Shown here: positions 1 to 64,000 of the stretch, in pieces
How the letters are laid out: each line of letters opens with the position of its first letter
Position numbering within the stretch: position 1 is the first letter of the stretch
Assembly: GCF_030345095.1 (NCBI RefSeq)
Contig: NZ_CP128360.1
Span: 4,092,001 to 4,156,000, forward strand
Length of the DNA stretch: 64,000 bases
From: Solwaraspora sp. WMMA2056
Lineage (GTDB): Bacteria > Actinomycetota > Actinomycetes > Mycobacteriales > Micromonosporaceae
Reading direction: 5' to 3'
Position numbers and translations under genes: made by a program
The notes under the pieces: generated by a model
The model's database searches: none
What the model saw: the letters and a program-made list of their open reading frames with translations, nothing else
Told to the model about the DNA's origin: nothing

Positions 1-2
1 TC

Positions 3-1148
3 CTGGGCTCGCGCAACTACACCGAGTACGGCAACATCCGGCACTTCCTCGTCGCCGACGGTGAGCTCTACACCGGTGTCGGGGTGGGACCCAACGGTGG
101 TGAACGCGGCCTGGTGCTGCGCTGGACGGGCAGCAAGTCGGATCCGTTCAGCTTCACCGAGGTGGCGAACCTGCCGGCGCAGGCGGTGGACCTCGCCGCC
201 CACCAGGGCCGGATCTACGTCACCACCTGGGTCGGTGCGGAGGCCGCGGTGGCCACCTCGGCCGGCCCGGTGTCACCCACGGCGGACATCGCCGACGCGC
301 CGACGGCCGACGACCCGACCCCACCGAACGTCGCCGGGGTCTGGATGAGCCCGAAACTGTCCAACAACGGCCCAGGGCTGGACGAGCGGGACGCCGACGG
401 GTGGACCCGGGTGTGGAGCGTGCTGGACTACGAGCCGGATCCGATCATCGCCCGGACCTACGGTCTGGGCGGCCTGGCCTCCTACAACGGCAAACTCTAC
501 TGGGGCACGATGCACGTGCCACTGAAGTCGACCACCGTACACCTCGCGGTCTACCCACCTACCGATGAGCAGGGGGTCCGCGACTCGGTTCGCAACACCC
601 AACGGGCGATCGGCATCTTCCGGGGCAGCTTCCACGGCCATCACCAGCAGGTCGAGCTGCTGTACGGGGCGCCGCAGCTGCCTGCCTACGATCCGGCGGC
701 GAACGACGGCGCGGGGCAGTGGGTCACCACCTCGACCGGGTACACCCCGCTGTACGGGCCGTCCGGGTTCGGTAATCCGTTCCTGAACTACACCTGGAAG
801 ATGGTGGTGGCCGGTGGCCGGCTCTACGTCGGCACCATGGACTGGGCCTACCTGGCCAAGGAGTTGCAGCAGCCGGAGGCTCCGCCGGCCGCTGCCGACG
901 ACGAGGAACCGGATTTCGGTGCGGACCTGTACGTCTTCGAGTCCACCCACAAGGCAGCCACCGCCGTGGACACCACCGGCCTCGGCAACTACCTCAACTA
1001 CGGGGTCCGCAGCATGGTCGTCGACGGCACCACGGTATACATCGGAACGGCCAACCCGATGAATCTGCGGACTGACCTGACAGACGATGTCCCGGAAGGC
1101 GGTTGGGAGTTGCTCAAGTTGACCCCGAAACACGGTCCGAAGAAGTAG
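3..1148 (+). CDS. Secreted beta-propeller-like protein of unknown function (5' end outside window)
   Basis: The reading frame is open from base 3 and ends at TAG 1146-1148, so the N-terminus lies upstream of the window. About 381 residues are visible. The protein shows repeated short blocks of the type GxLYxGxxxG (for example 'GELYTGVGVGPNG', 'GKLYWGTMHVP', 'GRLYVGTMDWA', 'TTVYIGTANP'), which is the spacing expected for blades of a beta-propeller in an extracytoplasmic protein. No catalytic motif was recognised. The next gene begins 7 nt downstream with its own Shine-Dalgarno, so the two may be co-transcribed. Function unknown; the propeller call is inference from repeat pattern only. Confidence 0.6.
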   Translation: MGSRNYTEYGNIRHFLVADGELYTGVGVGPNGGERGLVLRWTGSKSDPFSFTEVANLPAQAVDLAAHQGRIYVTTWVGAEAAVATSAGPVSPTADIADAPTADDPTPPNVAGVWMSPKLSNNGPGLDERDADGWTRVWSVLDYEPDPIIARTYGLGGLASYNGKLYWGTMHVPLKSTTVHLAVYPPTDEQGVRDSVRNTQRAIGIFRGSFHGHHQQVELLYGAPQLPAYDPAANDGAGQWVTTSTGYTPLYGPSGFGNPFLNYTWKMVVAGGRLYVGTMDWAYLAKELQQPEAPPAAADDEEPDFGADLYVFESTHKAATAVDTTGLGNYLNYGVRSMVVDGTTVYIGTANPMNLRTDLTDDVPEGGWELLKLTPKHGPKK

Positions 1149-1155
1149 GTGGGCG

Positions 1156-2166
1156 ATGTCGTGGTACCGGCGCAGGCTGGCCGTCCTTGTCGTGACAGGT
1201 GCACTGGTGGCACCGGTCGCGGGCTGTACGTCGGCGCCGGACCCGGCACCGCCACCGACCTCGGCGCCGTCGGGCGGCGTACCGACCGACCCGACCGGGC
1301 CGGGCGGGACGCCGCCTCCGGCCGGGTCGTCGGCGCAGGAGATCACGGTTGACGGCTACGCGCGGACCTACCGGGTGTACCGACCTGCCAACCTGCCGAC
1401 CGACGGCCCGGTTCCGCTGGTGGTTATGTTGCACGGCCTGCTCGGCAGCGGGGAACAGGCCGAGTCCTGGTACGGCTGGAACTCCGCCGCCGACGCGGGA
1501 GGGTTCGTGGTGGCGTACCCGGACTCGCGCAACCGGGCGTGGGCGGTGTCGCCGGAGTGCTGTGGCGTGTCGGCGCGGGACGGAGTCGACGACACCGCGT
1601 TCGTGGCGGCGGTCGTGGAGTCACTGCGCGGCCGGTTGCCGGTGGACCCGCGTCGGACCTATGTCGCCGGCATCTCCAACGGCGGCATGCTCGCCTACCG
1701 GCTGGCCTGCGACACGTCGATCTTCGCTGCGGTCGTCGCGGTGTCGTCGACCATGCTGGGGGACTGCCCGGCACCCGAACCGATCTCGGTGCTGCACATC
1801 CACGGCACCGCCGACGAGACGATTCCGTACACCGGGGGACCGGGGCGATGGGACGGTGCCGGTCGCGACGGGGTACCGGGCACCGTCGACGGACCACCCG
1901 TACCCGATCTGGCGCAGCGCTGGCGGCAGATCGACCAGTGCGCTGCCCCCCGGACCAGCACCGAGGGGACCGTCACCACGGTGACGGCCAGCTGCCCCGA
2001 GGGCCGGGCGGTCACTCTGATCACCATCGCCGGTGCCGGCCACCAGTGGCCCGGTTCCCGGCAGCGGCCGGCGGGCCGGCTGCTCGGGCTCGACCGACCC
2101 GCCACGGAGCTGGACGCCACCGCCACCGGCTGGCAGTTCTTCGCCTCCCATCCCAGACCCGCCTGA
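1156..2166 (+). CDS. PHB depolymerase / LpqC-family lipoprotein esterase
   Basis: Predicted extracytoplasmic alpha/beta-hydrolase esterase of 336 aa. The N-terminus carries a positively charged stretch and hydrophobic core ending in the lipobox 'VAGC' (Cys about residue 24), then a Pro/Gly-rich linker, so a lipid-anchored secreted protein is expected. Catalytic features: the oxyanion segment 'MLHGLLGSGEQ', the nucleophile elbow 'GISNGGM' (GxSxG) and a C-terminal 'GAGHQWPGS' with the likely catalytic His. These are typical of the polyhydroxybutyrate depolymerase/feruloyl esterase family (ESTHER PHB-depolymerase class). The ATG at 1156 is preceded by AGGTGGG. The true substrate cannot be read from sequence; PHB, acetylxylan or feruloyl esters are all possible. 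Confidence 0.8.
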   Translation: MSWYRRRLAVLVVTGALVAPVAGCTSAPDPAPPPTSAPSGGVPTDPTGPGGTPPPAGSSAQEITVDGYARTYRVYRPANLPTDGPVPLVVMLHGLLGSGEQAESWYGWNSAADAGGFVVAYPDSRNRAWAVSPECCGVSARDGVDDTAFVAAVVESLRGRLPVDPRRTYVAGISNGGMLAYRLACDTSIFAAVVAVSSTMLGDCPAPEPISVLHIHGTADETIPYTGGPGRWDGAGRDGVPGTVDGPPVPDLAQRWRQIDQCAAPRTSTEGTVTTVTASCPEGRAVTLITIAGAGHQWPGSRQRPAGRLLGLDRPATELDATATGWQFFASHPRPA

Positions 2167-2180
2167 TCAGGAGAGGCCAG

Positions 2181-3458
2181 ATGTCGAGTACCGGCACCCC
2201 ACCGATGATCGACGAATCCACCACCGCGGCACCCGTGGTGCCGGCCCCGCGCCAGCACGGCGCCACACCGGCGGTCGAGGTCGTCGACCTGGTGAAGCGC
2301 TATCCCGGGCAGGAGGTGAACGCGGTCGACGGACTCTCCTTCACCGTACGGCCGGGGGAGGTTCTCGGGCTGCTCGGGCCGAACGGTGCCGGCAAGTCCA
2401 CCACGGTCGGCATCCTCACCACGACGATCGGGGCGAGCTCAGGAACCGCCAGGGTGGACGGGGTGGACGTGTCCCGCCACCCGGTGGTCGCCCGGACCCG
2501 GTTCGCGGTCGTGCCCCAGTACAACAACCTCGACCGGTCGTTGACGCCCCGGCAGAACCTGCTCTACCACGCCGCCTACCACGGGGTACGGCGTAGCGAG
2601 CGGCTGCGCCGGGCGCAGCGGCTGTTGACCGAGTTCGGCCTGGAGCGGCAGGCCGATTCCCGGGTCGACTTCTTCTCCGGTGGGATGGCGCAGCGGCTGA
2701 TGATCGCCCGTGCCCTGATGCACGACCCCCGGGTGGTCTTCCTCGACGAGCCGACCAACGGTTTGGAGCCGCAGGCCCGACTGCTGATCCGGACCCGCAT
2801 CCGGCAGCTCCGCGAGCGCGGCGTCACGGTAGTGCTGACCAGCCACGAGATGGGCGAGGTCGCCGAGCTGGCGGACCGGGTGGCGATCGTCGATCATGGT
2901 CGGCTGCTGGCCCTGGACACACCCGCGAACCTGTTGCGCGGGCTCGCCGGGCGCACGGTGCTCGACCTGACCGTGCGACCTGGGCCGGGCGACGACGCAA
3001 CCGCCCTCCTCGCCGCGCTCACCGGGCTGCACGGGGTGCGTACCGGGGAGGTCGGCGTGGCCGGGGAGCCGGCTGCCGGGCCGGGACCGGCCGGTGCCGG
3101 TCGTCCCGCACTGGCGGCGCTCGCCGCGGATCCGGCGATCGCGGCGAAGATCGCGGCCGCGAAAGCCGACCCCCGGATCGCGGCGAAGATCGCGGCGGCC
3201 AAGTCCGATCCGGCGATCGCGGCGAAGATCGCGGCGGCCCGTGGCAACCCGCGCCTCGCCGAGCTGCTCGGCGCGGCGGCGGCCGGTCCGGCGGCGGAGG
3301 TCCGGCTGCGGTTGCGGCTGGACGCGGAGGTGGCCGTGGTCCTCGGCCCGGCGTTGGCTGTGTTGGCGACGCGCGCCGCAACCCTGACCGACGTGCACAT
3401 CGGCAAGCCGGGTCTGGAAGACCTGTTCCTCACCGTGACCGGCAAGGAGATCCGTTGA
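2181..3458 (+). CDS. ABC transporter ATP-binding protein, DrrA/daunorubicin-resistance type, with internal 13-residue repeats
   Basis: ATPase subunit of an ABC-2 type exporter, 425 aa. Walker A is 'GPNGAGKST' (about residue 72), the signature is 'FFSGGMAQR', and Walker B is 'VVFLDEPTNGLEPQAR', followed by the switch His in 'LTSHEMGEV'. The glutamine-loop and overall order match DrrA. The start ATG 2181 follows AGGAGAGG, so the longer open frame upstream is not used. The permease gene overlaps its stop by 4 nt (TTGA), implying coupled translation. The C-terminal regulatory part is unusual. Residues 317-368 are four tandem 13-residue units (DPAIAAKIAAAKA type) within an Ala/Lys-rich helix, where related proteins have a short variable segment. 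The substrate (drug, lipid or polysaccharide) is unknown. Confidence 0.88.
   Translation: MSSTGTPPMIDESTTAAPVVPAPRQHGATPAVEVVDLVKRYPGQEVNAVDGLSFTVRPGEVLGLLGPNGAGKSTTVGILTTTIGASSGTARVDGVDVSRHPVVARTRFAVVPQYNNLDRSLTPRQNLLYHAAYHGVRRSERLRRAQRLLTEFGLERQADSRVDFFSGGMAQRLMIARALMHDPRVVFLDEPTNGLEPQARLLIRTRIRQLRERGVTVVLTSHEMGEVAELADRVAIVDHGRLLALDTPANLLRGLAGRTVLDLTVRPGPGDDATALLAALTGLHGVRTGEVGVAGEPAAGPGPAGAGRPALAALAADPAIAAKIAAAKADPRIAAKIAAAKSDPAIAAKIAAARGNPRLAELLGAAAAGPAAEVRLRLRLDAEVAVVLGPALAVLATRAATLTDVHIGKPGLEDLFLTVTGKEIR
3129..3284 (+). repeat. Four tandem 39-nt coding repeats in the ABC ATPase gene
   Basis: Units at 3129-3167, 3168-3206, 3207-3245 and 3246-3284, all in frame. The first three encode DPAIAAKIAAAKA, DPRIAAKIAAAKS and DPAIAAKIAAARG. 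The fourth (NPRLAELLGAAAA) is diverged, and 'RPALAALAA' just before looks like a decayed fifth unit. The periodicity (Pro at position 2, Lys/Arg at 7 and 12, Ile/Ala elsewhere) suggests short amphipathic helices broken by Pro. Confidence 0.85.
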
Positions 3459-4297
3459 GCCTGATCGACGCCACGGCCGTACCGGTGGGGCCCGCCGCCG
3501 GATCCCCGCCGAGCTCGCCCGGCCGGCCGCCGGTGGCGCGGGCCTTCGGTGCCATCCTCCTGCGGGACCTGTTCGTGTCCGGCAAGGACATCTGGTTCGT
3601 CCTGGCCCAGGTCCTGCTCACCCCGCTGTTCATGTTGTTCATCTTCACCCGGGTGCTGACCATGCAGGGCATCGTCGGTGCCGGGTTCGCGGACATCCTG
3701 CTGCCCGGTACGGTCGCACTCGCCACGTTCACCGCCTCGCTGCAGAGCGTCGCGGTGCCACTGGTCAAGGAGTTCGGGTTCACCCGGGAGATCGAGGACC
3801 GGCTGCTGGCGCCGCTGCCGACGACGTTGGTGGCGGTCGGCAAACTGGTGGTCGCGACGCTGCGGGGGCTGTTCGCGGCGGCGGTGGTGTACCCGTTGGG
3901 TGCGCTGGTCGTCGGCGCTGCTCCGGGCAGTTGGTCGGCGCTGCCGTTGACGGTGCTGGTGGTGCTGCTCGCCGGCTGGGTGGGCGCGGCGCTGGGCATG
4001 ATGCTGGCGACGGTGCTGCCGTTGCAGCGGATCCAGGCGACCTTCTCGCTGTTCGTGACCCCGATCATCTGGACCGGTTGTGTGCACTATCCGTGGCAGC
4101 GGTTGGCGGAGATGCCCTGGTTCCAGGTGGCGACCGCGGTCAACCCGATGACGTACGCCGCCGAGGCGCTGCGCGGGGCGCTGGCACCGCACGTCACCCA
4201 CCTGCCGGTCGGGTTGTGCCTGCTGGTCCTGACGTTGGTGGCGGCCGCCGTCACCGGCGCCGCGCTGGCCACGTTCCTGCGGCGCGCGCGGCGCTGA
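3455..4297 (+). CDS. ABC-2 type transporter permease (DrrB-like)
   Basis: Membrane subunit partnering the preceding ATPase, 280 aa, with about six hydrophobic segments, for example around 'WFVLAQVLLTPLFMLFIFT', 'LFAAAVVYPLGALVVGAA' and 'LPLTVLVVLLAGWVGAALG'. The C-terminal half has the ABC-2 pattern 'PLQRIQATFSLFVTPIIW' and 'VNPMTYAAEALRG'. The start is TTG at 3455 (TTGA overlap with the ATPase stop) with AAGGAGA 4 nt upstream; no better start exists nearby. Its 3' end is only 6 nt from the convergent amidohydrolase gene. An export role is inferred from family membership. Confidence 0.87.
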   Translation: MSLIDATAVPVGPAAGSPPSSPGRPPVARAFGAILLRDLFVSGKDIWFVLAQVLLTPLFMLFIFTRVLTMQGIVGAGFADILLPGTVALATFTASLQSVAVPLVKEFGFTREIEDRLLAPLPTTLVAVGKLVVATLRGLFAAAVVYPLGALVVGAAPGSWSALPLTVLVVLLAGWVGAALGMMLATVLPLQRIQATFSLFVTPIIWTGCVHYPWQRLAEMPWFQVATAVNPMTYAAEALRGALAPHVTHLPVGLCLLVLTLVAAAVTGAALATFLRRARR

Positions 4298-4303
4298 TCA
4301 GCC

Positions 4304-5200
4304 TCAGCCGAGCCGGTAGACCCGTCGGGCGGTGTCGGCGAAGACCGCCTGACGCTGCGCCGCCGGGAGTCCCGCGCAGGCCGTTCGGACGATGCCGAGC
4401 CAGCGGCGGTACCCGGTGGCGAGGGTGGCGACCGGCCAGTCACCGCCGAAAAGGCACCGGTCGGCGCCGAATCGGCGCAGCGCGTGCTCCAGGTACGGCA
4501 GCAGGTCCGCGCCGAGCCAGCCGGTCGCGGACTCGGTGGCCAGTCCGGAGAGCTTGCAGACCACGTTCGGCAGGTCGGCCAGGCGGGACAGGTCGTCACG
4601 CCACGAACTGGTCGGTCCGGCCGCGACCGGCGGTTTGCCGACATGGTCGAGTACGAAGGTGACCTGCGGTACCCGGGCCGCCAGCAACGTCACTTCGGCC
4701 AGCTGGTGGTGCCGGACGCAGAGGTCGAAGCAGAGCCCGTTGGCGGCGAGCAGCCGCACTCCGTCGACGAAATCGTCGCAGACGCTGAAGCCGGCAGCCT
4801 CGTCCTGGATGTTGCGGCGCACCCCTGTGACCAACCGGCGGCGGCTCAGCGCCGCGACCTGGGCGGCCGCCGCGTCGCCGCGTTCCAGCGGCGCGTGGGC
4901 CACGACGGCACGTAGCACGGGCCACTCGGCGGCGAGCTGCTCCACCCAGTCCACTTCGGCGTCGGCATGCCGGTCGGTGCGGCCCGCTTCGACGAAGACC
5001 GCACCCGCCAGCTGGAATCCGGTCTGGTCCAGACCGGTGGTGGCGACCAGCAGATCCGCCGGCAGGTAGCTGCGGTGCAGGCCGGGCACCTGGGCCAACC
5101 ACGGATAGTCCAGCCGGTCGGGATCCCACAGGTGCAGATGCGAATCGACGACCTCGACAAGGTGGTCGGGGGTCCGGTGGTCGGTCGTCGTCGCGCTCAT
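4304..5200 (-). CDS. Amidohydrolase family protein (2-pyrone-4,6-dicarboxylate lactonase / fuconolactonase type)
   Basis: TIM-barrel metal-dependent hydrolase, 298 aa. The N-terminus has the metal-binding motif 'DSHLHLWDP', typical of the COG3618 lactonase group. Later signature blocks are 'FVLDHVGKPP' and, near the C-terminus, 'LFGGDWPVA' (the catalytic Asp). The start chosen is ATG 5200, preceded on the minus strand by GGGAG. The open frame extends 27 codons upstream but lacks a ribosome site. Members hydrolyse sugar or aromatic lactones; the substrate here is not determinable. It is monocistronic and convergent with the ABC permease. Confidence 0.83.
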   Translation of the reverse strand: MSATTTDHRTPDHLVEVVDSHLHLWDPDRLDYPWLAQVPGLHRSYLPADLLVATTGLDQTGFQLAGAVFVEAGRTDRHADAEVDWVEQLAAEWPVLRAVVAHAPLERGDAAAAQVAALSRRRLVTGVRRNIQDEAAGFSVCDDFVDGVRLLAANGLCFDLCVRHHQLAEVTLLAARVPQVTFVLDHVGKPPVAAGPTSSWRDDLSRLADLPNVVCKLSGLATESATGWLGADLLPYLEHALRRFGADRCLFGGDWPVATLATGYRRWLGIVRTACAGLPAAQRQAVFADTARRVYRLG

Positions 5201-5359
5201 GCGGCTCCCGTCGCCGATCAGGGGGTCGGCAACGATCCTTCCGTACCGGCTCCGTGAGGTAAAGGGAACGACGGACAGCAACCACCTAATCCGGATTTAG
5301 CTCATCTAAGGACGGCTTATCAGGTTAATGTCAGGCAAGCGCCGGCGGGAGGGGTGGTC
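5201..5359. promoter_or_regulatory. Divergent promoter region between amidohydrolase and ctaD
   Basis: A 159-nt gap with an unusually AT-rich segment (about 5281-5335) for this genome. It contains the palindrome AATCCGGATT (5288-5297) flanked by CTA/TAG, and 'TTAGCTCATCTAA' just after. Probably carries the ctaD promoter; the dyad may be an operator, but no known regulator consensus was recognised with confidence. Confidence 0.4.
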
Positions 5360-7354
5360 ATGGCTGATCAGATCACGGCCGGTACGCGCCCGGCGGCGCG
5401 CATCCGTCCGACCGCCCTCGGGTCGACCGGCGGTTCCCCCGGCCCGGTGCGGTCAGTGGTCCCCGGCAACTCGCTGGCCCGGCTGCTACGCAGCACCGAC
5501 GCCAAACAGATCGGGCTGCTCTACCTCGTCACGTCGTTCGGCTACTTCGTCGTGGGCGGGGTGATGGCCCTGCTGATGCGGGCGGAGCTGGCCCAGTCCG
5601 GGATGCAGCTGTTGTCGCCCGAGCAGTACAACCAGCTGTTCACCATGCACGGCACGATCATGATGCTGCTCTTCGCCACCCCGCTGGTCTTCGGCTTCGC
5701 CAACTACCTGGTGCCGTTGCAGATCGGTGCCCCGGACGTGTCGTTTCCCCGGCTCAACGCCCTGGCGTACTGGCTCTACCTGCTGGGTGGGCTGCTGGTC
5801 ATGGGCGGCTTCCTGACTCCGGGTGGTGCCGCCGACTTCGGCTGGTTCGCGTACACCCCGTTGAGCCTGACCGAACACACCCCCGGCGTCGGCGCCAACA
5901 TGTGGATCGTCGGGTTGGTGGTCTCCGGGCTCGGCACGATCCTCGGCTCGGTGAACCTGATCGCCACCATCCTGACGCTGCGGGCCCCCGGCATGACGAT
6001 GTTCCGGATGCCGATCTTCACCTGGAACATTCTGATCACCGCGCTGCTGGTGATCCTGGTGTTCCCGTTGCTGGCCGCCGCCCTGCTGGCGCTGCTGGCC
6101 GATCGGCTGCTGGGCGCGCACGTCTACGCCCCGGCCACCGGCGGCCCACTGCTGTGGCAGCACCTGTTCTGGTTCTTCGGCCACCCCGAGGTCTACATCG
6201 TCGCGCTGCCGTTCTTCGGCATCATCAGCGAGATCATCCCGGTCTTCTCCCGCAAGCCGATCTTCGGCTACAAGGGCCTGGTCGCCGCGACGATCGCGAT
6301 CGCCGCGCTGTCCATGAGCGTCTGGGCGCACCACATGTTCGGCACCGGTCAGGTGCTGCTGCCGTTCTTCTCGCTGCTCAGCTTCCTCATCGCCGTCCCC
6401 ACCGGGATCAAGTTCTTCAACTGGATCGGGACCATGTGGAAGGGGCAGCTGACCTTCGACACCCCGATGCTGTTCGCCGTCGGCTTCCTGGTGACCTTCC
6501 TGCTCGGCGGGTTGACCGGCGTCCTGCTCGCCAGCCCGCCGGTGGACTTCCACGTCACCGACAGCTACTTCGTGGTAGCCCACTTCCACTACGTGCTGTT
6601 CGGCACGATCGTGTTCGCCGCCTTCGGTGGGGTCTACTTCTGGTTCCCGAAGATGACCGGCCGGTTGCTCGACGAGCGGCTCGGTAGAGCGCACTTCTGG
6701 ACGATGTTCATCGGGTTCCATCTGACGTTCCTGGTGCAGCACTGGCTCGGCGGCGAGGGCATGCCCCGCCGGTACGCCGACTACCTGCCCAGCGACGGGT
6801 TCACCACCCTCAACATGATCTCCACGGTCGGTTCGTTCGTCCTCGGCGCGTCGACGTTGTTCTTCATCTGGAACGTCTGGAAGTCCTACCGGTTCGGCGA
6901 GGTCGTGACCGCACACGATCCGTGGGGTTTCGGCAACTCGCTCGAATGGGCCACCAGTTGCCCGCCGCCGCTGCGCAACTTCGACCGGCTGCCCCGGATC
7001 CGGTCCGAGCGGCCGGCGTTCGAGGTCAAGTACGGCACCCTCGTCGCCGACCTTGGCCGGGACCTGCCGCAGCGGGACACCGCGCCACCGCAGCACCTCG
7101 TCGACGAACTGCACCGGGAACGGGTCACTGACCACGCGGTCCGCCCGGGGACGGCACCGGCGGCCGACCTGACCACGGTCCGGCCCGACCCGGTGACGGG
7201 TGCCCGCGCCATCGAGGTGCCCCGGCCGGAGCGACTGCGCCGGCCGAGTTTCGAGCACACCACCGAGCCGCGCAACGTACTCGGTGCCGAACGCGACCCG
7301 CACGACCAGCGACCGTCGTCGGCCACCGACGACGACCCTCCGGAGCGGGCCTGA
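5360..7354 (+). CDS. ctaD: Cytochrome c oxidase subunit I (aa3-type)
   Basis: Catalytic heme-copper subunit of the terminal oxidase: oxidises cytochrome c, reduces O2 to water and pumps protons across the membrane. 664 aa. The family landmarks are present: '[12 protein letters not shown]' (heme a ligand His), 'FFGHPEVYI' near residue 275 (CuB His and cross-linked Tyr), '[10 protein letters not shown]' (CuB histidines) and '[10 protein letters not shown]' (heme a3/heme a histidines). About twelve membrane segments are followed by an extended hydrophilic C-terminal tail of roughly 120 residues. ATG 5360 follows GGGAGGGG; an in-frame GTG at 5354 overlaps that site and is less likely. No other oxidase subunit is adjacent, so this may be an additional ctaD copy (inference). 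Confidence 0.95.
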
Positions 7355-7363
7355 CCCGCGACC

Positions 7364-7390
7364 GCCACGGCGGCGGACAGCCGCCGTGGC
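7364..7390. terminator. GC-rich hairpin downstream of ctaD
   Basis: Perfect 11-bp stem GCCACGGCGGC / GCCGCCGTGGC with a 5-nt loop, 10 nt after the ctaD stop. There is no T-run, as is common for actinobacterial intrinsic terminators. It probably separates ctaD from the DUF4383 gene. Confidence 0.6.
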
Positions 7391-7434
7391 ACCGCACCGG
7401 CGCACCGTGGGCCACCACGGGAGGAAGGACGACA

Positions 7435-7893
7435 ATGGTCCGTACCAGCACCGCGACCGCTGACCAGACCACCGCCCGGCAACCGGTGCAGTCCGCTGCG
7501 GCCGCTGTCGGCGGGGTCTTCCTGCTGATCGGGGTCGCCGGCTTCATTCCGGGGATCACCACCGAGTACGGCGAGATGAGCTTTGCCGGGCACGACTCGC
7601 ACGCCTACCTGTTCGGCCTGTTCCAGGTATCGGCGCTGCACAACATCGTGCACCTGCTGTTCGGCGTCGGCGGGTTGGCGTTGGCGCGCACCGTGTCCAC
7701 CGCGCGTCTGTACCTGGTCGGTGGCGGCGCACTCTATCTCGTCCTGTGGCTGTACGGGCTGGCCATCGACCACGCCAGCGCGGCGAACTTCCTGCCGGTC
7801 AACCACCAGGACAACTGGCTGCATCTCGGTCTCGGGCTCGGGATGCTGGCCCTCGGCCTGTTGTTCAACCGGCGCCCGGTGATCGGCCGGTGA
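7435..7893 (+). CDS. DUF4383 family membrane protein
   Basis: Small integral membrane protein, 152 aa, with four predicted transmembrane helices ('AAVGGVFLLIGVAGFIPG', 'NIVHLLFGVGGLALA', 'LYLVGGGALYLVLWLYGLA', 'WLHLGLGLGMLALGLLF'). The 'SALHNIVHLLFGVGGLALA' block with paired His is characteristic of DUF4383, common in actinobacteria and without assigned function. ATG 7435 follows GGGAGGAAGGA. It sits downstream of ctaD but behind a hairpin. Confidence 0.8.
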   Translation: MVRTSTATADQTTARQPVQSAAAAVGGVFLLIGVAGFIPGITTEYGEMSFAGHDSHAYLFGLFQVSALHNIVHLLFGVGGLALARTVSTARLYLVGGGALYLVLWLYGLAIDHASAANFLPVNHQDNWLHLGLGLGMLALGLLFNRRPVIGR

Positions 7894-8002
7894 TCGGCTG
7901 TGCCGCGCGCTGCCGGGTGGCCACTGCCAGCTGAGGCGGCCGTTGCGCTAGCCTCCGATCCCTGACCGTGCCGACAGGCGCGCAACGCCCGAGGAGACGC
8001 AG

Positions 8003-8512
8003 ATGTTCGAGGAAGTCGCGGGGATCCCCGCCCATCCGTTGCTGGTGCACGCCGCAGTGGTCTTCGTCCCGCTGCTGGCACTGCTGGCGGTCGGGTACGC
8101 CCTGGTGCCGTTCATCCGGCCGCACACCCGGTGGGTGCTGGCCGCCCTGGCGGTCGTCGCGCCACTGGCCGCCCTGGTCACGAAGCTGTCCGGCGACGCG
8201 TTCTTCAACCGGATGGACGCCGCCGGCAGGATCACCGAGGGTTTCCTTCCGGTGATCCAGGAGCACGAGCAGCTGGGGAACCTGACGCTGGTCGCCGCGC
8301 TCGTGTTGGCTCTCGCTACCCTGGCCCTGGTGTATCTGGTGGGACCACGGGTCGCCGCCACGGCGCACGGTGCCGCGAGCTCCGGGGTACGGGGAAACCG
8401 GGTCCTGGTTCTCGTGGTCAAGGGTGTGGTGATCGTGGCGGCCGGGGTAAGCCTCTACTTCGTCGTGCGTGCCGGCGATTCGGGTGCCAAGGCGGTATGG
8501 ACCGGCTACTGA
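8003..8512 (+). CDS. DUF2231 family membrane protein
   Basis: 169-aa membrane protein with about four hydrophobic helices. The N-terminal 'GIPAHPLLVHAAVVFVPLLALLAVG' region, with conserved His-Pro and His residues in the first helix, matches DUF2231 (predicted membrane proteins, sometimes linked to heme or redox functions). ATG 8003 is preceded by GAGGAGACGC. Flanked by unrelated genes; no operon partner is obvious. Confidence 0.78.
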   Translation: MFEEVAGIPAHPLLVHAAVVFVPLLALLAVGYALVPFIRPHTRWVLAALAVVAPLAALVTKLSGDAFFNRMDAAGRITEGFLPVIQEHEQLGNLTLVAALVLALATLALVYLVGPRVAATAHGAASSGVRGNRVLVLVVKGVVIVAAGVSLYFVVRAGDSGAKAVWTGY

Positions 8513-8669
8513 CAGTGGCGGTCCGCTGAACGCGTCGGACCTTCGGTCAGTTCCACCCGTCGGGGAGAAATCTTGCCCCTGCCGGTGAACTGTTCGTGCC
8601 GAATCGCCGTTGGTGGGGGTGTGGCACCGATGCGGGCGGCACCGGTGACCAGTCGGCGACGGAGGAACA

Positions 8670-9506
8670 GTGACGGTAGGCGTAGGGAACGAAACGGTCC
8701 GTTCGGTGCACGCGCCGAGCATCGGTCTGCTGGCGCAGATCGCGGTGCTGATGACCCTGGCGGCGACCAGCGGACTCGGGGTCGCCGGGTGGCTGGCAGG
8801 TCTGGCGTACGGTGCTGCGACCTGGGCGTTGCTGATCCGGGCGATGCAGCAGCCGGACGTGACCGGATGGGGCCCGGCGGACACCGTCACCCTGGCCCGG
8901 GGCACCCTGGTCGGTGGCGTCACCGCGTTGGTGGCCGACTCCTTCTTCCGCCCGGTGCCGCTGCTGGTGCTGGTCGCGTTGGCGGCGGTGGCGCTGGCGC
9001 TCGACGGCGTCGACGGTCAGGTCGCCCGGCGGACCGGCACCTGCTCACGGCTCGGTGCCCGCTTCGACATGGAGACCGATTCGGCGCTGGTCCTCGTGCT
9101 GAGCGTGTTCGTCGCGGCCACCCTGGGTTGGTGGGCACTGGCGATCGGGGTGTTCCGGTACGTCTTCGCCGCCGCCGCGTGGGTGGCACCCTGGTTGCGG
9201 GCGCCGCTGCCACCCCGGTTCAGCCGCAAGACGGTGGCCGCGACGCAGGGCACCGTCCTGGTGGTGGCCGCCGCCGGCGTCGCACCGACGCTGGTGACGG
9301 TCCTCGTGGCGATGGTTCTCGCCGCGTTGCTCTGGTCGTTCGGCCAGGACGTCCGCTGGTTGTGGCGGCACCGGAAACCACCGGTCGAGCCGGCCCACGC
9401 CGAGCAGCGGCAGATGGAACAGCGGCACGCCGACCATGTCCCGTTCGACCAGGCACCGTTCGAGCGGTCGCAGGTCGACCGGCTGCGGGCCGCGTTGTCA
9501 CGCTGA
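8670..9506 (+). CDS. CDP-alcohol phosphatidyltransferase family protein
   Basis: Integral membrane phospholipid-synthesis enzyme family, 278 aa. The complete catalytic signature DxxDGxxAR(x8)GxxxDxxxD is visible: 'DGVDGQVARRTGT' then 'RLGARFDMETD' (residues about 111-136). These four Asp residues bind the divalent metals and the CDP-linked lipid. Hydrophobic helices flank the motif; the C-terminal 50 residues are hydrophilic and rich in Gln/Glu/His. The start is GTG 8670 with GGAGGA 5 nt upstream. The acceptor alcohol (inositol phosphate, glycerol phosphate or other) cannot be told. Confidence 0.88.
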   Translation: MTVGVGNETVRSVHAPSIGLLAQIAVLMTLAATSGLGVAGWLAGLAYGAATWALLIRAMQQPDVTGWGPADTVTLARGTLVGGVTALVADSFFRPVPLLVLVALAAVALALDGVDGQVARRTGTCSRLGARFDMETDSALVLVLSVFVAATLGWWALAIGVFRYVFAAAAWVAPWLRAPLPPRFSRKTVAATQGTVLVVAAAGVAPTLVTVLVAMVLAALLWSFGQDVRWLWRHRKPPVEPAHAEQRQMEQRHADHVPFDQAPFERSQVDRLRAALSR

Positions 9507-9525
9507 CCGTCGTGGACCCGGCCGG

Positions 9526-10326
9526 TCAGCCGGCAGCCGCCGGCAGCACCGCGTAGACGTCACCGGCGTTGGCCGTGTGCGGCAGGTCCTGCAGATGCCC
9601 GGCCATCTCCCCGGCGGACACCCAGCGGTCGAAGCTCAACCGCTGGGTTTCGCCGAGCGCGAGGTCGTAGCGGTAGTCGCCGAGCGCGGCGAGCCTGTGC
9701 AGGCAGCGCAGCGCACTGTCCCGCTGGATGGTGGTGAACTCGAAGGACAGCGCCGGCAAGGGCACGGTCAACCCGGCGAGGACGGCCTCCTCGAAACCCT
9801 CGACGTCGATCTTGACGAACCCGGGCCGGCCGTGTACGGCGATCAGCTGATCCAGCGTGGTGGTCGGTACGTCGAGTTCGGCGTCCCAGACCTGGTCGGT
9901 CCAGCCGCCGGCCCCGGCGGCGGCACCGACGAACGCCGCCGAGGCGGTGGAGACCGTCGGGTTGGCCGAGTTGATGAACATCCGGACCGATCCGACCGTC
10001 TCGCCGCAGGCGGACTCCAGCACGGTGACCGCCGGGTCGTCGGCGTAGACGACCCGTACGGCGCGGGCACACAACGGCTGCGGCTCCAGCGCCACCACCC
10101 GCGCCCCCAACCGCCGGAAGCTGCCCACCCGGTCCCCGACGTGCGCCCCGATGTCGAACACCAGGTCTCCGGGGCCGACGAAGCGCCGGTAGAGCTGGTC
10201 CATGGCGGCGTCGCGGTCAGGGTCGCCGTAGTAGAACTCCAACGAGCGGCGCAGCGCGGCCAGCTGCGGATCGGCGGCCAGGGCGCGGGCCGTCACGTCG
10301 GGTCCGGGTAGGTCGGCGGCGCTCAT
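9526..10326 (-). CDS. FkbM family SAM-dependent methyltransferase, last gene of the siderophore operon
   Basis: Predicted O- or N-methyltransferase of 266 aa. It has a Rossmann SAM-binding start 'DLVFDIGAHVGDRVGSF', acidic loop 'VVALEPQP', and the FkbM-type block 'FVKIDVEGFEEAVLAG'. ATG 10326 overlaps the stop of the upstream acylase-acyltransferase gene by 4 nt (ATGA), so it is translationally coupled to the siderophore operon. FkbM enzymes methylate hydroxyls of natural products or glycans. Its position suggests methylation of the siderophore or of a precursor, which is inference. It ends 19 nt from the convergent phosphatidyltransferase gene. Confidence 0.82.
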   Translation of the reverse strand: MSAADLPGPDVTARALAADPQLAALRRSLEFYYGDPDRDAAMDQLYRRFVGPGDLVFDIGAHVGDRVGSFRRLGARVVALEPQPLCARAVRVVYADDPAVTVLESACGETVGSVRMFINSANPTVSTASAAFVGAAAGAGGWTDQVWDAELDVPTTTLDQLIAVHGRPGFVKIDVEGFEEAVLAGLTVPLPALSFEFTTIQRDSALRCLHRLAALGDYRYDLALGETQRLSFDRWVSAGEMAGHLQDLPHTANAGDVYAVLPAAAG

Positions 10327-13016
10327 CGGGCCATGGTACGGGCCAGGAACGCCAGCTGGGCCTGCTTGTCCGCCAGATCCAGCTGCGCGTCGAAGACGAA
10401 ACCGAGCCGCTTCCACCGGCGCAGCGCCGGCTCGTTGCGGACGTCCGGTTCGATGACGATCCGCTGGCGCCGGGGATCGCTGAACAGGTATCCGGTGAAC
10501 GCGGCGGCGACCGCGTCGGTGAACCCCGGGATCCGGTGCCGGGCCGGGGCGAGGAACAGGTGGATTCCGACGTCGCCGTCGCGGACCGGATAGTGCTCGC
10601 CGAGCGGGTCCTCGGCCGGCTCGTAGGTCTGGAAGATGCCGACCGGTTCGTCGTCGACGCTCATCAGGTACGCGTGGTGCGAGTCCAGGCTGTCGATGAA
10701 CCGGTAGATGTCGCCGACCTGTTCCCGGGTGTGCCGGGTCATGCCCCAGAACCGGGCGCGGGGCTCGGTGACCCACCCGTACACCAGGTCGAGGTGCAGG
10801 TCAGGGTCGAGCACCGTCAGGTCGAACCGGCCGATGCCCGGCAGTCGCCGGGAGTGGACGGTGGCCAGCATTCGCCGCGTACCGTCCGCGTCGCCGCCGA
10901 CGAGGCCGTCGTCGTCGCCGAGGAGGCCGGCGCTGTCGACGCCGGTGCCGACGCCGGCCGGCGTCCACCGGACCCGGGCGACCGGGACCAGGTCGCCGGC
11001 CGACCAGCGGGGAAGCTGATCGGCGAAGTGCCGGTCGTCGGGCCGGCCCGCCGCGCCGAACGGCACCACCCACCGGCTGGCGTCCGGTTCGGCGAGGTCC
11101 CAGACGTAGCGGGCCACCGGCCCGCGCCAGCACAGATCGGAAACGCCCGGAACGCTGCCGGTGGCCAGCACACAGTCGGTGTCGCCGGCGAGCGGTACGG
11201 GTGAACCGAGAGCGCCGGTCGCCGGGTCGACCGCCGCCGGAAGTACCCGGACGGGGTGCAGCCGGTGCCGCTCGCCCCAGGCGCCGGGATCGGGGCCGGC
11301 AGCCACCTCGGTCAACGCCGCCATCGCGCAGTGGGCCGGGTCGCCGCCGAGGTCGGCAAGTCCGTCGATCACCCGTTCCAGGGCCAGTCCGATCCGCGCC
11401 ACCGGGTCGGTCCATGGGGCGAAGAGCGGGTCGTAGCCGGTGTCGGCCCGCAGCGGCCGCAGACCCGGCTCGTCGGCCAGGTGCCGGGCCAGCGCCGCCC
11501 GCCAGGCCGCGAACGCCCCTGCCCCGGCGCTGTCGACTGCCATCCGGCCGTCCCAGTCGAGCAGCAGCGAGTGCAGATCGCGTACCGGCTCGGGGTGTCC
11601 GGTGAGGTCCAGACCGCGCAGCAGCCGACGCAGCCCGTCCGCCGGGGCCACCGGGTCGGTCTGCACCGCCTCGGGCGCGGCACCGGCATCGACCAGTTCC
11701 CGCATGCGTCGGGCCCGGTACGGCGGCGCGAAGTCCACTCCGAGGTGCGCGGTGTCGCCGACCCGCCGGTCGTTGGCGTTGACCGCGACCGTCTCGACGT
11801 CGGCCGCGGCCGACGTGACGTACCCGTCGCGCCAGGCGTACCGGGGGGCCCAGCCCGGTACCGGAACCAGCCGGCACCGGTCGTCGCGCACCGGCACCCG
11901 GCCGGCGACCAGCCGGCGTACGGTGCCGGACCGGTCGGCGACCAGCACGCTGTTGACCGGCTCCACCCAGTGCCGCAGCGCCTGTTCGACGTCGGCGGTC
12001 CGGCGGGCGCGCAGCAACGGCAGCAACGCCTCGAACCCGAGCGCCCCGTCGACCCGGCTCGGCGTGCGCAGGCTGATCGCCTCCCCGGTGTGCCGGTCGA
12101 TGTCGATGACCGGTCCACGGGGGGTCTCGATCACCTCCACCTCCACCGGCGCGCCGTCGCGCACCTCGACCAGCTCGGTGTGCGCCGGCACCGGCGTCCA
12201 GCCGTCGGCCTGGCGGACCAGGACCTGCCCGTCGACCCGGCGCAGCTGTTCGCGGTAGAGGTCCTGGTAGTCGGCCATCGCGTTGGTGATCGCCCAGGCG
12301 ACCGTGCCGGCGTGGCCGAAGTGCGGCAGCCCGGGTACGCCGGGGAAGGCGAACCCGACGACGTCGAACTCCGGGCAGGTCAGCTGCACCTGCTGGTAGA
12401 CGCCCGGCAGCTCCAGGATCCGGTGCGGATCCCCGGCGATCACCGGACCGGTCCCGCCGGGCCGCCCGGTGACCGCCCAGGCGTTGCTGCCCGACGACGC
12501 CGGTGGCTCCATGGCGAACAGGTCGACGGCGGCCGGGCCCAGGGTGGCGGCGATGTGCGCCCGCCACAGCTTGCTGGGGAAGGTGCCGAAGAGCACGTGC
12601 TGCACCAGGAACACCCCGAGCGGGGTCCACGGCTGCCAGGCACCGGCGGTGGTGCCGGTGGCGGCGAACTCGGGGGTCGCCGCCGATCCTTCGGTGAGTC
12701 CGGCGTTGACCCCGTCGACGTACGCGTCCACCCAGCGTCGGGTCGCCGGGTCCAGCCGCTGGTAGCACCGCTGCGCGGTGTCGTCGAGGCGGACCCGGCG
12801 GGCGAACCGGTCCCAGGCGACCTCGGCCGGGCCGAGCCGGGCGGCCAGCGTGCCTTCCGAGCGCCAGCGTTCGACCTCGATCTGCCAGGCCCGGTCGGTC
12901 GCGGCGGTTCGTCCCTGCAGGAACGCCAACTGGTCGACGTCGTCGGCCCACAGATGCGGTACGCCGTACCCGTCGCGGTGCACCCGGCCGACGGGGTCCG
13001 CAGGCGGTGCGCTCAT
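10323..13016 (-). CDS. Penicillin acylase family protein fused to a siderophore-type GNAT acyltransferase
   Basis: Two-domain protein of 897 aa. Residues about 1-690 are an Ntn-hydrolase of the penicillin/AHL acylase family. After the spacer, 'SSGSNAWAVTG' marks the predicted autoproteolytic site, with Ser177 as nucleophile of the beta subunit. Residues about 705-897 resemble IucB/DesC-like acyl-CoA:hydroxylamine acyltransferases ('YGWVTEPRARFWGM', 'DVGIHLFLAP', 'IEPDVRNEPALRRW', 'LADKQAQL'). No stop or frame change lies between the two, so the fusion is real in this sequence. No signal peptide is seen, although classical penicillin acylases are exported. ATG 13016 overlaps the synthetase stop (ATGA). 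It probably makes or trims acyl groups on the hydroxamate siderophore (inference). Penicillin-amidase genes have been noted beside desferrioxamine clusters in other actinobacteria. Confidence 0.87.
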   Translation of the reverse strand: MSAPPADPVGRVHRDGYGVPHLWADDVDQLAFLQGRTAATDRAWQIEVERWRSEGTLAARLGPAEVAWDRFARRVRLDDTAQRCYQRLDPATRRWVDAYVDGVNAGLTEGSAATPEFAATGTTAGAWQPWTPLGVFLVQHVLFGTFPSKLWRAHIAATLGPAAVDLFAMEPPASSGSNAWAVTGRPGGTGPVIAGDPHRILELPGVYQQVQLTCPEFDVVGFAFPGVPGLPHFGHAGTVAWAITNAMADYQDLYREQLRRVDGQVLVRQADGWTPVPAHTELVEVRDGAPVEVEVIETPRGPVIDIDRHTGEAISLRTPSRVDGALGFEALLPLLRARRTADVEQALRHWVEPVNSVLVADRSGTVRRLVAGRVPVRDDRCRLVPVPGWAPRYAWRDGYVTSAAADVETVAVNANDRRVGDTAHLGVDFAPPYRARRMRELVDAGAAPEAVQTDPVAPADGLRRLLRGLDLTGHPEPVRDLHSLLLDWDGRMAVDSAGAGAFAAWRAALARHLADEPGLRPLRADTGYDPLFAPWTDPVARIGLALERVIDGLADLGGDPAHCAMAALTEVAAGPDPGAWGERHRLHPVRVLPAAVDPATGALGSPVPLAGDTDCVLATGSVPGVSDLCWRGPVARYVWDLAEPDASRWVVPFGAAGRPDDRHFADQLPRWSAGDLVPVARVRWTPAGVGTGVDSAGLLGDDDGLVGGDADGTRRMLATVHSRRLPGIGRFDLTVLDPDLHLDLVYGWVTEPRARFWGMTRHTREQVGDIYRFIDSLDSHHAYLMSVDDEPVGIFQTYEPAEDPLGEHYPVRDGDVGIHLFLAPARHRIPGFTDAVAAAFTGYLFSDPRRQRIVIEPDVRNEPALRRWKRLGFVFDAQLDLADKQAQLAFLARTMAR

Positions 13017-15373
13017 CGGGTCGGCACCGCCACCGTGGCGAGCGGGTTGTCCTGCGTCCCGGCATAGATCAACGACCCGGCCTGGTCGGTCAGGTCCACC
13101 ATCTGCAGGGTGTTGCGTAGCTGCAGCCGGTTGAGGCAGGAGTGCCGGAACGTCGGGGCGAAGAAGTCCAGCCGGTCGCGCAGCTGCGGATGGTCCACGC
13201 CGTGGGTACGGACACAGTCGGCGACCAGCCGCCAGAACTCGCCGGCCGGCAGGACCCCGTCGGCGTCCAGGATCGCGGCGAGGAACCGCAGGAAGCCGTC
13301 GAAGACGTCGGTGAAGATGGCCAGCACCCGGAACTCGTCGTCGACCGACATCCGGATCCGTTCGACGGCTGCCGGCAGTGGCCGGTCGTGCAGGGCGGCG
13401 ACCTCCTCGCCGATGTCCTTCATGAACACCCGGACCGGCACGTGGTCCTGCAGCACGAGGATCAGGTTCTCCCCGTGTGGCATGAACGCCAGGTCGTAGC
13501 CGAGCAGGCAGTGCAGCAGCGGTCGCAGGTAGGCGCGCAGGTACCGGGTCAGCCAGTCGCTGGCCGTCAGCCCCGACGCCGTGATCATCGCTGTCGCCAG
13601 GTGCGCGCCGTCGCGGTCGCGGTGCAGCAGGCTGGCCATGGTGGCCAGCCGCTGCCCGGGGGCGATCCGGGGGACCGGGCTCTCCCGCCACAGCGCGGCG
13701 AGCATCCGCTGGTACGCCGAGACGGGTGCGCCGCTGCGGTGGTACGCGTCGCCGGTGTAGCCGACCGACGCCAGTTCCCGCAGCACCTCGAACCCGCAGT
13801 CGCGCAGCGTGTCGTCGGCGGCGACCAGGTCGGCGACCCAGTCGTTGATCGGCGGGGTGGCCCGCATGTACGCCGGGGACAGTCCGCGCATGAAGCCCAT
13901 GTTCTGGATGGACAGCGCGGTCTTGACGTAGTGCCGCTGTGGCGCGTCGATGTTGAAGAAGGTGCGGATCGACTGCTGCGCCCGGTACCGGTCCGGGCTG
14001 GTGCCGACCGGGACGATGGCCCGGGCCGCCACGTCGGCGGCGAAGGTGATGCCGACCTTGTGTTCCCACTGCCACGGGTGCACCGGCAGGTACCGGTAGG
14101 CGTGTGGGTCGAGGCCGAGGTCGCGCAGCCGTTGCGCGAACCGGTACAGCGTGTCGGCACCCAACTCGGCCAGGTAGTGCGTCTGCTCGTCGACGCCCCG
14201 CCCGGCGGTGAAGGTGCTCAGGTCCCGACGGACCGCGAGCCAGACCAGCCGTACCGGGGCGCCTGCCTCTGGCGCGTAGGCCGCGTGGTCGGTCAGGCCG
14301 AACCCGATCCGCCCGTTGTTGGCGACGAACAACGGGTGGCCCTCGGTCATCGCCGACTCGATGGTCTGGAAGTCCGCGTGCACCAGGTCGGCGGCGCGTT
14401 CCCGCCGGTGGTGGTGTTTCCACGCGGCGCCGGCCAGGGTGGCGCTGATCTCCTCCAGGTAGGTGCCGAGCAGCTTCGGTGGGATGCCGAGGGTCTCCTG
14501 AAGTTCGATGATCAGGTCGAGGGCGTCCGGCGGCGCCGGTGCGCCGTCGACCTCACGGGTCACCGATGCCGGGTCGATCAGCCAGTGGTCCAGGGCGTAG
14601 CGGCGGGCCCGGAACCGGTAGTGGATCCGCTCGCCGGTGGTCAGCAGGTAGCTGCCGCCGTCGGCGCCGGCCGGCACCGATCCGTCGGGTCGCGGCTGGA
14701 TCAGCCGTTCGTGGCTGAACTCGGCGATCGCCTTGGCGACGAGGTGGCGGTGGGCGACCGCGATGGTGGCCGGGTCGAGGTGCGCAGGCAGGGTCACCGG
14801 TGACGCGGACCGGCCCTCGCCGAGCGGGCTGGCGGCGAACGCGGCCCGGGTGCAGAAGCTGAGTCGGGCCTGCTTGTCCGACAGCGTGATCAGCCGGTCG
14901 ACGACGAATCCGGCTTCGGCGTTCTTGGCGGCGATCGCCTCGTTGCGGACGTCGGGTTCGACGACGACCCGGTGGTGTGCCGGGTCGGCGAAGATGAACG
15001 CCAGCACGGTACGCATCACCGCCGAGGTGAGTCCGTGCCGCTGCCCGCCGGCCGGTGGCGCGACCAGCACGTGCATTCCGACGTCGCCGGGCCGCACCGG
15101 GTAGTGGGTGGCGAGTTCGCTGTGTGCCGGCTCGTAGGTCTCGGCCAGGAACAGCGGCTCGCCGTCGAGGCGACCGAGCCAGGCGTGGTGGTGCGGGTCG
15201 GCGTCGATGCGCTCGTACTCGCGCCGGACCGCGTCGAGGTCGGCGTCGGGCATCCCCCAGTAGATGGACCGGGGGTGGGTGATCCAGGCGTGCAGGTGTC
15301 CGGCGTACGACGCGACGTCGAGTGGCTCGACGGTCATGGTGCCCAGGGAACCCGACAGTGCGAAGGTGCTCAT
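13013..15373 (-). CDS. DesC-DesD fusion: hydroxydiamine acyltransferase + NRPS-independent siderophore synthetase
   Basis: 786 aa. The N-terminal GNAT domain (about 1-185) has 'HPRSIYWGMPD', 'DVGMHVLVAPP' and 'VVEPDVRNEAI', as in DesC/IucB, which transfer acyl-CoA to N-hydroxycadaverine or similar. The C-terminal domain (about 205-786) is IucA/IucC type: 'TEGHPLFVANNGRIGFG', 'YLPVHPWQWEHKVG', 'KTALSIQNMGFMRG', 'MPHGENLILVLQDHVP' and 'VFMKDIGEEV' are the DesD-like ATP- and substrate-binding blocks that adenylate the carboxylate and oligomerise the hydroxamate units. In Streptomyces the two activities are separate desC and desD genes; here they are one polypeptide. ATG 15373 overlaps the monooxygenase stop by 4 nt. 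Confidence 0.92.
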   Translation of the reverse strand: MSTFALSGSLGTMTVEPLDVASYAGHLHAWITHPRSIYWGMPDADLDAVRREYERIDADPHHHAWLGRLDGEPLFLAETYEPAHSELATHYPVRPGDVGMHVLVAPPAGGQRHGLTSAVMRTVLAFIFADPAHHRVVVEPDVRNEAIAAKNAEAGFVVDRLITLSDKQARLSFCTRAAFAASPLGEGRSASPVTLPAHLDPATIAVAHRHLVAKAIAEFSHERLIQPRPDGSVPAGADGGSYLLTTGERIHYRFRARRYALDHWLIDPASVTREVDGAPAPPDALDLIIELQETLGIPPKLLGTYLEEISATLAGAAWKHHHRRERAADLVHADFQTIESAMTEGHPLFVANNGRIGFGLTDHAAYAPEAGAPVRLVWLAVRRDLSTFTAGRGVDEQTHYLAELGADTLYRFAQRLRDLGLDPHAYRYLPVHPWQWEHKVGITFAADVAARAIVPVGTSPDRYRAQQSIRTFFNIDAPQRHYVKTALSIQNMGFMRGLSPAYMRATPPINDWVADLVAADDTLRDCGFEVLRELASVGYTGDAYHRSGAPVSAYQRMLAALWRESPVPRIAPGQRLATMASLLHRDRDGAHLATAMITASGLTASDWLTRYLRAYLRPLLHCLLGYDLAFMPHGENLILVLQDHVPVRVFMKDIGEEVAALHDRPLPAAVERIRMSVDDEFRVLAIFTDVFDGFLRFLAAILDADGVLPAGEFWRLVADCVRTHGVDHPQLRDRLDFFAPTFRHSCLNRLQLRNTLQMVDLTDQAGSLIYAGTQDNPLATVAVPTR

Positions 15374-16731
15374 GAGGTGAGTGCCTCCTGCCGCTCGGCC
15401 GGCGTCTGAGTGTCCCTGGCGTCGGGCGCCGTCGACGGTGCGTCGTCGGGCAGTGCGCCGAAGTGTTGGAAGGCGATCCGGTGTTCCACCGGGTAGACGT
15501 CGCGGCCGAGCATGTTCGCGATGATCACCGAGTTGCGGTACGGACCCATGCCCAGGTCGGGGGCGGTCAGGCTGTGGGTGTGCTCCTCGGCGTTCTGCAC
15601 GAAGATCTCCCGGTCGCCGTGGTCGACGCTGTAGCCGACGGCCACGTCGAATCGGCCCCGCCCGTCCCACCGGATCCGGTCGCGGACCGGGTCGAGGATG
15701 GCCGGTACGGCCGGCCGGTAGCCGGTGGCCAGAACCAGCCCTTCGGTGTCCAACGTGAAGTGGCGGTCCTGTTCCTGATGGTGCAGGGCGAGTCGGTACC
15801 GGCCGGCGTCGGCGTCCCATTCGGCGCCGGTCAAGGCGGTCCCGGTCAGCAGGATGGTCGGCACCGGACCGGCCACGTCCTTGCGGTACAGGGTGTCGAA
15901 GATGGTGTTCACCAGGTCACCGCTGATGCCCTTGTAGAGGCTGCGCTGGTCCCGGTTCAGCCGGTCGCGGCTGGCCGGCGGCAACGCGTGGAAGTAGCGG
16001 ACGTACTCCGGTGAGGTCATCTCCAGGGTCAGTTTGGTGTACTCCATCGGGAAGAACCGGGGCGAGCGGGTGATCCAGTTCAGTCGGTAGCCGCAGGTGT
16101 CGATCTCCTCCAGCAGGTCGAGGTAGATCTCCGCGGCGCTCTGTCCGCTGCCGACGACGGTGATCGACTCCATCTCCTGCAGCCGGGCCTTGTGTGGCAG
16201 GTAGTCGGCGCTGTGGATGGCCGGGCCGGGCAGGTCGCGCAGCACGGCCGGGCGGTACGGCACGGTGCCGATGCCGAGCACCAGCCGCCGGGTCCGCAGC
16301 GTCTCGACGGTCCCGGTGCCCGATTGCCGTACGCGCACCAGGTAGTCGCCGCTCGCCGCGTCGTGGGTGACCTGTTCGACCCGGTGGCCGAACCGGATGG
16401 CGGGCAGTTGCGCCGCCGCCCACCGGCAGTAGGCGTCGTACTCGGCGCGCAGTGGGTAGAAGTCCTCGCGGATGTAGAACCGGTAGAGCCGGCCGGTCTG
16501 CTTGAGGTAGTTGAGGAACGAGTACGGCGAGGTCGGGTCGGCCATGGTGACCAGGTCGGCCAGGAACGGCACCTGGATACTGACACCGTCGATCATCAAC
16601 CCGGGGTGCCAGGCGAACTCGTCGCGTTGCTCCAGGAAAACCCCGTCGAGGTCGTCGAGCGGTGCGGTCAGGCAGGCCAGCCCGAGGTTGAACGGGCCGA
16701 GACCGATGGCGACGAAGTCATGCGTGCGCAT
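15370..16731 (-). CDS. desB: Lysine/cadaverine N6-hydroxylase, DesB-like
   Basis: FAD- and NADPH-dependent N-monooxygenase, 453 aa, converting cadaverine (or lysine) to the N-hydroxy compound used for hydroxamate formation. The N-terminal FAD motif is 'FVAIGLGPFNLGLACL', the substrate segment is 'FAWHPGLMIDGVSIQVPFL', the NADPH motif is 'VVGSGQSAAEIYLDLL' and the C-terminal signature is 'EGLVLATGYRPAVP'. Length and motif order match IucD/PvdA/DesB. The start ATG 16731 lies inside the 3' end of desA (14-nt overlap). Cadaverine is favoured as substrate because a decarboxylase precedes it (inference). Confidence 0.93.
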   Translation of the reverse strand: MRTHDFVAIGLGPFNLGLACLTAPLDDLDGVFLEQRDEFAWHPGLMIDGVSIQVPFLADLVTMADPTSPYSFLNYLKQTGRLYRFYIREDFYPLRAEYDAYCRWAAAQLPAIRFGHRVEQVTHDAASGDYLVRVRQSGTGTVETLRTRRLVLGIGTVPYRPAVLRDLPGPAIHSADYLPHKARLQEMESITVVGSGQSAAEIYLDLLEEIDTCGYRLNWITRSPRFFPMEYTKLTLEMTSPEYVRYFHALPPASRDRLNRDQRSLYKGISGDLVNTIFDTLYRKDVAGPVPTILLTGTALTGAEWDADAGRYRLALHHQEQDRHFTLDTEGLVLATGYRPAVPAILDPVRDRIRWDGRGRFDVAVGYSVDHGDREIFVQNAEEHTHSLTAPDLGMGPYRNSVIIANMLGRDVYPVEHRIAFQHFGALPDDAPSTAPDARDTQTPAERQEALTS

Positions 16732-18265
16732 TGGCGCCCACCTCCGTGGCGATGGCGGTCGGTGGGGCGGAGAGCAGGGCCGGGTCCCACTCGGCGTCGA
16801 GCAGTTCGGCGCCGGCCCGGCGGATCAGATCGATCACGGTACGGAGATCTTCCACTGTCGTGTTCGGGTTGAGCAGGGTGAACTTGAGCCAGTAGTGGCC
16901 GTCGATGGTGGTGCCGGCGATGATCGCGGCGCCGTCGCCGAACAGCCGGGCCCGCAGCCGGGGCAGCAGCCGGTCACAATCGGCCTCCGGGAGCCAACCC
17001 GGTCGGTAACGGAACAGCACGGTGCTGAGCACCGGTCGCATCGCGACCTCGAAGTCCTCCTGCGCGGTCAGCTCGTCGTACGCGACGGCGGCCAGGTCGA
17101 CGACCCGGTCGAACATCTCGCCGAGCTGCTGGGCACCGATGGTGCGCAGGGTCAGCCACAGCTTCAACGCGTCGAAGCGGCGGGTGGTCTGCAGGCTCTT
17201 GTCGACCTGGTTGGGTACGGTCGCCGTACGCGGATTGAGGTAGTCGGCGTGGACGGCGATCCGCCGCATGGCCGCCGCCTCCCGGACCACGATGGCGCTG
17301 CAGCTGACCGGCTGGAAGAAGCTCTTGTGGAAGTCCACGGTCACCGAGTCGGCGCGTTCGATGCCGTCGAGCAGCGCCCGGCGTCGGCCGGAGACCAGCA
17401 GGCCACAGCCGTACGCGGCGTCGACGTGCAGCCACACGGCGTACTCGCGGCAGACCTGACTGATCGCGGCGAGGGGGTCGACGCAGCCCCGGTCGGTGGT
17501 GCCGGCGGTGGCGACCACCGCCATCGGGATCAACGCCTGGGCGCGGAGCAGGTCGATCGCCGCGCGTAGTGCGCCCGGGTCCATCCGGCCGGTGTCGTCG
17601 GTGGCGACCGGTACGACGGCGTCGGCGGCCAGCCCGAGCAGTCGGGCGGATTTGCCGACGCTGAAGTGGCTCTCCCCGGTGGCCAGGATCCGCAGCCGGG
17701 GCAGCACCGCGTCGCGGCTGATCCCGGCGGCGGCGCCCCGGTCGCCGGGCGGATGCCCGCCGTCGGCGCTGCGGGCCAGCCGGTCTTCGCGGGCCAGCAG
17801 CAGCCCGTGCAGGTTGGACTGGGTGCCGCCGCTGGTGAAGACGCCGTCGGCGGTGGGGCCGAAGCCGATCCGCTGCGCGGTCCAGTCGACCATCCGGCGT
17901 TCGATGAGGGTGCCGCTGGTGCTCTGGTCCCAGGTGTCGACCGAGGAGTTGACGGCGGCGAGCAGCAGTTCGGCGCTGAGCGCGGGGATCGCCACCGGGC
18001 AGTTCAGGTGGGCGAGGTAGGTGGGTTCGTGGAACCAGACCGCGTGGTCGAGGTAGAGCGCGCCGATCTCGTCGAGCACGGCCCCGGTGGTGCCGAGCGG
18101 CGTGTCGAGGTCGACACGGTCGACCATGGCCTGCAACGTCGCGACACCGGCCCCGGAGTACGGCTGGCGGACCGTGCGGACGCGGTCGGCGAGCCGGGCT
18201 GCGGTCTGGTCGATGCTGGACACGTAGGCGTCCACCGTGTGCCGGCCGAAAAGATGTGGGTACAT
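16718..18265 (-). CDS. desA: PLP-dependent lysine decarboxylase, DesA-like
   Basis: Group II (glutamate/aromatic-type) PLP decarboxylase, 515 aa, expected to make cadaverine from lysine as first step of desferrioxamine-type biosynthesis. Visible features: 'FTSGGTQSNLHGLLLA' (phosphate-binding), 'WLHVDAAYGCGLLVSG' (Asp that contacts the PLP ring) and 'SVTVDFHKSFFQPVSC' with the PLP-binding Lys. ATG 18265 has GGAGGGG 3 nt upstream; an in-frame ATG 24 nt earlier overlaps the iron box and lacks a ribosome site. It is the first gene of a five-gene minus-strand operon and is controlled by the adjacent iron box. Confidence 0.92.
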   Translation of the reverse strand: MYPHLFGRHTVDAYVSSIDQTAARLADRVRTVRQPYSGAGVATLQAMVDRVDLDTPLGTTGAVLDEIGALYLDHAVWFHEPTYLAHLNCPVAIPALSAELLLAAVNSSVDTWDQSTSGTLIERRMVDWTAQRIGFGPTADGVFTSGGTQSNLHGLLLAREDRLARSADGGHPPGDRGAAAGISRDAVLPRLRILATGESHFSVGKSARLLGLAADAVVPVATDDTGRMDPGALRAAIDLLRAQALIPMAVVATAGTTDRGCVDPLAAISQVCREYAVWLHVDAAYGCGLLVSGRRRALLDGIERADSVTVDFHKSFFQPVSCSAIVVREAAAMRRIAVHADYLNPRTATVPNQVDKSLQTTRRFDALKLWLTLRTIGAQQLGEMFDRVVDLAAVAYDELTAQEDFEVAMRPVLSTVLFRYRPGWLPEADCDRLLPRLRARLFGDGAAIIAGTTIDGHYWLKFTLLNPNTTVEDLRTVIDLIRRAGAELLDAEWDPALLSAPPTAIATEVGANAHA

Positions 18266-18288
18266 GGACCCCTCCAAGACCGCCTCCA

Positions 18289-18307
18289 TAAGGGTAACCT
18301 AACCTAA
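18289..18307 (-). promoter_or_regulatory. IdeR/DmdR iron box upstream of desA
   Basis: Read on the minus strand: TTAGGTTAGGTTACCCTTA. It matches 16 of 19 positions of the actinobacterial iron-box consensus TTAGGTTAGGCTAACCTAA and sits 23 bp upstream of the desA start. It is expected to bind the Fe2+-loaded DtxR-family repressor and silence the operon in iron sufficiency. Further CTAA/TTAG half-sites (18303-18313) extend toward the MFS gene. Confidence 0.85.
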
Positions 18308-18512
18308 CTTAGGCGAGGCTACTGGGAGGGTCGGTGAAACGGAACTGGGCACGGCGCGTCGGCCCGACATTCAGCGCACGCCGCCGCCGGTCGACTCGTC
18401 CTGCCGACGGCCTCGCTGACGACCGCCACCTGCGGAAACGGGCCTGCGACAGGGCCCGACGGCACGGTTGTGACCTGCGTCCCATCGAACGGATTCGACA
18501 CCAGGAGGCCAC

Positions 18513-19784
18513 GTGAGCACGCTGGTCCAGCCGGGCGCGAGCGTCGAGCGCCCGATCCCGTCCGAGCCTGCCGGGCGGTTGCGGACGCTGACCGCGCTCT
18601 ACGTCACCCAGTTTCTCGGCTTCGGGTTCATCACCATCGGTCTGACCAGCATCCTGCGGGCCGGCGGCACCTCACTGGAGACGCTCGCCCTGCTCAACCT
18701 GATCGGTCTGATCTGGCCGGTCAAGTTCCTCTGGGCACCGGTCATCGACCGGTACGGGCCCCGACGCGGCGGCCACTACCGGTCGTGGCTGCTGGTGCTG
18801 CAGTCCGGGATGGTGCTCACCCTGCTGGCGCTGCTCGCCGCCGACCCGGCCACCGGTCGGATCGGCCCGATCGTGGTGATCTGCGCGATGTTCGTGATCC
18901 TGTCGGCGACTCAGGACATCGCGGCGGACGCCCTCGCCGTCCGGCTGCTGCACCGCTGGGACCGGGGCGCCGGTAACGGAATCCAGGTGGCGGCGAGCTA
19001 CGTCGGCAACATCCTCGGCGGCGGTGCCTGCGTCGTGGTCTACGACCGGTTCGGCTGGGCCGCCGCCGTCGGGCTGCTCGCCGGGCTCACCGCCGTCGGG
19101 CTGCTGGTGGTGTGGCGGTTCCGCGAGCCCGACCGGGTCGGCCGACCGGCCGGCACCCGGCAGGCGTACGGCGCGCTGCTGTCGGTGCTGCGCCAGCCCG
19201 GCTGCCGCAGCTGGGTGCTCGGTGTCGTGCCACTGCTCTACATCGGTGCGGGTGCCGCGTACGCGATGGTCTCTCCGGCCCTGGTCGACGCCGGCTGGCC
19301 GTTGCAGCGGATCGGCTTCGTCACCGGCATCGTCACCAGCGTGCCGGCGGTGATCGCCGGCCTGGTGGCCGGTGGCCTGATCAACCGGATCGGCCGATCC
19401 GGGGTGCTGCTGGTCGGCGGCGTCTCGCTCGCCGTCGGCACCGCGTCGCTGCTGCCGATGCTCACCGGGTGGGCGCCGACCGGGTTCACCACCGTGGCGC
19501 TGTGCTGCTTCATGGCGGCGTACACGGTGGCCAACGTCGCGCTGTACACCGTCAACATGGACTACTCGCGGCCGGCGTCCGGCGGCACCGACTTCACCGT
19601 ACTGTCGTCGTTCGGTCTGATCTGCTCCTACCTCGCGGCGGCGGTCGGCCTGACGGTCGCCGCCCGGGTGGGCTACCCGCCCGTCGCCGCCACCGCCATC
19701 GCGCTGATGCTCGCCGGCGTCGTCATGGGGCTGCGCCACCAGCGGCGACACTCGCCGGTACGGGCCTCGGGCGACGCCGCGTAG
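18513..19784 (+). CDS. MFS transporter, RhtX/FptX or AmpG-like (siderophore-linked)
   Basis: Twelve-helix major facilitator, 423 aa. The loop after helix 2, 'WPVKFLWAPVIDRYGPRR', is typical of the AmpG/RhtX/FptX group, which includes single-component siderophore permeases. 'SATQDIAADALAVRLL' is another block of that group. GTG 18513 follows AGGAGG (18503-18508). The gene is divergent from desA with a shared 250-nt intergenic region containing the iron box, so an export or import role for the siderophore and iron regulation are both likely but inferred. Confidence 0.85.
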   Translation: MSTLVQPGASVERPIPSEPAGRLRTLTALYVTQFLGFGFITIGLTSILRAGGTSLETLALLNLIGLIWPVKFLWAPVIDRYGPRRGGHYRSWLLVLQSGMVLTLLALLAADPATGRIGPIVVICAMFVILSATQDIAADALAVRLLHRWDRGAGNGIQVAASYVGNILGGGACVVVYDRFGWAAAVGLLAGLTAVGLLVVWRFREPDRVGRPAGTRQAYGALLSVLRQPGCRSWVLGVVPLLYIGAGAAYAMVSPALVDAGWPLQRIGFVTGIVTSVPAVIAGLVAGGLINRIGRSGVLLVGGVSLAVGTASLLPMLTGWAPTGFTTVALCCFMAAYTVANVALYTVNMDYSRPASGGTDFTVLSSFGLICSYLAAAVGLTVAARVGYPPVAATAIALMLAGVVMGLRHQRRHSPVRASGDAA

Positions 19785-19868
19785 CTGCACCTGCGCCGTG
19801 CCGGACGCGCCGGTGCCACGACGCCCGGGTCCGCCGCTTCCGCCTGGGTGGGCGGTACTGCCGCGGAG

Positions 19869-19910
19869 CGATATTCCACCGAGGAATATTCATACCTCAC
19901 AGGAATATCG
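19869..19910. repeat. AT-rich dyad cluster between convergent MFS and GNAT genes
   Basis: CGATATTCC (19869-19877) is the exact inverse of GGAATATCG (19902-19910), and a third arm GGAATATT (19883-19890) lies between them, forming ATATTCC-N5-GGAATAT. The element is far more AT-rich than its surroundings. It could be a bidirectional terminator or a relic operator; no downstream T-run was seen. Confidence 0.5.
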
Positions 19911-19971
19911 TCCGGACGGATGTCCCGACTGTCCTCCATCACGCAGGGTAACTCTCCTGCCGGGAGTGGCG

Positions 19972-20532
19972 TCACCAGGGTGACGGACGGACGAACATGG
20001 CGTGCTCGCGCCAGCCGGGGAACGGCACCAGGTCGCCGACGTGCTGCCAACCGAGCACCCGCATGGAGCGCAGCACCCGGCTGTTGGAGTCGGCCACGGC
20101 CAGTGACGCCCGCTCCTCGGTGCGGCTGGCCAGCAGTTGGGAGAAGAGTGGCACCCCGGCCTGCTGACGCTGGAACCGCGGCAGCACGAACGCCTCGCAG
20201 ACGGCGAAGGTCCGCCCCGGCCACTCGCGTACCAGCTCAGGGTCGGTGTCCGAGCGCAACTCCCGCCACCACAGCGTCTCCGGCGGCAGCGGGCAACCCA
20301 TCACGGTGCCGACGGGCTGACCGGCGGCGTAGGCGACGGTGGCTGCGAACCCGGGGGCCTGCGCCGTCCACTCCAGCCGCTGCTCCACCGACGGCTCGGT
20401 ATGGTCGAGCAGGTGCAGGTCCCGGGCGTGCACCTGCCGGTAGACCGCAGCCAGTTCGGCGATGTCCACCTGGTCGGTGAGTACCACGCGGACCTCCGGC
20501 GAGCCGCCCGGCTCGCTCTCGTTGACGCTCAT
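19972..20532 (-). CDS. GNAT family N-acetyltransferase under iron-box control
   Basis: 186-aa single-domain acetyltransferase-like protein. The acetyl-CoA-binding region is 'AFVLPRFQRQQAGVPLFSQL' (motif A, with the usual Arg/Gln-x-x-Gly/Ala loop somewhat degenerate) followed by 'VADSNSRVLRSMRVLGW'. ATG 20532 is preferred over GTG 20538 because AAGGA lies 7 nt before the ATG. An iron box lies 14 bp upstream of the start, linking this enzyme to iron starvation and probably to the siderophore made by the neighbouring operon. Substrate unknown. Confidence 0.75.
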   Translation of the reverse strand: MSVNESEPGGSPEVRVVLTDQVDIAELAAVYRQVHARDLHLLDHTEPSVEQRLEWTAQAPGFAATVAYAAGQPVGTVMGCPLPPETLWWRELRSDTDPELVREWPGRTFAVCEAFVLPRFQRQQAGVPLFSQLLASRTEERASLAVADSNSRVLRSMRVLGWQHVGDLVPFPGWREHAMFVRPSPW

Positions 20533-20545
20533 TTCCACTTCCTTA

Positions 20546-20564
20546 GAAGGTTAGGCTCACCTAA
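20546..20564 (-). promoter_or_regulatory. IdeR/DmdR iron box upstream of the GNAT gene
   Basis: Forward-strand GAAGGTTAGGCTCACCTAA matches 17 of 19 bases of the iron-box form TTAGGTTAGGCTCACCTAA, differing only at the first two. It lies immediately upstream of the minus-strand GNAT gene; the other neighbour (GT87) ends here rather than starts, so the box can only serve the GNAT gene. Confidence 0.88.
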
Positions 20565-20565
20565 T

Positions 20566-21815
20566 CTACGGAGCGATAGCGGCAAGATCAAGCGGCTGTG
20601 GCTCCGGCTGCGGAGCAACCGGCCGGCGGAGCAACCCGTAGGCGGCGATGCCGGTCGCGGCGAGCAGGACGACGTTGCGGGCGGCCAGCAGCGCGACCCC
20701 CGGCCAGCCCGGCTCACCGATCACGTCGCGTAGAACCACGGGAAGTACGCGCCGGTCAACGCGGTCGACACGACGATCAGCACGGCGGGGACCCGCTGGG
20801 TGGTGTCCCGCCTGGTCAGGCAGACCGCCGCCAGCCCGAGCAGCCAGGGCAGGTACTGCGGCGAGAGGACCCGACTGGTGACGACGGTCACCAGCACGAC
20901 CAGCAGCGCCAGGTCGACGCCGGTGGTGACCGTCCAGTCCGTACGCCGGCGGCCGGTCGACCACCACCAGCTCAGCGCCCCGAGCGCCACCAGCGTCGTC
21001 CCGGTCAGCACCGTCGCGACGACCGACGCCACCGGGTGGAGGAACTCCATCGAACCGTACACGTAGGACACCGTGAGGTCCGGTCGGACCAGCCGGGCCA
21101 CCGCGAACGCGGTCGCGGCCACCGACTCCACCTGCAGCCCCCGGCCGGCCTGGTTGCCGGTGAACCCGGACCACGCCCCGGTGTAGGCCAGGGTCAGGGC
21201 GGCCCCGAGGCCGACCAGCGCCACCACGAAGCCGACCGCCACCGGACGTAGCCCGCGCAGCGGCCGGGCGGCGATCAGCAGCATCGCCGGCCAGACCTTG
21301 ACCAGCGCGCCGACGGCGAGCACCACGCCAGCGAGGACCGGCCGCCGCACCAGCAGGGCCAACGCGACCACCGCCGGGGCGGTGACGAAGATGTCGTACC
21401 GGGCGTAGGGCAGCAGCGTCAGCAACGGTACGGCGAACACCCAGTAGACGACCCCGTCGATCCGGCCACCCCGACGGGCAAGGCGGACCAGGGCGAGCGT
21501 CACCGCCAGGTCCGCGCAGAGCGCGAACAGGACGAAAACCGTGGTGTACGCCTGGACCGAGTCGCCAGCGAGGTGGCGGATCGCGACGAACAGCGCCGCC
21601 GCGCCGGGCGGGTACTGCCACATCGGGTCGTCGACCGGCACCTGCCCGGTGCGCAGGTCGTCGCTCCATCGTCGGTAGAGTTCGACGTCGGCGAACACGT
21701 CACCGGCGTCCAGCCCGGGGATCAACCCGGCGGGTACGGCGAGCAGGCTGGCGCGGCTGACCAGCCAGGCGATCGCGGCCGCGACGAGCAACCAGCGGCG
21801 TCGGGGGGACTCCAC
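20566..21815 (-). pseudogene. GT87-family membrane glycosyltransferase with apparent 3' frameshift
   Basis: Polytopic protein resembling DUF2029/GT87 polyprenol-phosphate-mannose mannosyltransferases. It has many hydrophobic helices, an early 'DVELYRRWSDDLRTGQVP' and 'YPPGAAALF', and 'VLVTVVTSRVLSPQYLPWL'. From GTG 21815 the frame ends early at TGA 20721-20723 after '...AYFPWFYAT' (364 aa). However, the neighbouring frame continues with a convincing final helix, 'RDVIGEPGWPGVALLAARN' and 'VVLLAATGIAAYGLLRRP', stopping at 20566. Inserting one C at about 20730 (TAC-GCG to TACCGCG on the minus strand) restores one protein of about 415 aa. It starts 4 nt after the FAD oxidoreductase stop. It could be a real mutation or a sequencing error. 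Confidence 0.7.
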
Positions 21816-21819
21816 CGCC

Positions 21820-23199
21820 TTACCCGGCCACCGCAGCCGGCGGCGGGGTGTCCAGTCGTGGGCCTGGCCGGCCTCGCAGCACCCGCAGCGCGACGCCGGG
21901 TCGCGCCACCGCCGACAGCGGTTCCACCAGGTGGAACACGTCGGTGAGCACCTTCAGCACATACGGATCCCGGTTGGCCACGTCGGCGGCCCGGTCGAGA
22001 TACCACCGCGACAACCGGCCGCCACGTGCCGGCTGGTCGCCGACGGTCGTCGGGTACCGCAGGTCCGCGCCGGTGGCGATCAGCCACGCCGCTTCGCTGC
22101 CGGCCGCCACCTTCACCTGCGCCGCGCGGCCGAGTCGACCCCCGCTGGTACGCAGCTGCTCGGCCAGGGTCACGCCGGCCCGGGCGGCGACGCTCATGCC
22201 CTGGCCGTAGACCGGATTGAACGTGCAGGCGGCATCGCCGACCACCACGAACCCGTCCGGCCAGCGGTCCATGGACTCGTAACGGCGACGGTGGTTGCCG
22301 GTGTTGCGGAAGCCGTGGATGGGCGAGTCGGGGGTGGCGTCCCTGATCGCCTCGTAGAGCACCGGGCTGCGTAGCCCTCGGGCGAACTCCAGGAAGCCGG
22401 CCTCGTCGGTGGGTGGGCAGTCCCCGCCGAGGCCGCCGAGGGTGACCATCCACCGGTCGTTCTCGATCGGATAGATCACCCCGCCCCGCCCGGTGTCCGG
22501 TGGCTGCGGCATCAGCACGATGTTCTTCCAATCGGCGGTCACCTCCGGGGCCAGCACATAGCGACGGCTGGCGTACCCGAGCCCTGACTCGACCTTGACC
22601 TCCTGCGGGCGCCCGTACCCCAGCCGGTCGAGCCACTGCGGGGAGTGTGAGCCGCGCCCGCTGGCGTCGACCACCAGATCGGCGTCGAGCCGCAGTACCT
22701 GCCCGCTGGTGCCACGCTGGCGCACCTCGACGCCGGTGACCGCGTCCCGGTCGGTCGCGCCGAGCAGCCCCACCGCCTCGTGGCCCGGCAGGAACCGCAC
22801 CCTGGGGTCGGCGGCCAGCCGTTCGCGTACCGTCCAGTCGAGCCGTTCCCGGCTGATCCCGATCATCCGGTGGGTGGCCGGGAAGCGTTCCCGCCAACCG
22901 GTCGCGCTCAGATACATGACGTCGGTCGGGGCGGCCACCTCGACCGCGCCGGCCGCCCGTAACTCGTCCAGCAGCCCAGGGAAGAGCCGGTCCAGGGCCC
23001 GCTGCCCGGCGGTGATCAGCACGTGCAGGTGGTGCGCCTGCGGGACACCGGCGCGCACCTTCGGCTCGTCGGGGAACCGGTCCCGGTCGACGACGGTCAC
23101 CCGGTCGACGTGGTCGACCAGCGCGCGGGCGGCGCACAGACCGGCGAGGCTGCCACCGATGACGACGGCATGGCGGGCGGCGACTGTGGATTGTGGCAT
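21820..23199 (-). CDS. FAD-dependent oxidoreductase (PHBH/geranylgeranyl reductase-like)
   Basis: 459-aa group A-type flavoprotein. The N-terminal dinucleotide motif is 'AVVIGGSLAGLCAARAL', followed by 'VVDRDRF'. The second FAD motif is 'GFVVVGDAACTFNPVYGQGM'. A middle 'DLVVDASGRGSHSPQWL' segment is typical of tryptophan-halogenase-like or squalene-epoxidase-like hydroxylases. The start ATG 23199 is supported by the Rossmann motif falling at residue 12. It is probably transcribed with the downstream glycosyltransferase (4-nt gap). Substrate unknown; related proteins occur in natural-product pathways and as stand-alone genes. Confidence 0.8.
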   Translation of the reverse strand: MPQSTVAARHAVVIGGSLAGLCAARALVDHVDRVTVVDRDRFPDEPKVRAGVPQAHHLHVLITAGQRALDRLFPGLLDELRAAGAVEVAAPTDVMYLSATGWRERFPATHRMIGISRERLDWTVRERLAADPRVRFLPGHEAVGLLGATDRDAVTGVEVRQRGTSGQVLRLDADLVVDASGRGSHSPQWLDRLGYGRPQEVKVESGLGYASRRYVLAPEVTADWKNIVLMPQPPDTGRGGVIYPIENDRWMVTLGGLGGDCPPTDEAGFLEFARGLRSPVLYEAIRDATPDSPIHGFRNTGNHRRRYESMDRWPDGFVVVGDAACTFNPVYGQGMSVAARAGVTLAEQLRTSGGRLGRAAQVKVAAGSEAAWLIATGADLRYPTTVGDQPARGGRLSRWYLDRAADVANRDPYVLKVLTDVFHLVEPLSAVARPGVALRVLRGRPGPRLDTPPPAAVAG

Positions 23200-23286
23200 C
23201 GCTCCATCGTCGCCGATCGACCGGCCGGCGGAACGACCGCCCGGCGACTGCGCTACTACCGGGCCGACCGCCCGGCGTGTCGGTCC

Positions 23287-24876
23287 TCAGCGGTGCAGCC
23301 GCCGGTACACCGGTGCCAGCCGCCGGTGCAGGTCACAGTAGATGTCGAAGATCTCGTCGTAGCGGCTGCGGTGCGCGGCGTTCGGGGTGAAGACCTGGTC
23401 GACGCGCAGCAGCCCCGGGATGTCGGCGAAGGTGAGCATCCCGGCGCCGACCGCGCCGATCCAGCCGGCACCGCGGGCGTTGACCGCCACCGGGGCCAGA
23501 TCCCGGGCGATCTCGACGCCGAGCACGTCGGCGAAGATCTGGCACCACGCCGCCGACCGGGCGCCACCACCGGTGATCGTCAGGGAGCCGACCGGGGTGC
23601 CGAGGAACCGGTCGACGGCCCCGGACAGCCACCGGGTGTTCAACGCGACCCCCTCGAAAACCGCCCGGAGCAGATCGGAGCGGTTGGTGTCCAACGAGAT
23701 GTTGAGGAACCCGGCGCGCAGGTTCGGGTCGTCGACCGGGGCGCGTTCGCCGTACAGCCACGGCATGTAGAGCACCCCGTTGGCGCCGGCTGGCACGGTC
23801 GGGATGATCGCGTCGAACGCGTCGAAGATGGTCGGCTCGTCGCGGCTGAGGTGGCCGGCGCCGACCAGCGGATCGTCGTACTCGACGATCTTGTCCTTGA
23901 GCCAGGTCAGGTTCGCCCCGGCGGTGGCCTGCAGCGCGGTCATCAGGTAGCGGTCGCCGATCGCGCAGGGCACCGAGGCGATCTGCGCGGCCACGTCGGT
24001 CTTCTTCCGGCGCACGTGCGCGGCGATCCACGACGAGGTGCCCAGGTACAGGTGCGGATCGTTGTCGGCGGTGGTGCCGGCGCCGATCGCCGCCGCGGTG
24101 TTGTCGATCGCCCCGGCCACCACCTGCACGCTCGCCGGCAGATTCAGCTGTGCGGCGGCGGCCGGGGCCAGGGTGCCGATCACCTCGGTGCAGGCCACGA
24201 TCGGCGGCAGCTTGGCGGCGTCGATGCCGCAGTCGGCGACCAGCGCGGGGGAGTAGCGGATCCGGTCCGGCCGCCGGTTGTCGGTCACCCAGGAGGTGAG
24301 GATCGAGTCGACGGTGGCCACGGTGCGGCCGGTCAGCTTGAGGTTGATCCAGTCCAGCGCGTTGAGGAACGTCGCGGTCCGCGCGTACACCTGCGGCATG
24401 GTGTCGCGGACCAGCAGCATGTGCGCGGCCGGGTCCTTGCCGGTGGTCGAAGGCATCCCGCCGGTCAGCCGCAGCCAGCGGACGATCCGCCGCAGCGACA
24501 TCCCCTGGTACGCCGGGAAGCCGCCGAACTGGCGGCGCAGATGTGCCGCGCCGCGCATGTCCAGCCAGGTGATGCACTGCGTCAACGGCTCCCCGGCGGC
24601 GTCCACGGCGATGGTGCCCTCACCCTGGGTGGAGGAGCAGACCGTGGTGACCGCCCGCAGGTGCTCGGGGTGGGCGCGACCGAGCTCGGCGACGACCTCG
24701 ATCAGCGCGGCCCACCACGCCTGCGGATCCTGTTCGGCGCCACCCCCGGGCAGCACCCGCAGCGGCACCGGGCGCTCGGCCCAGCCGGTCACCGTACCGT
24801 CGGCGGCGACCAGCGCGGCCTTCATCCCGGAGGTGCCCAGATCGATCGCCAGCACCTGCGGCGGGACGGCCGGCAT
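23287..24876 (-). CDS. FGGY-family carbohydrate kinase
   Basis: 529-aa sugar kinase of the xylulokinase/glycerol kinase fold. N-terminal phosphate loop 'LAIDLGTSGMKAALV'. The hexokinase-like hallmark blocks are 'TWLDMRGAAHLRRQFGG', 'GAIDNTAAAIGAGTT' and 'LTITGGGARSAAWCQIFAD' (the ATP-binding FGGY signature region). ATG 24876 lies 5 nt after the stop of the aldolase-aminotransferase gene with which it forms an operon. It likely phosphorylates a ketose or polyol that is then cleaved by the aldolase domain (inference). Confidence 0.88.
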   Translation of the reverse strand: MPAVPPQVLAIDLGTSGMKAALVAADGTVTGWAERPVPLRVLPGGGAEQDPQAWWAALIEVVAELGRAHPEHLRAVTTVCSSTQGEGTIAVDAAGEPLTQCITWLDMRGAAHLRRQFGGFPAYQGMSLRRIVRWLRLTGGMPSTTGKDPAAHMLLVRDTMPQVYARTATFLNALDWINLKLTGRTVATVDSILTSWVTDNRRPDRIRYSPALVADCGIDAAKLPPIVACTEVIGTLAPAAAAQLNLPASVQVVAGAIDNTAAAIGAGTTADNDPHLYLGTSSWIAAHVRRKKTDVAAQIASVPCAIGDRYLMTALQATAGANLTWLKDKIVEYDDPLVGAGHLSRDEPTIFDAFDAIIPTVPAGANGVLYMPWLYGERAPVDDPNLRAGFLNISLDTNRSDLLRAVFEGVALNTRWLSGAVDRFLGTPVGSLTITGGGARSAAWCQIFADVLGVEIARDLAPVAVNARGAGWIGAVGAGMLTFADIPGLLRVDQVFTPNAAHRSRYDEIFDIYCDLHRRLAPVYRRLHR

Positions 24877-24881
24877 CCCGC

Positions 24882-27149
24882 TCAGACCCCTTCTACCTGT
24901 GCGAACACCTGGTCGAAACGCTCCAGTGCGGTGTCGATCACCTCGTCGGTGTCGGCCATCGAGGTGTACATCCGGGAGCCGGCCAGGGTGATGATCCCGT
25001 GCGCGGTGTACGCCGCCCCGATCTGCTCCATCAGCCGCTTGCGGGCCTTGTTCTCCTTCAGCAGCTTGATCGGGTTGCGCATGTCCAGCAGCATCACGCC
25101 ACTGCACTCCAGGTGCACGATCGACCCCTGGTTGTACGCCACGTACGGCAGCCCGTACCTGTCGATCAACCGTTGCAGTCCCCGGGTGAGCCGGTCGCCG
25201 GCCCGTCCGGCGATCACCGGGGCGTTCGTCCGGGCCATCTCGGCGATGGCGAAGTAGCCGGCCGCGCAGGACAGCGGATTCGCCGACAGGGTGCCACCGA
25301 CCTGGATGTGCGCGCCGCTGCGCCCGTCGAGTCCGGAGCCGAAGACCGCCATCACGTCGGACCGGCCGCCGACGCCGCCGGCCATCGGGTAACCGCCGGA
25401 GACCGCCTTGCCGAACACGGTCAGATCGGGGGTGACACCGAAGTAGCCGGCCGCGCCGCCCAGGCCGGTCCGGAATCCGGTGACCACCTCGTCGAAGACG
25501 AGCAGCGCGCCGAACTCGTCGCACAGCGCGCGGACCTTGGCGTTGAAGTCGTGCGGCACCGGGCGGGTGCCGGACTCGGGGCCTAGCGGTTCGACGATCA
25601 CCGCCGCCGTGCCGCCGCGTACCCGGTTCTCGATCAGTTTGCGGCGCAGTTGGCCGAGGTCGTGCGGGAACGCCTCGCGGGTGTTGGCGGTGGCGCCGAA
25701 CGGGATGCCCTTGGCGTTCATCCGGTAGGTGCCCGGCACCCGCAGCCCGTACACCATCGTGTCGGACCAGCCGTGGTACGCGCCGCCGACCTTGATCACC
25801 ATGTGCTTGCCGGTGAAGGCGCGGGCACCGCGGACCGCCGCCATCACCGCCTCGGTGCCCGAGCCGAGCGACCGGTACATCTCCACGTGCGGCATGTACC
25901 GGTGGATGATCTCGGCGAGCTTCAGCTCGTACTCGTGGAACAGCCCGGTGACCGGCCCCGACTCCTTCACCACCGCCGCGACCTGTTCGTTGACCGGGCC
26001 GTAGTTGCTGCCCAGGATCGTCGGGCCGCCGGCCTGCAGGAAGTCGATGTAGGTGTTGCCGTCGCGGTCGGTCAGGTAGGCGCCGTCGGCCACGTCGATC
26101 GCCAACGGGAACGGGTAGTTGAAGGCCAGGTTGTGCTGCACTCCGCCAGGGATCCGCTTCTTCGCCCGGTCGGTGATCTCCTTGCTGGCCCGGCAACGGT
26201 CGTTGAAGTAGCCGAGCACATCGAGCATCGCGTCGTGACGCAGCCCGCGCAGCGGTTGGGCGACCAGGGCCTTGAGCCGGCGCATCGTGTCGTCGACGTC
26301 GAGGTACTCGGTGATCGCGTAGCCGAGTCGCGCGGACTCGCTGCCCGGTGTCTCGACGGTGGTCGTGTCGGCGGCCGGCGGGCCGGCCGCGGCGATCTCG
26401 GCCGCGGCCGCGTCGGCGCTGGGTAGCTGCTCCTCGACCGGTACCCGCACCGGCGGCACCGACTCGGTGATCTGCGCGGCGATGCGCTTCTCGTCGCTGC
26501 GCAGCTTGGTGAAGGCGATCTCCCGGATCGCCGTCGGGATGGTGTAGACCTTGCCGGCTTCGCTGGTCAGCGCCAGCAGGTAGGCGATCGAGACCTTCTC
26601 CAGCAGTGCCATGTTGAACACCGCGCGGTCCGGGTCGGTGCCCAGCGCGACGACGCCGTGGTTGGCGATGATGAACGCGTTGTCGCCGGAGGCGACCTTC
26701 TTCTGCACGTTGCGGGCGAGGAAACCGGTGCCGGACGGGGCGTAGTCGACGATCGCCACCTCCCGGCCGAGGAAGCGGACCTGCTCGTCGGTGAGCGCCG
26801 GGATCGGTTTACGCAGGAAGGCCAGGGCCGAGGCGTACGGCTGGTGGGTGTGCACGATCGCGTTGACGTCCGGGCGCTGCCGGTAGATGTTGGCGTGCAT
26901 CCCGGCCTCGATCGACGGCGCGAGGTCGCCGCCGGTGCCGTCGGGCACGTGCGTACCGTCGAAGTCGACCAGGCAGATGTCCTCCACCCGCATCCGGTCG
27001 TAGTCGTAGTTGCTCGGCGTGACCGCGTAGAGCCGGTGGCCGGGCACCCGCACCGACACGTTGCCCTCGGTGGCCTTCAGGTAGCCCCGGTCGAGCATGG
27101 TCCGGCACATGTCGACGACGTGTTGGCGGGAGGTGCGGTGCTGCGTCAC
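24882..27149 (-). CDS. Class II aldolase fused to class III aminotransferase
   Basis: 755-aa bidomain protein. Residues about 1-215 are a class II aldolase/adducin domain: 'YLKATEGNVSVRVPGH', 'TPSNYDYDRM', metal-binding His pair in 'AIVHTHQPYASAL', and 'FIIANHGVVALG'. A 60-residue Ala/Pro-rich linker follows. Residues about 300-755 are a class III (glutamate-1-semialdehyde mutase-like) PLP aminotransferase: 'RSLGSGTEAVMAAVRGARAF', 'LLVFDEVVTGFRTG' and the PLP Lys in 'FGKAVSGGYPMAGG'. GTG 27149 has GGAGG 5 nt upstream; the upstream ATG (27182) lacks a proper site. The two halves may act in sequence: aldol cleavage of a phosphorylated sugar and transamination of an aldehyde. The pathway is unknown. 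Confidence 0.87.
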   Translation of the reverse strand: MTQHRTSRQHVVDMCRTMLDRGYLKATEGNVSVRVPGHRLYAVTPSNYDYDRMRVEDICLVDFDGTHVPDGTGGDLAPSIEAGMHANIYRQRPDVNAIVHTHQPYASALAFLRKPIPALTDEQVRFLGREVAIVDYAPSGTGFLARNVQKKVASGDNAFIIANHGVVALGTDPDRAVFNMALLEKVSIAYLLALTSEAGKVYTIPTAIREIAFTKLRSDEKRIAAQITESVPPVRVPVEEQLPSADAAAAEIAAAGPPAADTTTVETPGSESARLGYAITEYLDVDDTMRRLKALVAQPLRGLRHDAMLDVLGYFNDRCRASKEITDRAKKRIPGGVQHNLAFNYPFPLAIDVADGAYLTDRDGNTYIDFLQAGGPTILGSNYGPVNEQVAAVVKESGPVTGLFHEYELKLAEIIHRYMPHVEMYRSLGSGTEAVMAAVRGARAFTGKHMVIKVGGAYHGWSDTMVYGLRVPGTYRMNAKGIPFGATANTREAFPHDLGQLRRKLIENRVRGGTAAVIVEPLGPESGTRPVPHDFNAKVRALCDEFGALLVFDEVVTGFRTGLGGAAGYFGVTPDLTVFGKAVSGGYPMAGGVGGRSDVMAVFGSGLDGRSGAHIQVGGTLSANPLSCAAGYFAIAEMARTNAPVIAGRAGDRLTRGLQRLIDRYGLPYVAYNQGSIVHLECSGVMLLDMRNPIKLLKENKARKRLMEQIGAAYTAHGIITLAGSRMYTSMADTDEVIDTALERFDQVFAQVEGV

Positions 27150-27241
27150 GGTGGCCTCCGGGTTCGCGGTGTCGTCCTTCATCCTCGCCTGGAACCGGCG
27201 GCGGACCACCGTCGCGCCGGCAGCACGATCGGCCCGGCGTT

Positions 27242-27258
27242 TTGTCACTGTGTGACAA
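27242..27258. promoter_or_regulatory. Operator-like inverted repeat TTGTCAC-N3-GTGACAA
   Basis: Perfect 7-bp inverted repeat with a 3-nt spacer in the 193-nt region between the divergent aldolase-aminotransferase and PucR genes. A second imperfect copy lies at 27317-27333. Likely the binding site of the adjacent PucR-type regulator (inference). Confidence 0.72.
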
Positions 27259-27316
27259 TCAGTCGGGATCCGTCGGCCGGTTCGCGTCGGTCGGTACTGG
27301 CAACGCGCCCCGGCTG

Positions 27317-27333
27317 TTGTCACCGGATGACAG
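27317..27333. promoter_or_regulatory. Second, imperfect TTGTCAC-N3-ATGACAG operator copy
   Basis: Same architecture as the site at 27242-27258 with one arm changed (ATGACAG). It lies 10 nt upstream of the GTG start of the PucR gene, where binding would block its own expression. The two centres are 75 bp apart, about seven helical turns. Confidence 0.6.
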
Positions 27334-27342
27334 GATGACGGC

Positions 27343-28518
27343 GTGCAGGCAGCGGCAGTCACGGCGACGCCCTGGCGGCGGCTGCCGTCCGAGCTGTCCG
27401 GTGCGCTGTGGGCGCGACTACCGGTGCTGGCCACCACCGTCGCCGCGGCGGTCACCGACCTGACCCCGGGGTTCGCCGGTGCCACTGACGCCAAGTTCCG
27501 CGCCGACGTACGCACTGCCGTCGACGTGGCGCTGAATCACTTCCTCGACCTGATCGGCACCGCCGACCCGGCCCTGCCACCCGGGGTGCGGCAGGTCTTC
27601 GTCGCCCTCGGCGCGGCGGAGGCCCGCGAGCAGCGGGGCCCGGAATCCCTGCTCGCAGCCCTGCGGGTGGCGTCCCGGCTGCTGCTGCGCGAGCTCGGTA
27701 CGGCCCTCGCCGAGGTGCGACCCCTCGACGTGGCGGCGCTGGTCGACGCCGCCGACGCGGTCACCGGGTACGTCGACGAACTGGCGGCGGCCAGCACCGA
27801 AGGGTTCGCCCGGCAGGTCCGCGAACAGTCCGGCGAAGGGGACCGGCTGCGCCGCCGGCTCGCCGACGTTCTGCTCGCCGGAGGTACGGCGCCGCCGGTG
27901 GTGACGGCCGCCGCGCACCGCGCCGGCTGGCCGGACCTCGACATCGTCGTCCCGGTCGTCCTGCCGGCCCGGCACGCCCGCGACGCGCGGTTCCGCTTCG
28001 GTGCCGACGGGATCGTGGTCGAACGCGGTCGGGATGCCGTGGTGCTGCTGCGCGCCGGTACCCGTACCGGGCGCCCGGAGCTGGCCGACACCCTGCGGGG
28101 GCGCGGGGCGGCCGTCGGCCCGGCGCTGCCGTGGCAACAGGTGCCGCAGGCGGTACGACTGGCCGAACTCGCCGCGACGGTCGCCGGCACCGATCCGGTG
28201 GACGTCGTGTTCGTCGAGGACCACCTCACCGCGCTGGCGATCGGCGGTCAGCCGGACGCGTTGACGGTGCTCACCGCCCGCCGGCTGGCACCGTTGGCGG
28301 CCCTGCCGGTCGACCAGCGCGCCGAGCTGCTGCGGACCCTGCACAGCTGGCTGCGGCACTGGGGCGCCCGCCGGGCCGTGGCCGCGGAGCTGTTCGTGCA
28401 TCCGCAGACGGTCAGCTACCGGGTCAAGCGGTTACGGGAGCTGCTCGGCGACGACCTGGACGACCCGGACCGCCGGTTCGAGTGGCTGCTGGTGATGGCG
28501 GCCGGGGAGGTGGGCTGA
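27343..28518 (+). CDS. PucR-family transcriptional regulator
   Basis: 391-aa regulator. The C-terminal helix-turn-helix is of the PucR/CdaR HTH_30 type: 'AVAAELFVHPQTVSYRVKRL' then 'RELLGDDLDDPDRRFEWLL'. A GGDEF-like/CdaR central region precedes it and an N-terminal Ala/Leu-rich helical domain is visible. GTG 27343 follows AGGA about 8 nt upstream. Divergent from the aldolase-aminotransferase/FGGY kinase operon, which it probably controls. Paired operator-like repeats lie between them. Confidence 0.83.
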   Translation: MQAAAVTATPWRRLPSELSGALWARLPVLATTVAAAVTDLTPGFAGATDAKFRADVRTAVDVALNHFLDLIGTADPALPPGVRQVFVALGAAEAREQRGPESLLAALRVASRLLLRELGTALAEVRPLDVAALVDAADAVTGYVDELAAASTEGFARQVREQSGEGDRLRRRLADVLLAGGTAPPVVTAAAHRAGWPDLDIVVPVVLPARHARDARFRFGADGIVVERGRDAVVLLRAGTRTGRPELADTLRGRGAAVGPALPWQQVPQAVRLAELAATVAGTDPVDVVFVEDHLTALAIGGQPDALTVLTARRLAPLAALPVDQRAELLRTLHSWLRHWGARRAVAAELFVHPQTVSYRVKRLRELLGDDLDDPDRRFEWLLVMAAGEVG

Positions 28519-28557
28519 GCCGCCGACACCGCCGGTGCCGGAGCGGGGACCCGGCCG

Positions 28558-29858
28558 TCACTGGTACCGCCGGCGACGCCAGGCGGACTCGCGTGCCTCG
28601 TGGGTCATCCGTTCGCGCAGCGACGCCTCCCGTAGTTGTCGCCGGGAGCCGCGCAGCAGCACGAACTCCACACCGACCAGCGCGACGCAGACCGCGCCGA
28701 GCAGGCCCAGCCCCAGCAGGGCGGGGACCCGGACCGCGACCCCGACCACGGTACCCAGGGTGGCGATCGCGGCGACACGGGTGAGGGTCACCGTGCCCAG
28801 TGTCCGTAACTGGAAGCCGAGGTGCGCGAGGAGGAACACGGCGACCCCGCCGTAGGCCAGCGGCATCGCCGGGCCACCCAGTGGTGCGCCGAGGTCGACC
28901 TCGGCGGTGCCGAGGTGGTGCAGTACCTCCTCCAGCCCGAGTGCGGTCAGGATCAGCCCGGCGATCATCGGCAGGTGCAGGTAGACGTACGCGTCGCGGG
29001 CCAGGGCGGTACGGCTGCGGGACGCGGCGGCGTGGAACACCTGCAGCGCGGCCGGCGCCACCAGGTCGAAGTACGCCCACCACAGGGCGGCGGTGATCGC
29101 CACCGCGATGCCGGCACCGGCCACGGCCGGCCAGGTGACCGGCCGGTCGATCAGGTCACTGCCGACGCCGACCGAGATGATCAGCTCACCGAGCGCGATC
29201 ATCAGGATCAGTTCGAACCGTTCCACCCAGTGGTTCGCCGACAGCACCGACCACCCGGAGCTCGCCAGGGTGTAGCCGGCGGGTACTCGACAACCAGCGC
29301 GGCGATCCAGCAGCCGACCTGCCAACCGAACGTGACTCCTGCCGGCTGACCCAGGTACGGCACGAGACCCGCAGCGACCAGCAGGACCGTGGCGACCGCC
29401 GGCGGTACGGCCAGGGAGCTCAGCCGGGGGTGCCCGGCCGGTTCGGCGGCCGACGCCACCCGGTAGAGCGCCACGTGCAGTCCCCGGATCGCCAGGTAGC
29501 ACCCGGCGATGAGCAGCGGTCCGGGCAGCCCACCGGGCTGGTCGCTGAACGCCTGGGGGAGGGTCAGCGCGGCGACGAAGACCGCCGCCATCGCCACGAA
29601 CATCACCGGTGGTGCGACGCCTTCGCCGAGCCGGATCCGGTTCGCCAGCACCATGTGCGAGCACCAGGCCCACCACAGCAACGCGAGCAGGAGCATTCCC
29701 GCGACGAGACCGTGTCCGGTGAGCTCACCGGCGGTCACCCGGGTGATGTTGTAGAACGCGAAGACGAAGACGAGGTCGAAGAAGATCTCCAACCGGTCGA
29801 CGCGGGCGCCCGGCCGGATCAGGTGCAGGCCGCCCCGTACCGTCTGGATCTGCTTCAT
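28558..29858 (-). pseudogene. Low temperature requirement A (LtrA)-like membrane protein, frame-shifted
   Basis: Multi-helix membrane protein of the LtrA family, split over two frames. From ATG 29858 the N-terminal half is typical ('RVDRLEIFFDLVFVFAFYN', 'LWWAWCSHMVLANRI'), but the frame degenerates after 'AALVVEYP' and stops at 29208. The continuing family sequence ('AGYTLASSGWSVLSANHW', 'VERFELILMIALGE', 'ALWWAYFDLVAP') is in another frame that runs to TGA 28558-28560. One extra C in the run at about 29279-29283 (minus strand TACCCGCC) would join them into a protein of about 430 aa. It could be a genuine lesion or a sequencing error. Its ribosome site lies inside a 52-nt palindrome. Confidence 0.8.
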
Positions 29859-29861
29859 GCC

Positions 29862-29913
29862 GCCTTCGTCGGCGTCCCCTACCGTCGCGACGGCAGGGGA
29901 CGCCGACGAAGGC
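29862..29913. promoter_or_regulatory. 52-bp near-perfect palindrome covering the ltrA ribosome-binding site
   Basis: Arms 29862-29880 and 29895-29913 are exact 19-bp inverse complements (left arm GCCTTCGTCGGCGTCCCCT). The central 14 nt contain a 12-bp palindrome CCGTCGCGACGG. Only one base pair is mismatched over the whole element. It ends 3 nt before the ltrA ATG, and the presumed Shine-Dalgarno GAAGG lies in the stem. It could act as a translational block, as a terminator of the upstream redoxin transcript, or as a protein-binding site. Confidence 0.8.
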
Positions 29914-29985
29914 CCTGGTCGGTCTGGTCCGTGCGCGCCGAGCCTAGCCGGGTGCCCGGCCGATGACCGGGGGTTCGCCGTCGGT

Positions 29986-30816
29986 TCAGCCCAGTACGGC
30001 GACGGCGCTGGCGGCCAGGCCCACCGAGGCCACCAGCAGCGCTGCGGCCGGACCCCGGGCGTCGGGCGGTAGCGCGCCGAACAGCCGGGACAACCGACCC
30101 AGGATGGCCAGCGGCGCAGCGGCGAGCCACACGTCCCGTTCGACCTGACCGCCGGCGAACCGGACGACGCCGGGCAGGTGTCCGACGGCGCGCAGCAGGG
30201 GGCCGACCATCCGGTTGCCGTACGGCGTCGGTGGTTCCTCGCCGACGGCGACGGCGGCGAGCGCGGCACGCAGCCCCCGCTCGTCGTTGGCCCAGTGTGC
30301 CCGGTACCGGATCGTCGCGTCGGAGCGGATCAGGTAGGCCGAGTTCGGTTTGGGAGTGAGCGCCCGGTGCAGGGTGCCGTCAATGTCGTCCACCGCCACC
30401 TCGAACGGCAGCTCATGGTGGCGGCGCAGTTCCTCGGCGTGTGCCCACTTGACGTCGAAGGTCTGCGGCTGGGGGTACCGCTGTCCGGGATGGGCCTCCC
30501 TGGTGTTGACCAGGACGAAGCGCACCTGGGTACCGAACTCGGCGTGCAGCCGCCGTAGCGCCGGCCCGGCGCTCTCGGTGACCGGGCAGGTACGGGAGCC
30601 GAAGATCAGCAGGACCGGTCGGTCGCCGAGTGCGTCGCTGCGGAACCGGCCGCCGTCGAGCGTGGCCAGGTCGAAGTCGGGCAGCCGGTTGCCGGGCCCG
30701 GGCGCGGTACGGCCGAAGGTCAGGTCGTCGAGCAGCAGCGGCAGCCGGAACCGGTCGAAGCGGTACGCGGTGCCGTGGGCCGTCGCCGTGCGGTGCCGTG
30801 GGTCGGTGGTCGACAC
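29986..30816 (-). CDS. Iodothyronine deiodinase-like thioredoxin-fold protein
   Basis: 276-aa protein. The core (about residues 45-185) is a peroxiredoxin/deiodinase fold: 'RPVLLIFGSRTCPVTESA' holds a Cys where vertebrate deiodinases have selenocysteine, followed by 'VRFVLVNTREAHPGQRYP' (the deiodinase 'REAHP' block) and 'FEVAVDDIDGTLHRAL' plus 'KPNSAYLIRSDATIRYRAHW'. A C-terminal part of about 80 aa is mostly hydrophobic and may be membrane associated. GTG 30816 has AAGGAG 7 nt upstream. A TetR operator sits 20 bp upstream of the start. Bacterial members have unknown redox substrates. Confidence 0.78.
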   Translation of the reverse strand: MSTTDPRHRTATAHGTAYRFDRFRLPLLLDDLTFGRTAPGPGNRLPDFDLATLDGGRFRSDALGDRPVLLIFGSRTCPVTESAGPALRRLHAEFGTQVRFVLVNTREAHPGQRYPQPQTFDVKWAHAEELRRHHELPFEVAVDDIDGTLHRALTPKPNSAYLIRSDATIRYRAHWANDERGLRAALAAVAVGEEPPTPYGNRMVGPLLRAVGHLPGVVRFAGGQVERDVWLAAAPLAILGRLSRLFGALPPDARGPAAALLVASVGLAASAVAVLG

Positions 30817-30835
30817 GGTGGTTCTCCTTGAGTAG

Positions 30836-30851
30836 TTGACTGATTGGTCAA
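30836..30851. promoter_or_regulatory. TetR-type operator in the redoxin promoter
   Basis: TTGACT-GATT-GGTCAA, one mismatch from the TTGACC-N4-GGTCAA palindromes found at 31527-31575. It lies 20 bp upstream of the deiodinase-like gene's start, in the 104-nt gap after the TetR gene. Confidence 0.75.
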
Positions 30852-30920
30852 ATCGATGGGCACGGTGCTGCGCCGGCCGGGCCGGAGAGCGGACACCCCC
30901 GGCGGCCGTCCCGGTGCGGC

Positions 30921-31511
30921 TCAGGCTGGCGGGTCGAGCAGCATCCGCACCCCGGACCGCATCTGGTCCACCAGCCCTGGCCGGTCGTACGCCTTGGCCA
31001 GCAGGGCCACCCCCTGCAGGTAGGCCAGCACCCGCAGGGCGGCCTCGCCCGGATCCGTCGCCCGGGACAGGTCGCCGTGTCGGCGTGCCTCGTCGATGGC
31101 GGCGGTGAAGTACCGGGCCCAGGCATCGAGGATGCCGGTCAGCCGCTGCCCCGCCTCGCCGTGCCCGGCGAGCTCGGCGGCGAGATTGCCCAACGGGCAA
31201 CCCGGCGTGGCGCCCATCTGCTCACGGGTCATCGCGAGCAGGCTGCCGAAAGCGTGTACGAACCGGTCGATGCGTGCCAGCGGGGCGACGTCGTCGCGGA
31301 AGGCCTCCGCCAGCATCGCGTCCATCAGCACCCAGTTGGCGTCCACGACGGCCAGGCCGAGTGCCTCCTTGGACGGGAAGAAGTGGTAGAGACTGCCCCG
31401 GTGCACGCCCGCCGTACTGCAGACGTCCTCGATGCTGACCGCCGCGTACGACGAGCGGTGCACCAGTTCGCGGGCCACCGTGACGAGCCGCTGCCGGGTG
31501 TCCGATGCCAT
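30921..31511 (-). CDS. TetR/AcrR family transcriptional regulator
   Basis: 196-aa repressor. N-terminal HTH: 'TRQRLVTVARELVHRSSYAA' then 'VSIEDVCSTAGVHRGSLYHF' and 'FPSKEAL', the canonical TetR recognition helix. The C-terminal ligand/dimer domain has two cysteines or fewer and no recognised ligand motif. ATG 31511 is the start nearest the HTH. Two perfect TTGACC-N4-GGTCAA sites lie 16-64 bp upstream of its start, and a third lies in front of the downstream redoxin gene, so it likely represses itself and that gene (inference). Confidence 0.88.
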   Translation of the reverse strand: MASDTRQRLVTVARELVHRSSYAAVSIEDVCSTAGVHRGSLYHFFPSKEALGLAVVDANWVLMDAMLAEAFRDDVAPLARIDRFVHAFGSLLAMTREQMGATPGCPLGNLAAELAGHGEAGQRLTGILDAWARYFTAAIDEARRHGDLSRATDPGEAALRVLAYLQGVALLAKAYDRPGLVDQMRSGVRMLLDPPA

Positions 31512-31526
31512 CGCCGATCCTCTCGT

Positions 31527-31544
31527 CTTGACCTTCCGGTCAAG
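31527..31544. promoter_or_regulatory. TetR operator 1 (CTTGACC-TTCC-GGTCAAG)
   Basis: Perfect 7-bp inverted repeat with a 4-nt spacer, 16 bp upstream of the tetR start. Shares the TTGACC-N4-GGTCAA core with two other sites. Confidence 0.82.
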
Positions 31545-31557
31545 ACAGTAGCGCGGA

Positions 31558-31575
31558 GTTGACCGAACGGTCAAC
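31558..31575. promoter_or_regulatory. TetR operator 2 (GTTGACC-GAAC-GGTCAAC)
   Basis: Perfect 7-bp inverted repeat, centre 31 bp from operator 1 (three helical turns). It lies between tetR and the divergent response-regulator gene, so it could also affect the latter. Confidence 0.82.
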
Positions 31576-31663
31576 AAGAGCGGATGTCGCCGCCGGACCG
31601 CGCACAGCTGATACACAGGGATCGGAAAGTGCCGGCACAGGCACCACCTGGATGATCGGAACC

Positions 31664-32401
31664 ATGACGATGGCGAGAACGCAGGGCCGTACCGCCTTGC
31701 GGCGGGCCGACGGCAGCCCGGTGCGGGTGCTGGTGGTCGACGACGAGCCCACCCTGGCCGAGCTGCTGTCGATGGCCCTGCGGTACGAGGGCTGGGAGGT
31801 GCGCAGCGTCGGTGACGGCACCGGCGCGGTCCGGACCGCACGCGAGTTCCGCCCCGACGCCGTCGTACTCGACGTCATGCTGCCCGACATCGACGGCCTG
31901 GAAGTGCTGCGGCGGCTGCGCGCCGACGCCCCCGAGGTACCCGTGCTGTTCCTCACCGCCAAGGACGCCGTCGAGGACCGGATCACCGGGCTGACCGCCG
32001 GCGGCGACGACTACGTCACCAAACCGTTCAGCCTGGAGGAGGTCGTCGCCCGGCTGCGCGGCCTGCTGCGCCGTACCGCCGGGGTCGGGTCGCGGCCGGA
32101 CGCCCTCCTCGCCGTCGGCGACCTCACCCTCGACGAGGACAGCCATGAGGTACGCCGGGCCGGCGAATCGATCACGCTGACCGCCACCGAGTTCGAGCTC
32201 CTGCGCTACCTGATGCGCAACCCACGCCGGGTGCTGAGCAAGGCCCAGATCCTCGACCGGGTGTGGAACTACGACTTCGGCGGCCAGGCCAACGTCGTCG
32301 AGCTGTACATCTCGTACCTGCGGAAGAAGATCGACGCAGGCCGTCCGCCGATGATCCACACCATGCGCGGCGCGGGCTATGTCCTCAAGCCCGCCGACTG
32401 A
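31664..32401 (+). CDS. OmpR/PhoB-family response regulator
   Basis: About 245 aa. Receiver domain with acidic pocket 'LVVDDEP', phospho-acceptor Asp in 'AVVLDVMLPDIDG', Thr in 'LFLTAKD' and the conserved Lys in 'DDYVTKPFSLEE'. The C-terminal winged helix shows 'LTATEFELLRYLMRNPRRVL' and 'VVELYISYLRKKID'. The start is uncertain: in-frame ATGs at 31652, 31664 and 31670; 31664 has GGA at suitable spacing. The 3' end overlaps the histidine kinase by 23 nt, so the pair is co-translated. Confidence 0.9.
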   Translation: MTMARTQGRTALRRADGSPVRVLVVDDEPTLAELLSMALRYEGWEVRSVGDGTGAVRTAREFRPDAVVLDVMLPDIDGLEVLRRLRADAPEVPVLFLTAKDAVEDRITGLTAGGDDYVTKPFSLEEVVARLRGLLRRTAGVGSRPDALLAVGDLTLDEDSHEVRRAGESITLTATEFELLRYLMRNPRRVLSKAQILDRVWNYDFGGQANVVELYISYLRKKIDAGRPPMIHTMRGAGYVLKPAD

Positions 32402-33971
32402 CCCCCCGCCGACCGACCGCGCCGTGGCGGATCCGGCCCCGACCGGTCGGCGCCGGTGGTGGTCGGTGCGTCGCTGGTCGCTGCGCACCCGGCTGGTCGT
32501 CACCATGCTGACGTTGCTCGCGGTCGCCAGCCTGATCGTCGGGGTGACCACGGCGGTGACCCTGCGGCGCAGTGTGTACGGCAGCATCGACGAGCAGTTG
32601 AGCGCGGCCGCCAGTCGGGCACCGCGCGGGCTCGCCCCGCCCGGCGGACCGGACTATCCATCACCCCAGCAGCCCGATGACGCCACCGGGTGCGACCCGG
32701 ACCGCGCCCCCGACTTCCCCGCCGGTCAGGTCATCGGCACCCTTGCCGCGCGACTCTGCGACGGGCAGACCAACGTCAGGATCCTGGTCGAGCAGGGCCA
32801 GGACCAGCCGGACCTGAGTGGCTACACGCAGGATCTGGGGGACGTGCCGGTCGACGGGCCAGCACAGACCATCTCCCTGGGTTCCTGGGGCGACTACCGG
32901 GTGCGCGCGCAGCGACTGCCCGACGGCGCGGTTCTGGTGACCGGACTGCCGCTGGCCGATGCACAGGCCACGATCTACCTCGTCGTCGGTACGGTCGCCG
33001 TGGTCACCGCAGCGGTGCTGCTGCTCGTCGGCGTCACCGGCACGCTCACCGTACGACGGTCGCTGCGCCCGCTGTCGCGGATGGCGGCCACCGCCGGCCG
33101 GGTGTCACGGCTGCGGTTGGACCGGGGCGAGGTGACGCTGCCGGACCGGGTCGACCCGGCCGACACCGACCCGCACACCGAGGTCGGGCAGGTCGGCGCG
33201 GCGCTCAACCGGATGCTGGACCACGTCGGCCAGGCGCTCGCCGTCCGGCACGCCAGCGAGACCCGGGTACGCCAGTTCGTCGCCGACGCCAGCCACGAAC
33301 TGCGCACCCCACTGGCGGCGATCCGAGGGTACGCCGAGTTGAGCCGTCGCAGCGCCGAGGTGCCGCCACCGGAGACGGCCCACGTGCTGCGCCGGGTCGA
33401 GTCCGAGGCCCGCCGGATGACCCTGCTGGTGGAGGACCTGCTGCTGCTGGCCCGGCTCGACACCGGCCGGCCACTGGTCGCCGAACCGGTCGACCTGACC
33501 AGGCTGGTCGTCGACGCGGTCAGCGACGCGCACGCCACCAGCCCTGCCCACGACTGGCAGCTCGACCTGCCACCCGAGCCGGTGACCGTGACCGGCGACC
33601 CGGCCCGGTTGCAGCAGGTGCTGGTCAACCTGCTGGCCAACGCCCGTACCCACACCCCGGACGGCACCACGGTCACCGTGTCGGTCACCGGGCGGGACCC
33701 GGCGGGCGACCCTACCGGCCCGGCCATGGTGCTGCTGCGGGTGGTCGACACCGGACCGGGGATCCCGGACGCGCTGGCGCCGCACGTGTTCGAGCGCTTC
33801 GCCCGAGGGGACACGTCCCGGTCCCGGGCCGCCGGCAGCACCGGCCTCGGGCTGGCCATCGTGCACGCGGTGGTGACCGCCCACGGCGGCACCGTGGCGC
33901 TGACCAGCGCGCCCGGGCACACCGAGTTCACCGTCCGGCTGCCCACGGCCACGACCGGGCCGATCCACTAG
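32379..33971 (+). CDS. Sensor histidine kinase, partner of the preceding regulator
   Basis: 530-aa membrane kinase. TM1 about residues 38-60 ('LVVTMLTLLAVASLIVGVTT'), an extracytoplasmic sensor domain of about 130 aa, TM2 near 'TIYLVVGTVAVVTAAVLLLV', then HAMP ('RRSLRPLSRMAATAGRVSRL'). H-box 'FVADASHELRTPLAAIRG', N-box 'VLVNLLANARTHTPDG', G1 'VDTGPGIPD' and G2 'GSTGLGLAIVHAV'. The ATG at 32379 overlaps the regulator gene; an in-frame GTG at 32424 is an alternative. The signal sensed is unknown. Confidence 0.92.
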   Translation: MSSSPPTDPPPTDRAVADPAPTGRRRWWSVRRWSLRTRLVVTMLTLLAVASLIVGVTTAVTLRRSVYGSIDEQLSAAASRAPRGLAPPGGPDYPSPQQPDDATGCDPDRAPDFPAGQVIGTLAARLCDGQTNVRILVEQGQDQPDLSGYTQDLGDVPVDGPAQTISLGSWGDYRVRAQRLPDGAVLVTGLPLADAQATIYLVVGTVAVVTAAVLLLVGVTGTLTVRRSLRPLSRMAATAGRVSRLRLDRGEVTLPDRVDPADTDPHTEVGQVGAALNRMLDHVGQALAVRHASETRVRQFVADASHELRTPLAAIRGYAELSRRSAEVPPPETAHVLRRVESEARRMTLLVEDLLLLARLDTGRPLVAEPVDLTRLVVDAVSDAHATSPAHDWQLDLPPEPVTVTGDPARLQQVLVNLLANARTHTPDGTTVTVSVTGRDPAGDPTGPAMVLLRVVDTGPGIPDALAPHVFERFARGDTSRSRAAGSTGLGLAIVHAVVTAHGGTVALTSAPGHTEFTVRLPTATTGPIH

Positions 33972-34098
33972 ACATCGTCGGGAACCAATATGGTCGCATC
34001 GACGACCAACTGGGTGGTGCGGCGGTCGTCGTGCCGCCGGCAGCGATGCGGCAACCGCCGACGTCGAGCCGGCGAGAGCCAGTGGAGAGTGGTCGCAG

Positions 34099-34842
34099 AT
34101 GGACCGTCGAGAACTGCTGGGGGTGGCGGGCGCCGCCAGCGCCGGACTGCTCGCCGGAGTGGCCGTGCCGGGGGCGACGTCGGCGGCCGCCGCCCCGGCA
34201 GGCGCCGATCCTCGGCACACGCCGTCGCCGGAGCACCCGCTGCGGGTGCACGTCGTGATGTTCGACGGAGCCGAGGAGCAGGATTTCATCGGCCCGTACG
34301 AGGTCTTCTCCCTCGCGGGCGGGCTCAGCGGCGGTGCCGTCCAGACCCGGTACGTCCACGTCGACGGGCCGCGTACGGTGACGGCCGCGTTCGGCACCAG
34401 GGTCGTCGTCGAACACGGCTGGTCCCCTCGGTCCGCCGATGTCGTCGTCGTACCCGGTGGCGGCTTCCGCCGCCCGGACGGCCCGGGCATCTGGTCGGAG
34501 ATCAACCGGGGAGTGCTGCCGCGCGCCCTCGCCGACGCCCGGCGACGTGGCCTGATCATCTCGTCGCTGTGCACCGGAGCGATCGTCCTGGCCGCCGCCG
34601 GGCTGACCGGCGGCCGGCCCTGCACCACCCACAACGGTGCCAAGGCGGAGCTGGCCGCCCGAGGGGGAGTGGTCAAGAACGCCCGGGTGGTCGACGACGG
34701 CGACCTGGTGACCGCAGCCGGGATCACCTCCGGATTGGAACTCGCCCTGCACCTGGTCCGACGTCGGGTCGGCGCCGATCTGGCAGTGCGCGCCGAGGAG
34801 GTGCTCGAGTACCAGGCGCGAGGTACGGTCTGGACCCCGTGA
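34099..34842 (+). CDS. Exported DJ-1/PfpI family protein
   Basis: 247 aa. The N-terminus 'MDRRELLGVAGAASAGLLAG' has a twin-arginine-like signal, with Ala-rich cleavage region near residue 32. The mature part is a DJ-1/PfpI (class I amidotransferase-like) domain: 'VHVVMFDGAEEQDFIGPYEV', 'DVVVVPGGGFRR', and the nucleophile elbow 'ISSLCTGAIVLAAAG' with the conserved Cys, followed by a His in 'TTHNGAKAEL'. This arrangement is close to isonitrile hydratase/ThiJ-type enzymes. ATG 34099 is preceded by GGAGAGTGG at longer spacing. Function in the envelope is unknown. Confidence 0.82.
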   Translation: MDRRELLGVAGAASAGLLAGVAVPGATSAAAAPAGADPRHTPSPEHPLRVHVVMFDGAEEQDFIGPYEVFSLAGGLSGGAVQTRYVHVDGPRTVTAAFGTRVVVEHGWSPRSADVVVVPGGGFRRPDGPGIWSEINRGVLPRALADARRRGLIISSLCTGAIVLAAAGLTGGRPCTTHNGAKAELAARGGVVKNARVVDDGDLVTAAGITSGLELALHLVRRRVGADLAVRAEEVLEYQARGTVWTP

Positions 34843-35063
34843 CGTTCCGCGCCCGGGTGGGTCGCCCGCCGGTGGCCGCGGTGGCCCCTTAACGGTGGTT
34901 CGGTATGAGCGAAACGGTGTATCGCGCTGCCCTTGACCGGATACTTCGGACGATGCACTCTCATGTCCAAGAGTCGATGCCTTGGTGCGGGTTGGGCTGC
35001 CGGTCGTGACGCCGCGCCCCGGGCCGTCGGGTGTCGTCACCCCCGACAGCGGGAGGCCCCTGA
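34843..35063. other. Intergenic region before the LVIVD gene
   Basis: 221 nt without a credible gene. It contains a possible -35 TTGACC (34933) and the ribosome site GGGAGG 6-11 nt before ATG 35064, plus a small GGGTG/CACCC hairpin near 35027-35044. No known operator was recognised. Confidence 0.35.
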
Positions 35064-36416
35064 ATGCGTACCCGATGGACGACAGCGGCGATCACCCTCG
35101 CCATGGCCGGCGGATTGCTCGCCGGCCTCCCCGGCGCCTCGGTGGCGCACGACCCGGACACTCCCGCCGGCCGGTCGTCAGCCGTGGCCTTCATGGCCCA
35201 GCGGGAGCCGACCCAGGACCTCGCCGCGATGGCACAGGTCAGCTGCAGCAACGGTCAGGCCAGCGGATACCCCTGCCGCAACGTCGACCTGTTGTCCTTT
35301 CTGCCACTGAGCCAGATGGGCGGCAGCCAGGCCAATGACATCTGGGGCTGGACCGACCCGTCGACCGGCAAGGAGTACGCCATCGTCGGGCGCCGTAACG
35401 GCACCTCCTTCGTGGACATCTCCGACCCGGCGGCACCGGTGTACCTCGGCAACCTGCCGGCCTACCAGAACCGGAGCGCGGTCTGGCGCGACATCAAGGT
35501 CCACCGCGACCACGCATTCATCGTCGCCGACGTGCGTGGGCACGGCATGCAGGTTTTCGACCTGACCCGGCTGCGCAACCGCACCACCCCGCAGACCTTC
35601 ACCGCCGACGCGCACTACAGCCGGTTCGGCAACTCGCACAACATCGCGATCAACGAACAGACCGGGTACGCGTACGCGGTCGGCTCGAACACCTGCAGCG
35701 GCGGCCTGCACATGGTCGACATCTCGACCCCGACCTCGCCCGCCTACGCCGGCTGCGTCAGCTCCGACGGCTACACCCATGACACCCAGTGTGTGGTCTA
35801 CCGTGGACCGGACAGCGCCTACACCGGCCGGGAGATCTGCGTCAGCTCCAACGAGGACACCGTCACCATCGTCGACGTCACCAACAAGACCAGCCCTCGG
35901 CAGATCGTCCGGGCCGCCTACTCCGGCCGGCAGTACACCCATCAGGGCTGGCTCACCGACAACCACCGCTACTTCGTCCTCGACGACGAGCTCGACGAGA
36001 GCCGCGCCGGAGGAGGGACGAAGACCTTCGTCTTCGACCTGTACGACCTGGACGCGCCACGGCACATCGGCACCTACACCTCGTCGGCAGCCGCCACCGA
36101 TCACAACCAGTACGTCAAGGGCAACTACAGCTACCAGGCCAACTACCGGGCCGGTCTGCGGATCCTCGACCTGCGCGGCATCGCCAGCGGCACGCTGACC
36201 GAAGCCGGCTATTTCGACATCTACCCGTCGAGCAACACCGCGTCGATGAACGGCGCGTGGAGCGTCTACCCGTACTTCGCCAGCGGCGTCGTCGTGGTCA
36301 GCGGCATCGAGCAGGGCCTGTTCGTCCTGCGGCCGAACCTGCCGTCGACGCTGGACGGGTCGGCGTCGTCGGACGCGGTACGCGTCACGACCGTCGACCG
36401 CCGGGTACCCGCCTGA
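35064..36416 (+). CDS. Secreted LVIVD-repeat protein (choice-of-anchor B family)
   Basis: 450 aa with a clear Sec signal peptide (about residues 1-28, 'AMAGGLLAGLPGASVAHD'). Repeated LVIVD-like strands ('SFVDISDPAAPVYLGNLP', 'LHMVDISTPTSPAYAGC', 'VTIVDVTNKTSPRQI', 'LRILDLRGIASG') indicate a beta-propeller as in the choice-of-anchor B family. Several His and Asp residues ('NSHNIAIN', 'THDTQC', 'DHNQY') are regularly placed and could bind metal. The following membrane gene overlaps by 1 nt (TGATG), so they act as a pair. Function unknown. Confidence 0.82.
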   Translation: MRTRWTTAAITLAMAGGLLAGLPGASVAHDPDTPAGRSSAVAFMAQREPTQDLAAMAQVSCSNGQASGYPCRNVDLLSFLPLSQMGGSQANDIWGWTDPSTGKEYAIVGRRNGTSFVDISDPAAPVYLGNLPAYQNRSAVWRDIKVHRDHAFIVADVRGHGMQVFDLTRLRNRTTPQTFTADAHYSRFGNSHNIAINEQTGYAYAVGSNTCSGGLHMVDISTPTSPAYAGCVSSDGYTHDTQCVVYRGPDSAYTGREICVSSNEDTVTIVDVTNKTSPRQIVRAAYSGRQYTHQGWLTDNHRYFVLDDELDESRAGGGTKTFVFDLYDLDAPRHIGTYTSSAAATDHNQYVKGNYSYQANYRAGLRILDLRGIASGTLTEAGYFDIYPSSNTASMNGAWSVYPYFASGVVVVSGIEQGLFVLRPNLPSTLDGSASSDAVRVTTVDRRVPA

Positions 36417-37336
36417 TGGCGGTGTCCCCCCTGCGGTACACCACCCCGCCGGCCGCCGCGCCGGCGGGGTCCGCCGCACCGCCCACCCGGACCCGCTCCG
36501 CTGGCCGGCTCACCCTGCTGATCACCCTGGCCGTGCTCGTCGCCGCCACCGGTTTCGTCGCCGGTCGAGCGACCACCACCGGCGGCGGGTCGGCAGCGCG
36601 TGCCGCGACCGGTACCGACCCGCACGCCGGACACGACGTCGGCGGACTCGGCGTCACCCAGGACGGTTACGCACTCACCCTGCTGTCCGCCCCGTCCGCC
36701 GCCGGCGTCACCGGTGAGCTGGCGTTCGCGATCCTCGGCCCGGACGGCGCGCCGGTCACCGCGTACCGGACCAACCACGAACGGGACCTGCACCTGGTGC
36801 TGGTCGGCCGCGACCTGCGCGGATACCAGCACCTGCACCCCGAGTCCGACGCCGACGGCACCTGGCGGGCCGCGGTGACCCTGCCCACCGCCGGCGCCTA
36901 CCGGATGTTCGCCGACTTCGTGCCGGCCGCCGCGACCACACCGGTCACCCTCGGCACGGACCTGCTGGTGCCCGGAGACTGGGCACCCGGCCCGCCCACC
37001 CCGGTCGACGAGGCGACCGTCGTCGTCGACGGCTACACCGTCACCCTCGACGGCGGGCTGCGCCCGGGTCAGGCCAGTCAGGTACTGGTCTGGTTGGGGC
37101 GCGACGGCACACCCGTACTCGACCTGGAGCGTTACCTCGGTGCGTACGGCCACCTCGTCGCGTTGCGTCACGGCGACCTCGGTTACCTGCACGTGCACCC
37201 GGCACCGGCGGCCAGTCCCAGCTCCGTGGTGGCCTTCGCCGTGCAGGTCCCCTCGGCGGGCAGCTACGAACTGTTCTTCGAGTTCCAGCACGCGGGCACC
37301 GTCCGGACCGCCCAGTTCAGCCTCACCGCGTACTGA
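36416..37336 (+). CDS. Membrane-anchored His-rich protein, partner of the LVIVD protein
   Basis: 306 aa. A cytoplasmic N-terminus of about 34 aa is followed by one transmembrane helix ('LTLLITLAVLVAATGFVAG'), and the rest is extracytoplasmic. The exported part has two similar beta domains, each containing a His-x-His element ('GYQHLHPESDADG' and 'GYLHVHPAPAA') preceded by 'RDLHLVLVGRDL' or 'GHLVALRHGDL'. This suggests a duplicated metal-binding (perhaps copper) domain, as inference. It overlaps the preceding gene by 1 nt. Confidence 0.75.
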   Translation: MAVSPLRYTTPPAAAPAGSAAPPTRTRSAGRLTLLITLAVLVAATGFVAGRATTTGGGSAARAATGTDPHAGHDVGGLGVTQDGYALTLLSAPSAAGVTGELAFAILGPDGAPVTAYRTNHERDLHLVLVGRDLRGYQHLHPESDADGTWRAAVTLPTAGAYRMFADFVPAAATTPVTLGTDLLVPGDWAPGPPTPVDEATVVVDGYTVTLDGGLRPGQASQVLVWLGRDGTPVLDLERYLGAYGHLVALRHGDLGYLHVHPAPAASPSSVVAFAVQVPSAGSYELFFEFQHAGTVRTAQFSLTAY

Positions 37337-37426
37337 CCGCGCCCGCCTGCATGGCGTGACAGCCAGGTCAACCGGCGGGCCGGCTGGCGCGTCACCTGTG
37401 GCATCCACCCTGAGCTGGAGGTCGCC

Positions 37427-37681
37427 ATGACCGTCACACCCCGTCCGCACAGTTGCGAGCCGCTGTGGTCGGTCGGCGGTGTCACCGCCGCAGTCACCGC
37501 CGTGCTCGCCGTCGTCACCGCGTTCGGGCTGCCGCTCACCGATGCCCAGCAGGCCGCGATCCTCGGCCTGGTCGCCGTCGTCGCCCCGCTGGTCGTCGCT
37601 CTGATCGGTCGGACCCGGGTGTACGCGCCGGCCACCGTCGAACGGCTGGTCGGCGACACCGCGCCGGGCACCGACCGGTGA
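37427..37681 (+). CDS. Small membrane protein of unknown function
   Basis: 84 aa with two hydrophobic segments ('VTAAVTAVLAVVTAFGLPL' and 'AAILGLVAVVAPLVVALIG') separated by 'TDAQQA', and a polar tail. The organisation resembles small holin-like or phage-derived proteins seen in actinobacteria, but no function is supported. GGAGG 6 nt before ATG 37427 makes expression credible. Confidence 0.6.
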   Translation: MTVTPRPHSCEPLWSVGGVTAAVTAVLAVVTAFGLPLTDAQQAAILGLVAVVAPLVVALIGRTRVYAPATVERLVGDTAPGTDR

Positions 37682-37729
37682 GCGGGCAGACCGGGGTCGC
37701 CGCCGGGGTGCCGCCACCACCCGCGCCGG

Positions 37730-38176
37730 TCACAAATAGACGCGGGTGACCGCCTCGGCCAGGCAGACCGGCTCGTCGCCGCCGTCACGTTCGACCGTGA
37801 CCAGGTAACGCACCTGGACACCGCCGGTGACCTCGGCGACGTCGTTGATGTCGACCGACGCCCGGACCCGGGCCCCGGCCGGCACCGGTGCCGGGAACCG
37901 TACCCGGTCGAGCCCGTAGTTGACCGACATCCGCGCCCCGGACACCGAGACCCGTCCAGCGACCAGCGCCGGCAGCAACGACAGGACGAGCGAACCGTGG
38001 GCGATGCCGCCACCGGCAGGCCCACCGGCCGTCGGCGCGTCGGTGCGTGTCCACGGCCGGTCGCCGGTGGCGGCGGCGAACCGGTCGATCCGACCCTGGT
38101 CGACCTCGATCCAGCGACCCGGTCCAAGGCGGCTGCCGACCGCGTGGCGCAGGTCGTCGACGGAGTCGAAAGCCAT
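37730..38176 (-). CDS. MaoC-like (R)-specific enoyl-CoA hydratase family protein
   Basis: 148-aa hotdog-fold dehydratase. The hydratase motif is visible: 'DRFAAATGDRPW' near residue 35, then 'GGIAHGSLVLSLLPAL' with the catalytic-region His and the usual Gly-x-x-x-His-Gly layout, and 'VNYGLDRVRFPAPVPAG', typical of NodN/MaoC members. Start ATG 38176 follows AGGGAAACC. Convergent with the small membrane protein and divergent from pabAB. Likely substrate an acyl-CoA. Confidence 0.87.
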   Translation of the reverse strand: MAFDSVDDLRHAVGSRLGPGRWIEVDQGRIDRFAAATGDRPWTRTDAPTAGGPAGGGIAHGSLVLSLLPALVAGRVSVSGARMSVNYGLDRVRFPAPVPAGARVRASVDINDVAEVTGGVQVRYLVTVERDGGDEPVCLAEAVTRVYL

Positions 38177-38286
38177 GACGGTTTCCCTTCCTGCGGCGCA
38201 GTGCCGGCGGACGACCGGCCACAGCGGGCATGCTAGTGGCGGATCGTGGACAATTCGACGGTGGCCGTGGCGCGCGGAGGTGACGG

Positions 38287-40437
38287 GTGCGCATTCTGCT
38301 GGTCGACAACTACGACTCCTACACGTACAACCTCTTCCAGCTGATCGCGGCGGTCGCCGGCAGCGAACCGACCGTGCTGGCCAACGACGACCCCCGGCTC
38401 GCCGCCGTCGACCGGCTCGACGTGCGGTGCGTGGTGATCTCGCCCGGCCCCGGCCGACCGCACCGGGTCACCGACCTCGGTTGGGGCTGGGAACTGCTCG
38501 ACCGCCGGCCTGAGCTGCCGGTGCTCGGGGTCTGCCTCGGTCACCAGGCGATCGCGTTGCACGCCGGCGCCCGGGTCGACCAGCGTCAGCCCCGGCACGG
38601 CCAGGTCGACCGGATCCGGCACACCGGCGACGGGCTGTTCACCGGCGTGCCGCAGGGGTTCGCGGCGGTCCGCTACCACTCGTTGCAGGTCAGCGAGCCG
38701 TTACCGGCGGACCTCGCCGCGACGGCCTGGGCCACCGATGGCACCGTCATGGCGCTGGCGCACCGGCGGCTGCCCCAGTGGGGCGTGCAGTTCCATCCCG
38801 AGTCGATCGGCACCGAGCACGGCGCCCGGCTGATCACCAACTTCCTGGCCATGGCCCGCCCGGCGGCCCCCACCGGCGGTCCGCCCACCCCGCCCACCCC
38901 GGCACCGCCGCCCACGCCGCCCACGCCGGCACCGCCGCCGAGTGCGCAGCCGGTGACCGCTGGCGGGCCGCGCTGGCGGCGCGACGTCACGGTCGTCGAC
39001 GGCGAGATCGACACCGAGGCGGCTTTCCTGGAGTTGTACGCCGACGCCCGCTACGCGTACTGGCTCGACGGTGCCGACGTGGCCGCCGGACGGTCCCGGT
39101 TCTCGTTCCTCGGCGACGCCGGCGGCCCGCTCGCCGAGGTGCTGCGCTACCGGGTCGGCAGCGGCCGGGTCGAGGTGCACCGCACCGGCCGGCCGGTGCG
39201 CCAGGAGTCCGGCGGTCTGCTCGACCTGCTCGACCAGCGGTTGGCCCGGCGTCGGCTGCCCGCCGCTGACCTGCCGTTCGACTTCGCCGGCGGCTACGTC
39301 GGTTACCTCGGTTACGAGATGAAGGCCGACTGCGGACCCACCACCGCCCGCCCCGCAGACACCCCCGACGCCGTCTGGATCTTCGCCGACCGGTTGGTGG
39401 CCGTCGACCACCTGCGTCGGCGCACCTACCTGGTGGCGCTCAGCGTCGACGACGCCGGGCGTCGTGCCGCCAAGGACTGGTTGGCGGGTACGGCGACCCG
39501 GCTGCGACAGCTGACGCCGCCGGGCCCGCACCGTCGCGCGTCGGGTCCCGTCCCGCCCCACCCGCCGCCGGCGCCGGGCAGCGCGGCCGATCCGCAGCGC
39601 TGGGTGAGCCCGGCCCGCGAGCGCGACCGCTACCTCGCCGATGTCGCCACGGCCCTGAGCGAGCTGCGCCGTGGCGAGAGCTACGAGATCTGCCTGACCA
39701 ACCAGTTGCGGCTGCCGCCGGTGCCCGACCCACTGGGGTACTTCCGGGCGCTGCGCCGGATCAACCCCGCTCCGTACGCCGCGTACCTGCGCCTCGACGA
39801 CGTCGCCGTGGCCAGTACCTCCCCGGAACGGTTCCTGCGGATCCGGCCCGACGGCCGGGTCGACGCCAGCCCGGTCAAGGGCACCGCGGCGCGCGGCGAC
39901 GACCCCGGCCACGACGAGCAGCTGCGCCGGGCGTTGACCACCTCGGCCAAGACCCGAGCCGAGAACCTGATGATCGTCGACCTGCTCCGCAACGACCTCG
40001 GCCGGGTCTGCGAGGTCGGCTCGGTGCACGTTCCCCGCTTCCTGGCCACCGAGACCTATCCCACCGTGCACCAGCTGGTCTCCACCGTCGAAGGACGGCT
40101 GCGCCCGTCGGCCAGCGTGATCGACTGTGTGCGGTCGTGTTTCCCCGGCGGATCGATGACCGGGGCCCCGAAGCTGCGCACCATGGAGATCATCGACGGA
40201 CTGGAGCGGCAGGCCCGGGGGATCTACTCCGGTGCCCTCGGCTACCTCGGCGTCGACGGCGGCGCCGACCTGAGCATCGTGATCCGTACCGCCGTGCTGA
40301 CCGGTGACGGGGTCACCATCGGCACCGGCGGCGCCGTCGTGCTCGACTCCGATCCGGCCGACGAGTACGACGAGACGATGCTGAAGGCCCGGGCGCTGCT
40401 CGTCGCCTACCAACTGGCGACCAGGTCGGTCCGGTGA
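38287..40437 (+). CDS. pabAB: Fused aminodeoxychorismate synthase (PabA-PabB)
   Basis: 716-aa bifunctional enzyme making 4-amino-4-deoxychorismate from chorismate and glutamine. Residues 1-195 are the glutaminase (PabA): 'VDNYDSYTYNLFQ', nucleophile Cys in 'GVCLGHQAIA', His/Glu in 'FHPESIGTEHG'. A Pro/Thr linker (about 197-218, two 27-nt repeats) leads to the chorismate-binding domain: 'ASPVKGTAARG', 'ENLMIVDLLRNDLGRV' and 'SCFPGGSMTGAPKLRTMEII'. GTG 38287 is the only start that keeps the glutaminase intact. Fused forms occur in folate synthesis and in antibiotic pathways using p-aminobenzoate; no such cluster is nearby, so folate is favoured. Confidence 0.92.
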   Translation: MRILLVDNYDSYTYNLFQLIAAVAGSEPTVLANDDPRLAAVDRLDVRCVVISPGPGRPHRVTDLGWGWELLDRRPELPVLGVCLGHQAIALHAGARVDQRQPRHGQVDRIRHTGDGLFTGVPQGFAAVRYHSLQVSEPLPADLAATAWATDGTVMALAHRRLPQWGVQFHPESIGTEHGARLITNFLAMARPAAPTGGPPTPPTPAPPPTPPTPAPPPSAQPVTAGGPRWRRDVTVVDGEIDTEAAFLELYADARYAYWLDGADVAAGRSRFSFLGDAGGPLAEVLRYRVGSGRVEVHRTGRPVRQESGGLLDLLDQRLARRRLPAADLPFDFAGGYVGYLGYEMKADCGPTTARPADTPDAVWIFADRLVAVDHLRRRTYLVALSVDDAGRRAAKDWLAGTATRLRQLTPPGPHRRASGPVPPHPPPAPGSAADPQRWVSPARERDRYLADVATALSELRRGESYEICLTNQLRLPPVPDPLGYFRALRRINPAPYAAYLRLDDVAVASTSPERFLRIRPDGRVDASPVKGTAARGDDPGHDEQLRRALTTSAKTRAENLMIVDLLRNDLGRVCEVGSVHVPRFLATETYPTVHQLVSTVEGRLRPSASVIDCVRSCFPGGSMTGAPKLRTMEIIDGLERQARGIYSGALGYLGVDGGADLSIVIRTAVLTGDGVTIGTGGAVVLDSDPADEYDETMLKARALLVAYQLATRSVR
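38881..38934 (+). repeat. Two tandem 27-nt repeats encoding the PabA-PabB linker
   Basis: Units 38881-38907 and 38908-38934 differ at only two third-codon positions (ACC versus ACG) and both encode PPTPPTPAP. A short Pro-rich interdomain spacer that appears to have been duplicated in tandem. Confidence 0.85.
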
Positions 40438-41141
40438 CCGGTCACCCGCGTGGGTGCAGGCATGACCGCCCGTGCGGCGGGTACGCGGGCCCGGTGGATC
40501 AGGCAACCGTGGTACGCGTACCCGCCGCCGACGTCGTCCTCGACGCGGACGTGGTGGTGCCCATCCGGACCCGCGCGGTGGTGCTCTTCGCCCACGGCAG
40601 CGGAAGTTCCCGTCTCAGCCCGCGCAACCGGGCGGTGGCCGGCCGGCTGCACGGTGCCGGTCTCGCGACCGTCCTGGCGGACCTGCTGACCAAGGAGGAG
40701 GAGCAGGTCGACGCAACCACCGCACAGCTGCGGTTCGACATCGCGTTGCTGAGCCGGCGGCTGACCGCGGTCGTCGACTGGGCCGTCGGGCAGCCGGAGC
40801 TGCACGGACTGCCGGTCGGGCTCTTCGGCGCCAGCACCGGCGCGGCGGCGGCCCTGTGCACCGCCGCGACCCGGCCCGACCAGGTCGGTGCCGTGGTGTC
40901 CCGGGGCGGCCGGCCCGACCTGGCCGGGGACCAGCTGGCCCAGGTACGGGCGCCGACCCTGCTGCTCGTCGGGGAACTCGACCCGCAGGTCGCACAGCTC
41001 AACGCGACGGCGGCGACGGCGCTGCGGGCACCGTACGAGCTGCGGATGGTGCCCGGTGCCGGGCATCTGTTCGCCGAGCCGGGCACCTTGGACCGGGTCG
41101 CCGACGAGGCCACCGGCTGGTTCGATACCCACCTGAGCTGA
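40434..41141 (+). CDS. Dienelactone hydrolase-like alpha/beta hydrolase
   Basis: Predicted 235 aa if it starts at GTG 40434, which overlaps the pabAB stop (GTGA). GTG 40494 would give 215 aa and remove an atypical Cys/Arg-rich N-terminus. Hydrolase features: 'VVLFAHGSGSSRLSPRN', the elbow 'PVGLFGASTGAAAALC' (G-x-S-x-G, with Ser preceded by Ala), Asp in 'LLLVGELDPQV' and His in 'VPGAGHLFAEPG'. The 'HGSGSSRLSPRN' block is typical of the phosphoribosyltransferase-associated hydrolase group. Substrate unknown. Confidence 0.82.
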   Translation: MTGHPRGCRHDRPCGGYAGPVDQATVVRVPAADVVLDADVVVPIRTRAVVLFAHGSGSSRLSPRNRAVAGRLHGAGLATVLADLLTKEEEQVDATTAQLRFDIALLSRRLTAVVDWAVGQPELHGLPVGLFGASTGAAAALCTAATRPDQVGAVVSRGGRPDLAGDQLAQVRAPTLLLVGELDPQVAQLNATAATALRAPYELRMVPGAGHLFAEPGTLDRVADEATGWFDTHLS

Positions 41142-41176
41142 CCGCGTCCCGGCGTGCCCCGGGCGAGGACCCGACG

Positions 41177-42061
41177 TCACCCCGGGAACAACCAGGCAAG
41201 GGCGGTCAGGGATGTGTCGACGTACCGGTCCCGCCCGGTGCGCACGCCGTACGCGAGGTCCTCGAAGACCCGGCAGCGGCCGTGGAACTCGGCCCGCCGG
41301 CGCAGCCCGGCACCGGCACCGGCACCGGCGGCACGGTAGCTGCCCATCGCGGCGTCGAGCGCCTCCGGCCCGAGGTCCCGGTAGATCAGCCCGAAGTCGG
41401 CCGCCGGATCGACCAGCGCGGCGTCACTCCAGTCGATGACCCCGGTGACCGCGCCGGTGTCCGGATCGACCAGGACATGTTCGATGCCGAGGTCGTTGTG
41501 GCTGAACACCAGCTGAGGCGGCCGAGACGGCGGCGTCGCCGCCAGGAATGCTCCGATCGCGGCGCGCCGGGCGGGCGGGAGCACCTCGGCCAGCGCATCG
41601 ACGTACCCGGCGGCCTCCTGCCGCCACAGGTCGAGCGGCTGGTCGTCGGGCTCGGCCAGTCCGACCCAGATACGCGCCGGTGCCGTGTGCAGCCGGGCGA
41701 GCAGCGTGCCGAGGGCGGCGGCGACCGTGGTCGCGTGGCGGTGCCGTACCGGCCCCGGCAGGTCCGACAGCGCGGTCCCGGCGAGCCTGCGGTAGCCCAG
41801 CCAGCCGTCGCCGGTACGCAGCACCGGACGGGGTACCGGCACCGTAGCGAGCCCGGCGACGGCGTCGAGCAGGCGTGCCTCACGGTCGGTCGCCACCGGA
41901 TCCGGCTGCTTCGGCACCCGCACGATCAGATCGCCGTCGACCTCGTAGCAGTCGTGGTCGAGTCCGTTGCCGATCAGGGTCACCGTCCGGACCGGCCGGC
42001 CGCCGAGGGCGGCGGTCACGGCGGCGCGGACGGCGTCGACCCGGTGGTCCGCCGTAGTCAC
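41177..42061 (-). CDS. APH-type phosphotransferase (aminoglycoside/macrolide phosphotransferase-like)
   Basis: 294-aa small-molecule kinase fold. 'GNGLDHDCYEVDGDLIVRVP' is the nucleotide-binding lobe; the catalytic loop is 'LVFSHNDLGIEHVLVD' (HxD-x-x-x-x-N-type, with His replacing the usual Asn) and the metal Asp lies in 'VTGVIDWSDAALVDPAADF'. The GTG 42061 start has GGTGGG upstream; longer frames lack sites. Members phosphorylate antibiotics or metabolites; resistance function is not established here. Confidence 0.84.
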   Translation of the reverse strand: MTTADHRVDAVRAAVTAALGGRPVRTVTLIGNGLDHDCYEVDGDLIVRVPKQPDPVATDREARLLDAVAGLATVPVPRPVLRTGDGWLGYRRLAGTALSDLPGPVRHRHATTVAAALGTLLARLHTAPARIWVGLAEPDDQPLDLWRQEAAGYVDALAEVLPPARRAAIGAFLAATPPSRPPQLVFSHNDLGIEHVLVDPDTGAVTGVIDWSDAALVDPAADFGLIYRDLGPEALDAAMGSYRAAGAGAGAGLRRRAEFHGRCRVFEDLAYGVRTGRDRYVDTSLTALAWLFPG

Positions 42062-42211
42062 CGACCCACCGTATTCGGTCCGCCGACGCTCCGGCACCAC
42101 GGTCGCCACGGCGCACCGTGACGCCCTGGTCACCGGATTGATCTCCCGCAGGTGGGGGTGCACGCACTTGTTACGGTCGTCGACCGGTGGACCGACTGGA
42201 GGACGGCAGGA

Positions 42212-42877
42212 ATGAACGGGACAGTGGCGTACCTGGTGACCGGGCTGGGATGTCTGATCGCAGTCGCCGGGATCGCGGCCGTGGCGGTCGGCGTCTGGCG
42301 GGCGAAGGTCCGCTCCGGCACTGCCGGCGGCGGAGCGGCCAAGGGCCGACCGGTCGACCCGTTCCACACCGGCGACACCGACGCGGTGCGCGGAGATCCC
42401 CGCCGGCTCGGGCCGGGCGACATCGTCGAGTTCCGGGGCCAGTCGTACGCCGTACGGGGCAGCGTGCACTTCACCGAGGGCAGCTGGACCTGGAGCGAAC
42501 ACTTCCTCGACGACGCGCGCGGCGACAAGCTGTGGCTGTCGGTGGAGTCGGATCCGGACCTGGAGCTGGTGCTCTGGCGGTCGGCCCCCGCGGACCTGGC
42601 GCCGACCCCGGGTGCCCGGTCGCTCGACGTGGCCGGTCGCCGCTACCGGCTCGACGAGTCCGGCCAGGCGAGGTTCACCAGCGTCGGGGCCACCGGGCTG
42701 GCACCGAGCGGGAGCGTGCGCTACCACGACTACGTCGCGCCGGACGACGCCCGGTTGTCCTTCGAGGGCTACGGCGACTCGCCCCGGTGGGAGATCGGGC
42801 TCGGTGAGGTGCTGCACCGCGCCGAGGTGATGATCTATCCCGCCGGCGGTCCGGGGTCGGCCGGTCGGACGGTGTGA
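42212..42877 (+). CDS. DUF4178 family membrane-anchored protein
   Basis: 221 aa. An N-terminal transmembrane helix ('YLVTGLGCLIAVAGIAAVAV') precedes a soluble beta-rich DUF4178 domain ('LGPGDIVEFRGQSYAVRGSV', 'WTWSEHFLDD', 'YHDYVAPDDARLSFEGYG'). ATG 42212 is favoured over an upstream GTG because of the GGAGG at about 42197 and because it places the helix at the N-terminus. First gene of a five-gene cassette with DUF2617, DUF4247, DUF350 and a spermidine synthase-like protein, all spaced by -4 to 26 nt. Confidence 0.82.
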   Translation: MNGTVAYLVTGLGCLIAVAGIAAVAVGVWRAKVRSGTAGGGAAKGRPVDPFHTGDTDAVRGDPRRLGPGDIVEFRGQSYAVRGSVHFTEGSWTWSEHFLDDARGDKLWLSVESDPDLELVLWRSAPADLAPTPGARSLDVAGRRYRLDESGQARFTSVGATGLAPSGSVRYHDYVAPDDARLSFEGYGDSPRWEIGLGEVLHRAEVMIYPAGGPGSAGRTV

Positions 42878-42878
42878 C

Positions 42879-43394
42879 GTGCTGGTCACCCTCGACACGC
42901 CGTACGTCGACACCACGGCCGCCGATCTGTGCTTCGCCCTCGGTCTGCCGGAGCAGCCCGCCCTGCACGTGCTCGACCTGCCGCTGCCGGCGAGCGTCGG
43001 CGGGCCCGCCACAGGTGTGCTGCGGCTGCGCCTGCTCGGCGCGTCCCACCAGGCCGTTCTGCGTACCGGTGACAGTGTGCTGGTCGAGACGGTGGCCTGC
43101 CTGCCCGGCCTGCCCCGTGACCTGCCGGCGGCGGTCGACGATGCCGACGGCTACCGGTTCGCCGCGCGGGTACGGCGGCTGTCGCCGGTCGATGTCGCCG
43201 CCGAGGTCGGCGGGCTGCGTCGCCGGCTGACCGACGATCCGCAGGCGTTGGTCGGCGTCTTTCCCGGCAGCCCCGACGCGCTCACCGCGCTGCGGGCCGA
43301 CTTCGACGACCACCGGATCCGGTGGTCCACCTGGCACGCGTACCCACAGACAGGCGAGTTGGTCGAGACCGAGACGGTGGTGAGGTTACGGTGA
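42879..43394 (+). CDS. DUF2617 family protein
   Basis: 171 aa, no membrane segment. The ordered blocks 'TTAADLCFALGLP', 'ALHVLDLPLP', 'LRLRLLGASHQAVL' and 'RWSTWHAYPQTGELVETET' are those of DUF2617, a protein known almost only from this actinobacterial cassette. GTG 42879 begins 1 nt after the DUF4178 stop, and its own stop overlaps the next start by 4 nt. Biochemical role unknown. Confidence 0.82.
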   Translation: MLVTLDTPYVDTTAADLCFALGLPEQPALHVLDLPLPASVGGPATGVLRLRLLGASHQAVLRTGDSVLVETVACLPGLPRDLPAAVDDADGYRFAARVRRLSPVDVAAEVGGLRRRLTDDPQALVGVFPGSPDALTALRADFDDHRIRWSTWHAYPQTGELVETETVVRLR

Positions 43395-43816
43395 CTTCCC
43401 GTAAGTGGATCGTGGGCGGCGTGGTGCTCGCCCTGGTCGGCGTGATCGTGTCCTGCTGCGGCCTGGCGGCCGGGACCTTCTCGGCGCGCGGCTACGTCGA
43501 ACGCACCTACGCCCGTTCGGTGAGCGACGACATCGGATCCTCCGCCAAGGGTTTCCGGTCCGAACGGCCGCCGGCGCAGGTCGCCGAGGAGTTGCGCCGC
43601 AGCTTCCGACCGGAGGACCAGCACCGCGACGGCGAGCGGTTCTACCTGCGCTACGGCGACGACTCGGTGGTGATCCTGCCGGCCGCCGTCGGCTCCCTGA
43701 TCCTCGTCGAGCGGATGGTGACCGCCTATCCACGCTACCGCTCCACTGTGGGTAACTCGTGGAACTGGCAGCGTGGCAGCACCACCCGGGGCGGCGGCCC
43801 GGGTACCGGCAAGTAA
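43391..43816 (+). CDS. DUF4247 family membrane protein
   Basis: 141 aa with an N-terminal helix ('WIVGGVVLALVGVIVSCCG', perhaps a lipobox-like Cys pair) and an exported domain containing 'RSVSDDIGSSAKGFRSE', 'RFYLRYGDDSVVILP' and 'VERMVTAYPRYRSTV', the conserved DUF4247 blocks. GTG 43391 overlaps the DUF2617 stop (GTGA). Part of the spermidine synthase cassette. Confidence 0.8.
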   Translation: MTSRKWIVGGVVLALVGVIVSCCGLAAGTFSARGYVERTYARSVSDDIGSSAKGFRSERPPAQVAEELRRSFRPEDQHRDGERFYLRYGDDSVVILPAAVGSLILVERMVTAYPRYRSTVGNSWNWQRGSTTRGGGPGTGK

Positions 43817-43842
43817 CCCCCTTTCCCCTCAGGAGTTCGCAC

Positions 43843-44268
43843 ATGTTCCGCACCCTTGTCGTCGATCTGCTGCTGACCCTCGCCTACGGCGGTGTCGGGC
43901 TGGCGCTGATGGCCCTCGGATACCTGCTGGTCGACGTGGTCACCCCGGGCAAGCTGCACCAGCTGATCTGGGTCGAGCGCAACCGCAACGCCACCATCCT
44001 GCTCGCGTCGAACCTGGTGGCGGTGGGCATCATCGTGGTCGCCGCCATCACCGCCGGGGAGAACAGCTTCGTCACCGGGCTGGTCGGCACCACTGCGTAC
44101 GGCCTGCTCGGGCTGGCCGTCATGGCGGTCTCCTTCGTCCTGCTCGACGCCGTCACCCCGGGACGCCTCGGGGACATCCTGGTCGACCGTGAACCGCACC
44201 CAGCGGTCTGGGTCAGCGCCGTCGTGCACCTGGCCACCGGCGCCATCGTGGCGGCGGCGATCAGCTGA
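43843..44268 (+). CDS. DUF350 family membrane protein
   Basis: 141-aa integral membrane protein with two repeats of two helices. The duplication is visible as 'GVGLALMALGYLLVDVVTPG' and 'GLLGLAVMAVSFVLLDAVTP', each followed by a second helix. This internal repeat with the 'D-x-x-TPGxL' ending is diagnostic for DUF350 (YjfL-like). ATG 43843 follows AGGAG. Coupled to the following gene by a TGATG overlap. Confidence 0.85.
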   Translation: MFRTLVVDLLLTLAYGGVGLALMALGYLLVDVVTPGKLHQLIWVERNRNATILLASNLVAVGIIVVAAITAGENSFVTGLVGTTAYGLLGLAVMAVSFVLLDAVTPGRLGDILVDREPHPAVWVSAVVHLATGAIVAAAIS

Positions 44269-45908
44269 TGAGCGCCGCCGCCACGGCGGCGGCACCGGAC
44301 GACGCATCCGGGCCGCCGGTGGCCGCACCGGGGACCACCGGCACCGGCACCGGCCGCCGCTACGCCCGGATCGCCCGGCCGGCGGTGCTGGCTGCGGTCT
44401 TCGTCTGTGCGGCCTGCGGCCTGGTGTACGAACTCGCCCTGGTCGCGCTCGGCAGCTACCTGATCGGCGACACGGTCGGGCAGGCGTCGATCGTGCTGGG
44501 GGTGATGGTCTTCGCGATGGGCGTCGGCGCGCTGGCCGCGAAGCCGCTGCAGCGGTACGCCGTCGTCGCCTTCGCCGCCGTCGAACTGGTCCTGGCGCTG
44601 CTCGGTGGTCTGTCGGTGCTGCTGCTCTACGCAGCCTTCGCCTGGCTCGACCTGTACGCGCCGGCGCTGGTCGTCACCGCGTTCGTCCTCGGGCTGCTGA
44701 TCGGGGCGGAGATTCCGCTGCTGATGGTGCTGCTGCAGCGGATCCGGGCGCAGTCGGCGGGCAGCGCGGTCGCCGACCTGTTCGCCGCCGACTACGTCGG
44801 TGCCCTGCTGGGTGGCCTGGCCTTCCCGTTCCTGCTGATCCCGTTCTTCGGTCAGCTCCGGGGGGCGCTGCTGGTCGGGGTGGTGAACGCCCTGGCCGGC
44901 GTCCTGCTGGTCGGCACCGTGTTCCGGGCCGATCTGGGCCGACGCGCCCGGGCGGCGGTGGCCGTCGCGGCGACGCTGGTCGGGGTCGTGCTCGTCGGTG
45001 CCTTCACGGTCGCCGAGGACTTCGAGGTCACGGCCCGCCAGCAGCTCTACCGGGATCCGGTGGTCCACGCCGAGCGCAGCCGGTACCAGGAGATCGTCCT
45101 CACCCGAGCGCTCTCACCGGTCGCCGGTGAGCCCGACCTGCGGCTCTTCCTCGACGGCGACCTGCAGTTCAGCTCGGTCGACGAGTACCGCTACCACGAG
45201 GCCCTGGTCCACCCGGCGATGGCCGGCCCACGGGGCACGGTGCTGCTGCTCGGCGGCGGTGACGGGCTCGGTCTGCGGGAGGTGCTGCGCTACCCGGACG
45301 TCACCTCGGTGACGGTCGTCGAGTTGGACCCGGCGGTGGTGGCACTGGCGCGCAGCGAGCCGCAGATCCGTACGCTCAACGCCGCGGCGTTCGACGACCC
45401 ACGGGTACGCCTGGTGCACGCCGATGCGTTCGCCTGGCTGCGCACGGCGCCGGACCCTTTCGACGTGGTGATCGTCGACCTGCCCGATCCGGATCAGACC
45501 GCGACTGCCAAGTTGTACTCGGTGGAGTTCTACGGCCTGGTGCGCGGTGTGCTCGGCCCGGAGTCCAGGCTCGTCGTGCAGGCCGGTTCGCCGTACTTCG
45601 CCCAGTACGCGTACTGGTGCATCGAGACGTCGGTGCGCGCCGCCGGCCTGGTGACCCGCCCCTACCACGTGGACGTGCCGTCGTTCGGCGACTGGGGTTT
45701 CGTGCTGGCGGGTCTGCCGTCGCCGACCGTCACCGCACCGTCGTTGCGGGTGCCGGCCGACGCCCCGTCGCTGCGGTTCCTGCATCCGCAGGTCCTGGCG
45801 GCGGCGCAGGTGTTCCCACCGGACCGGGGTCCGGTGCAGGTGCCACCGTCGACGTTGCTGGAGCCCCGCGTGCTGGAGTACACCCGTCAGGCGTGGCGCG
45901 GCTACTGA
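44268..45908 (+). CDS. Membrane-bound spermidine synthase-like aminopropyltransferase
   Basis: 546 aa. The N-terminal half has about seven hydrophobic helices (residues 35-220). The C-terminal half is a polyamine synthase-type Rossmann domain: 'QEIVLTRA', 'LFLDGDLQFSSVDEYRYHEA', 'VLLLGGGDGLGLREVLRYPD', 'VTVVELDPAV', 'VRLVHADAFAWL' and 'DVVIVDLPDPDQ'. The 'GGGDG' and 'DLPDP' elements are the dcAdoMet and polyamine binding sites. ATG 44268 overlaps the DUF350 stop by 1 nt. Membrane-fused forms like this lie in a conserved cassette with DUF4178, DUF2617, DUF4247 and DUF350. Their substrate may differ from putrescine (inference). Confidence 0.88.
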   Translation: MSAAATAAAPDDASGPPVAAPGTTGTGTGRRYARIARPAVLAAVFVCAACGLVYELALVALGSYLIGDTVGQASIVLGVMVFAMGVGALAAKPLQRYAVVAFAAVELVLALLGGLSVLLLYAAFAWLDLYAPALVVTAFVLGLLIGAEIPLLMVLLQRIRAQSAGSAVADLFAADYVGALLGGLAFPFLLIPFFGQLRGALLVGVVNALAGVLLVGTVFRADLGRRARAAVAVAATLVGVVLVGAFTVAEDFEVTARQQLYRDPVVHAERSRYQEIVLTRALSPVAGEPDLRLFLDGDLQFSSVDEYRYHEALVHPAMAGPRGTVLLLGGGDGLGLREVLRYPDVTSVTVVELDPAVVALARSEPQIRTLNAAAFDDPRVRLVHADAFAWLRTAPDPFDVVIVDLPDPDQTATAKLYSVEFYGLVRGVLGPESRLVVQAGSPYFAQYAYWCIETSVRAAGLVTRPYHVDVPSFGDWGFVLAGLPSPTVTAPSLRVPADAPSLRFLHPQVLAAAQVFPPDRGPVQVPPSTLLEPRVLEYTRQAWRGY

Positions 45909-46026
45909 CCCGCCGCGCCCGAGTCAAGTGGGCACGATCACCGGTGCCGAGCGAGTGAGGCCATCCCCAACCGAGCAAGCGACCGGTATGGTCGGTGGCT
46001 GGTTGGCCAGCGCGAAGGGGTGCCCG

Positions 46027-47052
46027 ATGACGACGGTGTCGGACTGGATGACGCCGGGGGCGCACCCGGTCGCGGACGGGGTGTACCGGATTCCGCTGCC
46101 GATGCCCGACGACGCGCTGCGGGCGGTCAACGTCTACGCGATCGAGGACGACGCCGGGCTGGTCCTCGTCGACGCCGGCTGGGCGGTGCCCGCCGCCCGT
46201 ACGGCTCTCGAGGCCGCGCTCGGTGACCGTGGGCACGACCTCGCCGCGATCCGCCGGTTCCTGGTCACCCACATCCATCAGGACCACTATTCACAGGCGG
46301 TCGCGATCCGGCGGGAAACAGGGGTGCCGATCGCGCTCGGGGCGGGCGAGCGACCCAGCCTGGAGTTCATGGCGGCCGGCACCGACGAGCCGTACGCCGC
46401 CCCGCTGGCCAAGTTGCGCGACGCCGGGGCGGCCGACCTCGCCGACCGGGTGCAGCGGCTGACCACCGACGCGGAGCAGCCGGAACTCGACTGGCAACCG
46501 CCGGACGAGTGGCTCTCCGGTGAGCGCGAGGTGGCGTTGTCCGGCCGCCGGCTGCGGGCATTGCCGACCCCGGGCCACACCGCCGGGCACTACGTCTTCC
46601 GTGACCCGCAGGCCGGGTTGCTCTTCGCCGGTGACCACGTGCTGCCGGGCATCACCCCGTCGGTCGGCTTCGAGGCGGTGGCGGCGCACCGCCCGCTGGG
46701 CCGGTATCTGGAGTCGCTGCGGGCGGTGCGCGCGTTGCCGGACGCGCTGCTGCTGCCGGCGCACGGGCCGGTGGGCGACAGCGTCCACCGACGGGTGGAC
46801 GAACTGCTGGCCCACCACCGGGACCGGTTGGCCGAGATGGCGGCCGCGGTCGGTGCCGGCGCGCGGACCGCGTACCAGGTGGCGCGGACCCTGCCCTGGA
46901 CCCGACGTCGCCGGGCGCTCGACGATCTGCCGCCGTACCACCGGATGCTGGCGGTCAACGAGACGGCACTGCATCTCGACCTGCTGGTCGAGCAGGGGCG
47001 GTTGGTGTCGCACCGGGCGGACGGCGTGACGGCGTTCCGGCCACCGGACTGA
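46027..47052 (+). CDS. MBL-fold metallo-hydrolase
   Basis: 341 aa. The zinc motif HxHxDH is 'VTHIHQDHYSQAVAI', followed by 'LPTPGHTAGHYVF' (third-site His) and 'LLFAGDHVLPGITP' (bridging Asp), then 'LLPAHGPVGD'. This resembles the glyoxalase II-like/beta-lactamase-domain group with a C-terminal extension ('RVDELLAHHRDRLAEM', 'VNETALHLDLLVEQGRL', a winged-helix-like tail) as in LACTB2-type proteins. ATG 46027 follows AAGGGG; the frame upstream is unused. It lies before the catabolic operon but with its own start. Confidence 0.87.
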   Translation: MTTVSDWMTPGAHPVADGVYRIPLPMPDDALRAVNVYAIEDDAGLVLVDAGWAVPAARTALEAALGDRGHDLAAIRRFLVTHIHQDHYSQAVAIRRETGVPIALGAGERPSLEFMAAGTDEPYAAPLAKLRDAGAADLADRVQRLTTDAEQPELDWQPPDEWLSGEREVALSGRRLRALPTPGHTAGHYVFRDPQAGLLFAGDHVLPGITPSVGFEAVAAHRPLGRYLESLRAVRALPDALLLPAHGPVGDSVHRRVDELLAHHRDRLAEMAAAVGAGARTAYQVARTLPWTRRRRALDDLPPYHRMLAVNETALHLDLLVEQGRLVSHRADGVTAFRPPD

Positions 47053-47091
47053 CCACGGGTTTCGCAGCGGTGCGGGATGGGGTAGGGTCGA

Positions 47092-47115
47092 TTGCCAAGC
47101 AAGCGCTTGTGAGGT
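47092..47115. promoter_or_regulatory. AAGCGCTT-centred operator upstream of the aldehyde dehydrogenase operon (copy 1)
   Basis: Contains the perfect palindrome CAAGCGCTTG. On the minus strand the core reads ACAAGCGCTTGCTTGGCAA, very close to copy 3 at 57416-57440 (AAAGCGCTTGCTTCGTCAA). Located 55-78 bp before ATG 47170. Confidence 0.72.
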
Positions 47116-47169
47116 GATCGTGATGCTGTCAGCCGACCCGACACCGATCCCGGCCCCCGGCGGCCGTCG

Positions 47170-48642
47170 ATGACGGTGATCGACCGACCGGCGGACCCGA
47201 CCGGCCTGCTACGCCCCGGCATTCTGATCGACGGACAGTGGCGCGACACCGGCACCGGCGGTCGACGCGACCACGTCGACCCGGGCACCGGGCGTGTCCA
47301 GCAGAGCTTCGCCCTGGCCGGAGCCGCCGAGGTCGACGAGGCCGTCGCTGCCGCCGGGGCCGCGGCCCCCACTTGGCGGAGCTGGCCAGTCGACCGCCGT
47401 CGCCAGGTGCTGTCCCGCCTCGGCGACCTGATCCGGGCCAACGCCGCCGATCTCGCCGCGATCAACGCACTCGAGGTCGGCACCCCGGCGGCCCTGTCGT
47501 ACGGCCGCTACACCACCGGCCAGACCTTCTTCGACTACTACGCCGGCTGGCTGGACAAGGCCGCCGGAGACGTGTTGCGGATGCCCGGCGCGATGGACCT
47601 GACCCTGCTGGAACCGGTCGGCGTGGTCGGCGCGATCCTCACCTGGAACCATCCGCTGGCCAACATCGGCACCACCGTCGCACCGGCGCTGGCCGCCGGG
47701 TGCACGGTCATCGTCAAGCCACCGGAGCAGGCGCCGTTCGCGGCGCTGCGGTTCGGTCGACTCTGCGCCGAGGCCGGACTGCCGCCCGGCGTGGTCAACG
47801 TCCTGCCCGGCGGCCCGGCGGTCGGCGACGCCCTGGTCCGCCACCCCGAGGTCGACAAGATCGGATTCGTCGGCGGTCCGGCGACGGCGAGCCGGATCCA
47901 GGCGGCGGCCGCTCCCACGCTCAAGCCGCTGCTGCTGGAGCTCGGCGGCAAGAGCGCGTCGCTGGTCTTCCCGGACGCCGATCTCGACCGGGCCTGCCGG
48001 TTCGCGCTGCTGATCACCGCCAACAGCGGCCAGGGCTGCACCATCCCGACCCGGATGTTCGTCCACGACGACGTGTACGACGAGGTGCTCGGCCGGCTGC
48101 TCGACGGCCTGCGGGCGGTGACCGTCGGCGACCCGTTCGACCCGGCGGCCGGGATGGGACCGCTGATCGACGCGGCCGCCTGCGAGCGGGTCGTCGGGAC
48201 CATCGACCGGGCCCGGGAGAACGACACCGGTCACCTCGTGCTCGGCGGGCACCGACTCGGCGGCGAACTGGCCGACGGCTACTACGTCGCCCCGACCGTC
48301 TTCTCCGACGTCGACCCGCACAGCGAACTCGCCACCGAGGAGATCTTCGGCCCGGTGCTGTCGGTCTGCCGGTTCGTTGGCGAAGCCGAGGCGGTCGAGG
48401 CGGCCAACGCCAGCCGGTACGGGCTCGCCGGCTACGTGCACACCCGCGACGTCGACCGGGCGATGCGGGTCGCCTCGGCGCTGGCCGTCGGCAACGTCGG
48501 GGTCAACGGGGCCGGTGCGCCCGCAGGGCCGTTCGCGCCGTTTGGCGGGGTGAAACAGAGCGGCTACGGCAAGGTCGGCGGGCTCGCCGGACTGCTGGAG
48601 TTCAGCCGGGTCAAGAACGTACTGCTGGCGATCGACGAATGA
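47170..48642 (+). CDS. Aldehyde dehydrogenase family protein
   Basis: 490-aa NAD(P)-dependent dehydrogenase. 'AILTWNHPLANIGTTVAPAL' and 'KPPEQAPFAALRF' form the cofactor site, the Glu of 'LELGGKSASLVFPDAD' is the general base and the Cys of 'NSGQGCTIPTRMF' is the catalytic nucleophile; 'EEIFGPVLSV' and 'PFGGVKQSGYGK' complete the family pattern. First gene of a plus-strand operon with the SDR and OYE-type genes, with a palindromic operator upstream. Substrate probably an aldehyde from the imported compound (inference). Confidence 0.92.
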   Translation: MTVIDRPADPTGLLRPGILIDGQWRDTGTGGRRDHVDPGTGRVQQSFALAGAAEVDEAVAAAGAAAPTWRSWPVDRRRQVLSRLGDLIRANAADLAAINALEVGTPAALSYGRYTTGQTFFDYYAGWLDKAAGDVLRMPGAMDLTLLEPVGVVGAILTWNHPLANIGTTVAPALAAGCTVIVKPPEQAPFAALRFGRLCAEAGLPPGVVNVLPGGPAVGDALVRHPEVDKIGFVGGPATASRIQAAAAPTLKPLLLELGGKSASLVFPDADLDRACRFALLITANSGQGCTIPTRMFVHDDVYDEVLGRLLDGLRAVTVGDPFDPAAGMGPLIDAAACERVVGTIDRARENDTGHLVLGGHRLGGELADGYYVAPTVFSDVDPHSELATEEIFGPVLSVCRFVGEAEAVEAANASRYGLAGYVHTRDVDRAMRVASALAVGNVGVNGAGAPAGPFAPFGGVKQSGYGKVGGLAGLLEFSRVKNVLLAIDE

Positions 48643-48685
48643 GCGCGCCCGGCGGACCGTCGGGTGGCGGGAAAGAGGGATCGGG

Positions 48686-49453
48686 ATGACGACACTGGCG
48701 GGTGGAGCGGTGCTGGTAACCGGCGCCGGATCGGGGATCGGGGCGGCGACCGCCCGGCAGGTCGCGGCGGCCGGCGCGGCGGTCGCCGTCAACGACCTCG
48801 ACCCGGCCGCCGCCCGGGCCGCCGCCGCCGCGATCGTCGCTGACGGCGGCACCGCCTACCCCGTCGCCGGGGACGTGGCCGACCCACGGGCCGCCGCGGC
48901 CGTCGTGGCCGCCGCCGTCGACCGGCTCGGCCGCCTCACCGGCCTGGTCAACAACGTCGGCGTGGTACGCGGCGGCGCACTGCGGTCGGTCGGCCCGGAC
49001 GACTGGGACGCGATCATGCGGATCGACTGCGCCAGCGCGCTGTACTGCAGCCAGGCCGCCCTGCCCGCGATGACGTCGGGCGGCGCGATCGTCAACATCT
49101 CGTCGCTGTGTGGCATCCACGTCGCGCCCGGCGCCGGCGCCTACAACGCCGCCAAGGCAGCGGTGATCGCGCTGACCCGGCAGATGGCGCTGGAATGGGG
49201 TCCGGACGGCATCCGGGCGAACGCCGTCGCGCCGGGCATCGTCAGCGGCACCAACTTCTCGGCCAGCAGCCGCGACCCGCAGGCCGCGCAGCGCCGTGGT
49301 GCCGCCGTACCGCTGGGTCGCACCGGGTCCGCGACGGACATCGCCCCGGTCGTGGTCTTCCTGCTCGGCGACGCCGCACGCTACGTCACCGGCCAGGTGA
49401 TCGCCGTCGACGGTGGGCTCGGCGTCGCGCTGCAGACCCTGCTGCCGACATGA
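48686..49453 (+). CDS. Short-chain dehydrogenase/reductase
   Basis: 255-aa classical SDR. Cofactor motif 'VTGAGSGIGAATARQVA', Asp in 'VAVNDLDPA' (NAD preference), 'NNVGV', catalytic Ser in 'IVNISSLCGIH', and YxxxK in 'AYNAAKAAVIALTRQM'. ATG 48686 has AGAGGGA upstream. The stop overlaps the next gene (ATGA). Likely dehydrogenates a hydroxy intermediate in the same catabolic route. Confidence 0.92.
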   Translation: MTTLAGGAVLVTGAGSGIGAATARQVAAAGAAVAVNDLDPAAARAAAAAIVADGGTAYPVAGDVADPRAAAAVVAAAVDRLGRLTGLVNNVGVVRGGALRSVGPDDWDAIMRIDCASALYCSQAALPAMTSGGAIVNISSLCGIHVAPGAGAYNAAKAAVIALTRQMALEWGPDGIRANAVAPGIVSGTNFSASSRDPQAAQRRGAAVPLGRTGSATDIAPVVVFLLGDAARYVTGQVIAVDGGLGVALQTLLPT

Positions 49454-51519
49454 CCGGCGGGCCGGGCGGCGACCCGCTGGCCGCACCGCTGGCCGTCGGC
49501 CGGCACCGGCTGCGTAACCGGATGGTGATGACCCCGCACCTCGGCCGGCTGCCGCCCCGGCGGCTGCGGCGCTACGTGGCCGAGCGCGCGGCCGGCGGGG
49601 TGGCCATGATCGTGCTGCCGGCAGGCCAGGGGGTGTACGCCAACCCGGTCTACCCGCTGGATGCCTGCGCCGGTGACCCGGACGGCTACGCCGACCCCGA
49701 CGCGGTCTCGTTCCACGTCCGTGACCCCCGGCACCGTCAGGTGCTGCTCGCGGCGGCCCACGAGCAACTGGTCGGACTGGCGGACGCGGCGCACGGTGGC
49801 GGGGCGCTCGCCGTCGGCCAGATCCACCACCCCGGCGCCGAACGCGGCTGGGACAACTTTCAACCGGCCCTCGCCCCGTCGCAGGTACGGGGCGACGACA
49901 CCGGAGCCGTCCCGCACGCGCTCACCGCCGCCGAGATCGACGACCTGGTGACCGGCTACCTCGCCACCGCCACGGCGATCGTCGCCGCCGGGTTCGACGG
50001 CGTCGAACTGCACGCCGGCCACGGGTACCTGCTGAACCGGTTCCTGTCCCCGCACTACAACCGGCGCACCGACCGGTACGGCGGCTCGCCGGCCTACCGG
50101 CTGCGGCTGATCCGCCGGATCCTGCGCGCGGTGCGCGCCGAGCTGGGGGAGCGGTCGCTGCTCGGCGTCCGGCTCACCGCCGGCGAGGAGGTGCCGGGCG
50201 GCATCGACGCCGCCGGGGTGACCGGGATCGCCGCCGGCATCAGCGATCTCGTCGACTACGTCAACCTGTCGCTGGGCAACCACGACGGGCTGCGCGACGG
50301 CCGGCCGGCTACCGCGTACACCGGATCCTGGTTGGTGCCGCCGGCGCCGGCGGCGCAGATCGCCCGACAGGTCCGCGCCGTGGTCGACGTGCCGGTCCTG
50401 GTCTCCGGTCGGATCACCGACCCGGCGACCGCCCGTGGCCTGATCGCCGACGGCGCTGCCGACCTGGTGGGACTGGCCCGGGCGCTGATCGCGGACCCCA
50501 CCTTCCCCCGGCGTGCGGTCCGCGGAGACGACGCCGGCATCGTGCGCTGCGTCGCCTGCAACGAATGCGTACGGGTGCCGTTCTCCTGCCCGGCGAACCC
50601 GGCCGCCGGCCGGGAAGCCGAGTTCGACCCGCTGCCCGCCGAACCACCAGCTGGGCCGGCTCTCGTCCGGCACCGGCGTGCCCGCCGACGGATCACCGTC
50701 GTCGGCGCCGGGCCCGCCGGGGTGGAGGTGGCGGTCGGTGCCGCAGCGGCCGGAGCCGAGGTGACCCTGGTAGAGGCCGCCGACGCGATCGGCGGGGCAC
50801 TGCGTCACCTGGTCGCTACGCCACTGCTCGCAGACTGGGCGCCGCTGCTGCACCGGCTCGAACGCCGGCTGGCCCCGCTACTGGACTGGCCGTCTCCCGC
50901 CGGCGGGCGGGTGGTCCTGCGTACCGGCACCACCGCCACCGCAGACGATCCCGACCTGGTCGGCGCGGACCTGGTGGTGCTGGCCACCGGCGGCCGGCCA
51001 GGCCCGGCCGGCTTCCCCGTCGACCGACCGGTACTGACCACGATGGATCTGTTGGCCGGTCGCCGACCACCGCCGGGAGTGCCGGTGCTGGTGGTCGGCG
51101 GCGCCGAACGGCACCTCGAGCCGCTGCTCGCCGCCGACCTGCTGGCCGGGGAGGGCTGGCCGGTCCAGGTGTGCACCGAATGCGTCGACATCGGACCCGA
51201 TCTGGATCAGCGGACCCGGCCGGCGGTGCTGCGTCGGCTGTACGGCCGGGCGGTGAGGTTCGCCCCGATGAGCAGGGTGCACCGGTGGTCCGGCGGAGCC
51301 GTCGAGGTGGAGCAGTTGTTCACCGGGCACCGGTCGATCCTCGACGCCGGTGCGGTGGTTCTCGCGCACGGCCGTACCGCCAACGACGGGCTGCGCGCCG
51401 CGCTGCCGGCGGACCTCGAATGTCAGGTGGTCGGCGACGCGTTGGCGCCACGTCGGCTGACACACGCCGTGCTGGAAGGAGCCCGGTTCGGCTACGCGCT
51501 GTCCGCCGCCGATCTCTGA
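49450..51519 (+). CDS. Old yellow enzyme / 2,4-dienoyl-CoA reductase-type oxidoreductase
   Basis: 689 aa. N-terminal FMN TIM barrel ('GVELHAGHGYLLNRFLSPHY', 'NRRTDRYGGS', 'VGQIHHPGAERG') and C-terminal FAD/NAD domain ('ITVVGAGPAGVEVAVGAAAA', 'LVVLATGGRP', 'VLVVGGAE'), the order found in trimethylamine dehydrogenase, FadH and bile-acid reductases. The Fe-S cysteines are shortened: 'CVACNECVRVPFSCP' is C-x2-C-x2-C-x6-C instead of the common C-x2-C-x3-C-x11-C. Usually such enzymes reduce enoyl or dienoyl-CoAs or demethylate amines. ATG 49450 overlaps the SDR gene by 4 nt. Confidence 0.88.
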   Translation: MTGGPGGDPLAAPLAVGRHRLRNRMVMTPHLGRLPPRRLRRYVAERAAGGVAMIVLPAGQGVYANPVYPLDACAGDPDGYADPDAVSFHVRDPRHRQVLLAAAHEQLVGLADAAHGGGALAVGQIHHPGAERGWDNFQPALAPSQVRGDDTGAVPHALTAAEIDDLVTGYLATATAIVAAGFDGVELHAGHGYLLNRFLSPHYNRRTDRYGGSPAYRLRLIRRILRAVRAELGERSLLGVRLTAGEEVPGGIDAAGVTGIAAGISDLVDYVNLSLGNHDGLRDGRPATAYTGSWLVPPAPAAQIARQVRAVVDVPVLVSGRITDPATARGLIADGAADLVGLARALIADPTFPRRAVRGDDAGIVRCVACNECVRVPFSCPANPAAGREAEFDPLPAEPPAGPALVRHRRARRRITVVGAGPAGVEVAVGAAAAGAEVTLVEAADAIGGALRHLVATPLLADWAPLLHRLERRLAPLLDWPSPAGGRVVLRTGTTATADDPDLVGADLVVLATGGRPGPAGFPVDRPVLTTMDLLAGRRPPPGVPVLVVGGAERHLEPLLAADLLAGEGWPVQVCTECVDIGPDLDQRTRPAVLRRLYGRAVRFAPMSRVHRWSGGAVEVEQLFTGHRSILDAGAVVLAHGRTANDGLRAALPADLECQVVGDALAPRRLTHAVLEGARFGYALSAADL

Positions 51520-51526
51520 CGTCGGA

Positions 51527-53638
51527 TCAGCCGGTGAGGTGACAGGCGGACCAGCCGCCGCCGGCCACCGGCGTCGGCTGTGGGGTCTCCGCTGCGCACA
51601 GCGGCATCGCGTGCGGGCAGCGGGTGCGGAACCGGCAACCCGACGGTGGGTCGATCGGGCTGGGGATCTCTCCGGTCGGGGTGCTCCGGTCGGCGAGCCC
51701 GTGACTGGCCGGGGTCAGCATCGAGGCCAGCAGTGCCTGGGTGTACGGGTGCGCGGGGTGGGAGTACACCCGACTGGCGGGACCGCTCTCCACCACCCGG
51801 CCCAGGTACATCACCGCCAGTTCGTGGCTGACATGGTGGACCAACGCGAGGTCGTGGGCGATGAACAGGAAGGCGATGCCCTCAGCCTCCTGGATGTCCT
51901 GGACCAGGTTGACGATCTGCGACCGGGTGGAGACGTCCAGCGCGCTCACCGGCTCGTCACAGATGATCAGTTGGGGTTCGAGTGCCAGCGCGCGGGCGAA
52001 CGAGATCCGCTGGCGCTGACCGCCGGAGAGCGAGCGCGGCGACCGGCGGGCCAGCGACGGGTCCAGCCCGACCCGTTCCAGCAGCCGTCCGATCCGGGAG
52101 CGACGCTCGGCCGGAGTGAGCCGGGAGTGCACCACCAGCGGCTCGGCGATGCTCTGGCCGACCGTCATCGACGGGTCCAGCGAGGCGTACGGGTCCTGGA
52201 AGACCATCTGCATGCCGCGTCGGTGTGACCGCAGCTCGCCCCGGCTCATCGCGGCGAGGTCCCGACCGAGGAAGGAGACCTCCCCACTGCTGGGTTCGAT
52301 CAACCGCAGGGCGAGCCGGCCGACGGTCGACTTGCCGGAGCCGCTCTCACCGACCAGGCCGAGCGTGCGGCCACGGGCCACCGTCAGGTCGACGCCGTCG
52401 ACCGCGTGCACCACCACCCGGCGCAGGCCGAGCACCCCGCGTCGGAGCGGGAACTGTTTGCCGAGGCCGCGCAGTCGCAGCACCGCCCCGTCCCCGGCGT
52501 CTCCGGTGTCCCCGGCACCCGTCGGATCGCTGTCGTCGGTCGGACCGGCGGTGCCGGCATCCTCGACGGTCGCGTCGGCCACCGCCTCGGCCGCCGCCGG
52601 AGGGCCGGATTCGGTGGCGGGCGCCGGCCCGGCGCCGGGCAGTTCCAGTTCGGCCTGCCGGCCGCACCGGGTGCCCCGGTCACCGCCGTCCAGCACCGTC
52701 CACGGCGGGTCGGTCCGAGTCCACTGTGGCTGGGCGTGGGCGCACCGGTTGGCGAACCGGCAGCCGGCGGCGGGGAAGTGACCCGGGCGCGGCACCTGGC
52801 CGGGGATGACCGGCAGCCGGGTGGCCTTCTCGGCGACCTCCGCGCTGGACGAGATCAGCGCCGAGGTGTACGGATGCCGCGGCGCGGCGAACACGTCGCG
52901 GACCGGACCGGACTCGACGACCTGACCGGCGTACATGACGCTGAGCCGTTGCGCCATCGTGGCGATGACGCCGAGATCGTGCGACACCAGCAGCAACGAC
53001 ATGCCCAGCGCGTCACGCAGGTCGCCGAGCAGCTGCAGGATCTGCAGCTGGACCGTCACGTCCAGAGCGGTCGTCGGTTCGTCGGCGATCAGCAGCTCCG
53101 GTTCGCCGGCGATGGCCATCGCGATCAGCGCCCGTTGGGCCATCCCGCCGGAGAGTTCGTGCGGGTAGCTGGCCACCCGCTGCTGCGGATCCGGGATCCG
53201 GACCAGGTCGAGCAGTTCCACCGCGCGGGCCCGGGCCTGCCGGCGGTTCATGCCGGTGTGCCGCAGCAGGCTCTCGACGATCTGGTTGCCGACGGTGAAC
53301 GCCGGGTTCAGGCTGCTCAACGCCTCCTGGAAGACCATGCCGACCCGGTTGCCCCGGAACCGGGTCAGTTCGGCGGGGGAGCGGCCGGTGAGTTCCTGCC
53401 CGGCGAAGCGGATCGAACCGCCGGTGATCCGGGCGCCGGGCGGCAGCAGCCCGGCCAGGGCGAGACAGGTGATGCTCTTGCCGGAGCCGCTCTCGCCGAC
53501 CAGGCCGAGGGTCTCACCGGCGGCGACACTCAGGTCGACCTGTTCGACCAGATGCACGGTGTCGCGTCCGGACCCGACGCTGACGGTGAGGCCGTCGACC
53601 TCCAGCAGTGGTCGGGTCGTGGTGCTCGCGGCAGTCAT
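51527..53638 (-). CDS. Fused dipeptide/oligopeptide ABC transporter ATPase (DppD-DppF type)
   Basis: 703 aa, two complete ABC domains. Domain 1 (about 10-325): Walker A 'GESGSGKSITCLALAGL', signature 'ELSGGMAQR', Walker B 'ELLIADEPTTALD', then the OppD C-terminal 'GCRFANRCAHAQPQ' cysteine motif. A variable acidic/Pro/Ala linker (about 330-395) follows. Domain 2 (about 395-703): 'GESGSGKSTVGRLALR', 'SLSGGQRQRISFARALAL', 'QLIICDEPVSALD', and 'GCRFRTRCPHAMPLC'. Energises the two adjacent permeases. ATG 53638 overlaps the DppC stop by 4 nt. Confidence 0.93.
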   Translation of the reverse strand: MTAASTTTRPLLEVDGLTVSVGSGRDTVHLVEQVDLSVAAGETLGLVGESGSGKSITCLALAGLLPPGARITGGSIRFAGQELTGRSPAELTRFRGNRVGMVFQEALSSLNPAFTVGNQIVESLLRHTGMNRRQARARAVELLDLVRIPDPQQRVASYPHELSGGMAQRALIAMAIAGEPELLIADEPTTALDVTVQLQILQLLGDLRDALGMSLLLVSHDLGVIATMAQRLSVMYAGQVVESGPVRDVFAAPRHPYTSALISSSAEVAEKATRLPVIPGQVPRPGHFPAAGCRFANRCAHAQPQWTRTDPPWTVLDGGDRGTRCGRQAELELPGAGPAPATESGPPAAAEAVADATVEDAGTAGPTDDSDPTGAGDTGDAGDGAVLRLRGLGKQFPLRRGVLGLRRVVVHAVDGVDLTVARGRTLGLVGESGSGKSTVGRLALRLIEPSSGEVSFLGRDLAAMSRGELRSHRRGMQMVFQDPYASLDPSMTVGQSIAEPLVVHSRLTPAERRSRIGRLLERVGLDPSLARRSPRSLSGGQRQRISFARALALEPQLIICDEPVSALDVSTRSQIVNLVQDIQEAEGIAFLFIAHDLALVHHVSHELAVMYLGRVVESGPASRVYSHPAHPYTQALLASMLTPASHGLADRSTPTGEIPSPIDPPSGCRFRTRCPHAMPLCAAETPQPTPVAGGGWSACHLTG

Positions 53639-54576
53639 CGGTTTCCCGCTTTCTGCTGGTGCCCGCCGGAGATGGCCTGGCTGAGTCCGTCGCCGAGCAC
53701 CTGGAAGGCGACGACCGTCAGGGTGATGGTCAGGCCGGGGATGAAGATCAACCAGGGTGCCGAGGCAACCGACGAGAATGCCCGTTGCAGCAGGTTGCCC
53801 CAGCTCGCCTCCGGCGGCTGGATGCTCAGCCCGAGGTAACTCATCGCGCCCTCGGCGACGATCGCCACGGCCATCGTGATGAAGACCTGGACGACCAGGG
53901 GACCAGCAATGTTGGGCAGCACGTGCCGCAACACCGACCGCAGGTGGGAGACCCCGATCGACCGGGCCGCCTCGATGTAGGTCTCCTCGCGTACCGCCAG
54001 TGCCTGGATGCGGCTGAGCCGGGCGAAGATCGGCACGAAGATGACCGCGAGGGCGAACATGGCATTGCGCAGTCCGGGCCCGAGCACGCCGACGATGGAC
54101 ATCGCCAGCAGCAGGCCGGGGACGCTGAGCACGGCGTCGATCAGCGTCATCACCAGCCGGTCCACCCAGCCGCCGAAGTAGCCGGCGGTCACCCCGAGCA
54201 GCACCCCGCCGAGCAGGCCGAGGCCGACCGCCTGCAGGCAGGCCAGCAGCGAGGACCGGGAGGCGTACAGCAGCCGGCTGAGCATGTCCCGACCGAGGTC
54301 GTCGGTACCGAGCCAGTGCGCGGCCGACGGCGGGTCGAGGATCGCCCGGAAGTCGGTGGCGTACGGGTCGTACGGGCTGACCAGCGGCGCGGCGACCGCC
54401 AACAGACTGAGCAGCACCAGGTAACCGAGGGCGACCATGGTCATCGGCTGGCTGCGGACCCGGGCGACGAGGGTGTCACCGCGGTCGCGTCGGTCGAGCC
54501 CGCCCGGCTCCGGCCCGGCGGTGCCGTCGGGCCCGGTGGTCGATGCGGTGCCGTCGGTTCCCACTGGTCGGCTCAT
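53635..54576 (-). CDS. ABC transporter permease, DppC/OppC type
   Basis: 313-aa membrane protein. Cytosolic N-terminus rich in Gly/Pro, then 'MTMVALGYLVLLSLLAVAAP', 'LGTDDLGRDMLSRLLYASRS' (typical OppC motif) and the EAA loop 'EETYIEAARSIGVSHLRSVL' with 'RHVLPNIAGPLVVQ'. Coupled by 4-nt overlaps to DppB upstream and to the ATPase downstream. Confidence 0.92.
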   Translation of the reverse strand: MSRPVGTDGTASTTGPDGTAGPEPGGLDRRDRGDTLVARVRSQPMTMVALGYLVLLSLLAVAAPLVSPYDPYATDFRAILDPPSAAHWLGTDDLGRDMLSRLLYASRSSLLACLQAVGLGLLGGVLLGVTAGYFGGWVDRLVMTLIDAVLSVPGLLLAMSIVGVLGPGLRNAMFALAVIFVPIFARLSRIQALAVREETYIEAARSIGVSHLRSVLRHVLPNIAGPLVVQVFITMAVAIVAEGAMSYLGLSIQPPEASWGNLLQRAFSSVASAPWLIFIPGLTITLTVVAFQVLGDGLSQAISGGHQQKAGNR

Positions 54577-55517
54577 GCGATCCGCACCTTCGGGTTGAGG
54601 AGTCCGTAGGCGATGTCGACGAGCAGGTTCGCGGTGAGCACGACCACCGCGGAGACCAGGACGACGGCCTGTACGACGGTGAAGTCACGGTTGAGGATGG
54701 CGTCGATGGCGAACTTGCCGAGCCCCGGCATGCCGAAGATGGACTCGACGATCACCGCGCCGGACAGCAGGTGCCCGAGTCGGATGCCGAGCACGGTGAT
54801 CGCCGGGGCCGCCGCGTTCTTCAGCGCGTGTTTGCCGATCACGGTGCGTGCCGGCAACCCCTTGGACCAGGCGGTCCGGATGTAGGGCTGGGAGTACGCG
54901 TGGAGGAAGCCGGTGCGCAGTTGGCGGGCCATCTCGGCGGCGGTGAACACGCCGAGGGTGATCGACGGCATGATGAGGTGCTGCGCCCAGGGCAGCACCC
55001 CCTCGCTGAGCGGGGTGTAGCCGGTGGCCGGCAACCAGCGCAGCTGCACCGCGAAGATGGTGATCAGCATGGTGGCAAGCCAGAAGTTCGGTACGGCCAG
55101 TCCGGCGGCGCTGCCGAGCAGGCCGAGCCGGTCGACGACGCGGCCGGCGTAGACGCCCTGCAGGATGCCGGTCGGTACGCCGATCAGCAGGACGACGACG
55201 AGGGTACCCAGGGCGATGCTGGCGGTCAGCGGTGCGCGCCGCAGGATCTCGTCGCTGATCGCCCGGCCGGTGACCAGCGAGTCGCCGAGGTCGCCCTGCG
55301 CGATGCCGCCGAGCCAGTGTGCGTAGCGGACCAGGAAGGGGTCGTCCAGACGCAGCTGCTGGCGTAGCGCGGCCAGCTGTTCCGGGGTGGCGTATTCGCC
55401 GGCGATCGCCGTCGCCTGGTCGCCGGGGAGCAGGGCGACCAGGGAGAACGCGCCCAGCGAGACGATCAGCAGGAGCGGGATCGCTGACAGGAGGCGCCGG
55501 AGGACGAGGGTGACCAT
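54573..55517 (-). CDS. ABC transporter permease, DppB/OppB type
   Basis: 314-aa membrane protein. The N-terminal 'MVTLVLRRLLSAIPLLLIVS' helix is the DppB hallmark, 'FGMPGLGKFAIDAILNRDF' is the conserved DppB segment, and the EAA region is 'RTAWSKGLPARTVIGKHALK' with 'NAAAPAITVLG'. ATG 55517 is preceded by AAAGGA; the open frame upstream is unused. First gene of the permease-ATPase operon, with an AAGCGCTT-type site about 65 bp upstream. Confidence 0.92.
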   Translation of the reverse strand: MVTLVLRRLLSAIPLLLIVSLGAFSLVALLPGDQATAIAGEYATPEQLAALRQQLRLDDPFLVRYAHWLGGIAQGDLGDSLVTGRAISDEILRRAPLTASIALGTLVVVLLIGVPTGILQGVYAGRVVDRLGLLGSAAGLAVPNFWLATMLITIFAVQLRWLPATGYTPLSEGVLPWAQHLIMPSITLGVFTAAEMARQLRTGFLHAYSQPYIRTAWSKGLPARTVIGKHALKNAAAPAITVLGIRLGHLLSGAVIVESIFGMPGLGKFAIDAILNRDFTVVQAVVLVSAVVVLTANLLVDIAYGLLNPKVRIA

Positions 55518-55581
55518 TTGTGGGTGATCCTTTGGCCGCCGGAACGCTGGCTGACCAGCGTCTGACTGTCGGGGCAACGTA

Positions 55582-55605
55582 CCTAACGAGCGCTTGTTCG
55601 TCAAC
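55582..55605. promoter_or_regulatory. AAGCGCTT-like operator upstream of the permease operon (copy 2)
   Basis: Forward-strand CTAACGAGCGCTTGTTCG followed by TCAAC. Apart from one missing C it equals the right half of copy 3 (AGCGCTTGCTTCGTCAAC). Lies 65-88 bp upstream of the minus-strand dppB start. Confidence 0.7.
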
Positions 55606-55615
55606 GTGGGTCCGT

Positions 55616-55652
55616 GGCGCTGTGGGACCCGTCCAGCGGATCCCACAGCGCC
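55616..55652. terminator. Hairpin after the binding-protein gene
   Basis: Perfect 12-bp stem GGCGCTGTGGGA / TCCCACAGCGCC with a 13-nt loop, 37 nt downstream of the substrate-binding protein stop on the minus strand. It likely ends or attenuates that transcript, with permease genes using the promoter beyond it. Confidence 0.65.
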
Positions 55653-55688
55653 GCTACCGCGTCCGCCCACAAGGGGCGGTCGCGGCGG

Positions 55689-57329
55689 TCAGTCGACCGG
55701 TACCCGGCCCTCGGTGATGTACAGCCCGTCGAAGATCATGTTCGACCGGGTGGAGCCGCGTTGCACCCCGCCGACGTGGGCCCCCATCGCGGTGTGACCG
55801 GCGACGAAGAACAGCGGCACTCCGGCGGCGGCCTCCTCGGACACCAGGGCGGCCGCCTGACGCAGCAGGTCGGCCCGCTCGTCGGGGTCGACGGCGGCGT
55901 CCGCCCGGACGACCAGGTCCCGCAGACCGGCGATGGTCTCGCCGGACGGGTTGTACCGGCCGTCCTCGAAGAACCGTTCCCGGAACCGGCTGGACGGCGA
56001 CCGGGCCGGTGCCATGGCCAGCGGCGCGGCCGCGATCTGCGGCGGAGAGTCGGCGGTGCCGTACAGCCGGGCCAGCATCTGCGCCGGGTCGATCAGCTGC
56101 AGGTCCATGGTGAACCCGGCCTGCTCCAGCTGCGCCTGCACCAGCTCGCCCATCCGGACGTACGCGGTGAAGGTGCCGCCGATCTCGGCGGTGAAGGTCA
56201 CCCCGTCCGGGTGGCCGGCCTCGGCGAGCAGCTCCCGGGCCCGTTGCGGGTCGTACGGGTAAGCGTCGGCGAGCTCGGGCGAGTAGGGCACCGAGCCCTC
56301 CGGGAACCACTGGGTGGCCGCCTCGGACCGGCCGTCGGTCAGCGCCTCGGTGATCGCCTCGCGGTCCAGGGCGTACCGCAGGGCCTGCCGGACCCGGACG
56401 TCGTCGAACGGCTCAATCGCCTGGTTGATCAGCAACGCGCGGATCTCATTGGTCGACGAGGAGATCACCCGCAGCCGGTCGTCGGCGCAGGCTGCGGCGA
56501 CCTTGTCGTCCTCGATGTACTGCACGTCGAGGTCACCGGCCTGCAGCGCGCCGAGGCTGGCGTCGGTGGAGGTCTCGATGAAGTCGATGCCGCCGAGCAG
56601 TCGCTCCTGCGCGTTCCAGTAGCCGTCCCAGGCCCGGACGCTGACTCTTTCACGGGCGTACCAGGGGCCGTCGACGGTGTACGGACCGGCGCCGACCGGC
56701 GCGTCGCTGAACGCGGTGGAGGAGCCGGCGGCCCGCACCGCGGTGGGTGAGGCCATCAGCCCCGGCCGGTCGGACAGGACGATCGGGAAGGCGGCCGGGT
56801 TGGGCGGATCCAGTTCGAACCGAACGGTGAGCTCGTCGACCACCTCGACGGCCCGGACGTTGGCCAGGTCGCCCTTGATGTTGGACTCTTCGTCGTTCAT
56901 CGCCCGGTCGATGTTGAAGCGCACCGCCTCGGCGTCGAACGGGGTGCCGTCGGAGAAGACGACGCCGTCGCGGAGGGTGAACTCCATGACGCCGTCGTCG
57001 ACGACGCTCCACCCGGTGGCCAGGCCGGGCACGGGTTGGTCGTCGGCGTCGAGCTTGACCAGTGGATCGAAGATCGTCTGCAGCACGGTGATCTCGTTCG
57101 CCTCGACCATCCGGATCGGGTCGAGTGAGCTGGCCGGCACGCTGCCGTACTTGAGGATCGCGGTCGGGTCGTGGGCCACCGTGCCGGACGGCGTCGCCGG
57201 CGGGCAGCCGGGCGCGGCGGTGGCGTCGTCGGTGGTGTCGGAGTCGGGGTCGGAACTGCTACTGCAAGCGGCGATCGGCAGCAGGGACAACGCCAGCAAC
57301 GGCGCGAGTGTGCGGTGTACGGATCTCAC
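55689..57329 (-). CDS. ABC transporter substrate-binding lipoprotein (SBP_bac_5, peptide/nickel type)
   Basis: 546-aa lipoprotein. Signal and lipobox 'LLALSLLPIAACSSSS' (Cys about residue 22). The mature part is family 5 extracellular solute-binding: 'LKYGSVPASSLDPIRM', 'IFDPLVKLDADDQPVPGLAT', 'FTLRDGVVFSDGTPFDAEAV', 'DVRVRQALRYALDREAI' and 'GSVPYSPELADAYPYDPQ'. GTG 57329 has GGTGGG upstream at 8-13 nt. Captures the ligand for the adjacent permeases. The family takes peptides, metals, opines or aromatic conjugates; the surrounding gentisate genes favour an organic acid or peptide-like aromatic (inference). Confidence 0.92.
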   Translation of the reverse strand: MRSVHRTLAPLLALSLLPIAACSSSSDPDSDTTDDATAAPGCPPATPSGTVAHDPTAILKYGSVPASSLDPIRMVEANEITVLQTIFDPLVKLDADDQPVPGLATGWSVVDDGVMEFTLRDGVVFSDGTPFDAEAVRFNIDRAMNDEESNIKGDLANVRAVEVVDELTVRFELDPPNPAAFPIVLSDRPGLMASPTAVRAAGSSTAFSDAPVGAGPYTVDGPWYARERVSVRAWDGYWNAQERLLGGIDFIETSTDASLGALQAGDLDVQYIEDDKVAAACADDRLRVISSSTNEIRALLINQAIEPFDDVRVRQALRYALDREAITEALTDGRSEAATQWFPEGSVPYSPELADAYPYDPQRARELLAEAGHPDGVTFTAEIGGTFTAYVRMGELVQAQLEQAGFTMDLQLIDPAQMLARLYGTADSPPQIAAAPLAMAPARSPSSRFRERFFEDGRYNPSGETIAGLRDLVVRADAAVDPDERADLLRQAAALVSEEAAAGVPLFFVAGHTAMGAHVGGVQRGSTRSNMIFDGLYITEGRVPVD

Positions 57330-57415
57330 TTTTCGGTCCCACCTTCGGTAGGCGGCAGTTGCTCTACCAGCGGTGCGGCACGGCACAGCGCCGGCGAGAG
57401 TAGGCGAGGAAGCTA

Positions 57416-57440
57416 CCAACAAAGCGCTTGCTTCGTCAAC
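57416..57440. promoter_or_regulatory. AAGCGCTT-centred operator upstream of the binding-protein gene (copy 3)
   Basis: Forward-strand CCAACAAAGCGCTTGC then TTCGTCAAC. It shares its core and right arm with copies at 47092-47115 and 55582-55605. It is 87 bp upstream of the GTG of the substrate-binding gene and 37 bp after the IclR stop. Confidence 0.72.
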
Positions 57441-57476
57441 GGCGTGTTGCGCCGATGTTGCAGCTTGGTGCCAGGG

Positions 57477-58241
57477 TCAGCTTCCGCCCAGCTCGGCGGC
57501 GATCAGGCCGGCGGCGGTCCGCAGCGCCGCCGCGACCTCGGGGATCCGGGTGTTCGGGCAGCGTGCGGTGGGCATCCCGGCGGCCAGCGCGCCACGCACC
57601 CGGCCCGTCGAGTCGCGCAGGCAGACCCCGATCCCGGTGATGCCGCGTTCGCTCTCCTCGCGGTTCACCGCGTAGCCGACGCGGCGTGCCGTGGTCAACT
57701 GGCGACGCAGGGTGGCCAGATCCTCTACCGCGGGCCCGTACACCGCGGGCAGCCCTCGAGGATAGAGCACCTCCAGCTCCGCCGGGCTGAGCTGGGCGAG
57801 CAGCACCTTGCCGCCGGACGTGCAGTGCGCCGGCATCGACATCCCGGCCCGGGAGCCGACGCGCAGGCCGTGGGTGGCCTCCACGCCGTCGAGGAACTTG
57901 ACGGCGGTCCCCTGCAGGACCGCCAGATGCACGGTCTCCTGCAGTTCACCGCTGAGCCGCTCCAGATGCGGCCGGACCACGGTACGCAGATCCGGACCGG
58001 GCCGCCCGGCGGCCAGCCCCAGGTCGGCGAAGACCGGTCCGGGTAGGTACGCCCGACGGCCGTCCTGGACGGCGAAGCCGTGGTGCTTCAGCATGCCGAG
58101 CAGCCGATGGGCGGTGGACGGCGCCACCCCGAGGTGACGGGCGGCCTCGGCCACGCCGAGCCGGGACCGCTCCCGCAACAGCAGGATCAGCCGCAGGGCG
58201 TTGTCGACGGACTCGATGGGGTACGGCACAGCGTTCTGCAC
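57477..58241 (-). CDS. IclR-family transcriptional regulator
   Basis: 254 aa. N-terminal winged helix 'SVDNALRLILLLRERSRLGV' and 'EAARHLGVAPSTAHRLLGML' (recognition helix), C-terminal effector domain with 'DLRTVVRPHLERLSGELQET', 'MPAHCTSGGKVLLAQL' and 'RITGIG'-like segment 'ERGITGIGVCLRD'. The GTG 58241 start gives the usual IclR length. It is divergent from the gentisate operon, a typical place for IclR activators or repressors of aromatic catabolism. Confidence 0.9.
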   Translation of the reverse strand: MQNAVPYPIESVDNALRLILLLRERSRLGVAEAARHLGVAPSTAHRLLGMLKHHGFAVQDGRRAYLPGPVFADLGLAAGRPGPDLRTVVRPHLERLSGELQETVHLAVLQGTAVKFLDGVEATHGLRVGSRAGMSMPAHCTSGGKVLLAQLSPAELEVLYPRGLPAVYGPAVEDLATLRRQLTTARRVGYAVNREESERGITGIGVCLRDSTGRVRGALAAGMPTARCPNTRIPEVAAALRTAAGLIAAELGGS

Positions 58242-58245
58242 CAGA

Positions 58246-58270
58246 GAATTATGACCATGCGATCATTCCG
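58246..58270. promoter_or_regulatory. Dyad in the iclR-gentisate dioxygenase intergenic space
   Basis: In the 57-nt gap, the minus strand reads GAATGATCGCATGGTCAT then AATTC, an imperfect inverted repeat (GAAT-GATC / GTCAT-AATTC) centred on GCATG. Its position suggests the IclR protein's site controlling both genes (inference). Confidence 0.5.
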
Positions 58271-58298
58271 TCGTAAAGAAGGTTCCTAACCTGGCGAC

Positions 58299-59390
58299 AT
58301 GGTTGACCTGGACTCCGAGGCCGCTGCCGGCACGGTGCAGGACCGCGCTCTGCAGCAGCTCTACACCGATTTCGACGCCGCTGGGCTCAAACCGCTGTGG
58401 ACGGTGCGGGATGGTCTGATGCCCGTTGCCCCGGCACCCCGCGCGGTACCCCACGTCTGGCCGTGGGACCGGCTGCTGCCGCTCGCCGCCCGCGCCGGCG
58501 ACCTCGTCCCGGTCGGGCGCGGTGGCGAACGTCGGGCCATCGCCCTGGCCAACCCCGGGCTGCCCGGCGACCCGTTCGCCACCGCCACCCTCTGGGCGGC
58601 GGTGCAGTACCTCGGGCCCCGCGAGGTCGCCCCGGCGCACCGGCACAGCCAGAACGCGTTCCGCTTCGTGCTCGACGGGGAGGGCGTCTGGACGGTGGTC
58701 GACGGCGACCCGGTGGCGATGCGCCGGGGTGACCTGCTGCTGACCCCGGGCTGGGCGTGGCACGAACACCACAACACCGCCGACACCGCGATGGTCTGGC
58801 TGGACGGACTCGACATCCCACTCAACTCCCAACTCGACGCCGGCTTCTTCGAGTTCGGGCCGGACGAACTCACCGACACGTCGACCCCGGTAGCCTCGCG
58901 GGGCGAGCGGCTCTGGGCCCACCCCGGACTGCGGCCACTCGCCGTCGACCGGGACACCGTCAACTCGCCGCTGCCGGCGTACCGGTGGGCGCACACCGAC
59001 GCCGCGCTCGCCGCGCAGCTGGAGCTCGGCGACGAAGGCCATCCGGCGCTCGTCGAAGCCGGCCACGCCGCCGTGCGTTTCGTCAACCCGACCACCGGGC
59101 GGGACGCTCTGAGCACGCTGCGCCTGGAGATGCACCGGTTGGCCGAGGCGACCAGTACGGCGACCCGCCGGGAGGTCGGCTCGTCGGTGTGGCAGGTCTT
59201 CAGCGGGCAGGCCACCGTCGAGCTCGACGGCCGGGAGCATCAGGTCGGCACCGGCGACCTGTTCGCCGTACCGTCCTGGTGCCCGGTGCGGCTGCGGACG
59301 GCATCCGGTGCCGACCTGTTCCGGTTCAGCGACGCGCCCGTCTACCAGGCGTTGCACCTGCAGCACCAGCCGGCGGGTGATCCGGCATGA
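58299..59390 (+). CDS. Gentisate 1,2-dioxygenase
   Basis: 363-aa bicupin Fe(II) ring-cleaving dioxygenase: gentisate + O2 to maleylpyruvate. First cupin with iron ligands in 'PAHRHSQNAFRFVLDGEG' and 'TPGWAWHEHHN' and the typical 'DGLDIPLN' block; second cupin 'SSVWQVFSGQATVELDGRE'. ATG 58299. Its stop overlaps the next gene by 4 nt, and two further genes of the pathway follow, supporting the assignment. Confidence 0.93.
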   Translation: MVDLDSEAAAGTVQDRALQQLYTDFDAAGLKPLWTVRDGLMPVAPAPRAVPHVWPWDRLLPLAARAGDLVPVGRGGERRAIALANPGLPGDPFATATLWAAVQYLGPREVAPAHRHSQNAFRFVLDGEGVWTVVDGDPVAMRRGDLLLTPGWAWHEHHNTADTAMVWLDGLDIPLNSQLDAGFFEFGPDELTDTSTPVASRGERLWAHPGLRPLAVDRDTVNSPLPAYRWAHTDAALAAQLELGDEGHPALVEAGHAAVRFVNPTTGRDALSTLRLEMHRLAEATSTATRREVGSSVWQVFSGQATVELDGREHQVGTGDLFAVPSWCPVRLRTASGADLFRFSDAPVYQALHLQHQPAGDPA

Positions 59391-60217
59391 GACTGGCCAC
59401 CATTCGTACCAGCGACGGGACCGCTGTGGTCCGGGTCGACGCCGACGCGGCGGTCGAGGTCGGCGCCGCCGACCTCGGCGAACTGCTCACCGACCCCGGC
59501 TGGGCGCAGCGCGCCACCACCGCCGACGGCACCCGGCACCCGGTAGACGGACTGGACCACGCGCCGCTGGTCAGCCGACCGGAGAAGATCATCTGTGTCG
59601 GGCTGAACTACCGCCGGCACATCCTGGAGATGGGCCGCCAGCTGCCGGAACATCCGACGATCTTCGCCAAGTATCCGCCGGCGCTGATCGGGGCCACCGA
59701 CCCGGTCGTACTGCCGGCCGCCTCGGCCGCGATGGACTGGGAGGCCGAACTCGCGGTCGTCGTCGGCAGCACGGTCCGGCACGCCGACGCCGAGCAGGCC
59801 GCCGCCGCGATCGCCGGCTACACCGTGCTCAACGACGTCACCGCCCGGGACTGGCAGTACCGCACCCCGCAGTGGCTGGCCGGCAAGACCTTCGAGGCGA
59901 CCACCCCGCTCGGACCCTGCCTGGTCACCCCGGACGAACTCGACCTTGACGCCGGGCTCAGCGTCGAGTGCCTGGTCAACGGCGAGGTGGTGCAGAGCTC
60001 CGACAGCACCGAGCTGGTCTTCGACCCGCCCGCACTGGTGGCGTACCTGTCCACCATCTGCACCCTGCGGCCCGGCGACGTGATCGCCACCGGGACACCC
60101 GGCGGAGTGGGCCACGCACGTAAACCACCCCGATACCTGGCCGACGGTGACGTGCTGGTCACCCGGATCGGCGGGGTCGGGGAGTGCCGCAACACCTGCC
60201 GGGCGGAGCGGCCGTGA
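59387..60217 (+). CDS. Fumarylacetoacetate hydrolase family protein (fumarylpyruvate hydrolase)
   Basis: 276 aa. FAH signature 'CVGLNYRRHILEMGR', 'DWEAELAVVVG', 'VTARDWQYRTPQWLAGKTFE' and 'ATGTPGGVGHARKPP', with the acidic metal ligands in 'DWEAEL'. In gentisate operons this enzyme splits fumarylpyruvate to fumarate and pyruvate, the last step. ATG 59387 overlaps the dioxygenase stop and its own stop overlaps the isomerase start. Confidence 0.93.
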   Translation: MRLATIRTSDGTAVVRVDADAAVEVGAADLGELLTDPGWAQRATTADGTRHPVDGLDHAPLVSRPEKIICVGLNYRRHILEMGRQLPEHPTIFAKYPPALIGATDPVVLPAASAAMDWEAELAVVVGSTVRHADAEQAAAAIAGYTVLNDVTARDWQYRTPQWLAGKTFEATTPLGPCLVTPDELDLDAGLSVECLVNGEVVQSSDSTELVFDPPALVAYLSTICTLRPGDVIATGTPGGVGHARKPPRYLADGDVLVTRIGGVGECRNTCRAERP

Positions 60218-60984
60218 CCCGCGCGGAGGCCGCCGCCACCATGGGCTGGCTGACCGCCGGGGAACAGCGGTGCCGGGACCTGGTCGACCAGCTCAGCGAC
60301 GCCGACGCGGCGGCACCGAGCCGGCTGCCCGGCTGGACCCGGGCGCACCTGGTCACCCACCTGGCCCGCAACGCCGACGCGCTGGTGAACCTGCTGACCT
60401 GGGCACGGACCGGGAGGGTCAGCCCGATGTACGCCAGCGCCGCCGAGCGTGGCGCGGACATCGACGCCGGCGCCGGACGCGGGGCCGACGAGCTGCGCGC
60501 GGACCTGGCCGGCGCGGCGGGTCGGCTCGCCGATGCGGTCCGGGCGATGCCCGACGACGCCTGGTCGGCCACCGTCCGTACCGGTCAGGGCCGCGAGGTG
60601 CCCGCCGATCAGGTGCTCTGGCTGCGGGTCCGGGAAGTCTGGGTGCACCAGGCCGACCTCGACCTCGGTGGAACCCTGGCCGACCTGCCCGGTCCACTCA
60701 CCGACGCGCTGCTGAACGAGGTGACCGCCACCTACAGCCACCGTGGCACGGGCCCGGCCGTGCGGCTGCGGGCCACCGACCGGCGGCGGAGCTGGCGGGT
60801 GGTGACGGGGTCAGGGTCGCCCTCCGGTGCCGTCGGGGTCGGTGGTACCGGCCGCGACCGTTCGGTGGAGCTGTCCGGGACCGCCGGGGAGCTGCTCGGT
60901 TGGCTGATCGGCCGAGTGCCGGCCAGCCGTTTGACGGTGCGGCCGGTCGGGGCCGCAGTCGCGGCGCCGCCGCCGTGGATATGA
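60214..60984 (+). CDS. Maleylpyruvate isomerase, mycothiol-dependent (DinB-like)
   Basis: 256-aa protein of the MDMPI/DinB fold: 'SRLPGWTRAHLVTHLARNAD' carries the metal-binding His and 'REVWVHQADLDLGG' the second His pair region; the C-terminal SCP2-like lobe is 'SVELSGTAGELLGWLIGRVP'. Maleylpyruvate is isomerised to fumarylpyruvate with mycothiol as cofactor in actinobacteria. GTG 60214 (GTGA overlap) is favoured over an upstream ATG. Completes the gentisate pathway. Confidence 0.91.
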   Translation: MTRAEAAATMGWLTAGEQRCRDLVDQLSDADAAAPSRLPGWTRAHLVTHLARNADALVNLLTWARTGRVSPMYASAAERGADIDAGAGRGADELRADLAGAAGRLADAVRAMPDDAWSATVRTGQGREVPADQVLWLRVREVWVHQADLDLGGTLADLPGPLTDALLNEVTATYSHRGTGPAVRLRATDRRRSWRVVTGSGSPSGAVGVGGTGRDRSVELSGTAGELLGWLIGRVPASRLTVRPVGAAVAAPPPWI

Positions 60985-61085
60985 CCCGGTCCGCTCGACC
61001 GACCCCGCTGACCAGGGGCGATGACATGATCGACTTTCGGTGTCCGTCGATTACGGCGAGTCACCGGCGATAGGAGGAGGCACCG

Positions 61086-62849
61086 GTGGACGGCAACGTG
61101 ATCGAATCCGACGTACTCGTCATCGGTGGGGGAATCGCCGGCTGTGTGGCGGCCGTCCGCGCCGCCGAGTCCGGGGCCTCGGTGGTCCTGGTCGACAAGA
61201 CCAGATCGGTACGCCGCTCCGGCGACGCCGGCCGGGGACTGGCCTTCCTCACCACCTACCTTGATCTCGGCGAGCCCTGGGACACCCCGGAGGTCTTCGC
61301 CGAGTGGTACTGCGACATCGCCCTCGGGCTGGTTGACATGGCGGTGGCCCGACCGCTGGGCATCGAACCGTTGCCGGCCGTCTGCCGGTTCCTCGAAGAG
61401 TCCGGCGTGCCGCTGCGCAACGCCGACGGTGAATACGAGCGGGTCGGCCGGATGTGGACGCCCGGTCCGATCGTGCTCAAGTTCGACGGCGCCGACATCA
61501 AGCCCCGGCTCGCCGAGCGGGCGGCGGCCACCGACCGGGTCCGGATCATCGGCGGCGTGCACGCCACCAGCGTTCAGGTCGACGACACCGGCCGCGCGGT
61601 CGGCGCGACCGGCTTCGACATCCGGTCCTGCGAGTTCCTGACCTTCCGCGCCGGCGCGGTGATCGTCGCCACCGGCAACGCCGAACGGGTCATCTTCAAC
61701 TCGCCCCGGCGCGACGCGTTCCACACCTACCACCGGCCGTACCACGCCACCACCGGGTTCGCGCTCGCCGCGCGGGCCGGTGCGGTGGCCGCCAACATCG
61801 AGTTCCTCGGGACCTTCCTCTTCCCGCGTGGCTTCGCGACCGGCGCGATGGGCAACCTGCTGGAGGCCGGTGGCCGGCTGGTCAACGGCAACGGGCAACT
61901 CATCGCCGACCTGCCGGACATCGAGGGGGAGCGGCGGTTCGGGTTCGGCATCGTCGGCAAGGCGGCCGGTGAGGTGCTCGCCGGCCGTGGCCCGGTGTAC
62001 ATCGACTGCACCCACCTGCCGCCCGCCGAGATCGCCGCGATCAGCGACTACATCTCCTATGACGCGCCGCTGTTCCTGGAGTTCCTGGAGCAGTCCGGCA
62101 TCGACCTGTCCCGGCACCCGGTCGAGTTCGAGCTGTTCAACGGCGCCTGGTCGGCCACCGGGTCACCCAAGGGGGTGGTGGTCGGTGCGGACGGGCAGAC
62201 CCGGGTCCCCGGCCTGTTCGCCGCCGGCGACCTGGCCACCCCGGCGTACGCCCTGGCCGGCTCGCTGGCCAGCGGGTACGTCATCGGCCGGACCGCCGCC
62301 GAGTTCGCCCGGTCCGCCGCTGCGCCGATACTGGACGCCTCGGCGGTGGCCGCTGAACGTCGGCGGACCCTGGCACCGCTGAACCGGACCAGCGGGATCG
62401 GCTGGCGCGACTACGAGCACCAACTGCAGGACCTGATGACCACGTACGTCGGGATGGACCGCAACGAGATCGGGCTGCGGCAGGCCGCCGAGTACCTGCG
62501 TGGGTACGCGGCGGCGGCCGGCGAGGTCCACGCCGGCAACGGCCACGAGCTGATGCGCGCCCATGAGGCGTTCGACCTGCGGCTGTTCGACGAGATGATG
62601 ACCGCCGTCGCGCTGGAGCGCGACGAGAGCCGGTTCAGCTTCCTGATGGGCCACTACCGCACCGACCGGCCCGGTCCCGACGACCAGCGGTGGCTCGGTG
62701 TGTCGATCCTGGCTGGACACGATGGCGAGCAGCCGGTCCTGGAGCACACCGTGCCGACCCCGTCCTGGCGTGCGGCGCAACTGGAGAACCGGTCGGTCGT
62801 GGAACTGGTCGGTGAACGGGGAGCGCGGCTCGCCGGAAAGGTGGGATAG
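61086..62849 (+). CDS. Fumarate reductase/APS reductase-type flavoprotein
   Basis: 587-aa FAD enzyme. N-terminal 'VLVIGGGIAGCVAAVRAAES', then 'SVRRSGDAGRGLAFL' (flavin His-loop region), 'AVIVATGNAERVIFNS', and the C-terminal helical domain with 'YEHQLQDLMTTYVGMDRNE'. The closest family image is the flavoprotein subunit of adenylylsulfate reductase or succinate dehydrogenase. It is followed at once by an 8Fe-type ferredoxin gene, as aprB follows aprA. GTG 61086 sits behind AGGAGGAGG. The sulfate pathway is unlikely in this setting; oxidation or reduction of a pathway intermediate is inferred. Confidence 0.86.
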   Translation: MDGNVIESDVLVIGGGIAGCVAAVRAAESGASVVLVDKTRSVRRSGDAGRGLAFLTTYLDLGEPWDTPEVFAEWYCDIALGLVDMAVARPLGIEPLPAVCRFLEESGVPLRNADGEYERVGRMWTPGPIVLKFDGADIKPRLAERAAATDRVRIIGGVHATSVQVDDTGRAVGATGFDIRSCEFLTFRAGAVIVATGNAERVIFNSPRRDAFHTYHRPYHATTGFALAARAGAVAANIEFLGTFLFPRGFATGAMGNLLEAGGRLVNGNGQLIADLPDIEGERRFGFGIVGKAAGEVLAGRGPVYIDCTHLPPAEIAAISDYISYDAPLFLEFLEQSGIDLSRHPVEFELFNGAWSATGSPKGVVVGADGQTRVPGLFAAGDLATPAYALAGSLASGYVIGRTAAEFARSAAAPILDASAVAAERRRTLAPLNRTSGIGWRDYEHQLQDLMTTYVGMDRNEIGLRQAAEYLRGYAAAAGEVHAGNGHELMRAHEAFDLRLFDEMMTAVALERDESRFSFLMGHYRTDRPGPDDQRWLGVSILAGHDGEQPVLEHTVPTPSWRAAQLENRSVVELVGERGARLAGKVG

Positions 62850-62851
62850 CC

Positions 62852-63091
62852 ATGGCACCACGGATCAACGAGAACCTCTGTACGCTCTGCGGGATCTGCC
62901 AGGACGTCTGTCCGGGTGACATCCTGCACATCGACCGGGGTGTGGCGGAGATGGTCCGCTACCCGGACGAGTGCAGTTACTGCGACGTCTGCCGGGTGGA
63001 GTGTCCGGCCGGCGCGATCGACATCGAGTTCACCTGGAGTATGCGGCAGCAGCCGATCTCCATCCTGCCGGGCCGGCCCGACCATGATTGA
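62852..63091 (+). CDS. 2x[4Fe-4S] ferredoxin, partner of the flavoprotein
   Basis: 79 aa with two complete clusters: 'CTLCGICQDVCPGDIL' and 'CSYCDVCRVECPAGAI', each CxxCxxCxxxCP. The C-terminal 20-residue tail resembles AprB. It starts 2 nt after the flavoprotein stop (ATG 62852, AAAGGTGGG upstream) and its end overlaps the next gene by 8 nt. Expected to carry electrons from or to the flavoprotein. Confidence 0.94.
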   Translation: MAPRINENLCTLCGICQDVCPGDILHIDRGVAEMVRYPDECSYCDVCRVECPAGAIDIEFTWSMRQQPISILPGRPDHD

Positions 63092-63815
63092 GGCGAGCTA
63101 CACCCTCGACATCGACGTCGGCGTCGACGAGGTGTGGTCGTTCGTCGAGGTGATCCCGAACTGGGCGCACTTCCTGGTCGGTTTCCAGAAGCTGGACCTG
63201 GTCGACGACCGGCGGTCGATCTGGACGCTGCGCGGTGACGTCGGGGTCCTCGCCCGTGAGGTGGACCTGCAAGCCGACATCACCGTCTGGGAACCGGGCC
63301 GGCGGGCGGAGTTCACCATCACCGGGCTGACCGAACGGATCACCGGGCAGGGCAGCTTCGACATCGAGCCGATCGACGAGCCGTCGGTGCCGGGCGACGC
63401 CACCGCGGCCGACCCGGGCGACGGTTCGTCGGCCTCGGCCGACGGTACCTCGGCCTCGGGAGAGCCGCGGCGGTCGGAGTCCGAGGAGCAGACGCGCCCC
63501 GGACTGCTGCGCCGGATCAGGTTCGCCCTGGCCGGCCGTCTGCTGCGCTGGTTGAACCGCCGCCGGGCGACCCATCCGCCGGCCGGGTCGGCGGCCGGCT
63601 CTCCGGCGGCGGCCGGCCAGGAGTCGACCACGCCCACACCGTCCGGGCCGCCCCGGACGGACCGGTCCCGGCTGCGCTTCCATCTGCAGCTCACCCCGCA
63701 GGGACCGATGGCCCCGATGGTCGAGCTGCTGATGGGACCGATGGTGGAGCCGACGGCCGAGGACTTCCTGCGCAACATCCGCCAGGCTCTCGAAGCCCGG
63801 CGGGCCAGCGCCTGA
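63084..63815 (+). CDS. CoxG-like SRPBCC family protein with long insert
   Basis: 243 aa. The N-terminal half is the SRPBCC/CoxG start ('YTLDIDVGVDEVWSFVEVIP', 'NWAHFLVGFQKLDLVDDR', 'RRAEFTITGLTERITGQGSF'), and the last strand and helix return at 'RLRFHLQLTPQGPMAPMVEL' and 'EDFLRNIRQALEARR'. About 95 residues rich in Ala/Ser/Pro/Asp interrupt the domain, including an amphipathic helix 'RRIRFALAGRLLRWLNRRR'. CoxG-type proteins help recruit or load molybdenum or flavin dehydrogenases at the membrane. ATG 63084 overlaps the ferredoxin by 8 nt. Confidence 0.8.
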   Translation: MIEASYTLDIDVGVDEVWSFVEVIPNWAHFLVGFQKLDLVDDRRSIWTLRGDVGVLAREVDLQADITVWEPGRRAEFTITGLTERITGQGSFDIEPIDEPSVPGDATAADPGDGSSASADGTSASGEPRRSESEEQTRPGLLRRIRFALAGRLLRWLNRRRATHPPAGSAAGSPAAAGQESTTPTPSGPPRTDRSRLRFHLQLTPQGPMAPMVELLMGPMVEPTAEDFLRNIRQALEARRASA

Positions 63816-63833
63816 CGAGGCAGGAGACGAGCC

Positions 63834-64000
63834 ATGCACGAGTTGCCACGACGTACCGACGTGGTCGTGGTCGGCACCGGGGCCGCCGGGCTGACCGCGG
63901 CCCTGACCGCCGCGGCCGCCGGCCTGCGGGTCACCATCGTGGAGAAGGCCTCGGTGATCGGCGGCACCACCGTCGTCTCCGGCGGCTCCATCTGGGCACC
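63834..64000 (+). CDS. FAD-dependent oxidoreductase (KstD/flavocytochrome c-like), 3' end outside window
   Basis: First 55 residues of a flavoprotein. 'DVVVVGTGAAGLTAALTAAA' is the FAD-binding motif and 'VEKASVIGGTTVVSGGSIWA' is the block typical of 3-ketosteroid delta-1-dehydrogenase and flavocytochrome c fumarate reductases. ATG 63834, preceded by AGGAGACGAG. Follows the SRPBCC gene by 18 nt in the same operon. Confidence 0.82.
   Translation, partial: MHELPRRTDVVVVGTGAAGLTAALTAAAAGLRVTIVEKASVIGGTTVVSGGSIWA

What the first reader, a model, noticed from the sequence alone, without database searches (positions are those of the whole stretch)
24882..27149. Aldolase-aminotransferase fusion in a sugar kinase operon
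A class II aldolase joined to a GSA-aminotransferase-like domain, next to an FGGY kinase and a PucR regulator, is a combination I do not recognise from any named pathway. Reaction logic: phosphorylate a sugar or polyol, cleave it, and transaminate the aldehyde product, giving an amino alcohol or amino acid.
Basis: partly seen in the sequence, partly recalled or inferred. Interest (0 to 1): 0.7.

Follow-up and report, generated by a model that had tools for sequence, protein, structure and literature searches.

The report
Possible two-step sphingolipid-base lyase operon
A fused aldolase-aminotransferase enzyme sits beside a kinase whose relatives elsewhere partner sphingosine-1-phosphate lyase, so this operon may be an undescribed bacterial way of breaking down sphingolipid backbones, most likely the plant and fungal base phytosphingosine.

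Summary
The fusion is real: one 766-aa ORF (27182..24882, minus strand) with an Aldolase_II and an Aminotran_3 domain, followed by an FGGY kinase and facing a PucR-type regulator. It is conserved (54 loci, 76-89% identical; kinase adjacent in 51, PucR homologue in 53), so it is a dedicated system. The lead came from the kinase. Related kinases (33-48% identical) adjoin sphingosine-1-phosphate lyase (S1PL) orthologues in 16 of 24 loci. In a kinase-side scan of 386 genomes, the 13 other genomes with the kinase all hold an S1PL orthologue; this genome holds none and has the fusion. In a kinase tree, five fusion-linked kinases nest inside the S1PL-linked clade although their fusions are 80-83% identical to this one: partners were swapped. 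I infer kinase -> aminotransferase -> aldolase: a 2-amino-1,3,4-triol (best candidate phytosphingosine) is phosphorylated at O1, deaminated to a ketose-1-phosphate-like lipid, and split to DHAP and a long-chain aldehyde. Nothing was assayed; substrate and order are inferred. My searches of open-licence papers listed no description.

The parts
24882..27182 (-). fused class II aldolase / class III aminotransferase, 766 aa
   Evidence: 54 related loci
26589..27125 (-). Aldolase_II domain (residues 20-198); residues equivalent to FucA E73, H92, H94, H155 kept
24909..26114 (-). Aminotran_3 domain (residues 357-758), PLP lysine K592; the Arg of HemL's SPVRAF motif is absent
23287..24876 (-). FGGY-family kinase, 529 aa, starts 5 bases after the fusion's stop; proposed sphingoid-base/amino-polyol 1-kinase
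27343..28518 (+). divergent PucR-type regulator; divergent homologue upstream of the fusion in 53 of 54 related loci
27242..27258 (.). palindrome TTGTCACTGTGTGACAA, candidate operator
   Evidence: motif
27318..27332 (.). second palindrome TGTCACCGGATGACA, candidate operator
   Evidence: motif

Best explanation
The operon is a catabolic pathway for a phosphorylatable 2-amino-1,3,4-triol, most likely the sphingoid base phytosphingosine from plant or fungal sphingolipids. (1) The FGGY kinase phosphorylates O1. (2) The aminotransferase domain removes the C2 amino group to a keto acid, leaving a 1-phospho-2-oxo-3,4-dihydroxy chain, which is a ketose-1-phosphate with an alkyl tail. (3) The class II aldolase domain cleaves C3-C4, giving DHAP and a long-chain aldehyde (pentadecanal from phytosphingosine). 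The fusion is thus a two-step, non-homologous stand-in for S1P lyase, yielding DHAP and amino nitrogen instead of phosphoethanolamine, and its two domains catalyse consecutive steps. Shown here: anatomy, conservation, active-site residues, kinship of the kinase with S1PL-linked kinases, partner swap. Inferred: substrate, reaction order, products, regulation by PucR.
For: S1PL orthologues (E<=1e-100 to the L114 lyase, which itself hits B. pseudomallei S1PL 5k1r at E 1.6e-163) have a P0003-like kinase in the flank held in 11 of 19 loci of one scan and 5 of 5 in fusion genomes (one of these is the discovery locus and three are close relatives); none of the 17 distinct weaker S1PL-like loci fetched has one. 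From the kinase side: 14 of 386 genomes have it at E<=1e-85 (my threshold); the 13 besides the own genome are all among the 19 with S1PL (hypergeometric 7e-19, not corrected for ancestry); 11 of 14 kinase loci have S1PL in the flank held. Own genome: no S1PL even at 1e-50. Tree: fusion-linked, S1PL-linked and Burkholderia kinases group together (100/99); five fusion-linked kinases nest in the S1PL part (95/96), while their fusions are 80-83% identical to the window's and their kinases 41-43%. Related MFS transporters lie in fusion clusters and beside two S1PL pairs (up to 61%, L152/L046). Unfused kinase-aldolase-AT sets occur in Burkholderia and Butyrivibrio, the former with an ALDH3-type ALDH. 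FucA residues kept; HemL's SPVRAF Arg missing. The need for a C4 hydroxyl follows from the known chemistry of DHAP aldolases (recalled).
Against: No activity is shown. The window's kinase is in the sister clade of the S1PL-linked kinases, not inside it. 8 of 19 S1PL loci had no kinase in the 1.5-kb flanks held (L121 has one a gene away; L136 is cut short). The own genome has no neutral ceramidase (PF04734); the family is over cut-off in 5 of 33 fusion genomes tested (32 distinct), strongly in only one (G933), with three of the five from one genus, and in 0 of 20 fusion-free genomes of the own family, so its link to the fusion is confounded by lineage. No ALDH like the Burkholderia or Butyrivibrio one is found in the 54 fusion loci. 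Five fusion genomes also keep an S1PL-kinase pair, so replacement is not strict. Loci L047, L056 and L070 lack an adjacent kinase. The Butyrivibrio kinase is distant (29%). The structure prediction failed (pLDDT 36), so pockets could not be examined. A more distant aminotransferase group (about 43%) lies in other contexts, including a RuBisCO-like protein.
Confidence: 0.44

Rival explanations
1. Same enzymes and order, but the substrate is a polar 2-aminopolyol (for example a 2-amino-2-deoxy-hexitol): kinase to the 1-phosphate, aminotransferase to a ketose-1-phosphate, aldolase to DHAP plus a short hydroxyaldehyde.
For: Chemically identical logic; FGGY kinases and FucA-type aldolases normally handle polar sugars; no neutral ceramidase in the own genome; the L076 MFS transporter's best model is a galactonate transporter, though far under cut-off (81 of 395 bits).
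Against: Kinase kinship with S1PL partners; ALDH3-type (fatty or aromatic) aldehyde dehydrogenase with the Burkholderia set.
Confidence: 0.17
2. Aminotransferase first: the free amine is deaminated, then the kinase phosphorylates the resulting ketone, then the aldolase cleaves. The kinase substrate is a ketose-like compound.
For: FGGY kinases classically take ketoses (recalled); DHAP aldolase last fits.
Against: S1PL needs the amino group, so kinases that pair with S1PL should deliver the phosphorylated amine; the swapped kinases suggest the fusion takes the same compound. The fused domains would not be consecutive.
Confidence: 0.14
3. One reading: kinase phosphorylates a sugar or polyol, aldolase cleaves it, aminotransferase aminates the aldehyde product.
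For: Domain order aldolase-aminotransferase; channelling of a reactive aldehyde would explain the fusion; aldolase domain scores best against ribulose-1-phosphate aldolase (124.5 bits, cut-off 300).
Against: Kinase is outside the sugar-kinase references and under the XylB cut-off (247 of 380 bits); does not explain S1PL in the fusion's place.
Confidence: 0.11
4. Biosynthetic direction: aldolase joins DHAP and an aldehyde, aminotransferase aminates the ketose phosphate, making an aminopolyol phosphate or a sphingoid-like base.
For: Aldolases and transaminases are reversible; an FAD-dependent reductase-like gene lies downstream (21820-23199).
Against: The kinase then has no clear role; in the S1PL pairs the kinase partner is a degradative lyase; the downstream FAD gene was not among the recurrent neighbours.
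Confidence: 0.06

Closest known systems
Sphingosine-1-phosphate lyase pathway (bacterial S1PL, e.g. PDB 3mad and 5k1r)
   Same: An FGGY kinase of the same wider clade lies beside S1PL as beside the fusion; same proposed input, a 2-amino-3-hydroxy-alkyl-1-phosphate; aldehyde product
   Different: Unrelated protein: FucA-type aldolase plus class III aminotransferase instead of a Pyridoxal_deC-family lyase; would give DHAP and keep N as an amino acid, not phosphoethanolamine; needs a C4 hydroxyl
Ketose-1-phosphate operons (E. coli fucKA, rhaBAD)
   Same: FGGY kinase plus zinc-dependent class II aldolase releasing DHAP
   Different: No aminotransferase; isomerase present; kinases outside this clade
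Glutamate-1-semialdehyde aminomutase (HemL)
   Same: Closest solved structures for the aminotransferase domain (4e77, 5i92)
   Different: Less than half of the HemL equivalog cut-off (245 of 527 bits); the SPVRAF Arg (carboxylate-binding, recalled) is gone
Fumonisin aminopentol transaminase FumI (6hbs/6hbv)
   Same: Class III aminotransferase acting on a sphingoid-like amine (recalled)
   Different: Weaker match than HemL-like enzymes (78.7 bits against 209.3); no kinase or aldolase partner known to me

Membership tests
Aldolase_II / FucA-type DHAP aldolase | Pfam domain over cut-off | tested here: met
   171.9 bits, cut-off 22.2
Aldolase_II / FucA-type DHAP aldolase | zinc ligands and catalytic Glu (E. 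coli FucA H92, H94, H155, E73; roles recalled) | tested here: met
   H111, H113, H175, E92
Aldolase_II / FucA-type DHAP aldolase | retro-aldol activity releasing DHAP | not testable with these tools
   needs assay
Class III aminotransferase | Pfam domain and PLP lysine | tested here: met
   171.2 bits; K592 aligned with the HemL lysine
Glutamate-1-semialdehyde aminomutase | NCBIfam HemL equivalog cut-off and the SPVRAF Arg | tested here: not met
   245.2 of 527.3 bits; Arg missing in 7 of 7 family members aligned with E. coli HemL
Xylulokinase | NCBIfam XylB equivalog cut-off; clade with E. coli XylB | tested here: not met
   247 of 380.25 bits; separate clade
S1PL-linked FGGY kinase clade | grouping with S1PL-adjacent kinases apart from the E. 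coli references | tested here: met
   100/99 for fusion-, S1PL- and Burkholderia-linked rows (drawn with a midpoint root); window kinase in the sister subclade
S1PL-linked FGGY kinase clade | sphingoid-base kinase activity | not testable with these tools
   no member assayed to my knowledge
Sphingosine-1-phosphate lyase | S1PL sequence (Pyridoxal_deC family) | tested here: not met
   fusion has no such domain; own genome has no S1PL hit at 1e-50

The most novel reading that the evidence does not exclude
An undescribed bacterial sphingoid-base degradation route in which an FGGY-family kinase, not a eukaryote-type sphingosine kinase, makes the 1-phosphate, and a fused aminotransferase-aldolase replaces S1P lyase, turning phytosphingosine-1-phosphate into DHAP, an amino acid and a fatty aldehyde. 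The same kinase clade would be the missing kinase of bacterial S1P-lyase operons.
Probability: 0.4. Interest if true: 0.82.

Novelty: new variant of a known kind. Interest (0 to 1): 0.68.

Why it matters
Bacterial S1P lyases have been crystallised and assayed, but I know of no assigned kinase that feeds them (recalled). The adjacency found here names a candidate, an FGGY clade whose best curated matches are sugar-kinase models below their cut-offs. If the fusion replaces the lyase, there is a second chemistry for sphingoid-base breakdown, suited to the 4-hydroxylated bases of plants and fungi, feeding glycolysis directly. It is testable with two purified proteins.

Tried and rejected
Sugar or pentose pathway: dropped after the kinase tree. 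Glycolaldehyde/ethanolamine idea (aminotransferase makes an aldehyde, aldolase joins it to DHAP): no support found. Sphinganine, sphingosine and arylserinols (p-nitrophenylserinol) as substrates for the whole route: my first version (notes); given up because retro-aldol of a 2-oxo-1-phosphate needs a C4 hydroxyl (chemistry, not a call). Strict mutual exclusion of fusion and S1PL: not true, 5 of 33 fusion genomes tested (32 distinct, as G818 and G925 are one) hold a strong S1PL match and 21 more hold a weaker S1PL-like one. Ceramidase co-occurrence: inconclusive. Unfused version in L076/G398: not established, both fragments end at contig ends. Wider operon in Micromonosporaceae: nothing beyond PucR, fusion and kinase recurs in more than 11 loci by my clusters. 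Structure of the fusion: a 19-sequence alignment gave pLDDT 36, so no fold search was made. Literature: 10 searches listed nothing whose title or abstract start describes this fusion, an FGGY sphingoid kinase or this route; only open-licence PMC papers are held, and only the top rows of the longer lists were seen. PMC5234717 was read as passages only; all other papers only as listings with abstract starts.

Full report
OBSERVATION. The reported stretch is one open frame on the minus strand. With the ATG at 27182 the protein has 766 residues: Aldolase_II at 20-198, Aminotran_3 at 357-758. The kinase starts at 24876, five bases past the fusion's stop codon, and reads 529 aa with both FGGY domains. 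The divergent gene at 27343 ends in a PucR-type HTH_30 domain. The window lies in a 7.01-Mb single-contig genome with one copy of the fusion. The best-known curated NCBIfam matches are below their cut-offs: HemL 245 of 527 bits, XylB 247 of 380, ribulose-1-phosphate aldolase 124.5 of 300. None of these names applies.

CONSERVATION. A scan of species genomes returned 54 loci, mostly Micromonospora and Actinoplanes, also Nocardioides, Aeromicrobium, Actinotalea and Kineosporia. In 52 of the 54 the match is one open frame of 734-781 codons; L061 has one stop and L076 is cut by a contig end. A kinase homologue directly follows in 51 of 54; L047, L056 and L070, three relatives, have another gene there. 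A divergent PucR homologue lies upstream in 53 of 54, within about 0.2 kb except in L065 (2.3 kb); the exception is L076, whose upstream side is not on the contig. In my gene clusters the next most frequent neighbour occurs in 11 loci. In samples the fusion is patchy: 7 of 200 genomes of the order, 1 of 394 of the class, the own genome, and 1 of 396 of the phylum, the own genome, with 12 more that match only the aminotransferase half. The palindrome TGTCA-N5-TGACA occurs twice in the window's intergenic gap and in 7 of 54 upstream regions (the window and six loci; L076 left out), against 0.13% of single-base shuffles; it is a candidate operator only.

UNFUSED FORM. Two plasmids outside Actinomycetota carry separate genes close together: Burkholderia ambifaria (kinase 48%, aldolase 39%, aminotransferase 66% identical to the window) and Butyrivibrio fibrisolvens (29%, 32%, 57%). 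In Burkholderia an SDR and an ALDH follow in the same direction, and an Mpo1-like gene is nearby. In Butyrivibrio an ALDH lies about 5 kb further on, beyond an IS66 element. The Burkholderia ALDH matches ALDH3-type enzymes including fatty aldehyde dehydrogenase 4qgk (E 3e-94). The Butyrivibrio ALDH is 33% identical to it; both score best against the benzaldehyde dehydrogenase model MdlD, below its cut-off. The Nocardioides cluster (L046) holds an extended SDR 56% identical to one about 5 kb from the Burkholderia kinase, beyond an IS5 transposase gene. Separate genes in one cluster in some lineages and one protein in others indicate a shared process.

THE KINASE LEAD. In the Nocardioides genome a second kinase, 39-41% identical to the window's, lies a few bases downstream of a PLP lyase gene. 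That lyase is an S1P lyase by sequence: E 1.6e-163 to B. pseudomallei S1PL 5k1r and 4e-126 to the S1PL 3mad (its source, Symbiobacterium, is recalled). PMC5234717 (passages) reports that the recombinant B. pseudomallei enzyme is catalytically active; the words kinase and operon do not occur in its main text. I scanned 386 genomes of the phylum with this S1PL. Of the 30 loci fetched, 19 are at E<=1e-100 (L118-L136); 11 of these have a P0003-like kinase (33-48%) in the 1.5-kb flanks held, 8 do not; the other 11 loci have none. In the 33 fusion genomes searched, 5 have S1PL at E<=1e-100 (L170-L174), all 5 with the kinase adjacent; 7 weaker S1PL-like loci fetched (6 distinct) have none. In all: 16 of 24 strong, 0 of 17 distinct weak. 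L170 is the discovery locus and L172-L174 are close relatives, so not all are independent.

THE TEST FROM THE OTHER SIDE. A scan of 386 genomes with the window kinase at E<=1e-85 found it in 14, the own genome and 13 others. All 13 others are among the 19 genomes with an S1PL orthologue at E<=1e-100 (hypergeometric 7e-19, not corrected for shared ancestry). Of the 14 non-own kinase loci, S1PL is in the flank held in 11 (in L197 with one gene between) and not in L196, L199 and L203. The own genome has no S1PL at E<=1e-50 and carries the fusion.

THE TREE. A 54-row kinase tree (one planned row, L163, gave no hit and was dropped; 18 fusion-linked rows were chosen, 16 from the 54 loci, plus the window and L117) places fusion-linked (18), S1PL-linked (12), two plasmid and three Kineosporia-type rows together, 97/93, or 100/99 without Butyrivibrio, apart from six E. 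coli FGGY kinases and four others of the own genome. The three Kineosporia-type kinases proved to lie beside S1PL. Fusion-linked kinases fall in two places. Micromonosporaceae, L076 and Burkholderia form one clade (100/98). Nocardioides, Aeromicrobium, Actinotalea and one MAG form another, nested among S1PL-linked kinases, beside those of L150 and L151 (95/96). The fusions of the second group are 80-83% identical to the window's while their kinases are 41-43%, so the kinase was exchanged for one from an S1PL-type pair. Exchange is expected if fusion and lyase consume the same kind of kinase product. Two related MFS subfamilies (34% to each other) are shared too: in or beside the clusters of L040, L041 (beyond PucR), L046, L052, L054, L073 and L076, and beside the S1PL pairs of L152 (55-61%) and L153 (34%).

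MECHANISM (inferred). S1PL requires a phosphorylated 2-amino-3-hydroxy compound, so its kinase partner should phosphorylate an amino-diol. If the fusion takes the same product, the aminotransferase domain would turn C2 into a ketone and yield a ketose-1-phosphate, the substrate type of a FucA-like aldolase. The aldolase domain keeps the FucA residues, and the aminotransferase lacks the HemL SPVRAF arginine in all seven members aligned. DHAP aldolases cleave C3-C4 and need a hydroxyl on C4 (established chemistry, recalled), which sphingosine and sphinganine lack and phytosphingosine has. Hence phytosphingosine, a main base of plants and fungi (recalled). The hosts fit loosely: actinomycetes that are mostly soil dwellers (recalled), a rhizosphere Burkholderia and a rumen Butyrivibrio.

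WHAT SPEAKS AGAINST IT. No assay exists. The window's own kinase is sister to, not inside, the S1PL-linked clade. The own genome lacks neutral ceramidase; in the 53 genomes tested it is over cut-off in 5 of 33 with the fusion and 0 of 20 without, but only G933 is a strong match and three of the five are one genus. Five fusion genomes keep an S1PL pair as well. No ALDH of the Burkholderia or Butyrivibrio kind is in the 54 fusion loci. A 43%-identical aminotransferase group lies next to a kinase and a RuBisCO-like protein resembling the methionine-salvage enolase in three loci (L078, L080, L083; the L080 protein was searched) and in other settings elsewhere. The structure model was useless (pLDDT 36).

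VERDICT. The association of this kinase clade with S1PL, and the fusion standing in its place, are solid comparative results. Phytosphingosine and the step order are the best reading, at about 0.44. No description was seen in ten searches of open-licence papers.

Noticed in passing
L078 9038-13788, L080 8364-12906, L083 and L115: FGGY kinase followed by a RuBisCO-like protein (the L080 one is closest to the methionine-salvage enolase, 2zvi and 2oek), with a 43% relative of the aminotransferase divergently adjacent in L078, L080 and L083; a possible further variant of the pathway.
   Followed up: partly
L022 10438-11085: A 'hypothetical protein' after the Burkholderia aminotransferase is a degenerate copy of the class II aldolase (25% to the fusion) without the metal ligands.
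   Followed up: partly
L137-L147 and L175-L181: A second, weaker S1P-lyase-like PLP subfamily (36-42% to L114) is found in many fusion-bearing Micromonosporaceae; none of the 17 distinct loci fetched has the kinase next to it, and its function is unknown to me.
   Followed up: partly
L150 8970-17669: An S1PL-kinase pair with ORFs nearby that look by eye like a glutamine-synthetase-type ligase, alcohol dehydrogenase, peptidase C26 and ALDH, perhaps for the ethanolamine part.
   Followed up: no
L022 13503-13754: Mpo1-like (2-hydroxy fatty acid dioxygenase family, PF06127) gene close to the Burkholderia cluster; Mpo1 acts in yeast phytosphingosine breakdown (recalled).
   Followed up: no
L197 and L199: Two P0003-like kinase loci carry, just upstream, an ORF that looks by eye like a saccharopine-dehydrogenase-type protein; in L197 it lies between S1PL and the kinase.
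   Followed up: no
21820-23199 (-): FAD-dependent oxidoreductase, weakly geranylgeranyl-reductase-like, 87 bases after the kinase on the same strand; not among recurrent neighbours of the fusion.
   Followed up: partly
16718-18289 (-): PLP decarboxylase (Pyridoxal_deC, E 1e-61), with no sign of a link to the operon.
   Followed up: no
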